Positions 1 through 53,420 of a stretch of 53,420 bases of DNA are shown piece after piece; position 1 is the stretch's first letter; each line of letters starts with the position of its first letter. Origin of the DNA: Stenotrophomonas maltophilia (GTDB taxonomy: Bacteria; Pseudomonadota; Gammaproteobacteria; Xanthomonadales; Xanthomonadaceae); contig NZ_RAVT01000005.1 of the NCBI RefSeq assembly GCF_013464915.1, forward strand, positions 44,031-97,450. Direction: 5' to 3'. The notes beneath the pieces are model-generated. The model was given only the letters and a program-made list of their open reading frames with translations, had not been told where the DNA came from and searched no databases. A program made the position numbers and the translations under genes.

Positions 1-15
1 CGGCATTGGCAGGAC

Positions 16-774
16 TCACCCGCGCAAGGTGGCGCCGCCATCCACGTACAGGTCGCTCATCGCCACATGCCCGGCCTGCTCCGAGAGCAGGAACATCACC
101 GAATGAGCGATGTCTTCCGGGGTAGCCAGCTTGCGCAGTGGAATGCCGGCCTTGTAGGTTTCCAGGCTGCCGGCGATCACGCGTTCTGCGCCGTGCTGGT
201 CCCGCCACATGCCGGTCTGCATCGGCGTCAGTGTTGAACCCGGGGCGACGATGTTGCAACGGATGCCCAACGGCGCCAGCTCCAGCCCGAGGCAGCGGGT
301 GAACATCGTGGCCGCGGCCTTGGACGCGGCATAGGCGGCCATGCCGTGCCGCGGTACGCCCGCCGCATTCGAGCTGACGGTAACCATCGCGCCATGCCGA
401 CGCGGTGACATCACCCGCGCCAACGCCCTACCGACGTGGAATACACCATCGGCATTGACCGCGAACACCCGCCGCCAGGCGTCGTCGTCGGTTTCGGTGA
501 CGCCGCCCACATGCAGCACACCGGCTACGCTGGCCGCCAGCGAAATCGGCCCGATGCGCGCCTCCACCTGATCCACCAGCGCGTCCACGGCCGCACTGTC
601 GGTCACGTCCAGGGCGAAGGCGTGCACACGTGCATCCACTGCCTCGGGCACTCCGCGGTCGGTCGCCACCACCGTGCAGCCGGCCTCGGCCAACAGCCGT
701 ACCAGTGCCTCACCGATGCCGCCGGATGCACCGGTCACCAGCGCTACGCGGCCTTCAAAACCGGTCAACTGCAT
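16..774 (-). CDS. entA: 2,3-dihydro-2,3-dihydroxybenzoate dehydrogenase EntA
   Basis: Oxidises 2,3-dihydro-2,3-dihydroxybenzoate to 2,3-dihydroxybenzoate (DHB) with NAD+, the last step in making the catechol unit of the siderophore. The 252-residue protein is a classical short-chain dehydrogenase. It shows the nucleotide-binding motif VTGASGGIG near the N-terminus, the catalytic Ser region (VTVSSNAAG) and the Tyr-Lys pair in YAASK. The ATG at 774 gives a start beginning [15 protein letters not shown]; upstream extensions read through entF and lack family character. It is the last visible gene of the ent operon, and its start overlaps the entF stop by 10 bases, so the two are probably translationally coupled. 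Membership rests on the SDR motifs together with the unambiguous ent context. Confidence 0.93.
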
Positions 775-3700
775 GTTGCGATCTCCTGTTGCTCGTCCCA
801 TTGGCGCAGCCGCGCCGACAACCACGGTGCCAGCTGGGCCACCGCATCGCGGCCGGTCAGTTCGGCGTGCAGGAACGGCAGTTCCAGCGCCTGCACCCTG
901 CGCGCGTGCGTCCGCCACAACGCCGACTGCAGCTGTGGCCGCGCCTGATGATCACGGCCAGCGCGGACGTGCACCAGCGTGCCGTCGAACGGTTGGTGAA
1001 TGTGTTCTCGGATGAGTCGATTGGTCCCGGTCACCGCGCGCACCACGCCGTCCAGCACCATATCCGGCAAGCTGCCGAGCGCACTGCCACCGCGGCGCAG
1101 GAACGCGAGAATGCGTTCACGACTGTCAAGTTCCGGATGTGCGTCCGGGTCGTGGCCGGCAATCGCCAGCAGTGCGCGCAATGCGGCGATGGCATCGGGT
1201 TCCGGTTCGGCCCGCCAGCACTCGCTGGGATAGGCGTCCAGCAGCACCAGCTCGCCGACCTCGCGCCCGATCTCATGCAGCCGCACCGCCATTGCCTGGG
1301 CGAGGATGCCACCCACCGACCAGCCCAGCAGATGCACCGGTCCCTTCGGTTGCAACGCGACCACCCGCTGCACGTAGTCATTGGCCATGGCTTCGATGCT
1401 GGACGGCAACGGCTGCTTCGGGTCCAGCGCGGGCGACTGCAGGCCATACACCGCCCGCGCCGGCTGCAGGGCACGCGCCAGCGTCCGATAGTTCCAGGCG
1501 ATGCCACCGGCCGGGTGCAGCACGAACAGCGGCGTGGGTCCGGCAGATTCGGTCGCGGCCAGCGCGATCACCGGCCCCAGCGCGTGATCGGCCAGCGCGG
1601 GCGGCTCGGCAATGCGTACCGCCAGCGCAGCCACGGTGGGCTGCGCAAACAAGGCCCCCAGACCCAGATCGCAGCGCCAGCGCTGTTCGATCGCCAGCAG
1701 CAGATGCACCGCCGACAGCGAGTCGCCGCCAAGGCTGAAGAAGTCCGCATCCACCGCCACCGGCGCTTCACGACCAAGCGCCTGCGCAAACAGCAACGCC
1801 AGTTCCTGTTCCAACGGCGTGCGCGGCGCCAAGCCGACAACGTCATGTTGCGGTGGCTTCGGCAACGCGTTGCGGTCGAGCTTGCCATTGGCGGTCACCG
1901 GCCAATGATCCACACCAACGAACGCCGAGGGCACCATGTAGTCCGGCACGCGCGTGGCCAGGTGGCTGCGCAGCATCACGGCATCGGCAAGCGCCGGCGA
2001 CACATAGGCCACCAGCCGCGCATCGCCGGGCAGGTCCTGGCGCAGCAGCACTTCCGCGCGCTCCATTCCGGGCAGTTCGCGCAGTGCCGCCTCGATCTCG
2101 CCCAGCTCGATGCGCAGGCCGCGCAGCTTCACCTGATGGTCGCTGCGACCGAGGTATTCGACCGCACCATCGGGGCGCCAGCGCGCCACGTCGCCGGTAC
2201 GGTAGATGCGCTCGCCCGCCAGGAACGGATCAGCCAGGAAACGCTCGGCAGTCAGGTCATCGCGGCCCAGGTAGCCACGCGCCAGCTGTACGCCGCCCAG
2301 GTACAGGTCGCCGGGCACCCCAACCGGGACAGGTTGCATCCGGGCGTCCAGAACGTACAGGCGGGTGTTCCATACCGGGAACCCGATCGGCACCGGTCGC
2401 GATCGATCCTGCGCCGAAGCCGGCCAGTAGCTGACGTCCACGGCCGCTTCGGTCGGGCCATACAGGTTGTGCAGCTCGGCGTGCACGCGCGCATGGAAGC
2501 GGTCGCGCAGCGCCGCATCCAGCGCCTCTCCACTGGTGAACACCCGACGCAGCTGCAGTCCCGCCGAAGCCGGCGCGGCGAGGAAGGCATCGAGCATCGA
2601 GGGCACGAAATGCGCCGTGGTGATGCCCTGGTCGCGGATCAGCCGGGCCAGTTCAGTGGGATCGCGATGCGCGTCCGGCGCAGCGAGCACGAGGGTGGAC
2701 CCGCACAGCAGCGGCAGGAAGAATTCCCAGACCGAGACATCGAAGGTCGCCGGGGTCTTCTGCAGCACACGATCATCGGCACCGAAGCCATAGTGCTCGC
2801 GCATCCACAGCAAGCGGTTGACGATGGCGCGGTGTTCGATGACCACGCCCTTGGGCTCGCCGGTCGAACCGGAGGTGTAGATCACATAGGCCGCATCGCC
2901 GGGCGCAGGATCGGCCCACGGTGCGGCAAAACTCAGCGCAGTCCACTGCTCCGGCGCAAGCACCGGCACACCGGCCATACGCGCCGATACGTCCGCCGCT
3001 GCCAGTACGCACACCGGCTGCGCCGAGGCGAGAATACGCGCCAGGCGCTCATCGGGATGTGCGAGGTCCAGCGGAAGATAGGCCGCGCCTGCGCGCAGCA
3101 CCGCAACCAGCGCGATCACCAGTTCCGGCGAGCGCGGCAATGCCACCGCCACCACGCTGCCCGGGCCGACGCCCATCGCGCGCAGCTGTGCGGCCAGCGC
3201 GAAACTGCGCGCTTCCAGTGTTGCGTAGTCCAGCGTGGAAACACCGAAGACCAGCGCGGGTGCGTGCGGATCACGGTCCATCCCCTGCTGCAGCAACTCG
3301 ACCAGCGTGGTCTGCGGCAGCGCGTGCGTGGTGGCATTGAATCCGTGGACCACCGCCTGCGCCTCCTCGGCGGTGGCCAGTGATACGGCCGCGATGTCCT
3401 CAGCCTGCAGTGCCGCCGACACGAAATGCAGCAACCGCGCCGCGTGCGCCTGTACATCCTCGCGACTGTACAGCGCGGGGTTGGCCTCGATCTCCAGATC
3501 CAGCAGGCTCTGGCCATCACCACGGAAGCCCAGCGTCAGGTCATCGACCGGCCCGGTGCACAGCACCTCCAGCGTCGCCTGCACGCCGGCCAGCGCCAGC
3601 GGCTTGTAGAACGGCTGCACGTTCACCAGCGGACCGAGCAGCCGCTGCTGCGCGCCCACCAGGCCCAGGTCCCGGCGCAGCTGCTCGCCCCGGTAGCGGC

Positions 3701-4655
3701 CGTGCTTGCGACCCTGGCTGAGTTGCCGGCCCAATGCCCGGGTAAACGCCTCGACACTGCCCTCGCCGGCCGCTACCCGCAGCGGCAGCACGTTCATCAC
3801 CATCGCAGGCACCCGGGCGGACGCATTGCCAAGCCGCCCCATGTAGGGCACGCCCAGCACCACTTCATCGGCGGCGCTCATCCGTCGCAGGTACTCGGCC
3901 GACAACGCGGCCAGTACGTCCGGCCAGGGCTGAAGCCAACGCACCGCGGCCTGCAGCAGCTGCCCGCGGAACGCCGCATCGAGCGGCTGCACCCAGCGCA
4001 GCGCGTCGTCGCTGGCCGCAAGCGTACCGGCCAGGCCCACGCCTGCCGGCGCGCCCTGCATGTACTCGCGCCACCACTGACCAGCCTGCGCGCGACGCGG
4101 ATCGGCACGATAGGCGACGTCATCGGCCAGCACGCCCGCCAGCCCCGGTAGTGGCTCATCCGTACGACCTGCGTACAACGCGCACACGCGATCAGTGAAC
4201 AGCGCCATGCCGTAGCCATCGGCGGCCAGATGGTGCACACGCAGGTACCAGACCCAGCGCTGTCCGCCCAGATCAAGCAGCAGCTGCTGGCTGATCCGGT
4301 CGCGGGAGGGATCCACCGGGCTCAGCCGGTCGGCGTGCATCAGGCTACGCGCCGCGGCTGCGGGATCCGCCTCGGCGGAAACATCGCGTACCGAAAGCCG
4401 TGGCACGTGAGCCAGATCGTGCCACTGCAGGGGCTGGCCGTCGTCGCCCTCGGCAAAGCGCAGCGCGAAGGCCTCCGCCTCAATTGCGGCCTGGTCTGCC
4501 GCTGCGACGAACGCAGCCACATCCAGCGGCCCCTCGATCCACACCGCATGGGCCGTGTTGAACGACGGGTTGTCCGGTGCCAGCCGCTGTGCGAACCACA
4601 ATCCCGCCTGCGCCTCGGTCAATGCCACCGGCGTGGCCAGCGCGACGGCGTTCAT
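765..4655 (-). CDS. entF: Siderophore non-ribosomal peptide synthetase EntF (C-A-T-TE)
   Basis: A single-module NRPS of 1296 residues, almost the same length as E. coli EntF. The order is condensation (HHLAADG at about 141-147), adenylation ([11 protein letters not shown], then [22 protein letters not shown] and [12 protein letters not shown]), carrier ([15 protein letters not shown]) and thioesterase (GWSVGG, with a following LLDAYPSE and a late FLHAE). The specificity-pocket residues readable from these motifs (D, V, W, H, F, S, L, V, D) match the serine code of EntF. The enzyme should therefore activate Ser, acylate it with DHB from the aryl carrier protein and release oligomers. S. maltophilia is reported to make an EntC-dependent catecholate distinct from enterobactin, so the final product cannot be read from this gene. 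The ATG at 4655 shares an ATGA overlap with the upstream carrier gene. Confidence 0.95.
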
Positions 4656-4909
4656 GCGTTCTGTGCGGCCTGCAGCTTCTGCACCACGCCCCACCACTGG
4701 CGCAGCGTGGTGTGCTCGGCCAGCTGCGAGAACTCCAGCGGCAGGCCGGTGTTGCCCCACGCCAGGACCAGTCCGAGCATGCGCATCGAATCCAGGTCCA
4801 GGTCGATCAGGTTGTCGTCGTCACCGATCTCGGCCGGCGTGCACTCCAGCACGCGCGCCACGTCGGCACGCATCCGCTCCAGATCCAGCGCATCACCCAT
4901 GGCAGCCAT
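4652..4909 (-). CDS. entB': Stand-alone aryl carrier protein EntB'
   Basis: An 85-residue free carrier protein, equivalent to the C-terminal ArCP domain of E. coli EntB. It has the DNLIDLDLDSMRML motif, in which Ser41 is the expected phosphopantetheine attachment site, and a downstream Trp-Trp (LRQWWGVV) as in EntB. DHB activated by EntE would be loaded here and delivered to the EntF condensation domain. The ATG at 4909 overlaps the isochorismatase stop (TGATG) and its own stop overlaps entF (ATGA). In E. coli this domain is fused to the isochorismatase; here the two are separate genes. Confidence 0.92.
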   Translation of the reverse strand: MAAMGDALDLERMRADVARVLECTPAEIGDDDNLIDLDLDSMRMLGLVLAWGNTGLPLEFSQLAEHTTLRQWWGVVQKLQAAQNA

Positions 4910-5540
4910 CACAGCACCTCCAGCAGCTGGTCGGTGGTCATCGGCACGCCACTGGTGCGCGCAATCCAGTACAGCGCCTGATCGTGATCGACACGCGAGA
5001 AGTCCGCCACCGCATCGGCGGCAATGAACGCTTCGATGTCGCGCTGGAACGCTTCCATCACGGTCGCGGTGCAGCCGATATGCGCGTACACGCCGGTCAC
5101 CAGCAGCTGGTCGCGCCCACGTACCCGCATCAGCGTCTCAAGGTTGCTGCGCTGGAACGCGCTGTAGCGGTGCTTCACCAGCACGTGCTCGCCCGGCTGC
5201 GGTGCCAGCGCCTCGATGATCGGCTCATGATCGGCACTGCGGCGCATGCCCGGGCCCCAGAGGTCGGCCTGCAGGCCACGGTCGCGGCGATCCTGGTCGC
5301 CATGCTGGGCGGTGTAGAACACCGGAATGCCGTGTGCGCGGCAATGCGCCAGCAGGCGTGCGACGTTGTCCACGGCCGGCCGCAGCGGTGCATTACCGGC
5401 GTCGAATGCGGCCAGGAAGTAACGCTGCATGTCATGCACCAGCAGCGCGATACGATCGCGTTGCGGGCGCCACGGTCCACGCGCCTGCGGCAGTTCGGCG
5501 GCGGTCGGCAAGGGATAGTCGGTGATACGGGGCAGCGCCA

Positions 5541-5541
<1 letters not shown>
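4909..5541 (-). CDS. entB: Isochorismatase EntB (lyase domain only)
   Basis: A 210-residue isochorismatase that hydrolyses isochorismate to 2,3-dihydro-2,3-dihydroxybenzoate and pyruvate. It shows the family landmarks VHDMQRYFL (catalytic Asp region), LVKHRYSAFQRSNL (Lys) and GVYAHIGCTATVM (Cys region), very close to E. coli EntB. It ends after the lyase domain and carries no carrier domain; that function is the next gene. The ATG at 5541 (MALPRITDYPLP) overlaps the entE stop as TGATG. A longer upstream reading would run into the entE C-terminus and has no family support. Confidence 0.94.
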
Positions 5542-7189
<1,648 letters not shown>

Positions 7190-7193
<4 letters not shown>

Positions 7194-8383
7194 GCGGCAG
7201 GCTCGATGGTGGGCACCGGCTCATGTACGCCGAGCGCATTCAACAGGGCAGCGAACTTGGCTGCGGTTTCGGCAACCTCTGCCTCGGGTTGCGAGTCGGC
7301 GACGATGCCGGCACCGGCATACAGGCGCAGCTGCGTGCCCTGCAGGCGCGCGCAGCGGATCGCCACGTACCAGTCGCCATCACCCTGCGCGTCCAACCAC
7401 CCCACGGCGCCGGCATAGAAGCCACGCGGCACAGGTTCCAGCTCGCGGATGCGCTGCAGCGCCGCCTGCTGCGGCGTTCCGCAGACCGCTGGCGTTGGGT
7501 GCAGCTGCGCCAGCAGTTCAGCGGCGGTCGTCTGCGGATCCTTCAGGGTGGCGTGGATGCGGGTACCGAGGTGCCACATGCTTGCGGTGGCATGCAGAAC
7601 GGGGCGCGGCTGTGCATCGATGTGGCTGCAGTACGGCGCCAGGCCCTCGACGATGGCCTCGACCACATGGCGGTGCTCGTCATGGTCCTTGGTCGAGGCC
7701 AGCAGCGCCTGCGCGGCACGCTCGTCCTCTGCGGCATCGGCGCTGCGCCGGGCGGAGCCCGCCAGCGGGTGCGACAACAGCTCGGCGCCGCGCTTGCGCA
7801 GCAGCAACTCCGGGGTTGCCCCCACCAGCCAGGCTGGCGCCTGACCCGGCTCCACCGGCAACGGCACCGTGTAGGTTGCCACCGAGGGATCTGCACCAAG
7901 GCGTGCCAGCAGCACATCCGGAGACAGTGCCTGGCGGGTGCGTGCCAGCAGGCTGCGCGCCAGCACCACCTTGTGCAGGTTCTGCTCGGGCGCACGCAAC
8001 GCCTGCACTGCCGCAGCGACTGCAGCGGCATAGTCCTGCGGCGCAGGCTCGGCCAGCAGGGCGCCGTCCATCGGCGGTGCGGCCTGCGGCTGCAGCGGCA
8101 GAGCCGGCAGCAGCCGCTCAGGCTGGTAAAGCGCATCGTCCGCACGCGGTTCGAACGGCACAGCGCCAACCAGCAGGCCCGGACCGCCGCGCTGCTGCGC
8201 AAAGAACTCCGAAACGCGTTCTGCCAATGTCGCCAGCGCACCGGCCGGCAGCGTGGCGCGGCAACCGCGGGCGTGCACGTGCTGGCCGGCATGCTGCAAC
8301 AGGAACAGCGACGCGTCGTCGCTGCTCTCCAGCGGCGCTGACGCTGCTTCCGGCCACGCCCCCTGCATCAGGGAATCGTTCAT
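7190..8383 (-). CDS. entC: Isochorismate synthase EntC
   Basis: A 397-residue chorismate-utilising enzyme that isomerises chorismate to isochorismate, the committed step from the shikimate pathway. Family landmarks are [35 protein letters not shown], the [10 protein letters not shown] segment and the C-terminal GFYAGAVGW and LYAGAGIV stretches that hold Mg/chorismate ligands. The ATG at 8383 is preceded by GGAGACCCC, a good ribosome-binding site, and overlaps the exporter stop (ATGA), so I prefer it to an upstream in-frame start 13 codons earlier. Confidence 0.94.
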
Positions 8384-9576
8384 GGGGTCTCCTTCATCCG
8401 ATGCGCTGCGGCCAGCGCGCACAGCAACAGCAGCAGCGCACCGACCAACAGGTATGGCAGGCTGTGCCCGCCGCGATACAACAGCGTGCCGAGCATCGGC
8501 CCGGCCACCATGCCCAATCCCTGCGCGGCAGCGACGGTGCCAGCGGCAGCCCCCTGCTCGTGCGCTTCCACTGCGTCAGCGGCCAGCGCCTGGAACGAGG
8601 GGAACACGAAGCCCATGCCGAACGCTGCCAGCGCGTAGGCTGCAGGCAACTGCCAGGCTTGCTGCACGCCTGCCACCGAGGCAAAGCCGATGCCGGAAAT
8701 CAGGGCGCCCAGGACGATCCAGCGGCGTGGATGTACGTCCAGCTTCATCACCAGCGCCTGCGCCAGGATCAGGCCGACACCGACCGCTGTGAGTGCAATG
8801 CCGGCCATGCGCGCGCCCGCCGCCGCGTCCAGGCCCAGGCGATCAATCGCAAAGAAGCCCACCGTGACCTGCGCGATGGTCACCGAGACCATCGCGATGA
8901 ACGCCGCCAGCTGTGGCAGGCGCAGGCGTGGGTCGAGGCGACTCATGGGCGTGCGACGCTGTGCGTTGCCAGCGGCCACCGGGGGCGTCGCCGGCAGTCG
9001 CCAGGCCAGCAGCGCCAACGCCACCAATGGCAGCAGTGCAGCCACGTACAGCGCCAGCGAGAGATTCGTATAGGCCAGCCAGCCAGCGGCGGCCGGGCCC
9101 AGCACCATGCCCAATGCATTTGCGCTGCCCAGCCGCGCGAGGAAGCTGGCACGCTGTCCAGTTGGCGACTTGTCGGCGATCAGAGCCGCAGCAGTGGGTG
9201 GCACCGCCGCGTAGAACAGGCCGATCAGGCCACGCGCACCCACCAGCACCAGTACCGATACCAGCACCGGCGGCACCGCCTGCAGGGCAACGTCGATGAA
9301 CACCGCCAGCGCGATGTAGACAACGGTGTAGGCACTCATCGCCAGCATCAACACCCGTTTGCGGCCGATGCGGTCGCTGAGCTGCCCCCACGGGCGTGCA
9401 GCCAGCATCCACAACACGCCTGCAGCGGTAACCGACAGGCCGGCATGCCATTCGGACAGGCCGAGCATGCGGACCACCGGGCCGATCACGGCGACGAAGG
9501 ACATCATCGCCATGGTGCCGATCAGGGCAGCCAACACCAGCGCCGGCAAGCCGGGAACGACGGGACGTGCGTGCAT
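8380..9576 (-). CDS. MFS transporter, probable catecholate siderophore exporter
   Basis: A 398-residue major facilitator with about 12 hydrophobic segments. It has the MFS signature loop between the second and third segments (RPWGQLSDRIGRKRVLML) and a long cytoplasmic loop in the middle (RRTPMSRLDPRLRLPQ). It overlaps entC by four bases (ATGA) and is the first gene of the ent operon, so export of the finished siderophore, as by E. coli EntS, is the likely role. The assignment to siderophore export is contextual; the sequence alone resembles general drug:H+ antiporters. A Fur-like box is 88-118 bases upstream of the start. Confidence 0.85.
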   Translation of the reverse strand: MHARPVVPGLPALVLAALIGTMAMMSFVAVIGPVVRMLGLSEWHAGLSVTAAGVLWMLAARPWGQLSDRIGRKRVLMLAMSAYTVVYIALAVFIDVALQAVPPVLVSVLVLVGARGLIGLFYAAVPPTAAALIADKSPTGQRASFLARLGSANALGMVLGPAAAGWLAYTNLSLALYVAALLPLVALALLAWRLPATPPVAAGNAQRRTPMSRLDPRLRLPQLAAFIAMVSVTIAQVTVGFFAIDRLGLDAAAGARMAGIALTAVGVGLILAQALVMKLDVHPRRWIVLGALISGIGFASVAGVQQAWQLPAAYALAAFGMGFVFPSFQALAADAVEAHEQGAAAGTVAAAQGLGMVAGPMLGTLLYRGGHSLPYLLVGALLLLLCALAAAHRMKETP

Positions 9577-9663
9577 GAAACACCAGCCGTAACAGGAAAG
9601 GATGGCCGGGCGCGCCTGCGCGCCCCACCCGGTACCGGCCCTGCTCCGGACCGGATGCCACCC

Positions 9664-9694
9664 TCAAATGATAACGGCTCGTATTTGCATTTGA
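9664..9694 (-). promoter_or_regulatory. Fur-like operator of the ent operon
   Basis: AT-rich stretch in a GC-rich setting, bounded by the inverted repeat TCAAATG ... CATTTGA, with GATAAC and GTATTTGC inside. On the minus strand it reads GCAAATACGAGCCGTTATC, a degenerate Fur-type core. It shares GCATTTGATA with the site upstream of the DUF3817 gene. Directly beyond it (9697-9714) lies a small perfect stem, CCCATTC/GAATGGG with a 4-base loop. Confidence 0.65.
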
Positions 9695-9729
9695 TACCCA
9701 TTCTCTTGAATGGGCATGCAACAGCAGGT

Positions 9730-10059
9730 TCAGCGCATCGCACGCAGGCCCAGCAGGCCACGGCGCTTGAACCACCACTCCAGCGGCAGCGTCACCAGCG
9801 GCGGGATGGCCGCCAGCAGCGCCAGGGCACTGGCCCACCACGGCCAGCGCAGGCGCACCGCTGCGAACAGGGTGACTGCCACATAGACCAGGAAGGCCAC
9901 GCCGTGCAGGGGCCCGAACAGCTTCACCAGCGCCACGTTGGCCATCGGGCCGTACTTCATCCACATGCCGACGAGCAGGCCGGCCCAGGTCACGGCCTCG
10001 ATGAAAGCGACCGCGGCGAACAGGCGTCCGGTCGGGTGCATGGGGGAACGTTGGGTCAC
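9730..10059 (-). CDS. DUF3817-type small integral membrane protein
   Basis: A 109-residue hydrophobic protein with about three membrane segments (GRLFAAVAFIEAVTWAGLLVG, a middle HGVAFLVYVAVTLFAAV stretch, and WWASALALLAAIPPLVTLP). The motif VKLFGPLHGVAFLVYV and the terminal LEWWFKRRGLL are typical of DUF3817 proteins, whose biochemical role is unknown. It lies upstream of the siderophore operon on the same strand, but separated from it by about 150 bases holding the ent promoter. It has its own Fur-like site within 50 bases upstream, which makes iron control likely. No function can be assigned from sequence. Confidence 0.8.
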   Translation of the reverse strand: MTQRSPMHPTGRLFAAVAFIEAVTWAGLLVGMWMKYGPMANVALVKLFGPLHGVAFLVYVAVTLFAAVRLRWPWWASALALLAAIPPLVTLPLEWWFKRRGLLGLRAMR

Positions 10060-10079
10060 ACGGGCTCCGGCATCGGGAT

Positions 10080-10104
10080 ATCAAATGCGAATGATACGCA
10101 GATG
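10080..10104 (-). promoter_or_regulatory. Fur-like box upstream of the DUF3817 gene
   Basis: Reads on the minus strand GCGTATCATTCGCATTTGAT, a good match to the GCGAATGATA-type Fur boxes I know from xanthomonads. It sits 21-45 bases upstream of the start codon, where it would cover the promoter. Confidence 0.6.
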
Positions 10105-10126
10105 CGAACGTTCCGGACACCGGCGG

Positions 10127-10150
10127 GTAGCGCCGGGCCATGCCCGGCGA
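10127..10150. repeat. GTAG-type palindromic intergenic repeat
   Basis: GTAG followed by CGCCGGGCCATGCCCGGCG, a near-perfect hairpin with a short loop. It belongs to the Stenotrophomonas GTAG repeat family seen many times in this window. Single copy between two minus-strand genes. Confidence 0.8.
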
Positions 10151-10194
10151 GCGCAACGGTGACAACCAGAGAGCGTATCCACCAGGGTGGACAC

Positions 10195-11130
10195 CTACCG
10201 GAGCATATGCGGCAGCACCTGCTCTCCAATCTCGCGCAGCACTGCGTCCATCGGCCGCCCGTTGTCGACCAGGTTGAACATCACATGCACCACACCCTGT
10301 GCATGCGCGCGCAGCAGGTAGTCGCGCAGGCCGTCGCGGCCGACCTTCAGCCCCAGCGGCAACGGCTCGGGCGGCGCCTGCGGATCGGCCTGCAGATCCA
10401 GCAGCATCGACTGCACGAACGGCTTGGCTGGGCCAGTGCCGTGCGCCTGCGCCTGTTGCCACAGGCCGATACGTCCTTCCTGCGCGGCCTCTTCGCGGTG
10501 ATAGGTGGCCCAGCCTTCGGCCTCGCGTGCGATCCACTGCAGGCTCTGCCGCGCAGTGCCCACCACCAGCATCGGAATGCGCGTGGCCGGGGCCGGCAGC
10601 ACGTCGAAGCCACCGGTGGCCTGCACTACTACGGCCCTTTCTTCGGCCTGCGGTGACAACGCCGCGCGCAACAACGTCCAGCGTTCACGGAACGTCGCCG
10701 CCCTGCCCTGCAGATCCTCGCCGAATGCGGCGAACTCTTCCGGGCGATCGCCCGAACCCAGGCCCAGCACGAAGCGGCCGCCACTGATCCGGTCCAGGCT
10801 CAAGGCCGACTTCGCCACCTGCAGCGGCTGGCGCAACGGCAGCACAATGGCCGCGCTGCCAACCACGATGCGCTCGGTCGCCGCAGCCAGCATGCCCAGC
10901 CACAGGAACGGATCGTCCAGCGCGCTGGCTGCCGCATCTGGTCCCTGCGGCACCATCAACGGCACGTCACGCGTCCACAGCGCGGCAAAGCCGAGGTCAT
11001 CGGCCAGCCGCGCGATGCGCCTCGCCTCGCCCAGGTCGGCCAGCCCGTGCGCTGCCACGGGCGTCATCAGGCCCAGGCTCAGGCCCTGTGCTGGAAACAA
11101 CGCAGCGTAAGCGGGATTGAAACAACTCAT
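10195..11130 (-). CDS. LLM-class (luciferase-like) flavin-dependent oxidoreductase
   Basis: A 311-residue member of the bacterial-luciferase-like monooxygenase superfamily, which uses reduced flavin (FMN or F420 in relatives). Visible landmarks are the N-terminal strand LSLGLMTPVAAHG, LADDLGFAALWTRDVP, TERIVVGSAAIVLPLRQPLQVAKSALSLDRISGGRFVLGLGSGDRPEEF (the classic substrate/flavin region), and a C-terminal HVMFNLVDNGRPMDAVLREIGEQVLPHM. The substrate is unknown. It stands alone; a repeat and a Fur-like site separate it from the downstream DUF3817 gene. Confidence 0.85.
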   Translation of the reverse strand: MSCFNPAYAALFPAQGLSLGLMTPVAAHGLADLGEARRIARLADDLGFAALWTRDVPLMVPQGPDAAASALDDPFLWLGMLAAATERIVVGSAAIVLPLRQPLQVAKSALSLDRISGGRFVLGLGSGDRPEEFAAFGEDLQGRAATFRERWTLLRAALSPQAEERAVVVQATGGFDVLPAPATRIPMLVVGTARQSLQWIAREAEGWATYHREEAAQEGRIGLWQQAQAHGTGPAKPFVQSMLLDLQADPQAPPEPLPLGLKVGRDGLRDYLLRAHAQGVVHVMFNLVDNGRPMDAVLREIGEQVLPHMLR

Positions 11131-11196
11131 GCCCGCAGCTTAGCGTGCACGCATGGGGCAACGATGACGCGCCGCCCACCACCGGAAGAACACTGC

Positions 11197-11646
11197 ATGC
11201 CGAGGATCCGCCCTGCACATGTCGATGACCTGCCCGCGATCAGCGTGGTGTGCCTGGCCGCGTTCAACGCGGCGGTGGCACCGACCCTCGGCGCGGACGG
11301 CATCGCCACGTTCGCCAGTGTCGCCACTGCCGATGCATTCGGCGTGCGCCTGCAGGGCGACAACCACATCCTGGTCGCCGAGCTGGGGGACCACATCGTC
11401 GGCGTGATCGAACTGAAGGCGGGCCGGCACCTGGCGATGCTGTTCGTCGATCCCGCCTGCCAGGGCCAGGGCATCGGCCATGCCCTGTTCGAAGCTGTGC
11501 TGCCGCAGGTGCGCGAGCCGGTCCTGACCGTGCGCGCCTCGCTCAATGCAGTACCAACCTACCTGCGCTACGGCTTCGTGCTGGACGGCGACGTCGGCAA
11601 GTTCAATGGGCTGGTGTATCAGCAGATGGTACGGGCGACGGCCTGA
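11197..11646 (+). CDS. GNAT family N-acetyltransferase
   Basis: A 149-residue acyl-CoA-dependent acetyltransferase. The acetyl-CoA loop QGQGIGHALFEA follows the beta-strand LAMLFVDPAC, and the C-terminal LTVRASLNAVPTYLRYGFVLDG is the usual GNAT motif B. The start at 11197 (MPRIRPAHVDDLP) has GGAAGA 9-14 bases upstream and matches the family N-terminus. An upstream in-frame ATG at 11164 is possible but adds low-quality sequence. Substrate unknown. Confidence 0.88.
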   Translation: MPRIRPAHVDDLPAISVVCLAAFNAAVAPTLGADGIATFASVATADAFGVRLQGDNHILVAELGDHIVGVIELKAGRHLAMLFVDPACQGQGIGHALFEAVLPQVREPVLTVRASLNAVPTYLRYGFVLDGDVGKFNGLVYQQMVRATA

Positions 11647-11651
11647 GGGCA

Positions 11652-11677
11652 CCCGCCCGGCAATGCCCGGCGGGCGT
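11652..11677. repeat. GC-rich hairpin after the acetyltransferase gene
   Basis: CCCGCCCGGCAATGCCCGG followed by CGGGCG forms a stable stem just past the stop codon. It is probably a degenerate member of the palindromic repeat family and may act as a transcription terminator. Confidence 0.5.
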
Positions 11678-11765
11678 CATGCCCTGCTGCACGCCCGTCA
11701 TGAGCAAACTGAATCAGCAGGCTCCCCGGCCGTTCCTACAATGGCCTGTCACCCCGTCCTTCGAG

Positions 11766-13286
11766 ATGCTGCCGATGCGCGTCGCGCTTTCCGTGTTGCT
11801 GCTGGCTTCGGCGCTGAGCGCCTGTACCCCGGCCCCGGTTTCCACCGCCAACTCCGCCGAGGCAGCTGCACCGGCCACGGCCATCGCCTGGCGCCAGGGC
11901 GATGTGGACGATGCCTTCGCCGAGGCCGCCGACAGCGGCAGGCCGGTGCTGCTGTACTGGGGCGCGGTCTGGTGCCCGCCGTGCAATCAGCTCAAGGCCG
12001 GCCTGTTCAAGGACCCCGCCTTCATCGCGCTGACCGGCAAGTTCGTGCCGGTCTATCTGGATGGCGACGAGGAAGGTGCGCAGGCCTGGGGTGAGCGCTT
12101 CGGCGTGCGCGGTTACCCGACCCTGATCGTGCTCGACCCGGAGCGCAACGAAATCACCCGTGTGGCCGGTGGCAACGATGCCGCCGAACTGACCCGCGCA
12201 CTGACCGTGGCCGCTGGCCGTCGCAGTGCGGTCGCCGCTACGCTGGCCACCGCGCTCGCCACGCCGGACAGGCTGGCCGCGGAGGATTGGCAGGTGCTGG
12301 GCGACTACGGCTGGGAAGTGGACGCCAATCGCCTGGCCGGTGATCGCAAGAGTGCCGAGGTGCTGCGCCAGCTTGCCAGAACTGCACCGGATGCCGCTCT
12401 GCAGCGTCGCTTCGCCCTGCTGGCATTGGCTACCGCGGAAAAGCCGGATGCACCACCCACCGAGGTGCGTGAGCTGCTGCAGGCCGTGCTGGCGCAGCCC
12501 GCCGAAGTCCGCCGCAACCGTGAGTTGCTGGGCTATGCAGGCGCGCAGCTGGCCAAGCAGGCCAGCGCCGGACCGGCCACCAGCAACACGCTGGGGCAGC
12601 AGCTGCTGGTGGCGCTGGAGCGCGCAGACGCCGAGCGCGGCGACCGCGCCGACGACGCGTTGTCGCGTGCGCTGACCGAAGTATCCCTTGCCCGCCAGCA
12701 GCAGCCGAAGGGCGCATTGCCCGCCACACTGGTTGATCGGGTCAAGCAGCGCGTGGCTGCCGCCGACGCTGCCGCCACCGATGCGCATGCGCGCCAGGCG
12801 ACGATCAGCAGCGCGGTCTACGCGCTGCGCCAGGTCGGCGACGACGCAGGCGCCGAGTCGCTGTTGCTGGCGGAGCTGAAGCGCAGCGAGCAGCCGTACT
12901 ACTACATGCCCGAACTGGCCGAACTGGCCGAGCAACGCGGCGACACCGCCGGTGCGCTGGAGTGGCTGAAGCGTGCCTACGATGGCGCGCAGGGCCCGGC
13001 GACCCGCGTGCAGTGGGGCGTACTGTATGTGGAAGGCCTGCTGAAGCTGGCACCGGACGATGCACCACGCATCGAGCAGGCGACCGCCTCGCTGATCGCT
13101 GAACTGGAGGCACAGCCGTCGGGCTACCACCAGCGCACCCGCCAGCGCTTCGAGCGCCTGGCCGGGCAGTTGAAGGCGTGGAGCGGCAAGCACCAGGGCG
13201 CGGAAACGCTGGCGCGATTGCAGCAGCGGATGCAGCAGGCTTGCGGTGAACAGGTGGATGGTGCGTGCAAGGATTGGTTGAGTTGA
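11766..13286 (+). CDS. Thioredoxin-fold lipoprotein with helical-repeat C-terminus
   Basis: A 506-residue exported protein. The N-terminus MLPMRVALSVLLLASALSAC is a lipoprotein signal ending in a lipobox with Cys20. A thioredoxin domain follows (about 40-150) with the redox motif WCPPC (Cys70, Cys73) and the cis-Pro segment GYPTLIVLD. The remaining 350 residues are Ala/Leu/Glu-rich helices resembling TPR-like repeats (for example AELAEQRGDTAGALEWLKRAYDG). A -10-like TACAAT at 11737-11742 argues against the further upstream start at 11700; ATGs at 11766 and 11775 are both possible. A role in periplasmic thiol-disulfide chemistry is inferred; partners are unknown. Confidence 0.82.
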   Translation: MLPMRVALSVLLLASALSACTPAPVSTANSAEAAAPATAIAWRQGDVDDAFAEAADSGRPVLLYWGAVWCPPCNQLKAGLFKDPAFIALTGKFVPVYLDGDEEGAQAWGERFGVRGYPTLIVLDPERNEITRVAGGNDAAELTRALTVAAGRRSAVAATLATALATPDRLAAEDWQVLGDYGWEVDANRLAGDRKSAEVLRQLARTAPDAALQRRFALLALATAEKPDAPPTEVRELLQAVLAQPAEVRRNRELLGYAGAQLAKQASAGPATSNTLGQQLLVALERADAERGDRADDALSRALTEVSLARQQQPKGALPATLVDRVKQRVAAADAAATDAHARQATISSAVYALRQVGDDAGAESLLLAELKRSEQPYYYMPELAELAEQRGDTAGALEWLKRAYDGAQGPATRVQWGVLYVEGLLKLAPDDAPRIEQATASLIAELEAQPSGYHQRTRQRFERLAGQLKAWSGKHQGAETLARLQQRMQQACGEQVDGACKDWLS

Positions 13287-13363
13287 TGAAATCGCTGGCG
13301 ACTGATTCGCCTGCCGGCGCTTTTGTTGATCCGTGTGGGAGGGGGTTCGGAAAGCGGGTTCTG

Positions 13364-13426
13364 GTAGTGCCGGCCGCTGGCCGGCAACCCGACCTTCGCT
13401 GAATGCCGGCCAGCGGCCGGCACTAC
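13364..13426. repeat. Inverted pair of GTAG palindromic repeats
   Basis: Two head-to-head copies: GTAGTGCCGGCCGCTGGCC then GGCA (13364-13386) and its inverted partner ending GGCACTAC (13404-13426), separated by 17 bases. Each copy is itself a hairpin and the pair can fold into one long stem. It lies between the thioredoxin-like lipoprotein gene and the sodA promoter. Confidence 0.88.
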
Positions 13427-13454
13427 CACGCCTCCGTCTTGACCTCCTGATCTC

Positions 13455-13485
13455 TTGACCTCAACCAATGTTGAGGTGCGATAAC
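13455..13485 (+). promoter_or_regulatory. sodA promoter with SoxR-type operator
   Basis: TTGACC (13455-13460, -35) and GATAAC (13480-13485, -10) are separated by 19 bases, the over-long spacing typical of MerR/SoxR-activated promoters. Between them is CCTCAACCAATGTTGAGG (13459-13476), whose half-sites CCTCAA and TTGAGG equal the SoxR consensus as I know it. SoxR control of sodA is inferred. Confidence 0.75.
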
Positions 13486-13534
13486 GATCTCCCCACGGCC
13501 AGCCTCTCTGGCCTTCCCCACGGAGATTGCTTCG

Positions 13535-14164
13535 ATGTCGTACTCGCTTCCCCCGCTCCCCTACGCCTACGACGCCCTCGAGCCGCACTTCGATGCGCGC
13601 ACGATGGAGATCCACCACAGCAAGCACCACCAGACCTACGTCAACAACCTCAATGCCGCCGTCGAGCAGGCTGGCCTCGCCGATCAGCCGGTCGAGGCAC
13701 TGATCGCCCAGCTCGATGCGGTGCCCGAGGCGCAGCGCGGCGCCATCCGCAACAACGGCGGCGGCCACGCCAACCACAGCCTGTTCTGGACCGTGCTCAG
13801 CGCCAGCGGTGGCGAACCCGATGATGAACTGGCAGCGGCCATCAACCGCGACCTCGGCGGTTTCGATGCCTTCAAGGACGCCTTCACCAAGGCCGCGCAG
13901 ACCCGCTTCGGCAGCGGCTGGGCCTGGCTGACCAGCGATCGCGATGGCCGCCTGCAGGTGGAAAGCAGCGCCAACCAGGACAGCCCGCTGATGGGTGCAG
14001 CCGCCGGCCTGTCCGGCAACACCCCGATCCTCGCACTGGATGTCTGGGAACACGCCTACTACCTGCACTACCAGAACCGTCGCCCGGACTACATCGGTGC
14101 GTTCTTCAACATCATCAACTGGGCCGAGGTCGGCCGGCGCTACCGCCAGGCCAGGGCCTCATGA
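13535..14164 (+). CDS. sodA: Manganese superoxide dismutase
   Basis: A 209-residue Fe/Mn-family superoxide dismutase converting superoxide to peroxide and oxygen. Metal ligands are in [13 protein letters not shown] (first His), [11 protein letters not shown] (second His) and [18 protein letters not shown] (Asp and third His). The segment [13 protein letters not shown] places the outer-sphere Gln in the position typical of Mn-dependent enzymes. No signal peptide is seen, so it is cytoplasmic. The upstream promoter carries a SoxR-type box. The stop overlaps the next gene (ATGA), giving a three-gene operon with a flavin reductase and a TPR protein. The nearby mntR/mntH locus fits a manganese-dependent enzyme. 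Confidence 0.95.
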
Positions 14165-14736
14165 GCGGCGAGACACTGCCGTACGCCGGGCCGTGGGCGG
14201 GGGTCTTCCCCGCTCCGGCGCCGGTGCCGTCGGTCGAGATGCCGCCGCGTGCACTGCGGCGGCTGCTCGGTCATTTCCCGACCGGCGTGGCCATCGTCTG
14301 TGCGCGCGATGCACAGGGCAAGCCGGTCGGCCTGACCATCAATTCGTTCGTGCCGGTGTCATTGCAGCCGCCACTGGTGCTGTGGAACCTGGCGTTGCAC
14401 GCGCAGAGCCTGTCCACCTTCCAGCGCGCCACCCGCTTTGCGATCAGCGTGCTGGCGGCCGAGCAGGAAGCGCTGGCCCGGCGCTTTGCCGATCCGCAGG
14501 TACGCAACCGCTTCGACGGCCTGGCATTGCTGGATGATGACGAGGACGCCCCTCCACGCATCGCCGGTGCGGTAGCCCATCTCACCTGCACCCGGCACGC
14601 GATGTGGCCGGTGGGCGATCACCTGCTGCTGGCCGGACGCATCATCGAAGTGCACGAGAGCGGCGGCGCACCGCTGCTGTTCCACCGTGGCCGCTTCCAG
14701 CCCGGCCCCACCGAACTGCTGGTGGAGGTGCGCTGA
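14161..14736 (+). CDS. Flavin reductase family protein
   Basis: A 191-residue member of the flavin reductase-like (FMN-binding split-barrel) family. Motifs are [16 protein letters not shown] near residue 40, [21 protein letters not shown] (the flavin-binding SF/S-P-P pattern), [10 protein letters not shown] and the terminal PLLFHRGRF. Such proteins either reduce free flavin or bind FMN as stand-alone oxidoreductases; the substrate cannot be told here. Its start overlaps the sodA stop by four bases and its stop overlaps the TPR gene, so it is co-translated with sodA and probably shares its stress regulation. Confidence 0.85.
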
Positions 14737-15071
14737 TGAACATCGAAGCCCTGGAATGCATGCTTGCCAACGGCAAGGACGGCGCGCTGCTGCGCTTCGG
14801 CCTGGGCAAGGGTTGGCTGGATGCCGGCAACCCGGTGCGCGCGGCCACCCACCTGGGCCGTTGCGTGGTCCTTGATCCGCAGTACTCGGCCGCCTGGAAG
14901 CTGCTCGGCAAAGCCTGGCTTGCCGGTGGCCAACCGCAGGCGGCGCGCGAGGCGTGGCAGCGTGGGCTGAGCGTGGCCGGCAGCAAGGGTGACCAGCAGG
15001 CACGCAAGGAAATGCAGGTGTTCCTGCGCCGCTTGGACCGCGAACAGGCGGCCCTGGCGAAGGCGGGCTGA
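14736..15071 (+). CDS. Small tetratricopeptide-repeat protein
   Basis: A 111-residue protein with two to three TPR-like helix pairs (DGALLRFGLGKGWLDAGNPVRA, then DPQYSAAWKLLGKAWLAGGQ with the canonical A-W-x-x-L-G-x-A pattern). No signal peptide. The ATG at 14736 shares TGATG with the flavin reductase stop. A protein-interaction role is inferred from the TPR fold. The partner is unknown, although its placement suggests a link to the upstream oxidoreductase or superoxide dismutase. Confidence 0.78.
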   Translation: MNIEALECMLANGKDGALLRFGLGKGWLDAGNPVRAATHLGRCVVLDPQYSAAWKLLGKAWLAGGQPQAAREAWQRGLSVAGSKGDQQARKEMQVFLRRLDREQAALAKAG

Positions 15072-15076
15072 GTCGA

Positions 15077-16225
15077 TCAGCCCGCGTTGGCCGATGCCGG
15101 TGCGGACATGATGTCCGACATCGGCAGGCGGCGCGGCTTGCTCGGGAACGCGTGGCGCAGGATGCGCCAGACCACCTGGCCGAACTGGCGCGGCAGCGAG
15201 CCGTTGTTGTAGTGCTGGCCGTAACGGCGGCAGATGTCCTTCACTTCCTTGGCAATGGCCGCATAGCGGTTGGCCGGCAGGTCCGGGTAGAAGTGGTGCT
15301 CGATCTGGTGGCTGAGGTTGCCCGACAGCACGTTGATCAGGAAGCCGCCGCTGATGTTGGACGAACCGCGCAGCTGGCGCAGGTACCAGTGGCCACGCGA
15401 TTCATTGCGCAGGCACTCCTTCGGGAACGTTTCCGATTCGGCGGTGAAGTGGCCGCAGAAGATGATCACGTAGGTCCAGATGTTGCGCAGGCCGTTGGCC
15501 ACCATGTTGCCCAGCATCACGGTGAGGAAGAACGGGCCGGCCAGCAGCGGGAAGAACACGTAGTCTTTCAGCACCTGGCGGGCCATTTTCCGCGCCACCG
15601 GGCGGGTCTGCAGCCACATCGCACGGCCACTGATGCGGCCCTTCAGCCAACGGCCCAGGCGCAGGTCCTGTGCGGCCACGCCCCACTGGAACAGCAGCGC
15701 GAAGATCGGCGCGATGATCGGCTGCAGCAGGTAGAACGGCTTCCAGCGCTGTTCCGGGAAGATGCGCAGCAGGCCGTAGCCGATGTCATCGTCCATGCCG
15801 CGCACGTTGGTGTAGGTGTGGTGACGGAAATTGTGGGTCTTGCGCCAGTTGTCGGCGGTGGCAACGATGTCCCACTCGTAGGTGTTGCCGTTGAGCTTGG
15901 GGTCGCCGGTCCAGTCGAACTGGCCGTGCATCACGTTGTGGCCCAGCTCCATGTTCTCCAGGATCTTCGACAGCGCCAGCAGCAGCGTACCGGTGATCGC
16001 GGCCGGCCACAGCAGCGGCATCCAGAACAGCGGCGAGAACGCCGCCAGGAACAGCAGGCCACGGCCGCCCACGCCGAACCAGCGCACGGCGGCGGCCACA
16101 CGGCGGATATAGCGGGTATCGGAGGCGCCGAGGCTGTCGATCACACGGTCGCGGATCGCGTCGAGTTCCTCGCCGAAGGCATGCATCTCGGCAGTACTCA
16201 AGGCACGGTCGGTAGCGCGGGTCAT
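15077..16225 (-). CDS. Membrane acyl desaturase (DesB/DesA3-like)
   Basis: A 382-residue integral-membrane fatty-acid desaturase. The three diiron His boxes are present: HNVMH, HNFRHH and HQIEHH, with hydrophobic hairpins between them. It would introduce a double bond into acyl-CoA or phospholipid acyl chains using electrons from the upstream ferredoxin-type reductase, whose stop is 11 bases before this start. The pair divergent from a TetR/FabR-type repressor matches the Pseudomonas desCB-desT layout. The convergent TPR gene ends only 5 bases away. Expression is expected to respond to the saturated/unsaturated acyl-CoA balance through the palindrome at 17329-17353. Confidence 0.9.
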   Translation of the reverse strand: MTRATDRALSTAEMHAFGEELDAIRDRVIDSLGASDTRYIRRVAAAVRWFGVGGRGLLFLAAFSPLFWMPLLWPAAITGTLLLALSKILENMELGHNVMHGQFDWTGDPKLNGNTYEWDIVATADNWRKTHNFRHHTYTNVRGMDDDIGYGLLRIFPEQRWKPFYLLQPIIAPIFALLFQWGVAAQDLRLGRWLKGRISGRAMWLQTRPVARKMARQVLKDYVFFPLLAGPFFLTVMLGNMVANGLRNIWTYVIIFCGHFTAESETFPKECLRNESRGHWYLRQLRGSSNISGGFLINVLSGNLSHQIEHHFYPDLPANRYAAIAKEVKDICRRYGQHYNNGSLPRQFGQVVWRILRHAFPSKPRRLPMSDIMSAPASANAG

Positions 16226-16236
16226 GGCAGGCGTCC

Positions 16237-17307
16237 TCAGAGATCCAGGGTCAGGTCGGTGGTCGGTGCGCTCACGCAGATCCGCACCGGCTGTGCCGAT
16301 TCGGACTGCAGGTCGCCGGTGCGCAGGTGGCGGGTGGCGCCACTGACGCGGTCACAGGTGCAGGTGTTGCAGATGCCCATGCGGCAACCGTGCCTGGGCT
16401 TGATGCCATGCGCTTCCAGGCTTTCCAGCAGCGAGCGGCCACGTGGCACGCTCAGCTGGCGGCCACTGCGGGCCAGGGTCAGCGACACTTCGCCCTCACT
16501 GCTGGCATCGCGCAGCGGCGCCGGCGGGGTGAAGGCTTCGGCCTGGAAGCCGGCCACCTGGTGCGCCAGGCGTTCGCGCGCAGCGGCAACGAACCCATCC
16601 GGGCCGCAGGCCAGCACATGGCGCTGCGCCAGCGGCGTGTCATCGCCCGCCACCTGCAGATCGTGGGTATCGATACGCGCGGCCGGCGCCTCACCCTCGC
16701 GGGTGGCCAGCAGGTGCACGCGCAGGTTCGGATGTGCCGCGGCCAGCGCCTGCAGCTCATCACGGAACTGCAGATGGGCGGCGGTGCGCTCCCAGTAGAA
16801 CAGGTCCACCGGTGCTGCCAGCGGACGCTGGCAGGCGTCGCGCAACAGGCTGCGCATCGGCGTGATGCCACTGCCGGCCGCCAGCAGCAGCACCGGCGCC
16901 GCGGCCGGCATATGGAATTCGCCGAAGGCGGCATCGAGGCGGAACAGCTCGCCCGGCCGCGCATGATTGACCAGATGCTGGCTGACCCGGCCGCCGTCGA
17001 TCGCCTTGACGGTGATCGCCAGCTCGCGCGGCCCCAACGTGGTGGGGCTGTAGCTGCGCTGCCACAGGCGCCCCTCAATCTCGACGCCAAGGGTGACGTG
17101 CTGGCCGGCGCGCATGCCGGCCCAGTGCCGGTTGGTGCGCAGGACCAGGGTCGCCGCGCCCTCGCCGGCCGGCTCGCGCCGGACCAGGCGGGCCATCGGC
17201 TCGCGCAGGGTCCACAGGGGATTGAGCTGGCCCGCCCAGAAATCGAACAACGACGGCGAGACCCAGCGGTATGGAGAGAACAGGGACGGACGGACGACAG
17301 CGCTCAT
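16237..17307 (-). CDS. Ferredoxin reductase-like oxidoreductase partner of the desaturase
   Basis: A 356-residue protein with an FAD/NAD(P)H reductase module followed by a C-terminal plant-type [2Fe-2S] domain. Motifs are QRSYSPTT (FAD), VLLLAAGSGITPMRSLL (NADPH) and CRMGICNTCTC with a later ICVSAP Cys, giving the C-x4-C-x2-C ... C cluster. It would carry electrons from NAD(P)H to the downstream desaturase, as DesC does for DesB. The ATG at 17307 (MSAVVRPSLFSPYRW) is chosen because an earlier in-frame start at 17346 lies within the operator. A TATAGT -10-like element ends seven bases before this ATG, so the mRNA may be leaderless. Confidence 0.87.
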   Translation of the reverse strand: MSAVVRPSLFSPYRWVSPSLFDFWAGQLNPLWTLREPMARLVRREPAGEGAATLVLRTNRHWAGMRAGQHVTLGVEIEGRLWQRSYSPTTLGPRELAITVKAIDGGRVSQHLVNHARPGELFRLDAAFGEFHMPAAAPVLLLAAGSGITPMRSLLRDACQRPLAAPVDLFYWERTAAHLQFRDELQALAAAHPNLRVHLLATREGEAPAARIDTHDLQVAGDDTPLAQRHVLACGPDGFVAAARERLAHQVAGFQAEAFTPPAPLRDASSEGEVSLTLARSGRQLSVPRGRSLLESLEAHGIKPRHGCRMGICNTCTCDRVSGATRHLRTGDLQSESAQPVRICVSAPTTDLTLDL

Positions 17308-17328
17308 GAGCGAACTATACGGGCGCAC

Positions 17329-17353
17329 ATACACCTGTGTATACACGTGTATA
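17329..17353. promoter_or_regulatory. Nested palindromic operator, FabR/DesT type
   Basis: TATACACGTGTATA (17340-17353) is a perfect palindrome. It overlaps ATACACCTGTGTAT (17329-17342), which is palindromic except for its central two bases. The ACACGTGT core resembles the FabR operator as I recall it. The site lies between the divergent desaturase operon and the TetR-family gene, next to TATATT (17350-17355), a possible -10 of the regulator. Confidence 0.7.
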
Positions 17354-17399
17354 TTGAACCGGATTGGGTATGATTCAGCCTTGCCCCACCGGAACCCCC

Positions 17400-18056
17400 A
17401 TGGCCGCCGCCACCGCCTTGTCGCCGCCCGAAGATGCCAACAGCCCGGCCCGCCGTACGGTGAGCCGCGAGGATCTGCTGGCCGCCGCCCTGAAGTTGAT
17501 CGGGCCGCACCGCAGCCTGTCCACGCTCAGCCTGCGCGAAGTGGCACGCGAGGCCGGCATCGCGCCGAACAGCTTCTACCGGCAGTTCCGCGACATGGAC
17601 GAGCTGGCCGTGGCGCTGATCGATGCGGCCGGCCGCTCGCTGCGCACTATCATCGGCGAGGCCCGCCAGCGCGCCACCTCTACCGCCACCAGCGTGGTAC
17701 GCGTTTCCGTGGAGACTTTCATGGAGCAGCTGCGTGCCGACGACAAGCTGCTGCACGTGCTGCTGCGCGAGGGCGCGGTCGGCTCCGACGACTTCAAGCA
17801 CGCGGTTGAACGCGAGCTGCACTACTTCGAGGAAGAACTGCAGCACGACCTGGTGCGCCTGGCCGCCTTGGATGGCGCGGTGCTGCACGCCCCGGAGCTG
17901 GTGGCCAAGGCCATCACCCGGCTGGTGTTCGCGATGGGCGCCACCGCCATGGACCTGCCGCCGGAGAGGGATCCGGAGCTGGTCGAACAGATCTCCACGA
18001 TGATCCGCATGATCATCGTCGGCGCCCGTACCCCCGCCGCGTTCCGCCGCGGCTGA
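17400..18056 (+). CDS. TetR-family repressor of unsaturated fatty acid genes (FabR/DesT-like)
   Basis: A 218-residue TetR regulator. The helix-turn-helix LSTLSLREVAREAGIAPNSFYRQFRDMDELAVALIDAAGRSLR is very close to E. coli FabR as I remember it, including the SVVRVSVETFM region after it. FabR and DesT sense acyl-CoA saturation and repress unsaturated fatty acid genes. The divergent desaturase/reductase operon and the shared palindrome indicate direct control. Start: the ATG at 17400 is preferred; an ATG at 17370 lies close to the operator and a possible -10. Confidence 0.85.
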   Translation: MAAATALSPPEDANSPARRTVSREDLLAAALKLIGPHRSLSTLSLREVAREAGIAPNSFYRQFRDMDELAVALIDAAGRSLRTIIGEARQRATSTATSVVRVSVETFMEQLRADDKLLHVLLREGAVGSDDFKHAVERELHYFEEELQHDLVRLAALDGAVLHAPELVAKAITRLVFAMGATAMDLPPERDPELVEQISTMIRMIIVGARTPAAFRRG

Positions 18057-18068
18057 CGATCAGGCCCA

Positions 18069-18106
18069 GGGTCGGATCCCTTTCCAAAGGAAAGGGCTCT
18101 GACCCC
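18069..18106. repeat. Dispersed hairpin repeat after the TetR gene
   Basis: CCCTTTCC-AAA-GGAAAGGG (18078-18096) is a perfect stem, and outer bases GGGTC and GACCC extend it. It can terminate the regulator transcript. A degenerate relative lies at 23137-23170. The rest of 18057-18331 holds the operator described next and no gene. Confidence 0.65.
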
Positions 18107-18241
18107 GTCTCCCTGCGCCACACGGCAACGCCATCCTCCGTGCATGACCACCGGCAGGGTTGCGGCTGTTTTATGTAATGTTATAACAAACGCATGATCC
18201 ACCTGGATGGATGCTCCTCACCGAATTGCTGCGGCTTCGTT

Positions 18242-18259
18242 ATATAGCTCTTGCTATAT
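18242..18259. promoter_or_regulatory. MntR-type operator of the TonB receptor gene
   Basis: ATATAGCTCTTGCTATAT is a perfect 7-4-7 inverted repeat. It has the ATAGC-N4-GCTAT architecture that I know from enterobacterial MntR boxes and is repeated upstream of mntH in this window. It lies 73 bases before the receptor start codon. TATATT at 18255-18260 could be the -10. Confidence 0.72.
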
Positions 18260-18331
18260 TGATAAGCCACTGCTTTCATATCCGCCAGCCAGGTCGCCCT
18301 CGCCGCCCTCCCTCCCCAAGGACGACGCCTC

Positions 18332-20491
18332 ATGCCCGTTGCCACACCCCTTTTCCATCGGCTGCCCTTGGCTGCCGCCATCGCCCTGACCCTGCCGCTA
18401 CCCGCGCTCGCCGCCACCCCGCGGCCAACCGAACTGGACCGCGTGCAGGTGAAGGTCAGCACTGCCACCCGCAGCGAACGCCTGCTGTCGGACGTGCCCA
18501 TCCGCACCGAAGTGCTGCGCAAGGAAGACATCGCGCTGCGCGCGGCCACCGACTTCTCGCGGGCCGCCGAGCTGATCAACGGCCTGCGCGTGGAAAGCAA
18601 CTGCCAGAACTGCAACACCAGCGAAGTACAGCTGCTGGGCCTGCCGGGTGCGTACAACCAGCTGTTGTTCGACGGCATCCCGCTGCTGTCCACACTGGGC
18701 AGCGTGTACGGCCTGGAACAGATCCCGGCCGGGTTCGTCGATCGCATCGAAGTGGTCAAGGGCGGTGGCTCGGCGCTGTACGGCCCGGGCGCGGTGGCCG
18801 GTGTGATCAACCTGATCCCACCGCTCCCAGCACGCAGCGGTGGCCATGTGCAGGCCGGCGTGGACGTACTGAAGGGCACGCCGCAGAAGAATGCCGACGT
18901 GCGCCTGGACCTGGTGGCGAAAGACGCCGATGCAGGACTTTCAGTGATTGCCCAGCGCAACTGGAACAGCGGCATCGACTACAACGGTGACGGCTACACC
19001 GAGATCACCCGCAAGAACCTGAAGGTCGGTGGGCTGCAGGCCTGGTATGCGCCCACGCCCGGCACGCGGCTGCGCCTGGACCTGCAGGTGACCGATGAAA
19101 CCCGGCGCGGCGGCAACCGCCTGGACCAGCCCGAATACCTGGCCAACATCGCCGAATCGCTGGATACGAAATACCGCCGCGGCAGCGTGTCGTGGGACCA
19201 GGAAATCAATGCCGACGTCGATTTCCGCCTGGCCTACGCCTTCGCCGATATCGACCGCGACAGTTTCTACGGCGGTCTGGGCGACGTCGTTACCGCCCCC
19301 TCAGCGCCCGGCTATGACCCGTCGCAGCTGGACCCCAACGTGGCCGGCAGCGCGGCCTCGCGTTCGTGGCGCCAGTACGGCCGCACCCACAACCCGCTGC
19401 ACTACATCGACAGCCAGTTGAACTGGCGGCTGGGCGCGCACGCGCTGGCCTTCGGCGTGCAGTACAAGCACGAGGCGCTGCGCGACGACAACCGCACCGG
19501 TGCCGGGCAGCGTATTGCGGTACTCGAGGATGCGACCTTCCACAACCTGGGCGCCTTCATCCAGGACGAGTGGAGCCTGCGCGACAACGTCGACCTGGTA
19601 CTGGGTGCGCGCGTTGACAAGAGCTCGGAGCTGGACAACGCGGTGTTCTCGCCGCGCATCGCACTCGCCTGGCAGGCCACGCCGAACCTGAAGTGGCGGG
19701 CCGGTATCGCCACCGGCTTCCGTGCACCGGAGATCTTTGTCGAGGACGTGCATGTCGATACGCTGGGTGGCGAACAGGTGCGCGTGCGCAACACCGACGG
19801 CCTGAAGGAAGAACGCGCATTGACCACCCTGTTCGGCTTCGACTGGCGGTCGGACCCGGCCAATCCGGTGTGGAGCTGGGATGCCACCGCCTCCTATGCG
19901 CGCATCCGCGACACCTTCGCGCTGGGCGAGATCCAGCGCGGCGATGACGGACAGCTGAGCCAGCTGCGCTACAACGCTTCCGGCTCCAACGTGCTGGGCG
20001 CGGAAACCAATCTCGGTTGGCAGCCATCGCCGCAGTGGCGCCTGACTGCCGGGGCTTCGTGGTACCGCTCGCGCTTCCGTGAACCGCAGCGCATCTTTGA
20101 CGACACCGGCGACGGTGGCGACACCGTCATCGAAAGCCGCGACTACCTGAAGACCCCGCGCTGGACCGGTCTGGCCCAGCTCAGCTGGATGCCCGCCGAG
20201 CCGTGGGAAACCTTCGTCGCGCTGCGCCATACCGGCCCGATGTCGGTACTGAACAACCGGCTGGGCGAGCTGCACCGCACGCGTTCGTTCCTGGTGACCG
20301 ACCTCGGTGCGCGCTGGCACCGCCATCTGGGCGCGCAGGCGCAGCAGGAACTGTCGGTGGCCGCGGGCGTCAAGAACGTGTTCGACCAGCGCCAGAAGGA
20401 TCTGGAAGTGGGCGCGCTGCGAGACAGCGACTACGTCTACGGACCGCGTTTCGCGCGTTCGTGGTACGTCAACCTGCGCTATGCGTTCTGA
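18332..20491 (+). CDS. TonB-dependent receptor, probably for manganese
   Basis: A 719-residue outer-membrane receptor. It has a signal peptide (to about residue 28), a TonB-box-like LDRVQVKVST, a plug domain (about 45-160; IEVVKGGGSALYGPGAVAGVINLI) and a beta-barrel ending in VNLRYAF with terminal Phe. The plug contains NCQNCN; Cys91 and Cys94 are the only cysteines I find in the protein. This CxxC plug motif occurs in a branch of receptors without an assigned substrate that I know of. The MntR-type operator upstream and the linked mntR and mntH argue for manganese (or a manganese complex) as cargo, parallel to rhizobial MnoT. The substrate is an inference; the receptor class is certain. Confidence 0.85.
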   Translation: MPVATPLFHRLPLAAAIALTLPLPALAATPRPTELDRVQVKVSTATRSERLLSDVPIRTEVLRKEDIALRAATDFSRAAELINGLRVESNCQNCNTSEVQLLGLPGAYNQLLFDGIPLLSTLGSVYGLEQIPAGFVDRIEVVKGGGSALYGPGAVAGVINLIPPLPARSGGHVQAGVDVLKGTPQKNADVRLDLVAKDADAGLSVIAQRNWNSGIDYNGDGYTEITRKNLKVGGLQAWYAPTPGTRLRLDLQVTDETRRGGNRLDQPEYLANIAESLDTKYRRGSVSWDQEINADVDFRLAYAFADIDRDSFYGGLGDVVTAPSAPGYDPSQLDPNVAGSAASRSWRQYGRTHNPLHYIDSQLNWRLGAHALAFGVQYKHEALRDDNRTGAGQRIAVLEDATFHNLGAFIQDEWSLRDNVDLVLGARVDKSSELDNAVFSPRIALAWQATPNLKWRAGIATGFRAPEIFVEDVHVDTLGGEQVRVRNTDGLKEERALTTLFGFDWRSDPANPVWSWDATASYARIRDTFALGEIQRGDDGQLSQLRYNASGSNVLGAETNLGWQPSPQWRLTAGASWYRSRFREPQRIFDDTGDGGDTVIESRDYLKTPRWTGLAQLSWMPAEPWETFVALRHTGPMSVLNNRLGELHRTRSFLVTDLGARWHRHLGAQAQQELSVAAGVKNVFDQRQKDLEVGALRDSDYVYGPRFARSWYVNLRYAF

Positions 20492-21041
20492 AGCACTGCG
20501 AACGCTGTTGCTGGCCAGCGCGCTGCTGCTGGCCGTACCGGCGATGGCCACGGACCTGCACGCGCAGGTTTCCGCCTCGTTGATGCGGCCGGAACAGCGC
20601 TCGCTGCGGTCGATGCAGTGGGCGCCGCCACCGAGATTGGTCGCGCTGTACTTCGGTGCCGACTGGTGTGCACCCTGCCACGCCTTCGTACCCACGCTGC
20701 GCAGCGTGCGCGATGCCCTGCGCGATGCGGGCGCCGATACCGAGGTGGTGTACGTCAGTCTGGATGAGAGCGAGAGTGCGCTGCGCCGCTACATGCACGC
20801 GCAGGACATGCCGTGGCCGGTGCTGGACCCGCGGCGCGCCGCGCGCATGCCGGCGCTGCAGGCCCTGGCTGGGCTGGCACCGCCGAATCTGGTGCTGATC
20901 GATGCCGACGGCAAGGTACTGGCCAATGGCTGGCAAGGGCGCCGCTATGAGGGCCTGCAGCCGGTGTTGAAGGAATGGACGAAACAGGCATGTGCGCAGG
21001 AACAGGCGCGCTGCCCGGATGGCGGCATTCAACCCCGGTAA
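20481..21041 (+). CDS. Periplasmic thioredoxin-like protein coupled to the receptor
   Basis: A 186-residue protein with a signal peptide (LLLASALLLAVPAMA, cleavage near 23) and a thioredoxin fold. The redox motif is DWCAPC (Cys63, Cys66) after the strand LVALYFGA, and the cis-Pro region is PPNLVLIDADGKVL. Two more Cys lie near the C-terminus (ACAQEQARC). The ATG at 20481 overlaps the receptor gene by 11 bases, so translation is probably coupled. It would act in the periplasm as a reductase or isomerase, and the CxxC in the receptor plug is an obvious possible substrate. This pairing is inferred from position and motifs. Confidence 0.82.
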   Translation: MRSEALRTLLLASALLLAVPAMATDLHAQVSASLMRPEQRSLRSMQWAPPPRLVALYFGADWCAPCHAFVPTLRSVRDALRDAGADTEVVYVSLDESESALRRYMHAQDMPWPVLDPRRAARMPALQALAGLAPPNLVLIDADGKVLANGWQGRRYEGLQPVLKEWTKQACAQEQARCPDGGIQPR

Positions 21042-21107
21042 CGCCGGGCCATGCCCGGCGAAATGCGTGATGCGGCGACGCGCCCGCCGGGCATCGCCCG
21101 GCGCTAC
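21038..21107. repeat. Inverted pair of GTAG-type palindromic repeats
   Basis: A first hairpin (GTAACGCCGGGCCATGCCC, 21038 on) and an inverted second one (CGCCGGGCATCGCCCGGCG then CTAC, ending 21107) lie between the convergent thioredoxin-like gene and mntR. It probably serves as a bidirectional transcription stop. Confidence 0.78.
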
Positions 21108-21109
21108 CG

Positions 21110-21580
21110 CTACGGCGCCCCACCCTCGGCCTTGCGCACGAACGCTTCGAACAGCGCCAGCGTCTGTTCGCTGACATGGTGCTCGATGCCCTCGGCATCG
21201 CGCCGCGCGGTATCCGGGTCCACGCCCAGCGCCAGCAGGAAACGCTCCACGGTCTGGTGCCGCTGGCGGCTGGCATGGGCCAGCGCCTCGCCTTCCGGGG
21301 TCAGGAACACGCCACGATACGGGCGCTGCACCACCCAGCCATCACGAGCCAGGCGCCGCAGCATCTTCGCCACGGTGGGCTGGGCCACGCCCAGGCGGGT
21401 GGCGATATCGACCTGGCGGGCCTCGCCGCCGTCGGCCAGCAGGTCCGAGATCAGCTCGACATAGTCCTCCACCAGCTCCATCCGGTGCGCCTCGCGCACT
21501 TGCCGGAAGCTCTCGACCTGGCGCTCGGCCTCGATCAAGGGGGTGCTTTTCAGCGATGTCGAATCGTCGGTCCTGCCCAC
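21110..21580 (-). CDS. mntR: Manganese-responsive regulator MntR (DtxR family)
   Basis: A 156-residue metalloregulator. The winged helix ([44 protein letters not shown]) and the C-terminal dimerisation/metal region ([35 protein letters not shown]) follow E. coli MntR almost position by position. With Mn(II) bound it should repress mntH and, from the shared operator, the linked TonB receptor gene. The start is a GTG at 21580, chosen because the N-terminal [30 protein letters not shown] matches MntR. It is divergent from mntH across a 117-base promoter region. Confidence 0.93.
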
Positions 21581-21661
21581 GCCTGCGCCTGTCCTTCCGG
21601 TCTACCCCGGGTTTGAAACTGAATTCTGGACCAGTACCGCGATAAAGACGATTGTTTCACA

Positions 21662-21690
21662 TTGCTAATGACTATAGCAGGAGCTATATT
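21662..21690 (+). promoter_or_regulatory. mntH promoter with MntR-type operator
   Basis: TTGCTA (21662-21667) and TATATT (21685-21690) are 17 bases apart. The inverted repeat TATAGC-AGGA-GCTATA (21673-21688) covers the spacer and -10 and matches the operator at 18242-18259. Transcription would begin within a few bases of the ATG at 21698, giving a leaderless or nearly leaderless mRNA. Confidence 0.75.
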
Positions 21691-21697
21691 CGGACCC

Positions 21698-23029
21698 ATG
21701 AACACCCTGGCGCCCCGCGACCCTTCGGCCTCCACTCCGGCCAGCCTGGGCGCGCTCAATGCTTCGGTGGCGGTCCCTGACAAGGGGCATTGGTGGTTCC
21801 GCCTGCTGGCCTTCCTCGGCCCGGGCTACATGATCTCGGTCGGTTACATGGACCCGGGCAACTGGGCCACCGACCTCGCCGGCGGCTCGCGCTTCGGCTA
21901 CCTGCTGTTGTCGGTCATCCTCATTTCCAACCTGATGGCGGTGATCCTGCAGGCGCTGTCGGCGCGGCTGGGCATCGCCACCGGGATGGACCTGGCCCAG
22001 GCCTGTCGCGCGCGTTACCCGAAGCCGGTGAACCTGGCGCTGTGGGCGCTGTGCGAGGCCGCGATCATCGCCTGCGACCTGGCCGAAGTGATCGGTACCG
22101 CAATCGCGCTGAAGCTGCTGTTCGACCTGCCCCTGCTGTGGGGCGCAGTGATCACCGCACTGGACACGCTTCTGGTACTGCTGTTGATGAACCGCGGTTT
22201 CCGTGCGCTGGAAGCGTTCGTGATCGCATTGCTGATGGTGATCTTCGGCTGCTTCATGGTGCAGATCGCACTGGCCGCGCCACCGGTGATGGAAGTGCTG
22301 GGCGGGTTCATTCCGCGCGCCCAGGTGGTGACCGATCCGCACGCGCTGTACATCGCCATCGGCATCATTGGCGCCACGGTGATGCCGCATAACCTGTACC
22401 TGCATTCGTCCATCGTACAGACCCGCGCGTATCCGCGCACCGATGAGGGCCGTCGCAGCGCCCTGCGCTGGGCGGTGACCGACAGCACCCTCGCGCTGAC
22501 CCTGGCGCTGTTCATCAACGCCAGCATCCTGATCCTGGCCGCAGCGGTGTTCCATGCCAATGGCCGCTTTGATGTGGAAGACATCGAGCAGGCGCACCAG
22601 CTGCTGGCGCCGATGCTGGGCGTGGGCGCGGCGGCGACGTTGTTCGCGATAGCACTGCTCGCCTCGGGCCTGAATTCGACGGTGACCGCCACGCTCGCCG
22701 GCCAGATCGTGATGGAAGGCTTCCTGCACCTGCGCTTGCCGCCGTGGCTGCGGCGGCTGATCACGCGGGCGCTGGCGATCATTCCGGTGGTGGTGGTGAT
22801 CATGCTGTTCGGCGACCAGGGCGCGGTGAAGCTGCTGGTGCTGAGCCAGGTGGTGCTGTCGATGCAGCTGCCGTTTGCGATCATTCCCCTGGTGCGGATC
22901 GTGACCGACAAGGTGACGATGGGCGCGCTGGTGGCGCCACGCTGGCTGGGCGGCATCGCCTGGGTAATCGCGCTGGTGATCGTGGTGCTGAACGTGAAGC
23001 TGCTGGTGGATACCTTCAGCGGCGGATGA
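21698..23029 (+). CDS. mntH: NRAMP-family Mn(II)/H+ symporter MntH
   Basis: A 443-residue inner-membrane transporter with 11 or so hydrophobic segments. The NRAMP signatures are clear: [20 protein letters not shown] in the first segment (metal-coordinating Asp-Pro-Gly-Asn) and [14 protein letters not shown] in the sixth (Met-Pro-His). It imports Mn(II), and to a lesser degree Fe(II), with protons. The ATG at 21698 (MNTLAPRD) follows the promoter/operator directly; the apparent upstream start at 21662 falls within the -35 element. Regulated by the divergent mntR. Confidence 0.95.
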
Positions 23030-23056
23030 CGCCAATGCCGGGGGTCGGTCCTGCCC

Positions 23057-23170
23057 CGGTAGATCCACGCCATGCGTGGATGCCTTTGTTCGCAGACCGC
23101 GCGAAAAGCAGCCGAGCATGGGCTCGGCTCTACAGTGTCAGAGCCCTCGCCTGCGGAGAAGGATCCGACC
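23057..23170. repeat. Cluster of three different intergenic repeats
   Basis: The 157-base gap after mntH is nearly all repeat. It holds GTAGATCCACGCCATGCGTG (from 23060), the inverted AGCCGAGCATGGGCTCGGCT then CTAC (about 23110-23133), and a degenerate copy (23137-23170, GTCAGAGCCCT ... AAGGATCCGACC) of the hairpin element at 18069-18106. It separates convergent transcription units. Confidence 0.7.
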
Positions 23171-23186
23171 TCGGTGGATGCCGCCG

Positions 23187-23513
23187 CTACAGATGCAACG
23201 CGATCGCGGCCTCGATCTGCTGCGGCGACTGGAACCCGGCCAGGCGCGTACGTTCATCACCATCGCGGAACAGCGACAGCGTCGGCGTCTGCCGCAGCCC
23301 CAGCTCGCGGAAGAACGCCTCGCCCAGTACCTCCAGCTGCACGCGCAGCAGGGTGGTGCCCTGCCCCGCACTGCTGGCGGCTACCCGGTGCAGCGACATT
23401 TCCAGCATCCGGCAGCCGGGACACTGGTCCTTGTGGAAATCCACCAGCACCCGCGGGTGTGCGGCCAGCAGCTGCTGGAACTGCTCAGGCGTGGTGGCGT
23501 CGATGATCTGCAT
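23187..23513 (-). CDS. Thioredoxin-like protein in the ribonucleotide reductase operon
   Basis: A 108-residue cytoplasmic thioredoxin-fold protein with a CPGC redox motif (FHKDQCPGCRMLEM), the cis-Pro segment RQTPTLSLFRDG and no signal peptide. The ATG at 23513 overlaps the upstream flavodoxin gene by 29 bases. It is last in nrdA-nrdB-flavodoxin-trx, so it may serve as the dedicated dithiol donor for NrdA, a job done by NrdH, thioredoxin or glutaredoxin elsewhere. This role is inferred from the operon. Confidence 0.82.
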   Translation of the reverse strand: MQIIDATTPEQFQQLLAAHPRVLVDFHKDQCPGCRMLEMSLHRVAASSAGQGTTLLRVQLEVLGEAFFRELGLRQTPTLSLFRDGDERTRLAGFQSPQQIEAAIALHL

Positions 23514-24006
23514 GGGTGTTGCTCCAGTATTGGGCCAGGACCGCATCGGTCCAGGCACTGATGGCCGCGGCGTGGCGAACGCCATGCGGCATCTGTTCGA
23601 TCTCCAGCGGCGGGTAGTCGCTGCGGAAGTAGCGGATCAGCCGGTGCACGGCGCCGCAGTAGTACTCCTGCCCCCATTGCGTCTCACCGGTGCCGAACAC
23701 CGCCAGCTGCCGCGGCCGCTCACCCCGTTCGGCGATGCCGGCCACCCAGGCCTTCATCTCCGCCGGCGTGCGGCCGGCGTTGTCGGTCCAGCAGCCCAGC
23801 AGCACCAGGTCGGCGTCGTCGGCCGCCAATGGGGGGGCCTGGCGCAGGTCGTCGGCCTCGTGCCAGTACACCACATGGCCGGCGGCGCGGCAGCGCTCGG
23901 CGATCTGGCGGCCCAGCTCGCGCGTGTTCCCACTCAGCGAGGCGACCACCAGCAGGATGCGCAGCACCGCGCCTGGCTCAGAGGTCGTCGAAGCCGTTGT
24001 CGACAT
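23485..24006 (-). CDS. Flavodoxin, probable reductant for class I ribonucleotide reductase
   Basis: A short-chain flavodoxin of about 173 residues. The FMN phosphate loop is VVASLSGNTRELG, followed by LVLLGCWTDNAGRTPAEMKAWV and QLAVFGTGETQWGQEYYCGA, the two isoalloxazine-binding loops. It overlaps nrdB at its start and the thioredoxin gene at its end. It is not a typical NrdI by motif, but its position suggests electron delivery to the NrdB diiron-tyrosyl centre, the role of NrdI or of the YfaE ferredoxin in other bacteria. Start: ATG at 24006; a GTG at 23967, just after the nrdB stop, would give MLRILLVVASLSGNT and is equally family-like. Confidence 0.8.
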   Translation of the reverse strand: MSTTASTTSEPGAVLRILLVVASLSGNTRELGRQIAERCRAAGHVVYWHEADDLRQAPPLAADDADLVLLGCWTDNAGRTPAEMKAWVAGIAERGERPRQLAVFGTGETQWGQEYYCGAVHRLIRYFRSDYPPLEIEQMPHGVRHAAAISAWTDAVLAQYWSNTHADHRRHHA

Positions 24007-25018
24007 TGGTCTTCTTGTAGCTTGCATTGCGCATCTCGAAGAAGTCGGTCTTGGTCTCGGTGAAGTTGTCGGCGTAGGCCTTGATCCACGGCATCACGTT
24101 GTCGGTGGTGTCGCTGTACAGGCGCTCGATGCCGAGCATGCCGGCCATCTTGTTGGCCCGGTACTTCACGTAGCGCGTCATCTCCTCGACATCAATGCCG
24201 TCGATACCGTCCAGCACTTCCGAGGACCACTGCGTCTCCAGTTCGATCGCATGCTCGAACGCCTGGTGCACGTACGCGGTCAGTTCATTGGTCTGCAGCT
24301 CCGGGTTCTCGCCGATGATGGCGCGGATCAGCTCGCTGATGAACTTGGTATGCGCCAGCTCGTCACGGTTGATGAAGCTGATGATCTTGCCGGTGCCGGT
24401 CATGCGGTTCTGCCGCACCATGTTGTAGAAGTAGGCAAACCCGGAATAGAAGTTGATGCCTTCCAGGATCGACGACTGGATCAGCGATTTCAGCAGGGTC
24501 TCGGCGGTCTTCTCGCGCATGAAATCGTCATACGCCCCCATGATCGGCGCGTTGCGCTTGATGATCGTCGGGTGGGTGCGAGCGATCTCGAAGATGCGGT
24601 TCTGGTTCGGCAGGTCGGTGATCGAGGCCAGCACGTAGCTGTAGCTCTCGTTGTGGATCACTTCCTGCTGCCCGATGATCGCCGCATTGGCATGTGCAGC
24701 CGGGTCGGTGATGTACTCGGCCACGTTGTAGATGAAACGCGTCTGTGGCGAATCCAGTGTGGCCAGCAGGCCGATGATCGAGTCGTAAGCGTTCTTCTCG
24801 CGCCCGGACAGCTCGCCGTACTGGCGGGCATCCAGCTTCATGTCGACCTCGTCGGGAATCCAGAAGTTGGTCGACAGCTCCTTGTAGGCCCGATAGAACG
24901 AGGGGTACGGGATGTCGTTCCAGTTCAGGATGCCGCTGGTGCGGCCGTTGATGATGCCGGTGCTGCGGTTGGGATGGCGTGGTTCGAGGATCTTGATGCG
25001 GTCGAGGGGGGTTGCCAT
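23978..25018 (-). CDS. nrdB: Class I ribonucleotide reductase small subunit NrdB
   Basis: A 346-residue ferritin-like radical subunit. Ligand positions are visible: Asp89 (ATLDS), Glu119 and His122 (QQEVIHNESY), a later Glu in ILEGINFYSGF, and the second ExxH in FINRDELAHTKF. Tyr126 keeps the E-x2-H-x3-Y spacing to the first pair, so a tyrosyl radical is expected rather than a Tyr-less variant. It assembles with NrdA to make dNDPs. The repeat-bearing 108-base gap to nrdA does not obviously break the operon. Fe or Mn use cannot be told from sequence. Confidence 0.93.
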   Translation of the reverse strand: MATPLDRIKILEPRHPNRSTGIINGRTSGILNWNDIPYPSFYRAYKELSTNFWIPDEVDMKLDARQYGELSGREKNAYDSIIGLLATLDSPQTRFIYNVAEYITDPAAHANAAIIGQQEVIHNESYSYVLASITDLPNQNRIFEIARTHPTIIKRNAPIMGAYDDFMREKTAETLLKSLIQSSILEGINFYSGFAYFYNMVRQNRMTGTGKIISFINRDELAHTKFISELIRAIIGENPELQTNELTAYVHQAFEHAIELETQWSSEVLDGIDGIDVEEMTRYVKYRANKMAGMLGIERLYSDTTDNVMPWIKAYADNFTETKTDFFEMRNASYKKTNVDNGFDDL

Positions 25019-25052
25019 GGGTTTCTGCCTTCGTATTGCGTGCGTTGCTGTT

Positions 25053-25112
25053 GTAGAGCCGAGCCCACGCTCGGCTGCCTTGCGCCTGAGCCGAGCATAG
25101 GCTCGGCTCTAC
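25053..25112. repeat. Inverted pair of GTAG palindromes inside the nrd operon
   Basis: GTAGAGCCGAGCCCACGCTC then GGCT (25053-25076) faces the inverted AGCCGAGCATAGGCTCGGCT then CTAC (25089-25112). The stem-loop lies in the nrdA-nrdB intergenic region, where it could attenuate transcription or protect mRNA ends and so set the subunit ratio. Confidence 0.8.
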
Positions 25113-25126
25113 AGGAGTCGAAGCAA

Positions 25127-27490
25127 TCAGCTGGCGCACCACTCGCATTCGCTGATGTCGATGTCGTTGGAGCGCACGTAGTAGGTGGTCTTCAGGCCTT
25201 CGCGCCAGGCCGTCAGATGCAGCTCCAGCAGCGTGCTGGCGCGGATGGTGCTGGGCACGTACAGGTTGAAGCTGATCGACTGGTCGACATGGCGCTGGCG
25301 GCGCGCGTTCTGGCGCACGCTGGCGAACTGGTCCACCTTGTAGGCGCCCTTCTCGTAGTACGGCCAGGTTTCCAGCGAGAGACCCGGTGCGGCGACCGGC
25401 CGCCGGAAATCCTTCTTTTCCTCGTAGTAGAACGCGCTGTAGATCGGGTCGATGGAGGCCGTGGAGCCGGCAATCTGCGCGGTGCTCATGTTCGGCGCCA
25501 CCGCCAGCAGCCAGCCATTGCGCAGGCCGTGCGTGGCAACTTCGCGGGCCAGGCTGTCCCATGCCGCACCGCTGTAGTCGCGGTCACGGAAATAGCGGCC
25601 GTTGTGCCAGTCGCTGCCGGCGAACATCGGGTAGCTGCCCTTCTCTTTGGCCAGTTGTGCGCTGGCCTGGATGGTCAGGAAATTAATGCGCTCATACAGG
25701 CGATCGGCCAACGCCTCGGCGTCCGGCGATTCCCACTGGATCGCCTGCTGTGCCAGCAGGTGGTGCCAGCCGAAGGTGCCCAGGCCGATGGCCCGGTACT
25801 TGCGGTTGGTGATCGTGGCCTGCGGCACCGGCAGCGCATTGAGGTCGATCACGTTGTCGAGCATGCGCACCTGGATCGGGATCAGGCGCTCCAGCACATC
25901 GGTAGCCAGCAGGTCATCGGGCGCACTGATCGCACGGCCGAGGTTGATCGAGGACAGGTTGCAGACCACGAAGTCGCCGGCGCGACGTGTGGTGACGATC
26001 TGGTCGCCGCTGACGATCTCCTGGATCATCCGCGTCGGGCTCATGTTCTGCAGGATTTCGGTGCACAGGTTGCTGGAATAGACCATGCCCGCGTGCTTGT
26101 TCGGGTTCCTGCGGTTGACCTCGTCGCGGTAGAACAGGAACGGGTTGCCGGTCTCCAGCTGACTGAGCATGATCCGCTTGAACAGATCGATGGCCTTCAC
26201 CGTGCGGCGACTGATGCGTTCGTCGGCCACCAGCTCGGCGTAGCGGTCGCGGAAGCTGCCCGATCCGCGCTTCTCATCGTAGAAGTCCTGCAGGTACCAG
26301 CCCTTGGCGCTCTTCACTTCGTGCGGGTCGAACAGGTACCAGTCGGCGCGGCGCTCCACCGCCTCCATGAACAGGTCCGGCACGCACACCGAGGTGAACA
26401 CATCGTGCGCGCGCAGGCGCTGGTCGCCATTGTTCAGGCGCAGATCGAGGAAGGCCTCGATATCGCGGTGCCAGATATCCAGATACACCGCCACCGCACC
26501 CTTGCGCTGGCCGAGCTGGTCCACCGACACGGCGGTATTGTTGAGCTGCTTGATCCACGGCACCACGCCACCGGAGGAATTGGGAACGCCACGGATCGGC
26601 GCGCCGCTGCTGCGCACGTAGCCCAGGTAGGCCCCCACGCCACCGCCGTGCTTGGACACGCGCGCGATATCGGTGTTGGAGTCATAGATGCCCTGCAGGC
26701 TGTCATCCACCGTGTCGATGAAGCAGCTGGACAGCTGGCCACCGACCTTGCCAGCGTTGGCCAGGGTGGGCGTGGCCACCGTCATGTACAGGTTGGACAG
26801 CGCCCAGTAGGCCTCGCCCACGAGCTGCATGCGGCGCTCCCGGGGCTTCTCGTCCTGCATCAGGTACAGGGCGATGGTAAGCCATCGCTCCTGCGGCAGT
26901 TCGTAGACCTCGCGGCTGCGGTCACTGGCCAGGTAGCGCGTGGCCAGCAGATACAGGCCGTTGTAGGCGAACAGGCGGTCGCGTTCCGGGTCGATCATCT
27001 CGCCAGCCTGCTGCAGCTCTTCCTTGGAATAGCAGCGCAGGATGTCGTTGCTGTAGATGCCGCGGTCGGCCAGGCTTTCCTGCAGGCCCACGTAGGAGCC
27101 GTACTTCAGGCTGACATCGTAGAAGCGGTTGCGACTGGCGCGCTTGTACAGGCGGCGCAGGTAGATGCGCGCGGCAAACTGCTCCCACTCCGGCGCCACC
27201 AGGTCCACGCGCGACTCGGCCTCGCGGATCAGCAGATCGACCAGATCATCGGCACTGAGGCTGGGCTTGCGCTCGACCATCGCCTGCACCACGCGGCGGT
27301 AGTCGCTCACGTCCAGCTGCGGGAACTCGGCATGCACGGCATCGATGCTGCGCTGCAGGCGATCGGCCTCGAACGGCAGGCGACGGTTGCCGGCCTCCTT
27401 GGTGATCCAGGTCGGCACGCGCTCGCCACCGGCGCGCAGGGCGTCGCCAGCGCCGGCCAGATCGGCCACGCGGAAGGTACTGTCGGTCAT
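25127..27490 (-). CDS. nrdA: Class I ribonucleotide reductase large subunit NrdA
   Basis: A 787-residue catalytic subunit that reduces ribonucleoside diphosphates. Visible landmarks are the first redox Cys (GQLSSCFIDTVDD), the radical-site Cys in SSNLCTEI, the second redox Cys (DFVVCNLSSINLGR), the C-terminal radical-relay Tyr pair (TYYVRS) and the swinging-arm CEWCAS at the end. The N-terminal about 100 residues (ITKEAGNRRLPFEADRLQRSI) look like a divergent ATP-cone, so allosteric activity control is possible but uncertain. The ATG at 27490 has GGAG 14-17 bases upstream. First gene of an operon with nrdB, a flavodoxin and a thioredoxin; transcript leader about 268 bases. Confidence 0.94.
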   Translation of the reverse strand: MTDSTFRVADLAGAGDALRAGGERVPTWITKEAGNRRLPFEADRLQRSIDAVHAEFPQLDVSDYRRVVQAMVERKPSLSADDLVDLLIREAESRVDLVAPEWEQFAARIYLRRLYKRASRNRFYDVSLKYGSYVGLQESLADRGIYSNDILRCYSKEELQQAGEMIDPERDRLFAYNGLYLLATRYLASDRSREVYELPQERWLTIALYLMQDEKPRERRMQLVGEAYWALSNLYMTVATPTLANAGKVGGQLSSCFIDTVDDSLQGIYDSNTDIARVSKHGGGVGAYLGYVRSSGAPIRGVPNSSGGVVPWIKQLNNTAVSVDQLGQRKGAVAVYLDIWHRDIEAFLDLRLNNGDQRLRAHDVFTSVCVPDLFMEAVERRADWYLFDPHEVKSAKGWYLQDFYDEKRGSGSFRDRYAELVADERISRRTVKAIDLFKRIMLSQLETGNPFLFYRDEVNRRNPNKHAGMVYSSNLCTEILQNMSPTRMIQEIVSGDQIVTTRRAGDFVVCNLSSINLGRAISAPDDLLATDVLERLIPIQVRMLDNVIDLNALPVPQATITNRKYRAIGLGTFGWHHLLAQQAIQWESPDAEALADRLYERINFLTIQASAQLAKEKGSYPMFAGSDWHNGRYFRDRDYSGAAWDSLAREVATHGLRNGWLLAVAPNMSTAQIAGSTASIDPIYSAFYYEEKKDFRRPVAAPGLSLETWPYYEKGAYKVDQFASVRQNARRQRHVDQSISFNLYVPSTIRASTLLELHLTAWREGLKTTYYVRSNDIDISECEWCAS

Positions 27491-27760
27491 GGTGGTGGAA
27501 CTCCAGGCTCGCACGCGCTGCGGCGGTCGATGCCATGGCGGCCCTGCACGCGATACCGGCGCACGGGGCGGTCGGGGTGGGATGCCAAAGCGCGGGAACA
27601 CCAGGTCGTCGGCAACTGCCTGCGCCTGCGGCCGGTATCCGGGCCGTGGGGGCGATCTGGGTCCGCGCGATGGCGGCCGCGTCGACACGGCAAGCCTTCA
27701 GGGGCGGGCCGCGGGACGTTTGCTGCATGTCCGGCGGCGGCGGCTGACCGGGAGTGACGG

Positions 27761-27806
27761 CCACAACATAGTGGGGATATTCCAAACCGTCAACACAAGA
27801 TGCGGT
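27761..27806 (-). promoter_or_regulatory. nrdA promoter with two NrdR-like boxes
   Basis: On the minus strand TTGACG (27793-27788) and TATGTT (27770-27765) are exactly 17 bases apart. Two similar elements, CCACAACATAGTGG (27761-27774) and CAACACAAGATGCGG (27791-27805), lie over the -10 and -35. Their common cores (ACAACATAG, ACAAGATG) start 32 bases apart, the spacing usual for paired NrdR boxes. The first box is a better match than the second. The rest of the 433-base gap 27491-27923 holds the long nrdA leader and the short leader of the downstream plus-strand gene; I see no other element in it. Confidence 0.55.
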
Positions 27807-27923
27807 AATCAACGCCTGTCGCGACGATCAGTCGCAGGATGCCGTGTTGCACCTGCGGAGCCTTGTCGACAACACCTGCGTCCCCAGTTCGGTACAACAC
27901 CAACTTTCCCCGGAACACCGCCC

Positions 27924-28901
27924 ATGCGTGCTGCCCTTTATTCTTCCTTCGGCGATCCGGCCGATGTCCTGGCCGTCGGCGAAACGACCCTGCCCGAGCC
28001 CGGCCCGGGCGAGGTGCGCATCCGCACCGTGCTGGCCTCGATCCACAACCACGACCTGCTGACCGTGCGCGGCCTGTACGGCTACAAGCCAACGCTGCCG
28101 GCGATCGGTGGCAGTGAAGCACTGGGCGTGGTCGATGCACTTGGCGACGGCGTCGACGGCCTGCAGATCGGCCAGCGGGTTGCCGCCGCCTCGGTGCACG
28201 GCACCTGGGCTGAGGCCTTCATCGCACCGGCTCGCATGGTGATTCCGATGCCAGAGGCGATCCCCGACGAAATGGCCGCACAGCTGATCGCGATGCCGCT
28301 GAGTGCGCTGATGCTGCTGGAGTTCCTGCACGTCGAGGCGGGCCAGTGGATCGTGCAGAACACCGCCAACGGCGCGGTCGGCAAATCGCTGGCGATGCTG
28401 GCGCGGGCGCGTGGCGTGCATGCGGCCAACCTGGTGCGCAATGCCGATGCGGTCGCACAGTTGCAGGCGCTGGGCATCGATCATGTGTTCGACACCTCGG
28501 TAGACGGCTGGAAGGATCGCGTGCGTGAGGCGACCGGCGAAGCGCAGGCCGCGGCCGCGGTGGATTCCATTGGCGGCGACGCCAGCGGCGATCTGGTCGA
28601 CCTGCTTGGCCACCACGGCACGCTGGTGTCGTTCGGGGTGATGAGCGGCGAGCCCATGCGCATTCCCGCCGGCGGCCTGATCTACAAGGAAGCCACGGTG
28701 AAGGGCTTCTGGGGCAGCAAGGTCAGCCAGGCGATGGCGGTGGAGGACAAGCGCCGGCTGGTTGGCGAGCTGCTGAAGCGTGCGGCGAGCGGCGAACTGA
28801 CCCTGCCGGTGGAGCAGGTTTTCGCACTGGACGATATCGCCCAGGCAGCGAAGGCCGGTGCTGGGTCGGGGCGCAATGGCAAGGTGCTGCTGCGGCCGTG
28901 A
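27924..28901 (+). CDS. Quinone oxidoreductase-like zinc-free alcohol dehydrogenase family protein
   Basis: A 325-residue medium-chain dehydrogenase/reductase. It has the GroES-like N-terminal domain (EPGPGEVRIRTVLASIHNHDLLTVRGLYG, then PAIGGSEALGVVDALGDGV) and a Rossmann domain (QNTANGAVGKSLAMLARARGVHAANLVRN). The catalytic-zinc and structural-zinc Cys clusters of true alcohol dehydrogenases are absent, placing it with quinone/enoyl reductases using NADPH. Substrate unknown. It stands alone, divergent from the ribonucleotide reductase operon, and a repeat follows it. Confidence 0.85.
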   Translation: MRAALYSSFGDPADVLAVGETTLPEPGPGEVRIRTVLASIHNHDLLTVRGLYGYKPTLPAIGGSEALGVVDALGDGVDGLQIGQRVAAASVHGTWAEAFIAPARMVIPMPEAIPDEMAAQLIAMPLSALMLLEFLHVEAGQWIVQNTANGAVGKSLAMLARARGVHAANLVRNADAVAQLQALGIDHVFDTSVDGWKDRVREATGEAQAAAAVDSIGGDASGDLVDLLGHHGTLVSFGVMSGEPMRIPAGGLIYKEATVKGFWGSKVSQAMAVEDKRRLVGELLKRAASGELTLPVEQVFALDDIAQAAKAGAGSGRNGKVLLRP

Positions 28902-28926
28902 TGCCGCAGCAGATGGCGCTGTCCCG

Positions 28927-29029
28927 GTAGAGTGACTGTCAGTCGACTCTCGCGCGTAGCGCGTCGCGGATGAGGTTGCCGGCGAGGGGCGGAAGAGCGC
29001 AAGCGCAGTCGACTGACAGTCGACTCTAC
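28927..29029. repeat. Long inverted repeat of GTAG type in a 305-base gap
   Basis: GTAGAGTGACTGTCAGTCGA then CTC (28927-28949) faces AGTCGACTGACAGTCGACTC then TAC (29007-29029). The two arms enclose about 57 bases and each arm also has internal dyad symmetry. The rest of the gap 28902-29206 holds a C7 run at 29061-29067 and, at 29119-29124, a TATAAC that may be the -10 of the receptor gene; nothing else is recognisable. Confidence 0.75.
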
Positions 29030-29206
29030 CCCTCGCCGGCTTCGGGAACGCCCGGCGCGGCCCCCCCGAACCAGGACGCGCACATGCAGGTCATCCCGGT
29101 CGTTAAGAACCTGTGATGTATAACTGAATGCGCTTTCGTCATTGGAAGGCGCACGCGGTCGCATGCGGTACTGACGGCTCCTCCCCCGTTCGGCGTTGTC
29201 GCTTCC

Positions 29207-31831
29207 ATGTACCGCACCACCCTGAACCTGCTTGCCGGCGCCATCGCGCTGGGCCTCACCGCTGGCACTGCCAGCGCCGCTGAAACCGCCGATGCCGGCA
29301 AGGACAGCACCACCCTCGGCGCCGTGCTGGTGACCGGCTCCAACATCAAGCGCAGCGATACCGCCGGGCCGAATCCGGTGCAGATCGTCAGCCGCGAACA
29401 GATCGAGCAGACCGGCCGTTCAACACTTACCGACGTGCTGCGCAACCTGTCGGCCAATGCCGGCAACAGCTTCGACGAGCAGTACACCGGCAGCTTCGCC
29501 GCAGGTTCAGCGTCGATCGGCCTGCGTGGCCTGTCGCCGAAGAACACGCTGGTGCTGGTCAATGGCTACCGCGTGTCCAACTTCGGCTTCGCGCTCAACA
29601 CCCAGGACACTTTCGTCGACCTCAACGCACTGCCGATCAGCGCGGTCGAGCGCATCGAAGTACTCAAGGATGGTGCCTCGGCGGTGTACGGTTCCGATGC
29701 CATCGCCGGCGTCATCAACATCATCCTGCGCAAGAACTTCCAGGGCGTGGAAGTGGGCGGCGGCTTCGGTACCGCCACCCAGGGCGGCCTGGACGAACGC
29801 AAGGCCAACCTGCTGGCCGGCTTCGGCGACCTCGAGCAGCAGGGCTGGAACGTGCTGTTGGGGTTGGACCTGCTCAAGCGCGACCGCCTGGATGCCGACC
29901 AGCGCGCCTACACCCGCAGCGGCGATTTCCGCGACAAGCCCGGCGGACGCCTGGCCGGCTGGTCCACCGCCGGTGGCAACTGGCTGTCCAACCCGCGCGC
30001 GCCGCAACCGTTCGCCAGCTGCCCCGACGGCAGCCAGCTGCGCCCATACAGCGATTTCGGCAGCACCCTGCCCGGCCAGGCCTGCGCCTTCAACGCGCAG
30101 CCGTTCAAGACCCTGCAGCCCGGCGCAGAGCGCCTGCAGGCGTCGTTGAGTGCGACCTACCGCTTCAATGACAGCGTCGAGGCCTTCGCCGATGTGCTGT
30201 ACAGCCACAACAAGGCCGACCAGATCTTCAGCGCGCCACTGACCGTCGGCCCTGGCCTGCGAGCCTACAACCCGGCCACCGGCACGCTCATAGACGTACC
30301 GGCGGTACTGCCGGTCGGGCACCCGAACAATCCGGGCAGCACGCCGCTGCCGTTCGAGTACACCTTCTTCGACCTCGGCCCGCGCCTGAAGGACAACACC
30401 CAGGTGTTCTACCGTGCCCTGGCCGGCGTGCGCGGCAGTGGCGAGCGCTGGGACTGGGAAGTGGCGGCACTGACCTCGCAGAGTGCGCAGCGCGAGTATG
30501 TCGACAACTTCATCAACCGCTATGCGTTCGAGCAGATCCTGCGCGACGGCAGCTACAACTTCCTCAACCCGTCCGGCACGCCGGGCGCGCTGGATGCCCT
30601 GCGCCTGCAGACCAAGCGCCCGGGCTGGTACAGGCTGCACTCGTTGAACGTGAAGGCCTCGACCTCGCTGTGGGAGCTGCCGGCCGGTGCGGTCGGTTTC
30701 GCCTGGGGCGCCGAGTTCCGCAAGGAATCACTGGATGCGCGCACCAGCGCGCAGGTGCTGTCGGGTACCGAGCTGCGCCCGGCCATCAACGTGGTCAACG
30801 GCGAGCGCCAGGTCAGTGCCGCCTACGCCGAACTGAGCGTGCCGCTGCACCGCACGCTGGAACTGCAGCTGGCCGGCCGTGGCGACCGCTACGATGACTT
30901 CGGCAAGGCGTTCTCGCCGAAGGTGGCATTGCGCTGGCAGCCGCTGGACAGCCTGCTGCTGCGCGGCTCGTTCTCGCGTGGCTTCCGTGCGCCGTCGCTG
31001 CCGGAGATCGCGCCGGGCCAGACCGTCAGCTACGGCTCGGTGATCGATCCGTTCGACCCACTGCAACCGGGTGGCAGCCGCGGCGTGACCAACATCCGTA
31101 CCGGCAATCCGGACCTGAAGGCCGAGCGCTCGCGTAACTTCAACGTGGGTGCGGTGTGGTCGCCGGATGGCGATACCAGCATCGGCCTGGACTGGTACCG
31201 CATCGAACAGGACAACCTGGTCAAGCCGGACAGTGCGCAGTTCATCGTCGACAACCCGACCCTGTTCCCGGGCCGCGTACAACGCGAGAACGGACGCATC
31301 CAGTTCATCACCAACCAGTACGCCAACCAGGGCGAACTGACCACCTCGGGGCTGGACCTGGACGCCAGCCGCACCTTCCGCACCGACGGTTGGGGCAACT
31401 TCACCGTCGCCGGCAGCTGGACCCACCTGCTCAGCTTCAAGCAGCCGCTGGTGGCCGGCCAAGCGCCCTATGACGGGGCCGGCAACAACCGTCACGGCGC
31501 ACTGCCGCGCACCCGCGGCACCACCTCGCTGAACTGGGCGGTGGGCGACTGGAGCAGCACGCTGAGCCTGCAGTACGTGAGTGGCTACGACCAGCGCGTG
31601 GCGACGGCCACCAGCAACCCGGGCCTGCGTGACCGCATCAAGCCGTATCACCAGCTGGACCTGTACGTGGCCTACGAGGGAATTCCGAATACCACGCTGT
31701 CGCTGTCGGTGCTGAACCTGACCGACAAGGACCCGCCGTTCGACCCGGCCGGTGGCTCCAATGGTTTCGACATCAGCCAGTACAACCTGCGCGGGCAGTT
31801 CGTCTCGCTGGGGGCGCGCTACCGGTTCTGA
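29207..31831 (+). CDS. TonB-dependent receptor of the large xanthomonad type
   Basis: An 874-residue outer-membrane receptor: signal peptide (NLLAGAIALGLTAGTASAA), TonB-box-like TLGAVLVTGSNIKRSD, plug (about 50-180; RIEVLKDGASAVYGSDAIAGVINIILRK), and a barrel ending in GARYRF. The VTGSNIKR start and the LSPKNTLVLVNGYRVSNFG plug segment are typical of the expanded receptor family in Xanthomonas and Caulobacter. Many of these import carbohydrates, peptides or unknown organics rather than siderophores. No STN domain and no Fur-like box was seen, so an iron role is not supported. Substrate unknown. Confidence 0.9.
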   Translation: MYRTTLNLLAGAIALGLTAGTASAAETADAGKDSTTLGAVLVTGSNIKRSDTAGPNPVQIVSREQIEQTGRSTLTDVLRNLSANAGNSFDEQYTGSFAAGSASIGLRGLSPKNTLVLVNGYRVSNFGFALNTQDTFVDLNALPISAVERIEVLKDGASAVYGSDAIAGVINIILRKNFQGVEVGGGFGTATQGGLDERKANLLAGFGDLEQQGWNVLLGLDLLKRDRLDADQRAYTRSGDFRDKPGGRLAGWSTAGGNWLSNPRAPQPFASCPDGSQLRPYSDFGSTLPGQACAFNAQPFKTLQPGAERLQASLSATYRFNDSVEAFADVLYSHNKADQIFSAPLTVGPGLRAYNPATGTLIDVPAVLPVGHPNNPGSTPLPFEYTFFDLGPRLKDNTQVFYRALAGVRGSGERWDWEVAALTSQSAQREYVDNFINRYAFEQILRDGSYNFLNPSGTPGALDALRLQTKRPGWYRLHSLNVKASTSLWELPAGAVGFAWGAEFRKESLDARTSAQVLSGTELRPAINVVNGERQVSAAYAELSVPLHRTLELQLAGRGDRYDDFGKAFSPKVALRWQPLDSLLLRGSFSRGFRAPSLPEIAPGQTVSYGSVIDPFDPLQPGGSRGVTNIRTGNPDLKAERSRNFNVGAVWSPDGDTSIGLDWYRIEQDNLVKPDSAQFIVDNPTLFPGRVQRENGRIQFITNQYANQGELTTSGLDLDASRTFRTDGWGNFTVAGSWTHLLSFKQPLVAGQAPYDGAGNNRHGALPRTRGTTSLNWAVGDWSSTLSLQYVSGYDQRVATATSNPGLRDRIKPYHQLDLYVAYEGIPNTTLSLSVLNLTDKDPPFDPAGGSNGFDISQYNLRGQFVSLGARYRF

Positions 31832-31872
31832 TGCGGTGCCGGGGCGACGGTGATGCGCCGCCCCGTTCGCGT

Positions 31873-31895
31873 TGCCGGCCAGCGGCCGGCACTAC
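31873..31895. repeat. Single GTAG palindromic repeat
   Basis: TGCCGGCCAGCGGCCGGCAC then TAC, identical to the inverted copy near sodA and near 40914. It sits between convergent genes (receptor and betT) and probably acts as a transcription stop. Confidence 0.85.
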
Positions 31896-31907
31896 CATCA
31901 ACGTGCA

Positions 31908-33887
31908 TCAGCGGCTCAGGTGCAGGAACTGCAGGTGCCGTTCGTACTGGCTGATGATGTCGTTGATGATCTGCTTGCGGCTGTAGCCGACCAGATCGTA
32001 ATCCTGGCTGCCTTCGAACAGGTGCACTTCAGCGCGGTAGTAGCGCTGGTTGCGCAGCTGCTGCGCGGCGAACGACGGGGTCAGGTAGCCACTGAGGATC
32101 ACCCGGTACAGGAAGTCCTGCTGCTCGCCGTGGTTGACGGTGAGCTCCATGTCGCCCGCTTCGAAACGCGTGGCCACATCCCAGCCCTGGCCGCGCAGCT
32201 GCTCGGCCACCGCCTCCATCGCCGGCTTCACCGTGTCATCCATGAAGCGGTAGACCTGGTCGCGCACCGGGAAGTGCATGGCCTGGCTCAGGCGCTGGCG
32301 CCAGCCCTGGTGGTGGCGGTCGTCGCCGATCAGCGGCGATGGCCGGTACTGCAGCGCGCGCTTGCGGTGCGACTCGTCACTGAAGGCGCGGGTCAGCCCC
32401 CACATCATCAACAACAGGATCGCCGAGAACGGCAACGACGCCAGCACCACCGCGGATTTCAGTGCGTCGATGCTGCCGGCCAGCAACAGGCCCGCCGTCA
32501 GCACGGCAATCACGGTGCCCCAGAATACGCGCAACCAGCGCGGGCCATCGTCCTCGGGCGAGCCGCCATGCGACGACAACGTGGACAGCACCACCGCACC
32601 CGAATCAGCCGAGGTCACGAAGAAGATGAAACTGACCAGCACGGTCACCGCGATCACGGTGCGGCTCCACGGGTAGCCGTCCAGCAGTGCGTACAGCACC
32701 GTCGGTGGATCATCCACCGCCAGCTGTGCCAACTGCTGCTGGCCGTGGTGCAGCACCTGGTCCAGCGCGCTGTTGCCGAAGATCGACAGCCAGGCCAAAG
32801 TGAAGCCGAGCGGGATCAGCAGCACGCCGAACACGAATTCGCGGATGGTGCGACCGCGCGAGATGCGCGCGATGAACAGTCCGACAAAGGGCGCCCAGCC
32901 GATCCACCAGGCCCAGTAGAACACCGTCCAGCCACCCAGCCATTCGGGCCGGCCGCCGTAGGCATACACATCGAAACTCTTGCCGACCACACTGCCCAGG
33001 TAGTCGCCCAGGTTCTGCATCAGCGTGCTGAACAGGTACTGCGTCGGCCCGGCAAACAGCATGAACAGCACCAGCGCGATCGCCAGCAGCATGTTGATGT
33101 TGGCCATCCAGCGCACGCCCTTCTCCACGCCGGACACGGCCACCGCCACCGCCGCGCCCATCATCGCCACCACCAGGATGATCTGCACCAGGTTGGAATG
33201 CGGGATATTGAAAAGGTGTGCCAGGCCGGCATTGAGGTGCAGCACGCCGAAGCCCATGTCGGCGCCGATGCCGAACACGGTGGCGACGATGCCCAGCGCG
33301 TCCACGGTGTAGCCGATCGGGCCGTTGATGCGCTTGCCGATCAGCGGGTACAGCGCCGAGCGCAGCGCCAGCGGCAGGTTGTGGCGGTAGGCGAAGTAGG
33401 CCATCGCCATCGCCGCCAGCGCGAACACGCCCCAGCCATGCAGGCCCCAATGCAGGAACAGCAGCTGCATGGCCTGGCGCGCACCGGCCTCGCCCGCGGC
33501 CGGATCGCCCTGCGGCGGCTGCAGGTAGTGGGTCAGCGGCTCGGAAACACAGAAGAAGAACAGCGTGATGCTGATGCCCGCAGCGAACAGCATGCCGGCC
33601 CAGGAGAGGTAACTGAACTCCGGTTCGTCATGGTCGGCACCGAGCTTGATGCCACCGTACTTGGACAGCGCCACGCCGACCACGAACACCAGGTATAGGG
33701 TCATCGCCAGCAGGTAGTACCAGCCGACATTCAGTGCAGCCCAGTCCTGTGCCTTCAGCAGAAGGCGGCCCGCACCGAGCGGGAACAGGCTGACGAACAG
33801 CGCGAACGCCACGACAACGATCGCCGCGAAGGCGAACACAGGCCGAAGGGTGCGCACCGGGGATTGTTGCGGCTCCAGTACATCCAT
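31908..33887 (-). CDS. betT: BCCT-family choline/glycine-betaine transporter BetT
   Basis: A 659-residue inner-membrane transporter with about 12 segments. The BCCT signature is around FYWAWWIGWAPFVGLFIARISRGRTIREF (Trp-rich segment), with GADMGFGVLHLNAGL earlier and SFIFFVTSADSGAVVLS later. About 130 hydrophilic residues follow the last membrane segment (from RKRALQYRPSPLIG to the end); such a long tail is typical of osmoregulated BetT. It would import choline for conversion to glycine betaine. No betI, betA or betB gene is adjacent here. Confidence 0.9.
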   Translation of the reverse strand: MDVLEPQQSPVRTLRPVFAFAAIVVVAFALFVSLFPLGAGRLLLKAQDWAALNVGWYYLLAMTLYLVFVVGVALSKYGGIKLGADHDEPEFSYLSWAGMLFAAGISITLFFFCVSEPLTHYLQPPQGDPAAGEAGARQAMQLLFLHWGLHGWGVFALAAMAMAYFAYRHNLPLALRSALYPLIGKRINGPIGYTVDALGIVATVFGIGADMGFGVLHLNAGLAHLFNIPHSNLVQIILVVAMMGAAVAVAVSGVEKGVRWMANINMLLAIALVLFMLFAGPTQYLFSTLMQNLGDYLGSVVGKSFDVYAYGGRPEWLGGWTVFYWAWWIGWAPFVGLFIARISRGRTIREFVFGVLLIPLGFTLAWLSIFGNSALDQVLHHGQQQLAQLAVDDPPTVLYALLDGYPWSRTVIAVTVLVSFIFFVTSADSGAVVLSTLSSHGGSPEDDGPRWLRVFWGTVIAVLTAGLLLAGSIDALKSAVVLASLPFSAILLLMMWGLTRAFSDESHRKRALQYRPSPLIGDDRHHQGWRQRLSQAMHFPVRDQVYRFMDDTVKPAMEAVAEQLRGQGWDVATRFEAGDMELTVNHGEQQDFLYRVILSGYLTPSFAAQQLRNQRYYRAEVHLFEGSQDYDLVGYSRKQIINDIISQYERHLQFLHLSR

Positions 33888-34033
33888 GGGGCGGCGTTCT
33901 CCGGTAGATCAAGGAATTAGCCGACGGAGTCTGGCTGAACCGCAGTGGACAGAGCATGAAGTTGTGGCCTGCGGTCACGGTCCGCGCGCGCGGTTTCGTG
34001 CTATCACGCGCGCGCCGCCCTGCCCACCGTGCG

Positions 34034-34414
34034 TCACGACATCACATGCACCGCGCACAGCTTGTTGCCATCGGGATCGCGCAGGTAGGCCAGGAACAGC
34101 TGGCGCCCGGCCATGTTGCGGATGCCGGCCGGGTCTTCGATGGCGGTACCGCCCTGGGCGACGCCGGCATCCTGCCAATCACGCACGGCCTCGGCACTGT
34201 CGAGGGTGAAGCCGATGGTGCCGCCGTTGGCGTGGCACGCCGGTTGCCCGTCGATCGGCGCGGTGACGATGAACATGCGGCCATCCTTGAAGTACACCAG
34301 CCTGCCCTTGTCATCGAAGACGCCGGGGCGTGCGCCCAAGGCGGTGAACAACGCATCGTAGAAGCGATGCGCGACATCCATGTTGTTGGTCCCAACGGTG
34401 ACGTGGCTGAACAT
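34034..34414 (-). CDS. VOC family (glyoxalase-like) protein
   Basis: A 126-residue single vicinal-oxygen-chelate domain: MFSHVTVGTNNMDVAHRFYDALFTALGA at the start and RDPDGNKLCAVHVMS at the end, the usual first and last strands with metal-ligand positions (His4, a late Glu/His region). Proteins of this size include glyoxalase/bleomycin-resistance relatives with diverse or no enzymatic role. The ATG at 34414 is chosen because the domain begins there. A hairpin of CG repeats (about 33983-34016) follows and probably ends this transcript before betT. Confidence 0.82.
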   Translation of the reverse strand: MFSHVTVGTNNMDVAHRFYDALFTALGARPGVFDDKGRLVYFKDGRMFIVTAPIDGQPACHANGGTIGFTLDSAEAVRDWQDAGVAQGGTAIEDPAGIRNMAGRQLFLAYLRDPDGNKLCAVHVMS

Positions 34415-34502
34415 GCGGGCACTCCCTGTGGAAAACCCCAGTGTCGGTGAGCGCGCCGGGCATCGCAAATCCGGCGATCTCCCTCTGCCGCCTGCGCAGG
34501 AT

Positions 34503-34555
34503 TTGTCGTGCGCCGCTCGATCACCCTATAATGGGAATCATTCTCATTAATGATC
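34503..34555 (+). promoter_or_regulatory. Sigma-70 promoter overlapped by a Fur box
   Basis: TTGTCG (34503-34508) and a perfect TATAAT (34527-34532) are 18 bases apart. GAATCATTCTCATTAATGA (34535-34553), a strong Fur-type site, covers the expected transcription start. It controls the ECF sigma factor gene beginning at 34557. Confidence 0.82.
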
Positions 34556-34556
34556 C

Positions 34557-35081
34557 ATGCCCATGGCCGTGCCCGCCACCTCCAGCACTGCGCTGGCGGG
34601 GTTCTACCGCGAACACCATGGCTGGCTGCTGGGCTGGCTGCGCCGCCGCACCCACAATGCCGACTGCGCCGCCGACCTGACCCAGGACACCTTCCTGCGC
34701 CTGCTCAGCCGTCGCGTCGATCCGTCCGAACTGCGGCTGCCACGTGCTTATCTCAGCACCATCGCACACGCCCTGCTGGTCAATCACTGGCAGCGCGCAG
34801 ACCGGGAGCGCGCCTATCTGTCCGCGCTGGCCGCGCAGCCGGAGCCGGTGCACCCCTCGGCAGAGGAGCGCACGCAGGCATTGCAGCTGCTGCACGCCGT
34901 CGCCGACATGCTGGCCGGGCTGGCCGAGCGACCACGACGTGCCTTCCTGCTGGCGCGACTGTCTGGTCTGGGCTATGCGGAGATCGGCCAGCAGCTGGGC
35001 GTGTCCGAGCGGATGGTCAAGAAGTACATGGCGCAGGCGATGCTGCATTGCCTGCGCCTGTCCGGCGATGCCACGGCATGA
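34557..35081 (+). CDS. ECF sigma factor (FecI/HasI-like)
   Basis: A 174-residue iron-type ECF sigma factor. Region 2 (YREHHGWLLGWLRRRTHNADCAADLTQDTFLRLLSRR, then PRAYLSTIAHALLVNHWQRADRERAYL) and region 4 (RRAFLLARLSGLGYAEIGQQLGVSERMVKKYMAQAMLHC) are those of FecI relatives. It should direct transcription of the downstream STN-type receptor gene once the signal passes through the FecR-like protein. The strong Fur box in its promoter makes it iron-repressed. Starts at 34557 or 34563 are both possible. The stop overlaps the anti-sigma gene (ATGA). Confidence 0.92.
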   Translation: MPMAVPATSSTALAGFYREHHGWLLGWLRRRTHNADCAADLTQDTFLRLLSRRVDPSELRLPRAYLSTIAHALLVNHWQRADRERAYLSALAAQPEPVHPSAEERTQALQLLHAVADMLAGLAERPRRAFLLARLSGLGYAEIGQQLGVSERMVKKYMAQAMLHCLRLSGDATA

Positions 35082-36022
35082 ATGCCGCACTGGCCAGCCC
35101 GGCGCTGGAGCAGGCGGCAGAGTGGTTCGCGTTGCGCCAACAGGGCTGGAGTGACGACGAGCAACAGCACTGGCACGCCTGGCTGCAGGCCGATCCCCGC
35201 CACGCCGATGCATGGCGGCGGGTCGAGTCGGTCTGGCAATCGTTCGCGCCACTGTCGGCCCCTGCGGCCGCGACCGCGCTGGGCGCCGCAGGCCTCCGCC
35301 GTCGGCAGGCGCTGCGCGGCCTCGGCGGCGCCCTCGCCATCGGTGGCGTCTCGCTGCTGGGCCTGCGCGCACTGCAGATCCAGCGCGGATTGCAGACCCA
35401 GCGCACCGCCGGCGGCCACACCGGGCACTGGACGCTGGCTGATGGCAGCCAGCTCTGGCTCAACGCCGACAGCGAAGCAGCCATCGACATCGGCGGACAC
35501 CGACGCGCCGTGCACCTGCTGCGCGGCGAACTGCTGCTGCAGACCGGGCACCTCCCCGCCTACGCTGGCCTGCCCTTGACCGTGCACGTTCCGGGCGCAC
35601 GCCTGCAGCCGATCGGCACCCGCTTCGCGGTCGGACGGGAGGCGCAAGGCAGCCGCCTGGATGTATTTGAAGGTGTCGTGCGCTGCCTGCCGCAGTTCGG
35701 CACGGCGCTGGATGCACCCGCAGGCGGTGCGATGCGGATTGGCCCGATGGGCGGGCTCGCTCCGCTTGAAGCGGATCCGCTGCGCGGGGATTGGCAGGAC
35801 GGACGCCTGCAGGTGCAGGACATGCAGTTGATCCGGGTGATCAACGAGCTGGCCCGCCATCACCACGGCTATCTCGGCTGTGATCCTCGCCTCGCCGCAC
35901 TGAACGTCACCGCTGTCCTGCCCCGGCTGGACAGCGCCCGGTCCCTGCAGTTGCTGGCGCGCGCCCTGCCGATCCGCGTCGAACAGCGCTGGCCGTGGTG
36001 GACCGTCGTGCGCCCGCTCTGA
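35078..36022 (+). CDS. FecR-like anti-sigma factor / sigma regulator
   Basis: A 314-residue inner-membrane regulator. The N-terminal cytoplasmic DUF4880-like part (EQAAEWFALRQQGWSDDEQQHWHAWLQADPRHADAWRRVESVW) binds the sigma factor in relatives. A membrane segment follows (LRGLGGALAIGGVSLLGLRAL), then the periplasmic FecR domain (GHWTLADGSQLWLNADSEAAIDI) and a short C-terminal STN-like region (MQLIRVINELARHHHGYLGCDPRLAALNVTAVL). It receives the signal from the receptor's own STN domain. It is translationally coupled to the sigma gene by a four-base overlap. Confidence 0.92.
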   Translation: MNAALASPALEQAAEWFALRQQGWSDDEQQHWHAWLQADPRHADAWRRVESVWQSFAPLSAPAAATALGAAGLRRRQALRGLGGALAIGGVSLLGLRALQIQRGLQTQRTAGGHTGHWTLADGSQLWLNADSEAAIDIGGHRRAVHLLRGELLLQTGHLPAYAGLPLTVHVPGARLQPIGTRFAVGREAQGSRLDVFEGVVRCLPQFGTALDAPAGGAMRIGPMGGLAPLEADPLRGDWQDGRLQVQDMQLIRVINELARHHHGYLGCDPRLAALNVTAVLPRLDSARSLQLLARALPIRVEQRWPWWTVVRPL

Positions 36023-36028
36023 AAACGC

Positions 36029-36069
36029 GGTTCCCCTTTTTCGCGCTCACCGGGCAGTACAGGGGAACC
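36029..36069. promoter_or_regulatory. Inverted repeat upstream of the transducing receptor gene
   Basis: GGTTCCCCT (36029-36037) is repeated inverted as AGGGGAACC (36061-36069) with 23 bases between. It fills most of the 69-base gap between the FecR-like gene and the receptor gene. It could be a terminator, an mRNA hairpin or part of the ECF promoter; the sequence does not decide. Confidence 0.45.
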
Positions 36070-36091
36070 CATTGCGGATGTTGCCGCCTCC

Positions 36092-39040
36092 ATGAAACTG
36101 CCCTGCTCCTCCCCTCGCCCTCTGGCCATTGCCCTGTGCCTGGCCCTGGCCACGCCCGCCCTGCTGCCGGCCGCTGCCCACGCGCAGGCGTCCACCGCAG
36201 CGGTGCGCTGGCAGATTGCACCTGGTCCGCTCGACCAGGCCCTGACCGCGTTCGGCCAGCAGTCGGGCCTGTCCATCGCTGCCGATGCCCGCCTGACCCG
36301 CGGCCGCCACAGCAAGGGCGTGCAGGCCACGCTCGGTACTGACGCCGCATTGGCGCAGCTGCTGGCCGGCACCGGCCTGACCTTCCAGCGCGATGACAGC
36401 GGCGTGGTGCTGCAACCCGCGCCAGCGGCTGAAGCCGGTGTGCGCCAGATCGGCACCCTGCGCGTGGCCGGCCAGGCCAGCGAAGGTGCATCGCCGTGGG
36501 GCCTGGCCGATGCCGATGCGGTCTACCGCGACAGCGGCTCGCGCGTGCACCTGGACCGCCAGCAGCTGGAGCGCTTCCGCGGCCAGTCGATCGGTGATGT
36601 GCTGGCCGGTGCGGTCGGCGTGCACACCGCTGACGTGCGCAACGGCGGTGCCCTGGACGTGAACATCCGTGGCCTTCAGGGCCAGAACCGGGTGCCGGTG
36701 ATCATCGACGGCGGCCAGCAGGCCATCGACGTGTACCGCGGCTATGCCGGCGTGCAGCAACGCAGCTACCTCGACCCGGACCTGATCAGTTCGGTCAGCA
36801 TCGAGAAGGGACCGAGCCTGGCCGCCAACGCTGCCAGTGCGATCGGTGGTGTGGTCTACATGGAAACGCTGAATGTCGATGACATTCTCGACGACGGCCA
36901 GGCCTGGGGCCTGCGTGTGCGTGGTGGCCTGGCCGACAACAGCATCGACCGCACCCGCACGTTCAAGCAGATCGCGCGCGGCAGCGACAACCGCAACAGC
37001 CTGCGTGATCCGCGCGACTGGAACGGCAGCGTGGCCTTCGCCCAGCGCGGCGAGGACTGGCAGCTGGTGGCCGCCTACGCGCGGCGCCGCCAGGGCAACT
37101 ACTTCGCTGGCAGCAACGGCGCCCACCGCTACGACGACCAGCACCTGTCCAGCGGTGGTACCGGCATGTCCAGCCAGGCGGTCTCGGACATGTACCACCC
37201 GGGCGATGAAGTGCTGAACACGCATACCGACAATGAATCGGCGCTGCTGAAATTCACCTGGACGCCCAACCCCGACCAGCGGCTTGAGCTGAGCCACCGT
37301 TACTTCAACTCCAGCTTCGGCGAGATCATGCCATCGGCGATCGGCCGCGTGGGCGAGTCCAACGAATGGGTGACCTATGTGGACAAGGCCAACACCATGT
37401 TCCAGTTCGAGCCCGGGAAAATGCGCCTCAACGCCACCTCGCTGCGCCACCGCTACCGCCCCGAAGCGCACCCCTGGCTGGACCTGAGCAGCACGCTGTG
37501 GTTCACCACCGCCACCAGCCGCATGTTCAACAGCAACATCGCCAACACGCCGCTGTTCAAGGACGTGCCCAACGACCAGATGCCGGACACGCTGGGCGAA
37601 ACCTATGGGCCGGGCCTGCAGTCGGACGTGAAAACCCGGCGCTGGGGCGTGGACAGCAGCAACACCACCCGCTTCAACAACAGCCTGGGCGACTGGACGC
37701 TGCGCTATGGCGCTGCGCTCCAGCATGAGGACACCGCACCGAATTCGCCGGTGCTGCCGGTGGACTACAACAACAACCGCTACCTGCGCTCCGGCACGCG
37801 CCGCGAAGCGAGCGTTGTCGCCTCGCTGCAATGGCAGCCGTGGGACTGGCTGTCGCTGACCGCCGGCGGCCGCTTCATCGACTACCGCACCCGTGACCGC
37901 AACCGCGTGGCCTTCGTCAGTGAATCGCGCGACCTGCGCTACACCTTCGCGCGCCTCAGCAAGGGCGGCCAGCTGCTGCCGGGCTGGTACAAGGAGTGGT
38001 ACCCGGATGCACAGGGCAACTACACCTACGACTCGCTGCGGGCCACGCCCTACGGCGACAGCACGCTGGGCCAGAGCTACGACTTCGATGGCTTCATTCC
38101 CGACCCGCGCGGCGCCAACGGTTTCTACACCAAGCAGGTTCCTACCGCATGGGGCTACAAGCCGGCGATCCGCCGTTCCGGCCACGGCTTCGCACCCTAT
38201 GCCGAGGCTCGCTTCAACCTCGACCAGGACATGTTCTTCTACGTGAAGTACGCGCAGGGCTGGAAGATGCCCAGCCTGTTCGAGTCGACGCTGGGCAACA
38301 GCACCTCGGCGCCGGTGGCCGACCTCAAGCCGGAGAAGAACCGTTCCTGGGACATCGGCTTCAGCCTGCTCAAGCAGGACCTGTGGCGCGACGGCGACCG
38401 CCTGGCGTTCAAGGTGGCCTGGTTCAAGAACGATATCGACAACGCGATCACCCGCCGCTTCGACTCCAGCAACTGGGCGTTCTACGTCGACAACGTGGAC
38501 AACTACACGGTGTCCGGCTACGAGCTGCAGTCCGGCTATGACGCCGGCATCGCCTACCTGGACCTGTCGGCGAGCTACTACCAGCGCGCGCGCACCTGCG
38601 ACGCGGCCACCGCCAAGCGCCTGCGCGAAGACCCCTATGCGAAGTGGAGCAAGCTGGACACCACGCCGGACTGCGTGGACGGCGGCTTCGGTACTTCGTT
38701 CGTCAACGCACAGAATCCGCCGAAGTACTCGATCCACAGCACGCTGGGCTTCCGCCTGTTCGACAAGCGGCTGGATACCGGCATCCGCCGCACCTACAAC
38801 AGCGGCCCCACCCACGAACTGGACAAGCCCTGGAACACCACCGGCTCGACCGGGTTGCAGAACATCTATCTGCCCACCGCGATCTACGACTTCTACGCGC
38901 GCTGGCAGTTCACCCCGAAGGCCGAGGTGGAACTGGTGGTCAGCAACCTGCGCAACACCTACTACATGGACACGCTGGCGATGAGCCTGATGCCCGGCCC
39001 GGGCCGTACCACGCGGCTGAACTTCACCGCACGCTTCTGA
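36092..39040 (+). CDS. Signal-transducing TonB receptor, heme/hemophore (HasR-like)
   Basis: A 982-residue outer-membrane receptor. A signal peptide (to about 32) is followed by an STN signalling domain (about 38-110; FQIAPGPLDQALTAFGQQSGLSIAADARLT pattern), a plug (about 150-265; DVNIRGLQGQNRVPVIIDGGQQAIDVYRGY) and a barrel ending LNFTARF. The PSLFESTLGN segment and the C-terminal SLMPGPGRTTRLNF resemble the hemoglobin/heme receptor family. With the upstream sigma and anti-sigma genes this is a complete cell-surface signalling module. Heme or hemophore as ligand is the best guess, but no hemophore, heme oxygenase or ABC gene is beside it. Confidence 0.87.
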   Translation: MKLPCSSPRPLAIALCLALATPALLPAAAHAQASTAAVRWQIAPGPLDQALTAFGQQSGLSIAADARLTRGRHSKGVQATLGTDAALAQLLAGTGLTFQRDDSGVVLQPAPAAEAGVRQIGTLRVAGQASEGASPWGLADADAVYRDSGSRVHLDRQQLERFRGQSIGDVLAGAVGVHTADVRNGGALDVNIRGLQGQNRVPVIIDGGQQAIDVYRGYAGVQQRSYLDPDLISSVSIEKGPSLAANAASAIGGVVYMETLNVDDILDDGQAWGLRVRGGLADNSIDRTRTFKQIARGSDNRNSLRDPRDWNGSVAFAQRGEDWQLVAAYARRRQGNYFAGSNGAHRYDDQHLSSGGTGMSSQAVSDMYHPGDEVLNTHTDNESALLKFTWTPNPDQRLELSHRYFNSSFGEIMPSAIGRVGESNEWVTYVDKANTMFQFEPGKMRLNATSLRHRYRPEAHPWLDLSSTLWFTTATSRMFNSNIANTPLFKDVPNDQMPDTLGETYGPGLQSDVKTRRWGVDSSNTTRFNNSLGDWTLRYGAALQHEDTAPNSPVLPVDYNNNRYLRSGTRREASVVASLQWQPWDWLSLTAGGRFIDYRTRDRNRVAFVSESRDLRYTFARLSKGGQLLPGWYKEWYPDAQGNYTYDSLRATPYGDSTLGQSYDFDGFIPDPRGANGFYTKQVPTAWGYKPAIRRSGHGFAPYAEARFNLDQDMFFYVKYAQGWKMPSLFESTLGNSTSAPVADLKPEKNRSWDIGFSLLKQDLWRDGDRLAFKVAWFKNDIDNAITRRFDSSNWAFYVDNVDNYTVSGYELQSGYDAGIAYLDLSASYYQRARTCDAATAKRLREDPYAKWSKLDTTPDCVDGGFGTSFVNAQNPPKYSIHSTLGFRLFDKRLDTGIRRTYNSGPTHELDKPWNTTGSTGLQNIYLPTAIYDFYARWQFTPKAEVELVVSNLRNTYYMDTLAMSLMPGPGRTTRLNFTARF

Positions 39041-39057
39041 CCGCTGCAGAAACCGCA

Positions 39058-39086
39058 ACGCCCCGGGGAGATCATCCCCGGGGCGT
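39058..39086. terminator. Perfect-stem hairpin terminator
   Basis: ACGCCCCGGGGA (39058-39069) pairs fully with TCCCCGGGGCGT (39075-39086) across a 5-base loop. It follows the receptor stop by 17 bases and precedes convergent mdtI. There is no U-tract, so termination may need Rho or only 3' end protection. Confidence 0.65.
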
Positions 39087-39114
39087 CTGCATGCGGCGGC
39101 TCACGCGCTGACAG

Positions 39115-39173
39115 GTGCCAACCTGGGCTGGCACCGCGACTCAGCACCGGTAGGTGCCAACCTTGGTTGGCAC
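39115..39173. repeat. Tandem direct pair of GTGCCAACC-type palindromes
   Basis: GTGCCAACCTGGGCTGGCAC (39115-39134) and GTGCCAACCTTGGTTGGCAC (39154-39173, preceded by GTAG... starting at 39150) are two same-orientation hairpins. They belong to the same GTAG repeat superfamily as the others but with a different stem. Confidence 0.75.
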
Positions 39174-39182
39174 AGCGACGCG

Positions 39183-39506
39183 CTACTTCGCAGTACTCAG
39201 CAGCAGCACCGCAACAGTGACCAGACCGATACCGACCCAACCGATCGGGCGCAGGCGGTTGCCGAACAGCAGACGGCCGCAGGTGGCGGTACCGATCACG
39301 CCGATCGCACCCCACATCGCATAGGCCGTGGCCAGGTCCATGTAGCGCACCGCCTGGCCCAGCAGGGCGAAGGCGATCCAGACCATGACGATCGCGCCGA
39401 CACCCCAGCGCCAGCGGTGGAAGCCTTCCGACTTGGCCACCATCATGTTGGCGGCGACGTCGATCAGCGCAGAACAGATCACGAAAAACAGGGCCAGGGT
39501 ATTCAT
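39183..39506 (-). CDS. mdtI: SMR-family exporter subunit MdtI
   Basis: A 107-residue protein with four membrane segments and the SMR features VICSALIDVAANMMVAKSEGF and DLATAYAMWGAIGVIGTATCGRLLFG, close to E. coli MdtI. As a heterodimer with MdtJ it would export spermidine or other cations in exchange for protons. The ATG at 39506 overlaps the mdtJ stop as TGATG, so the subunits are made in step. Confidence 0.85.
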   Translation of the reverse strand: MNTLALFFVICSALIDVAANMMVAKSEGFHRWRWGVGAIVMVWIAFALLGQAVRYMDLATAYAMWGAIGVIGTATCGRLLFGNRLRPIGWVGIGLVTVAVLLLSTAK

Positions 39507-39859
39507 CAGTGCGCCTCCCCGAGGGTGACACAGACGATGCCGACCACCGCCAGCACCAGACCGGCCAACTGCTGCAACGACAGGCTCTCGCCGAACACGG
39601 TGAGGCCGACCACGGTCAGCAGGGTCAGGCCCAGGCCCTCCCACACCGCATAGGCCACGCCCACCGCGATGCGGCGCACCGACAGGGCCAGGAAGTAATA
39701 GGACAGCGCCAACGCGCCGGCCATGACCAGGTAGCCGGTCCAGCCGCCGTCGCGGGCGGCATGGGCCATGAACGAGGTGCCGACCACTTCGGCAACGATC
39801 GCCACGGTCAGGCAGGCCCAGGCGGCCAGCGCGCCACGGGCGGGAACAGTACGGGACAT
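39506..39859 (-). CDS. mdtJ: SMR-family exporter subunit MdtJ
   Basis: A 117-residue four-helix protein: LTVAIVAEVVGTSFMAHA (with the membrane Glu of SMR proteins), LSYYFLALSVRRIAVGVAYAVWEGLGLTLLTVVGLTVFGESLSLQQLAG. The ALSVRRIAVGVAYAVWEG stretch matches E. coli MdtJ closely. It acts with MdtI. The ATG at 39859 lies behind AGGAGTTTCAC, a good ribosome-binding site. Divergent from a LysR regulator, which may control the pair. Confidence 0.86.
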   Translation of the reverse strand: MSRTVPARGALAAWACLTVAIVAEVVGTSFMAHAARDGGWTGYLVMAGALALSYYFLALSVRRIAVGVAYAVWEGLGLTLLTVVGLTVFGESLSLQQLAGLVLAVVGIVCVTLGEAH

Positions 39860-40019
39860 GTGAAACTCCTTGCGGGACGGGGACCACGCCGCCTCATCAA
39901 TGGGTCCACGCCGTGCGTGGAGGGTCCGGAACGCCCCGCAGACGGGGGCGACGGAAGCCAGTATCATCGTCTTTTACGGTGGTATCAAAATGGATTCGAT
40001 CGACAGGAGCGATGGATCA

Positions 40020-40871
40020 ATGCCCTACTCCCCTGAATCCCTGCAGGCCTTCGTGGAAGCTGCCGCGCTGGGCTCGTTCTCGGCGGCGGCACGGCGGTTG
40101 CGCAAGACCCAATCGACGGTCAGTACCGCCATCGCCCACCTGGAGGCCGATCTGGGCGTGAGCCTGTTCGATCGCAGTGGGCGCTACCCGCAACTGACCG
40201 AGGCCGGGCGCCAGGTACTGGGCCACGCGCAGGAGATCCTTGCCGCCGATGCCCGCCTGCAGCAGTTGAGCGTGCGCCTGGCCGCACCGGTCGAGTCGCG
40301 CCTGACCGTGGTGTTTTCCGACGTCTACCAGCTCGATCCCGAGCAACGGATTCTGCAGCGCTTCGCCGAGACGTTCCCGGAGACCGAACTGGAATGGCTG
40401 GATGCCGAAGGCAATGACGTACTGGAGCTTGTCGGCAGTGGTCGCGCCGCGCTCGGTCTGCTGCCGCGGCAGGAGCACTATCCGGATGAACTGGTGGCAC
40501 GGCCGCTGGCGCACCACAGCGAACTGTCGGTGTACGTGGCGCGCGAACATCCGCTGGCCAGTGCCGGCCGTCGCGCCGCCACACAGCTGGCGCGGCATCG
40601 GCAGGTGCGCCTGAGCGCGGAAGTCGATCAATCCCGCGTGGTCACCGGCCTGGCCTGGACCGCCACCGACTATCTGATGGTGATGGAGATGGCCGAGGAC
40701 GGCATCGGCTGGGCCGAACTGCCACGGGCACTGGTGCAGCGCTACGACCGTGGGCGGCTGGTGGAACTGGTGCTGCCCGGCTGGCCGCGGCGCATCCACA
40801 GCGACCTGCTGTGGCGCCGCGATACGCCGCCGGGCCCAGCCGCACTCTGGTGGGCTGACGCGTTGGGGTGA
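40020..40871 (+). CDS. LysR-family transcriptional regulator
   Basis: A 283-residue LysR-type regulator: N-terminal helix-turn-helix SLQAFVEAAALGSFSAAARRLRKTQSTVSTAIAHLEADLGVSLFDR and an effector domain beginning SRLTVVFSDVY. AGGAG at 40005-40009 supports the ATG at 40020; an ATG at 39990 would add ten residues. It is divergent from mdtJ-mdtI, so regulation of that exporter is plausible. GTATCA is directly repeated 21 bases apart at 39961 and 39982. Confidence 0.87.
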   Translation: MPYSPESLQAFVEAAALGSFSAAARRLRKTQSTVSTAIAHLEADLGVSLFDRSGRYPQLTEAGRQVLGHAQEILAADARLQQLSVRLAAPVESRLTVVFSDVYQLDPEQRILQRFAETFPETELEWLDAEGNDVLELVGSGRAALGLLPRQEHYPDELVARPLAHHSELSVYVAREHPLASAGRRAATQLARHRQVRLSAEVDQSRVVTGLAWTATDYLMVMEMAEDGIGWAELPRALVQRYDRGRLVELVLPGWPRRIHSDLLWRRDTPPGPAALWWADALG

Positions 40872-40872
40872 G

Positions 40873-40936
40873 GTGGTGCCGGCCGCTGGCCGGCAATCTC
40901 ATTGACCCGTGGCTGCCGGCCAGCGGCCGGCACTAC
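40873..40936. repeat. Inverted pair of GTAG palindromic repeats
   Basis: GTGGTGCCGGCCGCTGGCC then GGCA (40873-40895) faces TGCCGGCCAGCGGCCGGCAC then TAC (40914-40936). Same sequence family and arrangement as the pair upstream of sodA. Between convergent genes. Confidence 0.86.
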
Positions 40937-40944
40937 CGGACCGA

Positions 40945-41865
40945 TCAGCGATGGGCGAGCGCGTAATCCAGCGCCGAGCACACCGCTGCGACCTGGGCGT
41001 CGTTGCACTGCTGCGGGGTGGCGCGCGGGCTGTCCGGGTAGACCTCGGTGGTGGTGGTGTAGGTCGCACCGGTGATACCGGCACACAGGCCCAGCTTCAC
41101 CAGCGGGTACTCGATCACGCCGTGAGCGACCACCGGCGATCCGATGATCTCGCCCTTGTCGTCGGCCGGGGCGATGTGGGTGACCTTCTCCACCTCGGCA
41201 ATCACCGCCTGCTGGAAGGCCGGTTGTGGGTTCCCGCTGTCATCCACCAGATAGAAGCCATCCGGAATCAGACCCGGTTCGAACGGCTTGCCGTCGCGCG
41301 CCGCCAGCGCCGGGCGGAACTCGCTCTCGTCGCTGTCGGTGGTTTCGTGCAGATCGATGTGCAGCACGAACTGGCCCTTGTAAGGCGCGATCAGCTCGAT
41401 GACGGCGGTCGATTCACGCGCCGGGCCATCGCTGCGGAAATTGCGGTTCGGATCGATCGCATCGAAGTTCCAGCGGTTGATGCGCTCGAATCCCCACGGG
41501 TTCACGCACGGCGCCACCAGCAGATTGGCCTTGCCGGCATAGTCGGCGGCATGCTTCTCAAGGAACTCCAGCGCGCCCATCACGCCGCTGGTTTCGTAGC
41601 CGTGCACACCGCCGGTGACCAGCGCGGCCGGCAACGCCGGGTTCCAGTCGCGACTGCGCAGGGCAAACAGGGTGTAGGTCTCGCCAGCGTAGTCGAGCTG
41701 CCCATAGGCCACCTTGTCGAAGCGCGAGGCCAGCGCCTCGATGCGTGGCAGCACCTCCTCATCGTAGCGACGCAGGCGCTGCTGGCGACCGCGCCACGCC
41801 TCCCGTTCCGCCGCTCCCCACGGCTGGCCAGGGGTTCCGACGGGGTAGAAGGCGGCTTGGGACAT
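40945..41865 (-). CDS. M14-family zinc metallocarboxypeptidase
   Basis: A 306-residue cytoplasmic-looking carboxypeptidase of the M14 family. The zinc ligands are in GGVHGYETSG (His-x-x-Glu) and HIDLHETTD (third His). A basic substrate-binding region is RINRWNFDAIDPNRNFR, and the catalytic Glu is probably in TTTEVYPDSPR near the C-terminus. Relatives cleave C-terminal residues or murein peptides; the substrate is unknown here. The start at 41865 (MSQAAFYPVG) is preferred to one nine codons earlier. No signal peptide. Confidence 0.87.
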   Translation of the reverse strand: MSQAAFYPVGTPGQPWGAAEREAWRGRQQRLRRYDEEVLPRIEALASRFDKVAYGQLDYAGETYTLFALRSRDWNPALPAALVTGGVHGYETSGVMGALEFLEKHAADYAGKANLLVAPCVNPWGFERINRWNFDAIDPNRNFRSDGPARESTAVIELIAPYKGQFVLHIDLHETTDSDESEFRPALAARDGKPFEPGLIPDGFYLVDDSGNPQPAFQQAVIAEVEKVTHIAPADDKGEIIGSPVVAHGVIEYPLVKLGLCAGITGATYTTTTEVYPDSPRATPQQCNDAQVAAVCSALDYALAHR

Positions 41866-41950
41866 GGCGGATCTCAGCGAGTCAGGAAGCAATCTCCCAC
41901 TCTACCACCGGGGCATCAGCGTGAACCGGCGGCGCATTCCATTGGCGAAT

Positions 41951-41973
41951 GGAATCAGCAATAATTCTCATTT
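41951..41973 (+). promoter_or_regulatory. Fur-like box upstream of the fecA-like gene
   Basis: GGAATCAGCAATAATTCTCATTT region, AT-rich and similar to the right half of the box at 34535. It ends 23 bases before the start codon. An apparent earlier ATG of the receptor frame (41949) lies at its edge, arguing for the later start. Confidence 0.68.
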
Positions 41974-41996
41974 ACCACCTTCCACAGCCCGCACCG

Positions 41997-44078
41997 ATGC
42001 CCATTCCCGCCCTGCAACCGGCCCGCCTGCCGCTGGCCGCCGCCCTTGTCCTGTGCCTGCTCCCTGCCGCCACCGCCTTCGCCCAGGACGGCGCCACCAC
42101 GCTGGACAGCATCCAGGTCTCCGGCAGCTGGCTGGGCACCGGCCTGCATGACAGCGTGAAGAGCTTCGCTGGCGCGCGTACCGTGGTCGACCGCCAGCGC
42201 ATCGAGGCCAGCGGCGCGGCCAGCATCGGCGATGCCATGCGCCGCATCCCCGGCGTGCAGGTCACCGACAACTCCGGCACCGCCGGCAGTTCGGTGTCGC
42301 TGAACATCGGCGTGCGTGGCCTGACCGGCCGCTACTCGCCACGCTCGACCGTGCTGCTCGATGGCGTGCCGCTGGCGGTGGCGCCGTATGGCCAGCCGCA
42401 GCTGTCGTTCGCACCGACCAGCCTGTCCAACATCGAGTCGATCGACGTGGTGCGCGGCGGCGGCGCGGTGCGCTACGGGCCGCAGAACGTGGGCGGCATC
42501 ATCAACTTCAGCACCCGCGCCATTCCCACCGGGGCCGGCCTGCACGGCGAAGCGGGCGTGCGCTACACCGCCTACGACCATGGCGGTGGTGACAGCACCC
42601 AGTACAACGCCTTCCTCGGCGGCACCGGCGACAACGGGCTGGGTGCCGCCCTGCTCTACTCGGGCCAGGATGGCCGCGGCTGGCGCCAGGGCAGCGATGA
42701 CCGTTTCAACGATCTCGCGCTGAAGTTCGCCTACGCCATCGACGAACAGCAGGAGCTGCGCGCCAAGCTGTCGTACTACGACGTGCGCTCGCTGACGCCG
42801 GGCGGCCTGACCCGCGCGCAGTACGAGGCCGATGCGTTCCAGAACACCCGGCCGACCGATTTCTGGAAGGGCCATCGCACCGGCATCGACCTGGGCTACA
42901 CCAACACACTGTCGGCCAACAGCGAGTTCGAGGTGCTGGCCTATTACAACGAAAGCACCCGCGCCAGCTCGCTGATCAACGCCGCCAATACCCAGTTGAC
43001 CGTGCAGCCGCGCGACTACCGCGTGCTTGGCATCGAGCCGCGCTATACCCAGCGCCTGCACTGGGGCAGCACCGTGCATGACATCACCGCCGGCTACCGC
43101 TTCCTGCGCGAGCGCGGCAACGACCGCAGCTACACCGTCACCCGCCGCACCGGCGCGGCCAGTGCCACCACCCGCTTCGACAACGCCACCGATGCGCATG
43201 CCTTCTACATCGACGATCGCATCGCCATCGGCCAGTGGCGCATCACGCCCGGTGTGCGCATGGAGTGGATCGACATGGACCGCCGCCAGGCCGGTGGCAC
43301 GGCAACCTTCAGCAGCCGCAACGACAAGGCCCTGCCCTCGATCAACGTCGCCTACCTGCTGACTCCGCAGCTGACCGTGTTCGGCAACTACACCACCTCG
43401 TTCGGACCGGTGCAGAACATCCAGCTCAATTCGCAGACCGCCAGCAACCCGCTGAACCCGGAAGTGGCCAGGACCACCGAGCTGGGTGCGCGCTGGCAGG
43501 ACGGCGCACTGCGCGCGGAATTGACCGTGTTCAAGATGCGCTTCGACAACCAGATCCTGCAGGTGCCGGGCATCACCCCGCCCACCTTCCAGAACATCGG
43601 TGCCACCGACCACAAGGGCGTGGAGAGCGCACTGGAGTACCACTTCACCGATGACAGCGCACTGGCCGGCCTGGAGCTGTATGCCAACTACACCTGGACC
43701 AAGGCGATCCAGCAGTCCGGCGACAACCGCGGCCTGGACGTGCCGTTCTACTCGCGCGACACCGACAGCATCGGCGCCCGATACGCGCTGGCCGGCTGGA
43801 CCTTCAACGTCTCCAGCACCCACCAGAGCGGCCAGTTCTCCGACGCCGCCAACACCTGGGCCGAGAGCGCCGATGCGCGCGTGGGCCGCGTGCCGGGCGT
43901 ACGCCTGTGGAATGCCCAGGTGGCCTGGCAGGTGCCGGGACTGGGTGACAGCGAGATCGCGCTGGGTGTGAACAACCTGGCCGACAAGCGCTGGTACACC
44001 CGCAACGTCGATGGCAACGCCGGCCGCATGGTGGCCGCACCGCGCACCTTCTACGTGCAGGGCCGCTACCGCTTCTGA
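41997..44078 (+). CDS. fecA: TonB-dependent receptor, ferric dicitrate (FecA) type
   Basis: A 693-residue outer-membrane receptor: signal peptide (LPLAAALVLCLLPAATAFAQ), TonB-box-like LDSIQVSGSW, plug (about 40-165) with IGVRGLTGRYSPRSTVLLDGVPLAVAPYGQPQLSF, and a barrel ending QGRYRF. That plug stretch is diagnostic of the FecA group. Unlike E. coli FecA it has no N-terminal STN domain, so it should transport without signalling, in keeping with the absence of fecIR beside it and the presence of a direct Fur-like box. Ferric citrate as substrate is inferred from family. Confidence 0.85.
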   Translation: MPIPALQPARLPLAAALVLCLLPAATAFAQDGATTLDSIQVSGSWLGTGLHDSVKSFAGARTVVDRQRIEASGAASIGDAMRRIPGVQVTDNSGTAGSSVSLNIGVRGLTGRYSPRSTVLLDGVPLAVAPYGQPQLSFAPTSLSNIESIDVVRGGGAVRYGPQNVGGIINFSTRAIPTGAGLHGEAGVRYTAYDHGGGDSTQYNAFLGGTGDNGLGAALLYSGQDGRGWRQGSDDRFNDLALKFAYAIDEQQELRAKLSYYDVRSLTPGGLTRAQYEADAFQNTRPTDFWKGHRTGIDLGYTNTLSANSEFEVLAYYNESTRASSLINAANTQLTVQPRDYRVLGIEPRYTQRLHWGSTVHDITAGYRFLRERGNDRSYTVTRRTGAASATTRFDNATDAHAFYIDDRIAIGQWRITPGVRMEWIDMDRRQAGGTATFSSRNDKALPSINVAYLLTPQLTVFGNYTTSFGPVQNIQLNSQTASNPLNPEVARTTELGARWQDGALRAELTVFKMRFDNQILQVPGITPPTFQNIGATDHKGVESALEYHFTDDSALAGLELYANYTWTKAIQQSGDNRGLDVPFYSRDTDSIGARYALAGWTFNVSSTHQSGQFSDAANTWAESADARVGRVPGVRLWNAQVAWQVPGLGDSEIALGVNNLADKRWYTRNVDGNAGRMVAAPRTFYVQGRYRF

Positions 44079-44115
44079 GCCGGTAGCCGCCCGATGCGGT
44101 GACGGTGGCGCTCAC

Positions 44116-44140
44116 GGTGGCGGCGTATCATGCCGCCACC
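44116..44140. promoter_or_regulatory. Perfect hairpin ending at the ClC start codon
   Basis: GGTGGCGGC (44116-44124) and GCCGCCACC (44132-44140) pair perfectly around GTATCAT. The right arm abuts the ATG at 44141 and occupies the ribosome-binding position. It may restrict translation or mark an alternative start upstream. Confidence 0.5.
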
Positions 44141-45913
44141 ATGTCTTCGCCCGTTTCGCCATCGCGCCTGCATCTGGCCTTCCAGGGCCTGCGCCTGCGC
44201 CTGCGCGGCAGCGACCTGTGGTTCATCGCGCTGGCGCTGCTGGTCGGCCTGATCGCCGGCTACCTGACCCTGCTGCAGTCGGGCATCGCACGTTGGTTGC
44301 AGGGCACGCTGTATGGGCTGGACGAAGGCATGCGCCTGAGCTCCCTGCCCTCGCTGACCTGGACCGCGCTGCTGGTGCTGCCACTGGGCGGTCTGCTGGT
44401 CGGCCTGGTCAGCCTTGCGGCGACGCGGCTGAAGCGGCCACTGCTTGATGCGGTCGAAGCCAATGCGCTGCACGGCGGCCGCATGTCGATGCGCGACAAC
44501 CTGATCGTGCTGACCCAGACCCTGCTGTCCAACGGCTGCGGCGCCTCGGTCGGCCTGGAGGCTTCGTATACGCAGATGGGCGCGGGCAGCGGCTCGCAGC
44601 TGGGCCGGGTGATGCGCCTGCGTCGCAACGACGTGCGCATCCTGGTCGGTGCCGGTGCCGCCGGTGCCATTGCCGCCGCCTTCGGTGCGCCGCTGGCCGG
44701 TGCGTTCTATGCGTTCGAGATCGTCATCGGCGCCTACACCCCGGCCGCGCTGGCGCCGGTGGCCGTCGCCGCGCTGGCCGGCGCGTTCGTGGCCGACCAG
44801 GCCGGCATCGAGGCCTATCTGCTGCCGGCGGCCTCGACCATCGACGTGCGAGCCGCCGACTACGCCATCTACGGCCTGCTTGGCTGCTGCTGCGCGATGG
44901 TCGGCATCGCCATCATGCGCCTGATCGCCTCGATTGAAGGCACCGTCAAACGCAGCCCTCTGCCGGCCTGGGGGCGGCCGGTGGTGGGGGGACTGCTGCT
45001 GATTCCGCTGGCACTGGCCAGCCCGCAGGTGCTGTCGTCCGGCCACGGTGCCCTGCACCTGGACCTGACCACGCACCTGCCGCTGATCTGGATCGGCAGC
45101 CTGCTGACCCTGAAGTGCCTGGCCTCGGGCATCTCGCTCGGTTTTGGTTTCCGTGGTGGCCTGTTCTTCGCCTCGCTGTTCATGGGCACCCTGGTCGGCG
45201 CCCTGTTCGCCGGCCTGCTGGCGATGGCCACCGGCGTGCCGGTGATTGATGCAACTTCGGCCGCACTGGCCGGAATGGCCGCACTGGCCGCCGCCGTGGT
45301 CGGCGCACCGATGACCATGGCCATGCTGGTGCTGGAAGGCACCCACGACTTCCTGCTGACCAGCGTGGTGATGAGCGCGGTACTGGTGTCCAGCACACTG
45401 GTGCGGCAGTGGTTCGGCTACTCGTTCTCGACCTGGCGCATGCACCTGCGCGGTGAAACCATCAAGAGCGCCCGCGACGTCGGCTGGGTGCAGAACCTCA
45501 ATGCCGGCCGGCTGATGCGCAAGGGCGTGGCCACCGCCCCGGCCGACCTCGATGTGGCCACCTTCCGCCAACGCTTTCCGCTGGGCTCGGGCACCCGGGT
45601 GATCCTGATCGACAGCGAGGGGCACTACGCCGGCATCGTGCAGATCCCACGGGTCTACGGCGATGGCGTGAAGCCGGAAGCCCTGATCGGCGAACTGGCC
45701 GAGAACCGCGACGTCTCGCTGGCACCGTCCTCCGACGTGGTCAGCGTGATGCAGCGCTTCGACCAGACCCAGGCCGACGAGCTGGCGGTGGTGGCTGCCG
45801 ACGGTCAGGTGCTGGGCGTGGTCTCCGAGGCCTTCGTGCGCAAGCGCTACGCCGAAGAACTGGACAAGCGCCAGCGCGAGCTGATGGGCGAGCGGGTCGA
45901 GGACACCGACTGA
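44141..45913 (+). CDS. ClC-family chloride channel/transporter with CBS domains
   Basis: A 590-residue membrane protein with about ten to twelve hydrophobic segments and a C-terminal tail carrying a pair of CBS-like segments (from RLMRKGVATAPADLDVATFRQ; last part DELAVVAADGQVLGVVSE). The gating-Glu region reads GASVGLEASYTQMG instead of the usual G(K/R)EGP, keeping the Glu, and the later filter is GFGFRGGLFFASLF. This marks a divergent ClC subgroup. It probably carries chloride or another anion in exchange for protons. The 62-base gap after fecA holds a hairpin. Confidence 0.85.
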   Translation: MSSPVSPSRLHLAFQGLRLRLRGSDLWFIALALLVGLIAGYLTLLQSGIARWLQGTLYGLDEGMRLSSLPSLTWTALLVLPLGGLLVGLVSLAATRLKRPLLDAVEANALHGGRMSMRDNLIVLTQTLLSNGCGASVGLEASYTQMGAGSGSQLGRVMRLRRNDVRILVGAGAAGAIAAAFGAPLAGAFYAFEIVIGAYTPAALAPVAVAALAGAFVADQAGIEAYLLPAASTIDVRAADYAIYGLLGCCCAMVGIAIMRLIASIEGTVKRSPLPAWGRPVVGGLLLIPLALASPQVLSSGHGALHLDLTTHLPLIWIGSLLTLKCLASGISLGFGFRGGLFFASLFMGTLVGALFAGLLAMATGVPVIDATSAALAGMAALAAAVVGAPMTMAMLVLEGTHDFLLTSVVMSAVLVSSTLVRQWFGYSFSTWRMHLRGETIKSARDVGWVQNLNAGRLMRKGVATAPADLDVATFRQRFPLGSGTRVILIDSEGHYAGIVQIPRVYGDGVKPEALIGELAENRDVSLAPSSDVVSVMQRFDQTQADELAVVAADGQVLGVVSEAFVRKRYAEELDKRQRELMGERVEDTD

Positions 45914-45918
45914 CCTTC

Positions 45919-45951
45919 AAAAAAGGGGACGGAGGGGATTAAGTCGTTTCC
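45919..45951. repeat. Half copy of the AAAAGGGGACGGAGGGG element
   Basis: A-run then GGGGACGGAGGGGATTAAGT and CGTTTCC, identical in its core to one arm of the long inverted repeat at 48059-48136. It begins 6 bases past the ClC stop. A second, unrelated palindrome, ATCCACGCATGGCGTGGATC then TAC, is at 45964-45986. Confidence 0.8.
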
Positions 45952-46014
45952 AGCCCCCTCGAAATCCACGCATGGCGTGGATCTACTGTCACCTCGACCG
46001 GGTAGACTCCGGCC

Positions 46015-46731
46015 ATGCGCTTCATTGAAACCTTCCAGGCCGGTCCCTTCGCCGACACCGTGGTGAGCCTGCTGGCCGCCTTCGTGCTGGGCACGCTGAT
46101 CGGCGCCGAGCGCCAGTACCGGCAACGCACCGCCGGCCTGCGCACCAACGTACTGGTCGCGGTGGGCGCGGCCGCCTTCGTCGACCTGGGCATGCGCATC
46201 GCCGGCAGCGCCGAAGCCGTGCGGGTGATCTCCTACGTGGTCTCCGGCGTCGGCTTCCTCGGCGCCGGCGTGATCATGAAGGAAGGCATGAACGTGCGCG
46301 GCCTGAACACCGCCGCCACCCTGTGGTGCTCGGCGGCGGTGGGCAGCTGCACCGGCGCGGACATGCTGGCCGAAGGCGTGCTGTTGACCGTACTGATCAT
46401 CGCCGGCAATACCCTGCTGCGGCCGCTGGTGAATGCGATCAACCGGATCCCGATCAACGAGGCCGCCACCGAAGCGACCTACGAAGTGCGCCTGAGCGTG
46501 GATGCCGAAGCGGTGCCGCGGGTGCGCGAGCGCCTGGTCGACGCGCTGGAAGCGGCACAGTACCCGGTTAGCGACGTGCAAGTGGTCGAGCATGCCGACG
46601 CACCCTCCGATGTGATCGCCGTGCTGGTCAGTACCGCGGTGAGTGCCGACGAGCTGGATGTGGTGCTGGCGCGGATGGAGCACGTGCCGGGCGTTCTGCA
46701 CGCCACCTGGGAAGTCAGTACCCGCGATTGA
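46015..46731 (+). CDS. MgtC/SapB family membrane protein
   Basis: A 238-residue protein with about four N-terminal membrane segments and the MgtC motifs LLAAFVLGTLIGAERQYRQRTAGLRTNVLVAVGAAAFV and YVVSGVGFLGAGVIMKEGMNVRGLNTAATLWCSAAVG. The C-terminal 95 residues form an ACT-like soluble domain. MgtC supports growth at low Mg2+ and in macrophages in other bacteria, acting on ATP synthase rather than transporting Mg2+. Its exact role here is not known. A palindrome (ATCCACGCCATGCGTGGATG, 46735-46754) follows the stop. Confidence 0.89.
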   Translation: MRFIETFQAGPFADTVVSLLAAFVLGTLIGAERQYRQRTAGLRTNVLVAVGAAAFVDLGMRIAGSAEAVRVISYVVSGVGFLGAGVIMKEGMNVRGLNTAATLWCSAAVGSCTGADMLAEGVLLTVLIIAGNTLLRPLVNAINRIPINEAATEATYEVRLSVDAEAVPRVRERLVDALEAAQYPVSDVQVVEHADAPSDVIAVLVSTAVSADELDVVLARMEHVPGVLHATWEVSTRD

Positions 46732-46762
46732 TTCATCCACGCCATGCGTGGATGCGCTTCCC

Positions 46763-47167
46763 TCATCCAGCCATCCGCTGCTGCGCGCGCAACAACTTGC
46801 GGAACGAACCGCACTGGCGCGCATCCTGCGCTTCCGGGCAGGCCGCCGCGCGTTGCAGGTGCCGGCGCACCCGCTGCAGCTGGGTGATCTGCCGCTGCAG
46901 CACCTCGGCCTGCGCCAGCAGGGCTTCGCGATCCAGCGTAATGCATCCGCGCTGAGGTGGCAGCGACAACCCGATCTGCTGCAGCGACAACCCGGCCGCC
47001 TGGCCAAGACCGATCAACGCCAGTCGTTCCAGCACCTGTTCATCGTACTGCCGGCGCAGGCCACGACGGCCCAGCGACTGCAACAACCCGAGCTGCTCGT
47101 AGTAACGCAGGGTCGAGGCCGGCACGCCGCTGCGCTTCACCACCTCGCCGATATCCAGTTCACGCAT
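46763..47167 (-). CDS. MerR-family regulator with three conserved-position cysteines
   Basis: A 134-residue MerR-type regulator: MRELDIGEVVKRSGVPASTLRYYEQLGLL is the winged helix, and a long coiled-coil (REALLAQAEVLQRQITQLQRVRRHLQRAAA) mediates dimerisation. Cys75 or nearby (RGCITL) and the pair C-x8-C (CPEAQDARQC) lie where ZntR/MerR-type metal sensors carry their metal ligands. Metal sensing is only a possibility, since close relatives without such roles also keep the last Cys pair. Divergent from a methyltransferase across a MerR-style operator. Confidence 0.85.
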   Translation of the reverse strand: MRELDIGEVVKRSGVPASTLRYYEQLGLLQSLGRRGLRRQYDEQVLERLALIGLGQAAGLSLQQIGLSLPPQRGCITLDREALLAQAEVLQRQITQLQRVRRHLQRAAACPEAQDARQCGSFRKLLRAQQRMAG

Positions 47168-47169
47168 GG

Positions 47170-47206
47170 GCTTGACCTCAAGTCGCCTTCAAGCATCAAC
47201 CTATGG
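47170..47206 (+). promoter_or_regulatory. MerR-type operator/promoter between divergent genes
   Basis: TTGACC (47172-47177) as -35, then CTCAAGT and CTTCAAG arranged as an imperfect dyad, with GCTTGA ... TCAAGC (47170-47194) forming an outer inverted repeat. A CTATGG (47201-47206) or ACCTAT (47199-47204) may be the -10 at over-long spacing, as in promoters activated by MerR proteins. Confidence 0.5.
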
Positions 47207-47230
47207 GCAACTTCCCGCCAGGACAAGGCC

Positions 47231-48058
47231 ATGGCCAGTACATCCCCCGTTGATCAGAATGCGCTCTGGAATGGCCCTGGCGGCCAGATCTGGGTCGCCC
47301 AGCAGGCCATCCTCGACGGCCTGTTCCAGCCGATGGCCGACCTGCTGGTGGCCGAACTTCCGCAGACCGTCACGCAACTGCTCGATATAGGCTGTGGCAC
47401 CGGCGCCAGCCTGCTGGCATCAACCGCCGCTCGCCCGGCGGCACACAGCACCGGCCTGGACATCTCCGCGCCGATGCTGGCGCTGGCCCGCCAGCGCGCC
47501 GGAGCGGCAGGACTGGACGCGGACTTCATCGTCGCCGATGCGCAGCGGCATCCGCTGCCGTCCGCACACTTCGACTGGATCCAGTCGCGGTTGGGTGTGA
47601 TGTTCTTCGAAGACAGCCAAGCCGCCTTCAGCAACCTGCACCGCGCGGCACAACCTGGCGCGGGGCTGCGTTTCATCGCCTGGCGCAGCGCCGACGAGAA
47701 TCCGTTCATGACCACGGCTGAACGCGCGATCGGCGATGAACTGGAGCTTCCGCCGCGCGTACCCGGCGCGCCCGGACAGTTCGCCTTTGCCGATGGCGGG
47801 CAGGTACAGCGGCTTCTGCAGGCCGCCGGTTGGAAGGATGTGGAGGTGGTTGCGGTAGACCTGCCCTGCTCGATCGCCCGCGAAGACCTGCCGACCTATG
47901 TCGGCCAGCTGGGCCCATTGGGACTGGCCCTGCGCGCAATGCCGGAAGACCGTGCCACCGTGCTGCGCGACCAGGCACTGGCCGCATTCGCGCCGTTCAT
48001 CGAAGGCAACCGCGTACGCGTGGATGCCGCCTGCTGGCTGGTCCGCGCCCGCGCCTAG
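47231..48058 (+). CDS. Class I SAM-dependent methyltransferase
   Basis: A 275-residue methyltransferase with motif I LLDIGCGTGAS, a GLDISAPMLALAR acidic loop and DADFIVADAQRHPLPSAHFDWIQSRLGVMFF (motifs II and III). Similar to UbiE/COQ5-like small-molecule methyltransferases; the acceptor is unknown. The ATG at 47231 (MASTSPVDQN) is chosen because it follows the MerR-type operator and begins the conserved part. A regulator divergent from it probably controls it. Confidence 0.85.
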   Translation: MASTSPVDQNALWNGPGGQIWVAQQAILDGLFQPMADLLVAELPQTVTQLLDIGCGTGASLLASTAARPAAHSTGLDISAPMLALARQRAGAAGLDADFIVADAQRHPLPSAHFDWIQSRLGVMFFEDSQAAFSNLHRAAQPGAGLRFIAWRSADENPFMTTAERAIGDELELPPRVPGAPGQFAFADGGQVQRLLQAAGWKDVEVVAVDLPCSIAREDLPTYVGQLGPLGLALRAMPEDRATVLRDQALAAFAPFIEGNRVRVDAACWLVRARA

Positions 48059-48136
48059 AAAAAGGGGACGGAGGGGATTAAGTCGTTCTTGCCCCGGGTA
48101 TGCCGGAAACGACTTAATCCCCTCCGTCCCCTTTTT
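48059..48136. repeat. Long perfect inverted repeat, 29-base arms
   Basis: Arms 48059-48087 and 48108-48136 are exact reverse complements (core GGGGACGGAGGGGATTAAGT) around a 20-base loop. It starts at the base after the methyltransferase stop and ends 4 bases before the convergent small gene. The A- and T-runs at its ends make it a good bidirectional terminator. A single arm is also present at 45919. Confidence 0.85.
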
Positions 48137-48139
48137 GTT

Positions 48140-48430
48140 TTACAGCGCCTCGCCGGCGTCGGCCAGGCGCGATTCGATCAGTGCGTACCACTGCTGCAAC
48201 ACGTCGATCAGCATGTCCAGCTCGGCGTCGGTGCGCTGTGCGCGGCCGCTGCGCAGGCAGGCCTGGGCTTCCTGCAGCTGGGCCAGGAACCCTGCCACGG
48301 TATCGGCCTGCAGGATCAGGCCCGGCAGGCGTCGCCCGGGGATGCGCACCACGGCATGGTTGCCGAGCTGGCCGTACACGCTGAGAGTGGCTTCCGTCTT
48401 CATGGAGAGGGGCAGGAATTGGGCATTCAT
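48140..48430 (-). CDS. Small conserved-looking protein of unknown function
   Basis: A 96-residue protein without signal peptide or membrane segment. The first half is strand-rich (KTEATLSVYGQLGNHAVVRIPGRRLPGLILQADTVAGFL) and the second half helical (QLQEAQACLRSG, then DAELDMLIDVLQQWYALIESRL). It resembles a small family of uncharacterised proteins (DUF6959 type, from memory), so I assign no function. Start: ATG at 48430; an ATG at 48403 (MKTEATL) would fit the domain as well. Confidence 0.62.
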   Translation of the reverse strand: MNAQFLPLSMKTEATLSVYGQLGNHAVVRIPGRRLPGLILQADTVAGFLAQLQEAQACLRSGRAQRTDAELDMLIDVLQQWYALIESRLADAGEAL

Positions 48431-48455
48431 CGCGTGCACCGTTTGAAAACCTGAG

Positions 48456-48506
48456 CCGCCGGCAGGCGTGGTCGACGGGGGAGACGTAACCACGTCCTGC
48501 CGGCGG
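48456..48506. terminator. Stable hairpin downstream of the adhesin/anchor operon
   Basis: CCGCCGGCAGGCGTGGT (48456-48472) pairs with ACCACGTCCTGCCGGCGG (48489-48506) with one bulged base and a 16-base loop. It lies in the 122 bases between the anchor lipoprotein gene and the small gene and could end the adhesin operon transcript. Confidence 0.55.
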
Positions 48507-48552
48507 TCAGGGGGGACTCGGGATACCGGGACACTTCCCCGGCGTGGAACTG

Positions 48553-49389
48553 TCAGCGCGGCTGGGCCATCCCGGCGATCTGCACGCGCCGGTTCGGTGC
48601 CAGGCACGCGATCAGCTCGCGACGGTTGCGCTGCTCGCACTGCACGATCGGCTCGGATGCACCCCGCCCCTCGGCACTGATGGCGGTGGCGGGCACCCCG
48701 CCCTGCACCAGGGCATTCCGCACCGCCTCGGCGCGGCGCTGCGACAACGTCTGGTTGTAGCTGGCGCTGCCAATGCGATCGGTGAATCCGGTCACCCGGA
48801 TCGACTGCACCTGCGCGGCCTCGCGCACCTGCGCCAACACCCCCTGTACCGCACGCTGGCCTTCTGCGCTGAGCACGGCGCTGTCAAAGCCGAACAGTGC
48901 ATCGGCAGACAGTCGCAGCGGCTGTTCCGGTAGCGGTGCCGGCGGCGGGGGGGCGGGTGGCCGTGGTGGCTCGAGCACGGCCGCGCATGATTCCGGCTTC
49001 CAGTAGCCGCCCTGGGCGATGCCCTTGCTGTCGAATCGCACCTGGAACTGGCAGGTGAAGTATTCGGCACCCTGCGCCGTCCGGAAGTTGAACAGGTAGT
49101 TCCACTCGCGCACGCCCCACATGCCTTCGTTGAAATGCGGCGTGCCCAGCAGGGTGTAGAGCTGGCGCTTGCTCATGCCCGGCGCGAAGCGGCGCAGGTC
49201 GGCGACATCGGGATAGATGCCCTCCTTCAGCGAGGCCTTCGAGGCGTCCGGGAAGTGGACAGCGGTGGCTTCGGCCGGACCGTCGGCGGCCGGCGCATGG
49301 CTGCGGCACGCGGCCAGCAGCCCCATCCCCAGGATCAGGCCCAGCGTAGCGGCCAGCTGGCCGGTGCGGGCGATGCGATGCTGTTTCAT
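48553..49389 (-). CDS. tpgA: BamE/OmpA-domain lipoprotein, TpgA-like adhesin anchor
   Basis: A 278-residue outer-membrane lipoprotein. The signal ends in LGLILGMGLLAAC (lipid-modified Cys). A BamE/SmpA-like domain follows (about 55-150; DLRRFAPGMSKRQLYTLLGTPHFNEG and FNFRTAQGAEYFTCQFQVRFDSKG), then a Pro-rich linker and an OmpA-type peptidoglycan-binding domain (SADALFGFDSAVLSAEGQRAV, VTGFTDRIGSASYNQTLSQRRAEAVRNALV). This order is that of TpgA, which anchors the trimeric adhesin AtaA to peptidoglycan in Acinetobacter. It starts 61 bases after the adhesin stop on the same strand. Confidence 0.85.
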   Translation of the reverse strand: MKQHRIARTGQLAATLGLILGMGLLAACRSHAPAADGPAEATAVHFPDASKASLKEGIYPDVADLRRFAPGMSKRQLYTLLGTPHFNEGMWGVREWNYLFNFRTAQGAEYFTCQFQVRFDSKGIAQGGYWKPESCAAVLEPPRPPAPPPPAPLPEQPLRLSADALFGFDSAVLSAEGQRAVQGVLAQVREAAQVQSIRVTGFTDRIGSASYNQTLSQRRAEAVRNALVQGGVPATAISAEGRGASEPIVQCEQRNRRELIACLAPNRRVQIAGMAQPR

Positions 49390-49450
49390 GTCGTTCCCCC
49401 TGTAGACGTTTCCGCGATGCCGGGCCGCACCTGCGACCCGGCGGCGGGGA

Positions 49451-52400
49451 TCACCACTGGATGCCGGCACCGACGGCCACGCCGGCCTCGCCACGGCTGT
49501 TGGTGGAGCCGCTGAACTTGTAGATCCAGCGACCACCTTCGGAGACACCGGAGATACCGATTGCCACGCCCGACTCACCGTTGTAGCTGCCGGCTGCGAC
49601 CGAGGCCATGCTGCGGCCCGCTTCGCTGGGCTGCGGCAGGGCTGCGGTGGCCATCGCCGAAGCGATACCGGCCGAGGCGCGGTTGTCGGTCTTGCGCAGG
49701 TCGCGCTCGAAGCCGCCCATGCGCTCGTCGGTGTAGGCCTTGGACCAGTCCAGGGTCTGTGCCATGCCCGACTTCAGCTGGTCCACGTTGACCGCATCGG
49801 TACCGGCGGTGCCGGCAGCAACATTGCGCACCGTGGTCGGGCCGCTGGTGGTGCTGCCCAGGGTGACGCTGTTGTAGTTGGTCGCACCGTTCACCGTGGT
49901 GTCGTAGCGGATCGTGCCCTGCTGCGAGGCCTGCAGCTGGCGCACGTTGACCGCATCGGTGGCCTGCGAACCATCGGCCACATTGACCACCTGGCGTTCG
50001 GCACCACTGGCACCGACCGACACCGTATTGGCCCGGTTTGCAACCGAACCTGCGCCCAGGGCCACCGAATTGTCGGCCTGTGCCTGCGACCCATTGCCCA
50101 GCGCGGTCGAATTGGCACCAGCAGCGGTGGAGCCTGCGCCACCGGCGGCCGAATTGGCACCGCTGGCGGACGGGTCGGCCAGATTGTTGGTGTTGTTGGC
50201 GCGGAAGCTGCCGGCCACATTGGTGATGTTCTGGATCTTCTGGTCGGTGTACTTCTTCGATTCGTCGATGGCGTAGTTCACGCCATTCTTCAGCTGGCCC
50301 ACATTGGTTGCGTCGTACGTATCGGAGCCGTCGGCGACATGGGTGATCTTGCGCTCGCTGCCGCTGCTGCCGACCGAGACCTCACCGGCCGAGTTGCTGG
50401 CGCCGGTCTGCCCGTAGGCACCGGTGTAGCCACTCTGGGCACCGACGCTGGCCACCGAACCGGCACCCAGCGCCACGCTGTTGCCCGCGCTGGCACTGGC
50501 ACCATTGCCGACTGCCACGCTGCTGGCACCTGCGGCACTGGCCTGCGGGCCGACCGCCACCGCCTCCGCGCCGGCCGCCGTTGCAGCCGCTGCCGTCGAG
50601 TTCACCGCCAGGTAGGCACTGCCACCGCCACCGTTGGTGATGCGCTGGTTGAGGATCTTCAGCGAGCCATCCACAGCGGTGAATGCGGCGGTGACGTTGT
50701 TGTAGTCACCGCTGGTGAAGGTGCCATCGGTCGCGATGCTGGAGATGCTGAACTTCGGTGCGGTCCACACGTTGGTGGTGCCGTTGTAGGCGGTGGTGCC
50801 ACCGAAGTAGTTGGCGATGGTGCTGTTCGTGCTGAACAGCTGGTCGCCGGTGATGGCATCACTGCTGCCGGCCAGGATGCTGCCGGCGGCGACGTTGGTC
50901 ACCTTCACCGCACCGCTGCCAGTGCCCTTCAGCGAGACACTGTTGATCACGTTGCCACTGCCATCGACGTCGTACTTCACGGCCAGCTTGTCGATCTCAC
51001 CGGTCTGGTCGGCCACATTGGCCAGCGAGTTGCTGACCGCATCGAAGGCCGTACCGACGTCGTTGTAGTTGCCCTTGGTGATCGTGCCGTTGGCGGCCAC
51101 GTTGTTGATCGAGTAGGTCGGTGCGGTCAGCACACCGCTGGCGTTGACCGCTGCACCACCACCGAGGTGGGTGGCCACGGCCTGGTTGGCGGCGAACAGC
51201 TGGGCACCGTTGATGGCTTCACTGCTGGTGGCACTGACCTGGCCCGGGCCGAGGTTGCGCAGCGTGGTGGCGGTGCCGGTCTGGCCAAGCGTGGCGCTGG
51301 CGTAGTTGACGCTGCCGTCGCCGTTGAGGTCGTAGCGCAGGGCGCCCTGCTCGGATGCCTGCAGCTGGCCCACGTTCACCGCATCGGTCGCCGCCGTACC
51401 GGCGGCCATGTTGGTGACCTGGCGCTCGGCACCGGCCGCGCCGATGGAGACACTGTTGGCACGGTCGGCCAGGCTGCCGGCGCCCACCGCGATGCTGTTG
51501 GCGGCGGTGGCGCGGGCGTTGGTGCCGACCGCGATCGAGTCGGTGCCGCTGGCCACGGCCTCGGTGCCGGTGGAGTTCACCCGCAGGTACTTGGTTCCGC
51601 CATTGCGGATGTCGGTGATCTGCGTGTTGAGGTTGACCAGCGAGCCATCGACGGCCGCGAACGCGTCGGTGGCGTTCTCATACAGGCCCTTGGCGATGGC
51701 GCCACCGGTGGAGATGCTGCTGATCTCGAACAGCGGTGCGGTGAAGACACCACTGGCCGGGTCGAACGCCGCGCGGCCACCGAAGAAGCTGGCGATGGCT
51801 GCATTGGTACCGGCCAGCTGGCCACCGTTGACCGCCTCCAGGCTGCCTGCGGTGATCGCGCCGCCGGCCAGGTTGCCGATGGTGGTGGTGCCGGTACCGG
51901 CACCGAGGGTGACGCGGCGATAGTTCGGATTGCCGCCGGCATCGAGGTCGTAGGTCACCGCAGCATCGGCCACGCCGTTGATCAGGCTGATCGCACCCTT
52001 CAACTGGGCCACGTTGACCGCATCGGTGTTGACGCTGCCGGCAGCCACGTTGGTGATCTGGCGCTCGCCGCCACCGGCGGTGCCCACCGACACTTCGCCG
52101 GCCGAGACCTGCGGTGCGGTGAGGCCATACGCGGTGTAGCTGGCCTGAGCACCGCGCAGTGCAGCCGAACGGTAGCCCAGTGCCACCGAGTTGGCCTGGT
52201 TGGAGGTGGCTTCAGCACCCAGCAGGGTCTGGCCGTTGGCGGTACCCACGGCACTGTCACCGACGATCACCGAATGGCCCATGCGCGCGGCGTAGTCGGC
52301 GGTCGGCACACCGGTCGGGTTGCTCGGGTCGTTGACCCCATCGCCCGGGAAGGCGACGTTGGCATCCACCTTCGGCAGCTCGTGACGTGCATTGGCACCG

Positions 52401-53420
52401 ATCACCACTTCCTTCGAACCGTTGGCGAACGCACCGTCACCCATCAGCACCTGGTAGTCCTGCGCAGCGTTGACCGCCCAGCACGAGATGTCAGCCAGCG
52501 CGATGTCCAGGCACTTGGCTGCCCAGGCAGGCGAATCCTTCGGCAACAGCAGGCCCAGCAGGCCGCCCGGATTGCCGTTGTTGATGTTGTAGATGTAGCT
52601 GTCGGAGGTGACGCCACCGATCAGGGTCAAGTGCGAGCTGCCGCCGGTAGCGGCGCCGCCGAGGCCATTGAGCGTGCTGCCGACCGGCGACAGGTTCACC
52701 ACCGGCAGGCCCAGCACGTTGACCGTTGAATAGGTCTGCATCACGTTGGCGTTGCTGAGCTTGAGGTTGCCGTTGCTCAGGTAGCCGTTGCCACCGAACA
52801 GGCTGGTGGTGGTCGGGCCGATCAGCTGGCCGACATTGCCGACCAGGCCGCCGGTGCCGATGACCAGGCCCGCATTCGGATCCGCTGCGGCGGGGGCCTT
52901 CGGGCTGGTGGGTGGAATCGCAGAAGGCTTGGTCAGGCCCAGGCCGCCCAGCGTGTCACCGACCAGACCGCCGACCGCGCTGCCCAGATTGCCAAGGGTG
53001 CCATTGAGGTTGCCGTTGAGCAGGTTGCCCACGGCGCTGCCGACGTTGCCGAGCGTGTTGCCGAGCAGGCCACCCAGGCCAGTGCCGGAGCCGGTGGCGC
53101 CATTGAGCAGGCCACCGACGGAACCGACCGTGTTGTTGAGCGTGCCGCCGACCGCGGTGCCGACGCTGCCAACCGTGCCGCCGACGGCGCCTACGGTGTT
53201 GTTGAGCGTGCCGCCTACGGCGCCGCCCACACTGCCGACGGTGCCGTTGAGCGCTCCGCCCACCGCGCCGCCGACCGTACCCACGGCGCCATTCAGTGCG
53301 CCACCCACGGCGCCCACCGTGTTGTTGAGCGTGCCGCCCACGGCACCGCCGACGCTACCGACCGTGCCATTGAGGGCTCCGCCAACCGCACCTCCGACGG
53401 TGCCTGCGGCGCCGTTCAGT
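49451..53420 (-). CDS. Trimeric autotransporter adhesin (YadA-like), N-terminus outside the window
   Basis: At least 1322 residues; the frame is open to the window edge, so start and signal peptide lie beyond it. From the N-terminal side it has a Gly/Val/Asn-rich repeat region, a unique segment (about 52300-52900), then alternating YadA-type head repeats (SIAVGAGSLADRANSVSIGA, SVALGAGSVA and similar) and necks (TDAVNVGQL), and a C-terminal anchor ending AVGAGIQW. The anchor is a four-stranded part of a trimeric 12-strand barrel through which the passenger is exported; the surface-exposed trimer is expected to mediate adhesion or biofilm formation. The following TpgA-like gene fits this class. 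Confidence 0.92.
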   Translation of the reverse strand, partial: LNGAAGTVGGAVGGALNGTVGSVGGAVGGTLNNTVGAVGGALNGAVGTVGGAVGGALNGTVGSVGGAVGGTLNNTVGAVGGTVGSVGTAVGGTLNNTVGSVGGLLNGATGSGTGLGGLLGNTLGNVGSAVGNLLNGNLNGTLGNLGSAVGGLVGDTLGGLGLTKPSAIPPTSPKAPAAADPNAGLVIGTGGLVGNVGQLIGPTTTSLFGGNGYLSNGNLKLSNANVMQTYSTVNVLGLPVVNLSPVGSTLNGLGGAATGGSSHLTLIGGVTSDSYIYNINNGNPGGLLGLLLPKDSPAWAAKCLDIALADISCWAVNAAQDYQVLMGDGAFANGSKEVVIGANARHELPKVDANVAFPGDGVNDPSNPTGVPTADYAARMGHSVIVGDSAVGTANGQTLLGAEATSNQANSVALGYRSAALRGAQASYTAYGLTAPQVSAGEVSVGTAGGGERQITNVAAGSVNTDAVNVAQLKGAISLINGVADAAVTYDLDAGGNPNYRRVTLGAGTGTTTIGNLAGGAITAGSLEAVNGGQLAGTNAAIASFFGGRAAFDPASGVFTAPLFEISSISTGGAIAKGLYENATDAFAAVDGSLVNLNTQITDIRNGGTKYLRVNSTGTEAVASGTDSIAVGTNARATAANSIAVGAGSLADRANSVSIGAAGAERQVTNMAAGTAATDAVNVGQLQASEQGALRYDLNGDGSVNYASATLGQTGTATTLRNLGPGQVSATSSEAINGAQLFAANQAVATHLGGGAAVNASGVLTAPTYSINNVAANGTITKGNYNDVGTAFDAVSNSLANVADQTGEIDKLAVKYDVDGSGNVINSVSLKGTGSGAVKVTNVAAGSILAGSSDAITGDQLFSTNSTIANYFGGTTAYNGTTNVWTAPKFSISSIATDGTFTSGDYNNVTAAFTAVDGSLKILNQRITNGGGGSAYLAVNSTAAAATAAGAEAVAVGPQASAAGASSVAVGNGASASAGNSVALGAGSVASVGAQSGYTGAYGQTGASNSAGEVSVGSSGSERKITHVADGSDTYDATNVGQLKNGVNYAIDESKKYTDQKIQNITNVAGSFRANNTNNLADPSASGANSAAGGAGSTAAGANSTALGNGSQAQADNSVALGAGSVANRANTVSVGASGAERQVVNVADGSQATDAVNVRQLQASQQGTIRYDTTVNGATNYNSVTLGSTTSGPTTVRNVAAGTAGTDAVNVDQLKSGMAQTLDWSKAYTDERMGGFERDLRKTDNRASAGIASAMATAALPQPSEAGRSMASVAAGSYNGESGVAIGISGVSEGGRWIYKFSGSTNSRGEAGVAVGAGIQW
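52905..53420 (-). repeat. Gly/Val-rich 11- and 15-residue repeats in the adhesin
   Basis: Encodes repeated units of the types TLNNTVGAVGG (11 residues) and ALNGTVGSVGGAVGG (15 residues), grading into a looser LGNTLGNVGSAVG region. The DNA repeats near-identical 33- and 45-base units and runs to the window edge, so the full number is unknown. Confidence 0.8.

What the first reader, a model, noticed from the sequence alone, without database searches (positions are those of the whole stretch)
18242..23029. MntR-type operator shared by a TonB receptor and mntH: a candidate outer-membrane manganese import system
The 7-4-7 repeat at 18242-18259 and the 6-4-6 repeat at 21673-21688 both have ATAGC-N4-GCTAT symmetry and share nothing else nearby. 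One precedes the TonB receptor, the other mntH beside mntR. Together with the receptor-thioredoxin pair this makes a compact unit: receptor, periplasmic redox protein, regulator, inner-membrane importer. Manganese TonB receptors are known in rhizobia (MnoT), but I know of none described under MntR in Stenotrophomonas.
Basis: partly seen in the sequence, partly recalled or inferred. Interest (0 to 1): 0.78.

Follow-up and report, generated by a model that had tools for sequence, protein, structure and literature searches.

The report
MntR-controlled receptor, probably also zinc-controlled

Summary
Observation confirmed: perfect ATAGC-N4-GCTAT palindromes precede the TonB receptor (18242-18259) and mntH (21673-21688); the genome has one more, before mntP. 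The core interpretation is in print: PMC13217887 (2026) describes this receptor-thioredoxin pair as an MntR module in S. maltophilia, with reporters and an mntR mutant. It found no growth phenotype on deleting either gene, so manganese as cargo is unproven.

New here, as far as my searches show: a Zur-like box at 18174-18188. It is the most conserved 15-mer of the upstream region in 31 distinct Stenotrophomonas promoters and accompanies the MntR box in 33 of 33 receptor-bearing genomes. The genome's five other such sites include zigA/merC, a ZnuD-like receptor and a zrgA operon. Of 16 other Lysobacteraceae loci, 11 have the MntR box; the 5 without it have zinc-type neighbours or boxes. In 7 of the 11, mntR faces the receptor; the 4 such genomes searched lack MntH.

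Best reading: an outer-membrane Mn/Zn import module under MntR and probably Zur. Zur control is predicted, not measured.

The parts
18174..18188 (.). Predicted Zur box TGTAATGTTATAACA
   Evidence: 12 of 14 specified positions of TGTTATANTATAACA, 1 of 2000 shuffles as good; most conserved 15-mer of 246 upstream windows in 31 distinct Stenotrophomonas promoters; in 33 of 33 genomes
18242..18259 (.). MntR operator of the receptor (perfect 7-4-7 palindrome; core 18244-18257)
   Evidence: Sequence; 0 of 2000 shuffles as good; conserved in 33 of 33 genomes; published MntR box 75 bp before the start codon in Sm18
18332..20491 (+). TonB-dependent receptor of the CQNC type, 719 aa
   Evidence: PF07715 and PF00593 over cut-off; model pLDDT 89.1, pTM 0.90
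18602..18613 (+). Codons of the plug motif CQNC
   Evidence: Both cysteines invariant in 46 relatives, but relatives were gathered partly by a pattern holding this motif
19742..19753 (+). Codons of the invariant E-D-x-H of a barrel loop, possible further metal ligands
   Evidence: E444, D445, H447 of the mature protein invariant in 46 relatives
20481..21041 (+). Periplasmic thioredoxin-fold protein (pTFP), 186 aa, CAPC at 20667-20678, overlaps the receptor gene by 11 bp
   Evidence: PF13905 50 bits, cut-off 27; start codon read
21110..21580 (-). mntR
   Evidence: NF008273 248.9 bits, cut-off 153
21673..21688 (.). MntR operator of mntH (perfect 6-4-6 palindrome)
   Evidence: Sequence; one of 3 genomic TATAGCN4GCTATA sites
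21698..23029 (+). mntH, NRAMP manganese importer
   Evidence: NF001923 647.6 bits, cut-off 430

Best explanation
The receptor and its co-encoded thioredoxin are an outer-membrane import module for scarce divalent metal: manganese and probably also zinc, free or bound to a small ligand. MntR with Mn(II) sits on the palindrome at 18242-18259 and lowers transcription; this is published for strain Sm18 and conserved here. Zur with Zn(II) is predicted to act at 18174-18188, so the promoter would read both metals; this is inferred from the conserved box and from the other genes that carry it. The receptor would bind metal at the plug cysteine pair CQNC, perhaps with the invariant E-D-x-H of a barrel loop, and be opened through TonB. 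The thioredoxin would return the cysteine pair to the thiol form so that metal can be bound or released. Passage of the inner membrane would be by MntH where present and by another carrier where it is absent. Binding site, thioredoxin step, inner-membrane route and cargo are inference.
For: MntR box conserved, 33 of 33 Stenotrophomonas genomes and 11 of 16 other Lysobacteraceae loci; MntR dependence published. In Luteimonas-type genomes G352, G433, G436 and G451 mntR faces the receptor and there is no Nramp gene. MntR homologues also lie beside or near the receptor in Sphingomonas, Caulobacteraceae and Verrucomicrobia loci. Zinc side: the Zur-like box, its other genomic sites, and five loci without an MntR box with zigA, merC or a Zur-like box instead; two of those genomes, G108 and G154, have neither MntR nor MntH over the cut-offs. 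Cysteine pair and E-D-x-H invariant in both kinds of locus.
Against: No zinc response has been measured, and published reporter activity responds to Mn and Fe. Deletion of receptor or thioredoxin gave no growth phenotype. The zinc-type contexts were seen only in Lysobacteraceae; no zigA or merC match was found in the more distant loci. Four Xanthomonas-type loci have the MntR box and only one of them a two-mismatch Zur-like box. The Zur gene scores 125.6 bits against NF008646's cut-off of 167. CQNC conservation is partly built in by the search pattern. A Fur input that could explain the iron effect was not found.
Confidence: 0.55

Rival explanations
1. Mn-only importer: the receptor carries manganese alone, as the reader and PMC13217887 suggest, and the Zur site only couples Mn uptake to zinc status.
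For: MntR control is published; MntR homologues lie beside the receptor in several phyla; in G352 and G436 the receptor box is the only exact 16-base match in the genome.
Against: G108 and G154 keep the receptor-thioredoxin pair beside zigA without MntR or MntH; G230 has mntR and mntH side by side on another contig while its receptor has no MntR box and lies beside merC and zigA. A cysteine pair is an unusual Mn(II) ligand (general knowledge).
Confidence: 0.25
2. Zinc receptor: the cargo is zinc, and MntR control is a later or secondary input.
For: Zinc-type neighbours and boxes in five loci; CxxC fits zinc better than manganese (general knowledge).
Against: Published reporter is shut by 80 nM Mn; MntR adjacency reaches well beyond Lysobacteraceae; Luteimonas-type genomes keep mntR facing the receptor although they lack MntH.
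Confidence: 0.12
3. The element at 18174-18188 is not a Zur site but a site of another regulator or a promoter part, so control is by MntR and something unknown.
For: Its left half is imperfect (TGTAA); it lies 55 bp upstream of the MntR core, an unusual place for a simple repressor; a leader stretch near 18288-18304 is almost as conserved (0.985 against 0.991), so conservation alone is not special.
Against: The same motif marks zigA/merC, a ZnuD-like receptor and a zrgA operon in this genome and lies within 50 bp of zigA in three Luteimonas loci; a 14-of-15 form heads the merC-receptor-thioredoxin genes of L021.
Confidence: 0.18
4. The receptor carries a different ligand, for example an iron, copper or organic complex, needed when Mn is scarce.
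For: Expression needs Fe limitation too; fold is that of siderophore and B12 receptors.
Against: No Fur-like box above chance; no fit to the copper-receptor or siderophore models over their cut-offs.
Confidence: 0.1

Closest known systems
MntR-regulated TBDR-pTFP module of S. maltophilia Sm18 (PMC13217887, 2026)
   Same: Same gene order, CQNC and CAPC motifs, MntR box about 75 bp before the receptor start, 117-bp mntR-mntH gap, third box at mntP with riboswitch. It is the same module.
   Different: The paper's main text has no mention of Zur and describes no zinc test in the parts read; the Zur-like box and the zinc-type relatives are added here. Its figures and supplements were not seen.
Zur-regulated TonB receptors (ZnuD; Caulobacter ZnuK, ZnuL, ZnuM, PMC4176598, passages)
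   Same: TonB receptor with a Zur-like box; TGTTA-N5-TAACA sites there, 9 of 10 of these positions here.
   Different: NF038289 (ZnuD) is not among the window receptor's matches; adds an MntR box and a thioredoxin partner.
MnoT of Burkholderia thailandensis (described in the introduction of PMC13217887)
   Same: A TonB-dependent receptor tied to manganese scarcity.
   Different: Works with a secreted Mn-binding protein, TseM; sequence not compared here.
OprC, TonB-dependent copper receptor
   Same: TonB receptor fold (TMq about 0.66-0.69); metal bound by plug residues (recalled).
   Different: TIGR01778 gives 32.8 bits against a cut-off of 472.45.

Membership tests
MntR regulon | MntR-type operator palindrome before the gene | tested here: met
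   18242-18259
MntR regulon | Operator conserved before orthologous receptors | tested here: met
   33 of 33 Stenotrophomonas; 11 of 16 other Lysobacteraceae loci
MntR regulon | Derepression without mntR | not testable with these tools
   Published for Sm18, with partial Mn response left
MntR regulon | Direct MntR binding to the site | not testable with these tools
   No binding assay in the parts of PMC13217887 read
CQNC TBDR-pTFP module | CQNC in the plug and adjoining CAPC thioredoxin | tested here: met
   18602-18613 and 20667-20678
Zur regulon | Zur box before the gene | tested here: met
   12 of 14 positions, 1 of 2000 shuffles; predicted only
Zur regulon | A Zur gene in the genome | tested here: inconclusive
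   PF01475 46.5 bits over its cut-off; NF008646 125.6 bits, under its cut-off of 167
Zur regulon | Zinc- and zur-dependent expression | not testable with these tools
   No data found in searches
ZnuD zinc receptor | Match to NF038289 | tested here: not met
   Not among matches at E 0.001; another gene of this genome matches, at 447.6 bits, under the cut-off of 950
TonB-dependent copper receptor | TIGR01778 over its cut-off | tested here: not met
   32.8 bits against 472.45
MnoT | Sequence kinship and TseM partner | not tested
   MnoT sequence not fetched

The most novel reading that the evidence does not exclude
The CQNC receptor and its thioredoxin are a redox-gated outer-membrane importer that serves zinc and manganese alike, and in Lysobacteraceae evolution has moved this one module between Zur and MntR: Stenotrophomonas keeps both controls on one promoter, some lineages keep zinc-type control with no MntR or MntH at all, and Luteimonas lineages without MntH keep an MntR facing the receptor as its clearest target.
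Probability: 0.45. Interest if true: 0.7.

Novelty: already known. Interest (0 to 1): 0.5.

Why it matters
The published module has no proven cargo, and deleting its genes had no growth phenotype in tests where, in the parts I read, Mn, Fe, peroxide and pH were varied but not zinc. A zinc-type control site offers a reason and a simple test: limit zinc, alone and with manganese. If borne out, one receptor promoter would read both Zur and MntR, and one import module would have changed metal regulators within a bacterial family. I found no report of dual Zur and MntR control of a receptor in searches; that is a limited search.

Tried and rejected
Fur control as the source of the published iron effect: the best Fur-pattern matches in the 275-bp upstream region are at chance (615 and 1587 of 2000 shuffles as good).

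A second promoter at the Zur-like box: no sigma-70-like promoter was found in 18040-18360. A TATAAC lies inside the box, but the bases a -35 hexamer would take are not conserved. Left open.

A plasmid-borne module: 8 plasmid records matched, all of Bacteroidota, at most 30.5% identity. Three neighbourhoods viewed list no gene named as MntR or Zur.

An RNA element at the receptor: no Rfam match at gathering score in the window.

Cargo from structure: an ordinary TonB receptor. I had no coordinates, so the distance from CQNC to E-D-x-H was not measured.

Distant relatives: CxxC plug motifs occur in Bacteroidota receptors (CNVC, CNIC, CQFC, CQSC, CQYC), with a DtxR/MntR-like gene facing L066, L070 and L072 (44-51 bits with a model built here) and a CxxC-type thioredoxin gene after L065, L066, L068 and L073 by my reading. 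Function uncertain. TTAGCN4GCTAA near the receptor was found by script in L036 and L051 and by eye in L035 and L037; in the other loci with a nearby MntR gene I saw no such box.

Limits of counts: one search kept 80 of 83 relatives and used patterns, one holding the CQNC motif. One search gave loci for 30 of its 33 matches; the other three upstream regions came. One search examined 395 genomes drawn from a larger group, 25 with a match, 12 of them outside the genus; searches covered those 12. The 16 other Lysobacteraceae loci are those after removing eight repeats shown identical; the rest were not compared all against all. The genome of L023 and those of L024, L025 and L052 were not searched for MntR or MntH. 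The tree used 24 receptors, without L180; nodes joining zinc- and manganese-type clades are weak (0.54, 0.65, 0.29), so the number of switches is not settled. One search scored only 7995 candidates and listed 120 of 1688.

Full report
What is there. Both palindromes are as described: a perfect 7-4-7 at 18242-18259 before a TonB-dependent receptor (18332-20491) and a perfect 6-4-6 at 21673-21688 before mntH (21698-23029). The receptor gene overlaps by 11 bp a periplasmic thioredoxin-fold gene (20481-21041) with a CAPC motif; mntR (21110-21580, minus strand) lies beyond it. Family searches support these names. TATAGCN4GCTATA occurs three times in the 4.65 Mb genome, with one hit of the reversed control: receptor, mntH, and a site on contig C50 before a gene that matches MntP at 209 bits, just under the cut-off of 214, with a yybP-ykoY Mn riboswitch between (47.5 bits). 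Over the 91 genomes of the genus the counts add up to 123 sites against 9 for the control (my sum).

Already in print. PMC13217887 (Argueta-Zepeda and others, 2026; I saw the abstract and outline, parts 1, 3, 4 and 5 of 8 of the text, part 1 of 2 of the methods and a term search, not the figures or supplements) describes the same module in S. maltophilia Sm18: MntR boxes at mntH, mntP and the TBDR-pTFP pair, a CQNC plug motif and a CAPC thioredoxin. The reporter was active only when Mn and Fe were both limiting and was shut by 80 nM Mn. In the mntR deletion it rose, but Mn still lowered it partly, which the authors take as a sign of further inputs. Deleting either gene gave no growth phenotype. 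The paper places MnoT in Burkholderia thailandensis, not rhizobia.

Conservation of the MntR box. Of 91 genus genomes 33 have the receptor at E 1e-60. All 33 have ATAGCN4GCTAT upstream of it, with seven different central tetramers. Outside the genus I count 16 Lysobacteraceae loci (repeats removed): 11 have the exact core box upstream of the receptor, 5 do not (L020, L021, L022, L023, L160).

A second element. In 31 distinct Stenotrophomonas upstream regions the most conserved of 246 15-base windows is 18174-18188, TGTAATGTTATAACA (mean 0.991 against 0.769 for the region). A leader stretch from about 18286 is nearly as conserved (0.985), so conservation alone does not prove a regulator site. 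The element matches TGTTATANTATAACA at 12 of 14 specified positions; 1 of 2000 shuffles does as well, while Fur patterns are at chance. It stands 49-60 bp from the MntR core in 33 of 33 genomes, at seven different distances. In the window's genome six sites have at most two mismatches, control 1. The other five lie between a zigA-type GTPase (NF038288, 576.2 bits, cut-off 600) and a MerC protein; before a ZnuD-like receptor (NF038289, 447.6 bits, cut-off 950); at a receptor followed by a ZrgA zinc protein (PF10986, over cut-off) and ABC genes; and twice in a cluster with a TonB receptor and lasso-peptide genes. In Luteimonas L024, L025 and L052 the motif lies within 50 bp of the start of the zigA match. 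Caulobacter Zur sites printed in PMC4176598 (passages) read TGTTA-N5-TAACA in the four I saw. I therefore call the element a predicted Zur box. The word Zur is absent from the main text of PMC13217887.

Zinc and manganese contexts. Of the five loci without an MntR box, L021, L022 and L160 have zigA beside the receptor (L021 with merC between and a 14-of-15 box); L020 and L023 have boxes with two mismatches; L022 and L160 only with three. The genomes of L022 (G108) and L160 (G154) have no MntR or MntH over the cut-offs. That of L021 (G230) has mntR and mntH side by side on another contig; that of L020 (G411) has MntR but no Nramp. In seven loci (L024, L025, L026, L052, L055, L173, L179) mntR faces the receptor across the box. 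The four such genomes searched (G352, G433, G436, G451) have MntR but no Nramp. In G352 and G436 the receptor box is the only exact 16-base match, no control hit; G433 and G451 have none because one end base differs, and G433 has one control hit. L018, L019, L034 and L180, three of them named Xanthomonas, have the MntR box; only L180 also has a two-mismatch Zur-like box. On a tree of 24 receptors zinc and manganese types interleave, but the joining nodes are weak. Farther out, an MntR homologue faces or lies near the receptor in Sphingomonas, Caulobacteraceae and Verrucomicrobia loci (L028, L030-L033, L035-L037, L051); no zigA or merC match was found in the distant loci searched, many of which are short.

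How it may work. The model is a normal TonB receptor (pLDDT 89.1, pTM 0.90; PirA, Cir, BtuB and PfeA at TMq about 0.7). Among 34 invariant columns of 46 relatives are both plug cysteines with the asparagine after them and E-D-x-H of a barrel loop; the cysteine result is partly built in, since one search pattern held the motif. The plug loop aligns with the loop before the RG strand of PfeA. I infer a metal site there, with the thioredoxin resetting the cysteine pair; the paper suggests a similar reductase role. Shown: MntR control (published) and conservation of both boxes (here). Inferred: Zur control, binding site, redox step, cargo.

Verdict. The Zur-like box and the alternation of zinc and manganese contexts did not turn up in searches (listings, plus passages of PMC6776340, PMC2770081 and PMC4176598). 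They shift the likely cargo from Mn alone towards Mn and Zn, and they give a simple test.

Noticed in passing
L151 (G000 contig C2) 4886-4900 and 13805-13819: Two Zur-like sites in a cluster with a TonB receptor, an ABC exporter, an asparagine-synthase-like cyclase and a lasso peptide B2 protein (NF033537, 58.7 bits, cut-off 33): a possibly zinc-controlled lasso peptide, perhaps a zinc carrier. No matching report in one search.
   Followed up: partly
window 18278-18331: The stretch just before the receptor start is highly conserved in Stenotrophomonas; many relatives have an in-frame ATG 18 codons upstream where the window has ATA. Alternative start or leader function unknown.
   Followed up: no
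L180 and L181 (G400): In one Xanthomonas-type genome the receptor is split into two overlapping frames although the thioredoxin gene and both boxes are present.
   Followed up: no
L072, with L066 and L070: Bacteroidota CxxC-type receptors face a DtxR/MntR-like gene; in L072 a FeoB-like gene (by reading) lies nearby, so iron is possible there.
   Followed up: no
protein P0059: A 411-aa record labelled Rhizopus microsporus is 96% identical to the Stenotrophomonas receptor over 57% of it, most likely bacterial contamination of a fungal assembly.
   Followed up: no
window 13535-14164: A Mn/Fe superoxide dismutase gene lies about 4 kb upstream of the receptor (NF008177 294.3 bits, under its cut-off of 363); no MntR-type palindrome was found there in the genome search.
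   Followed up: no
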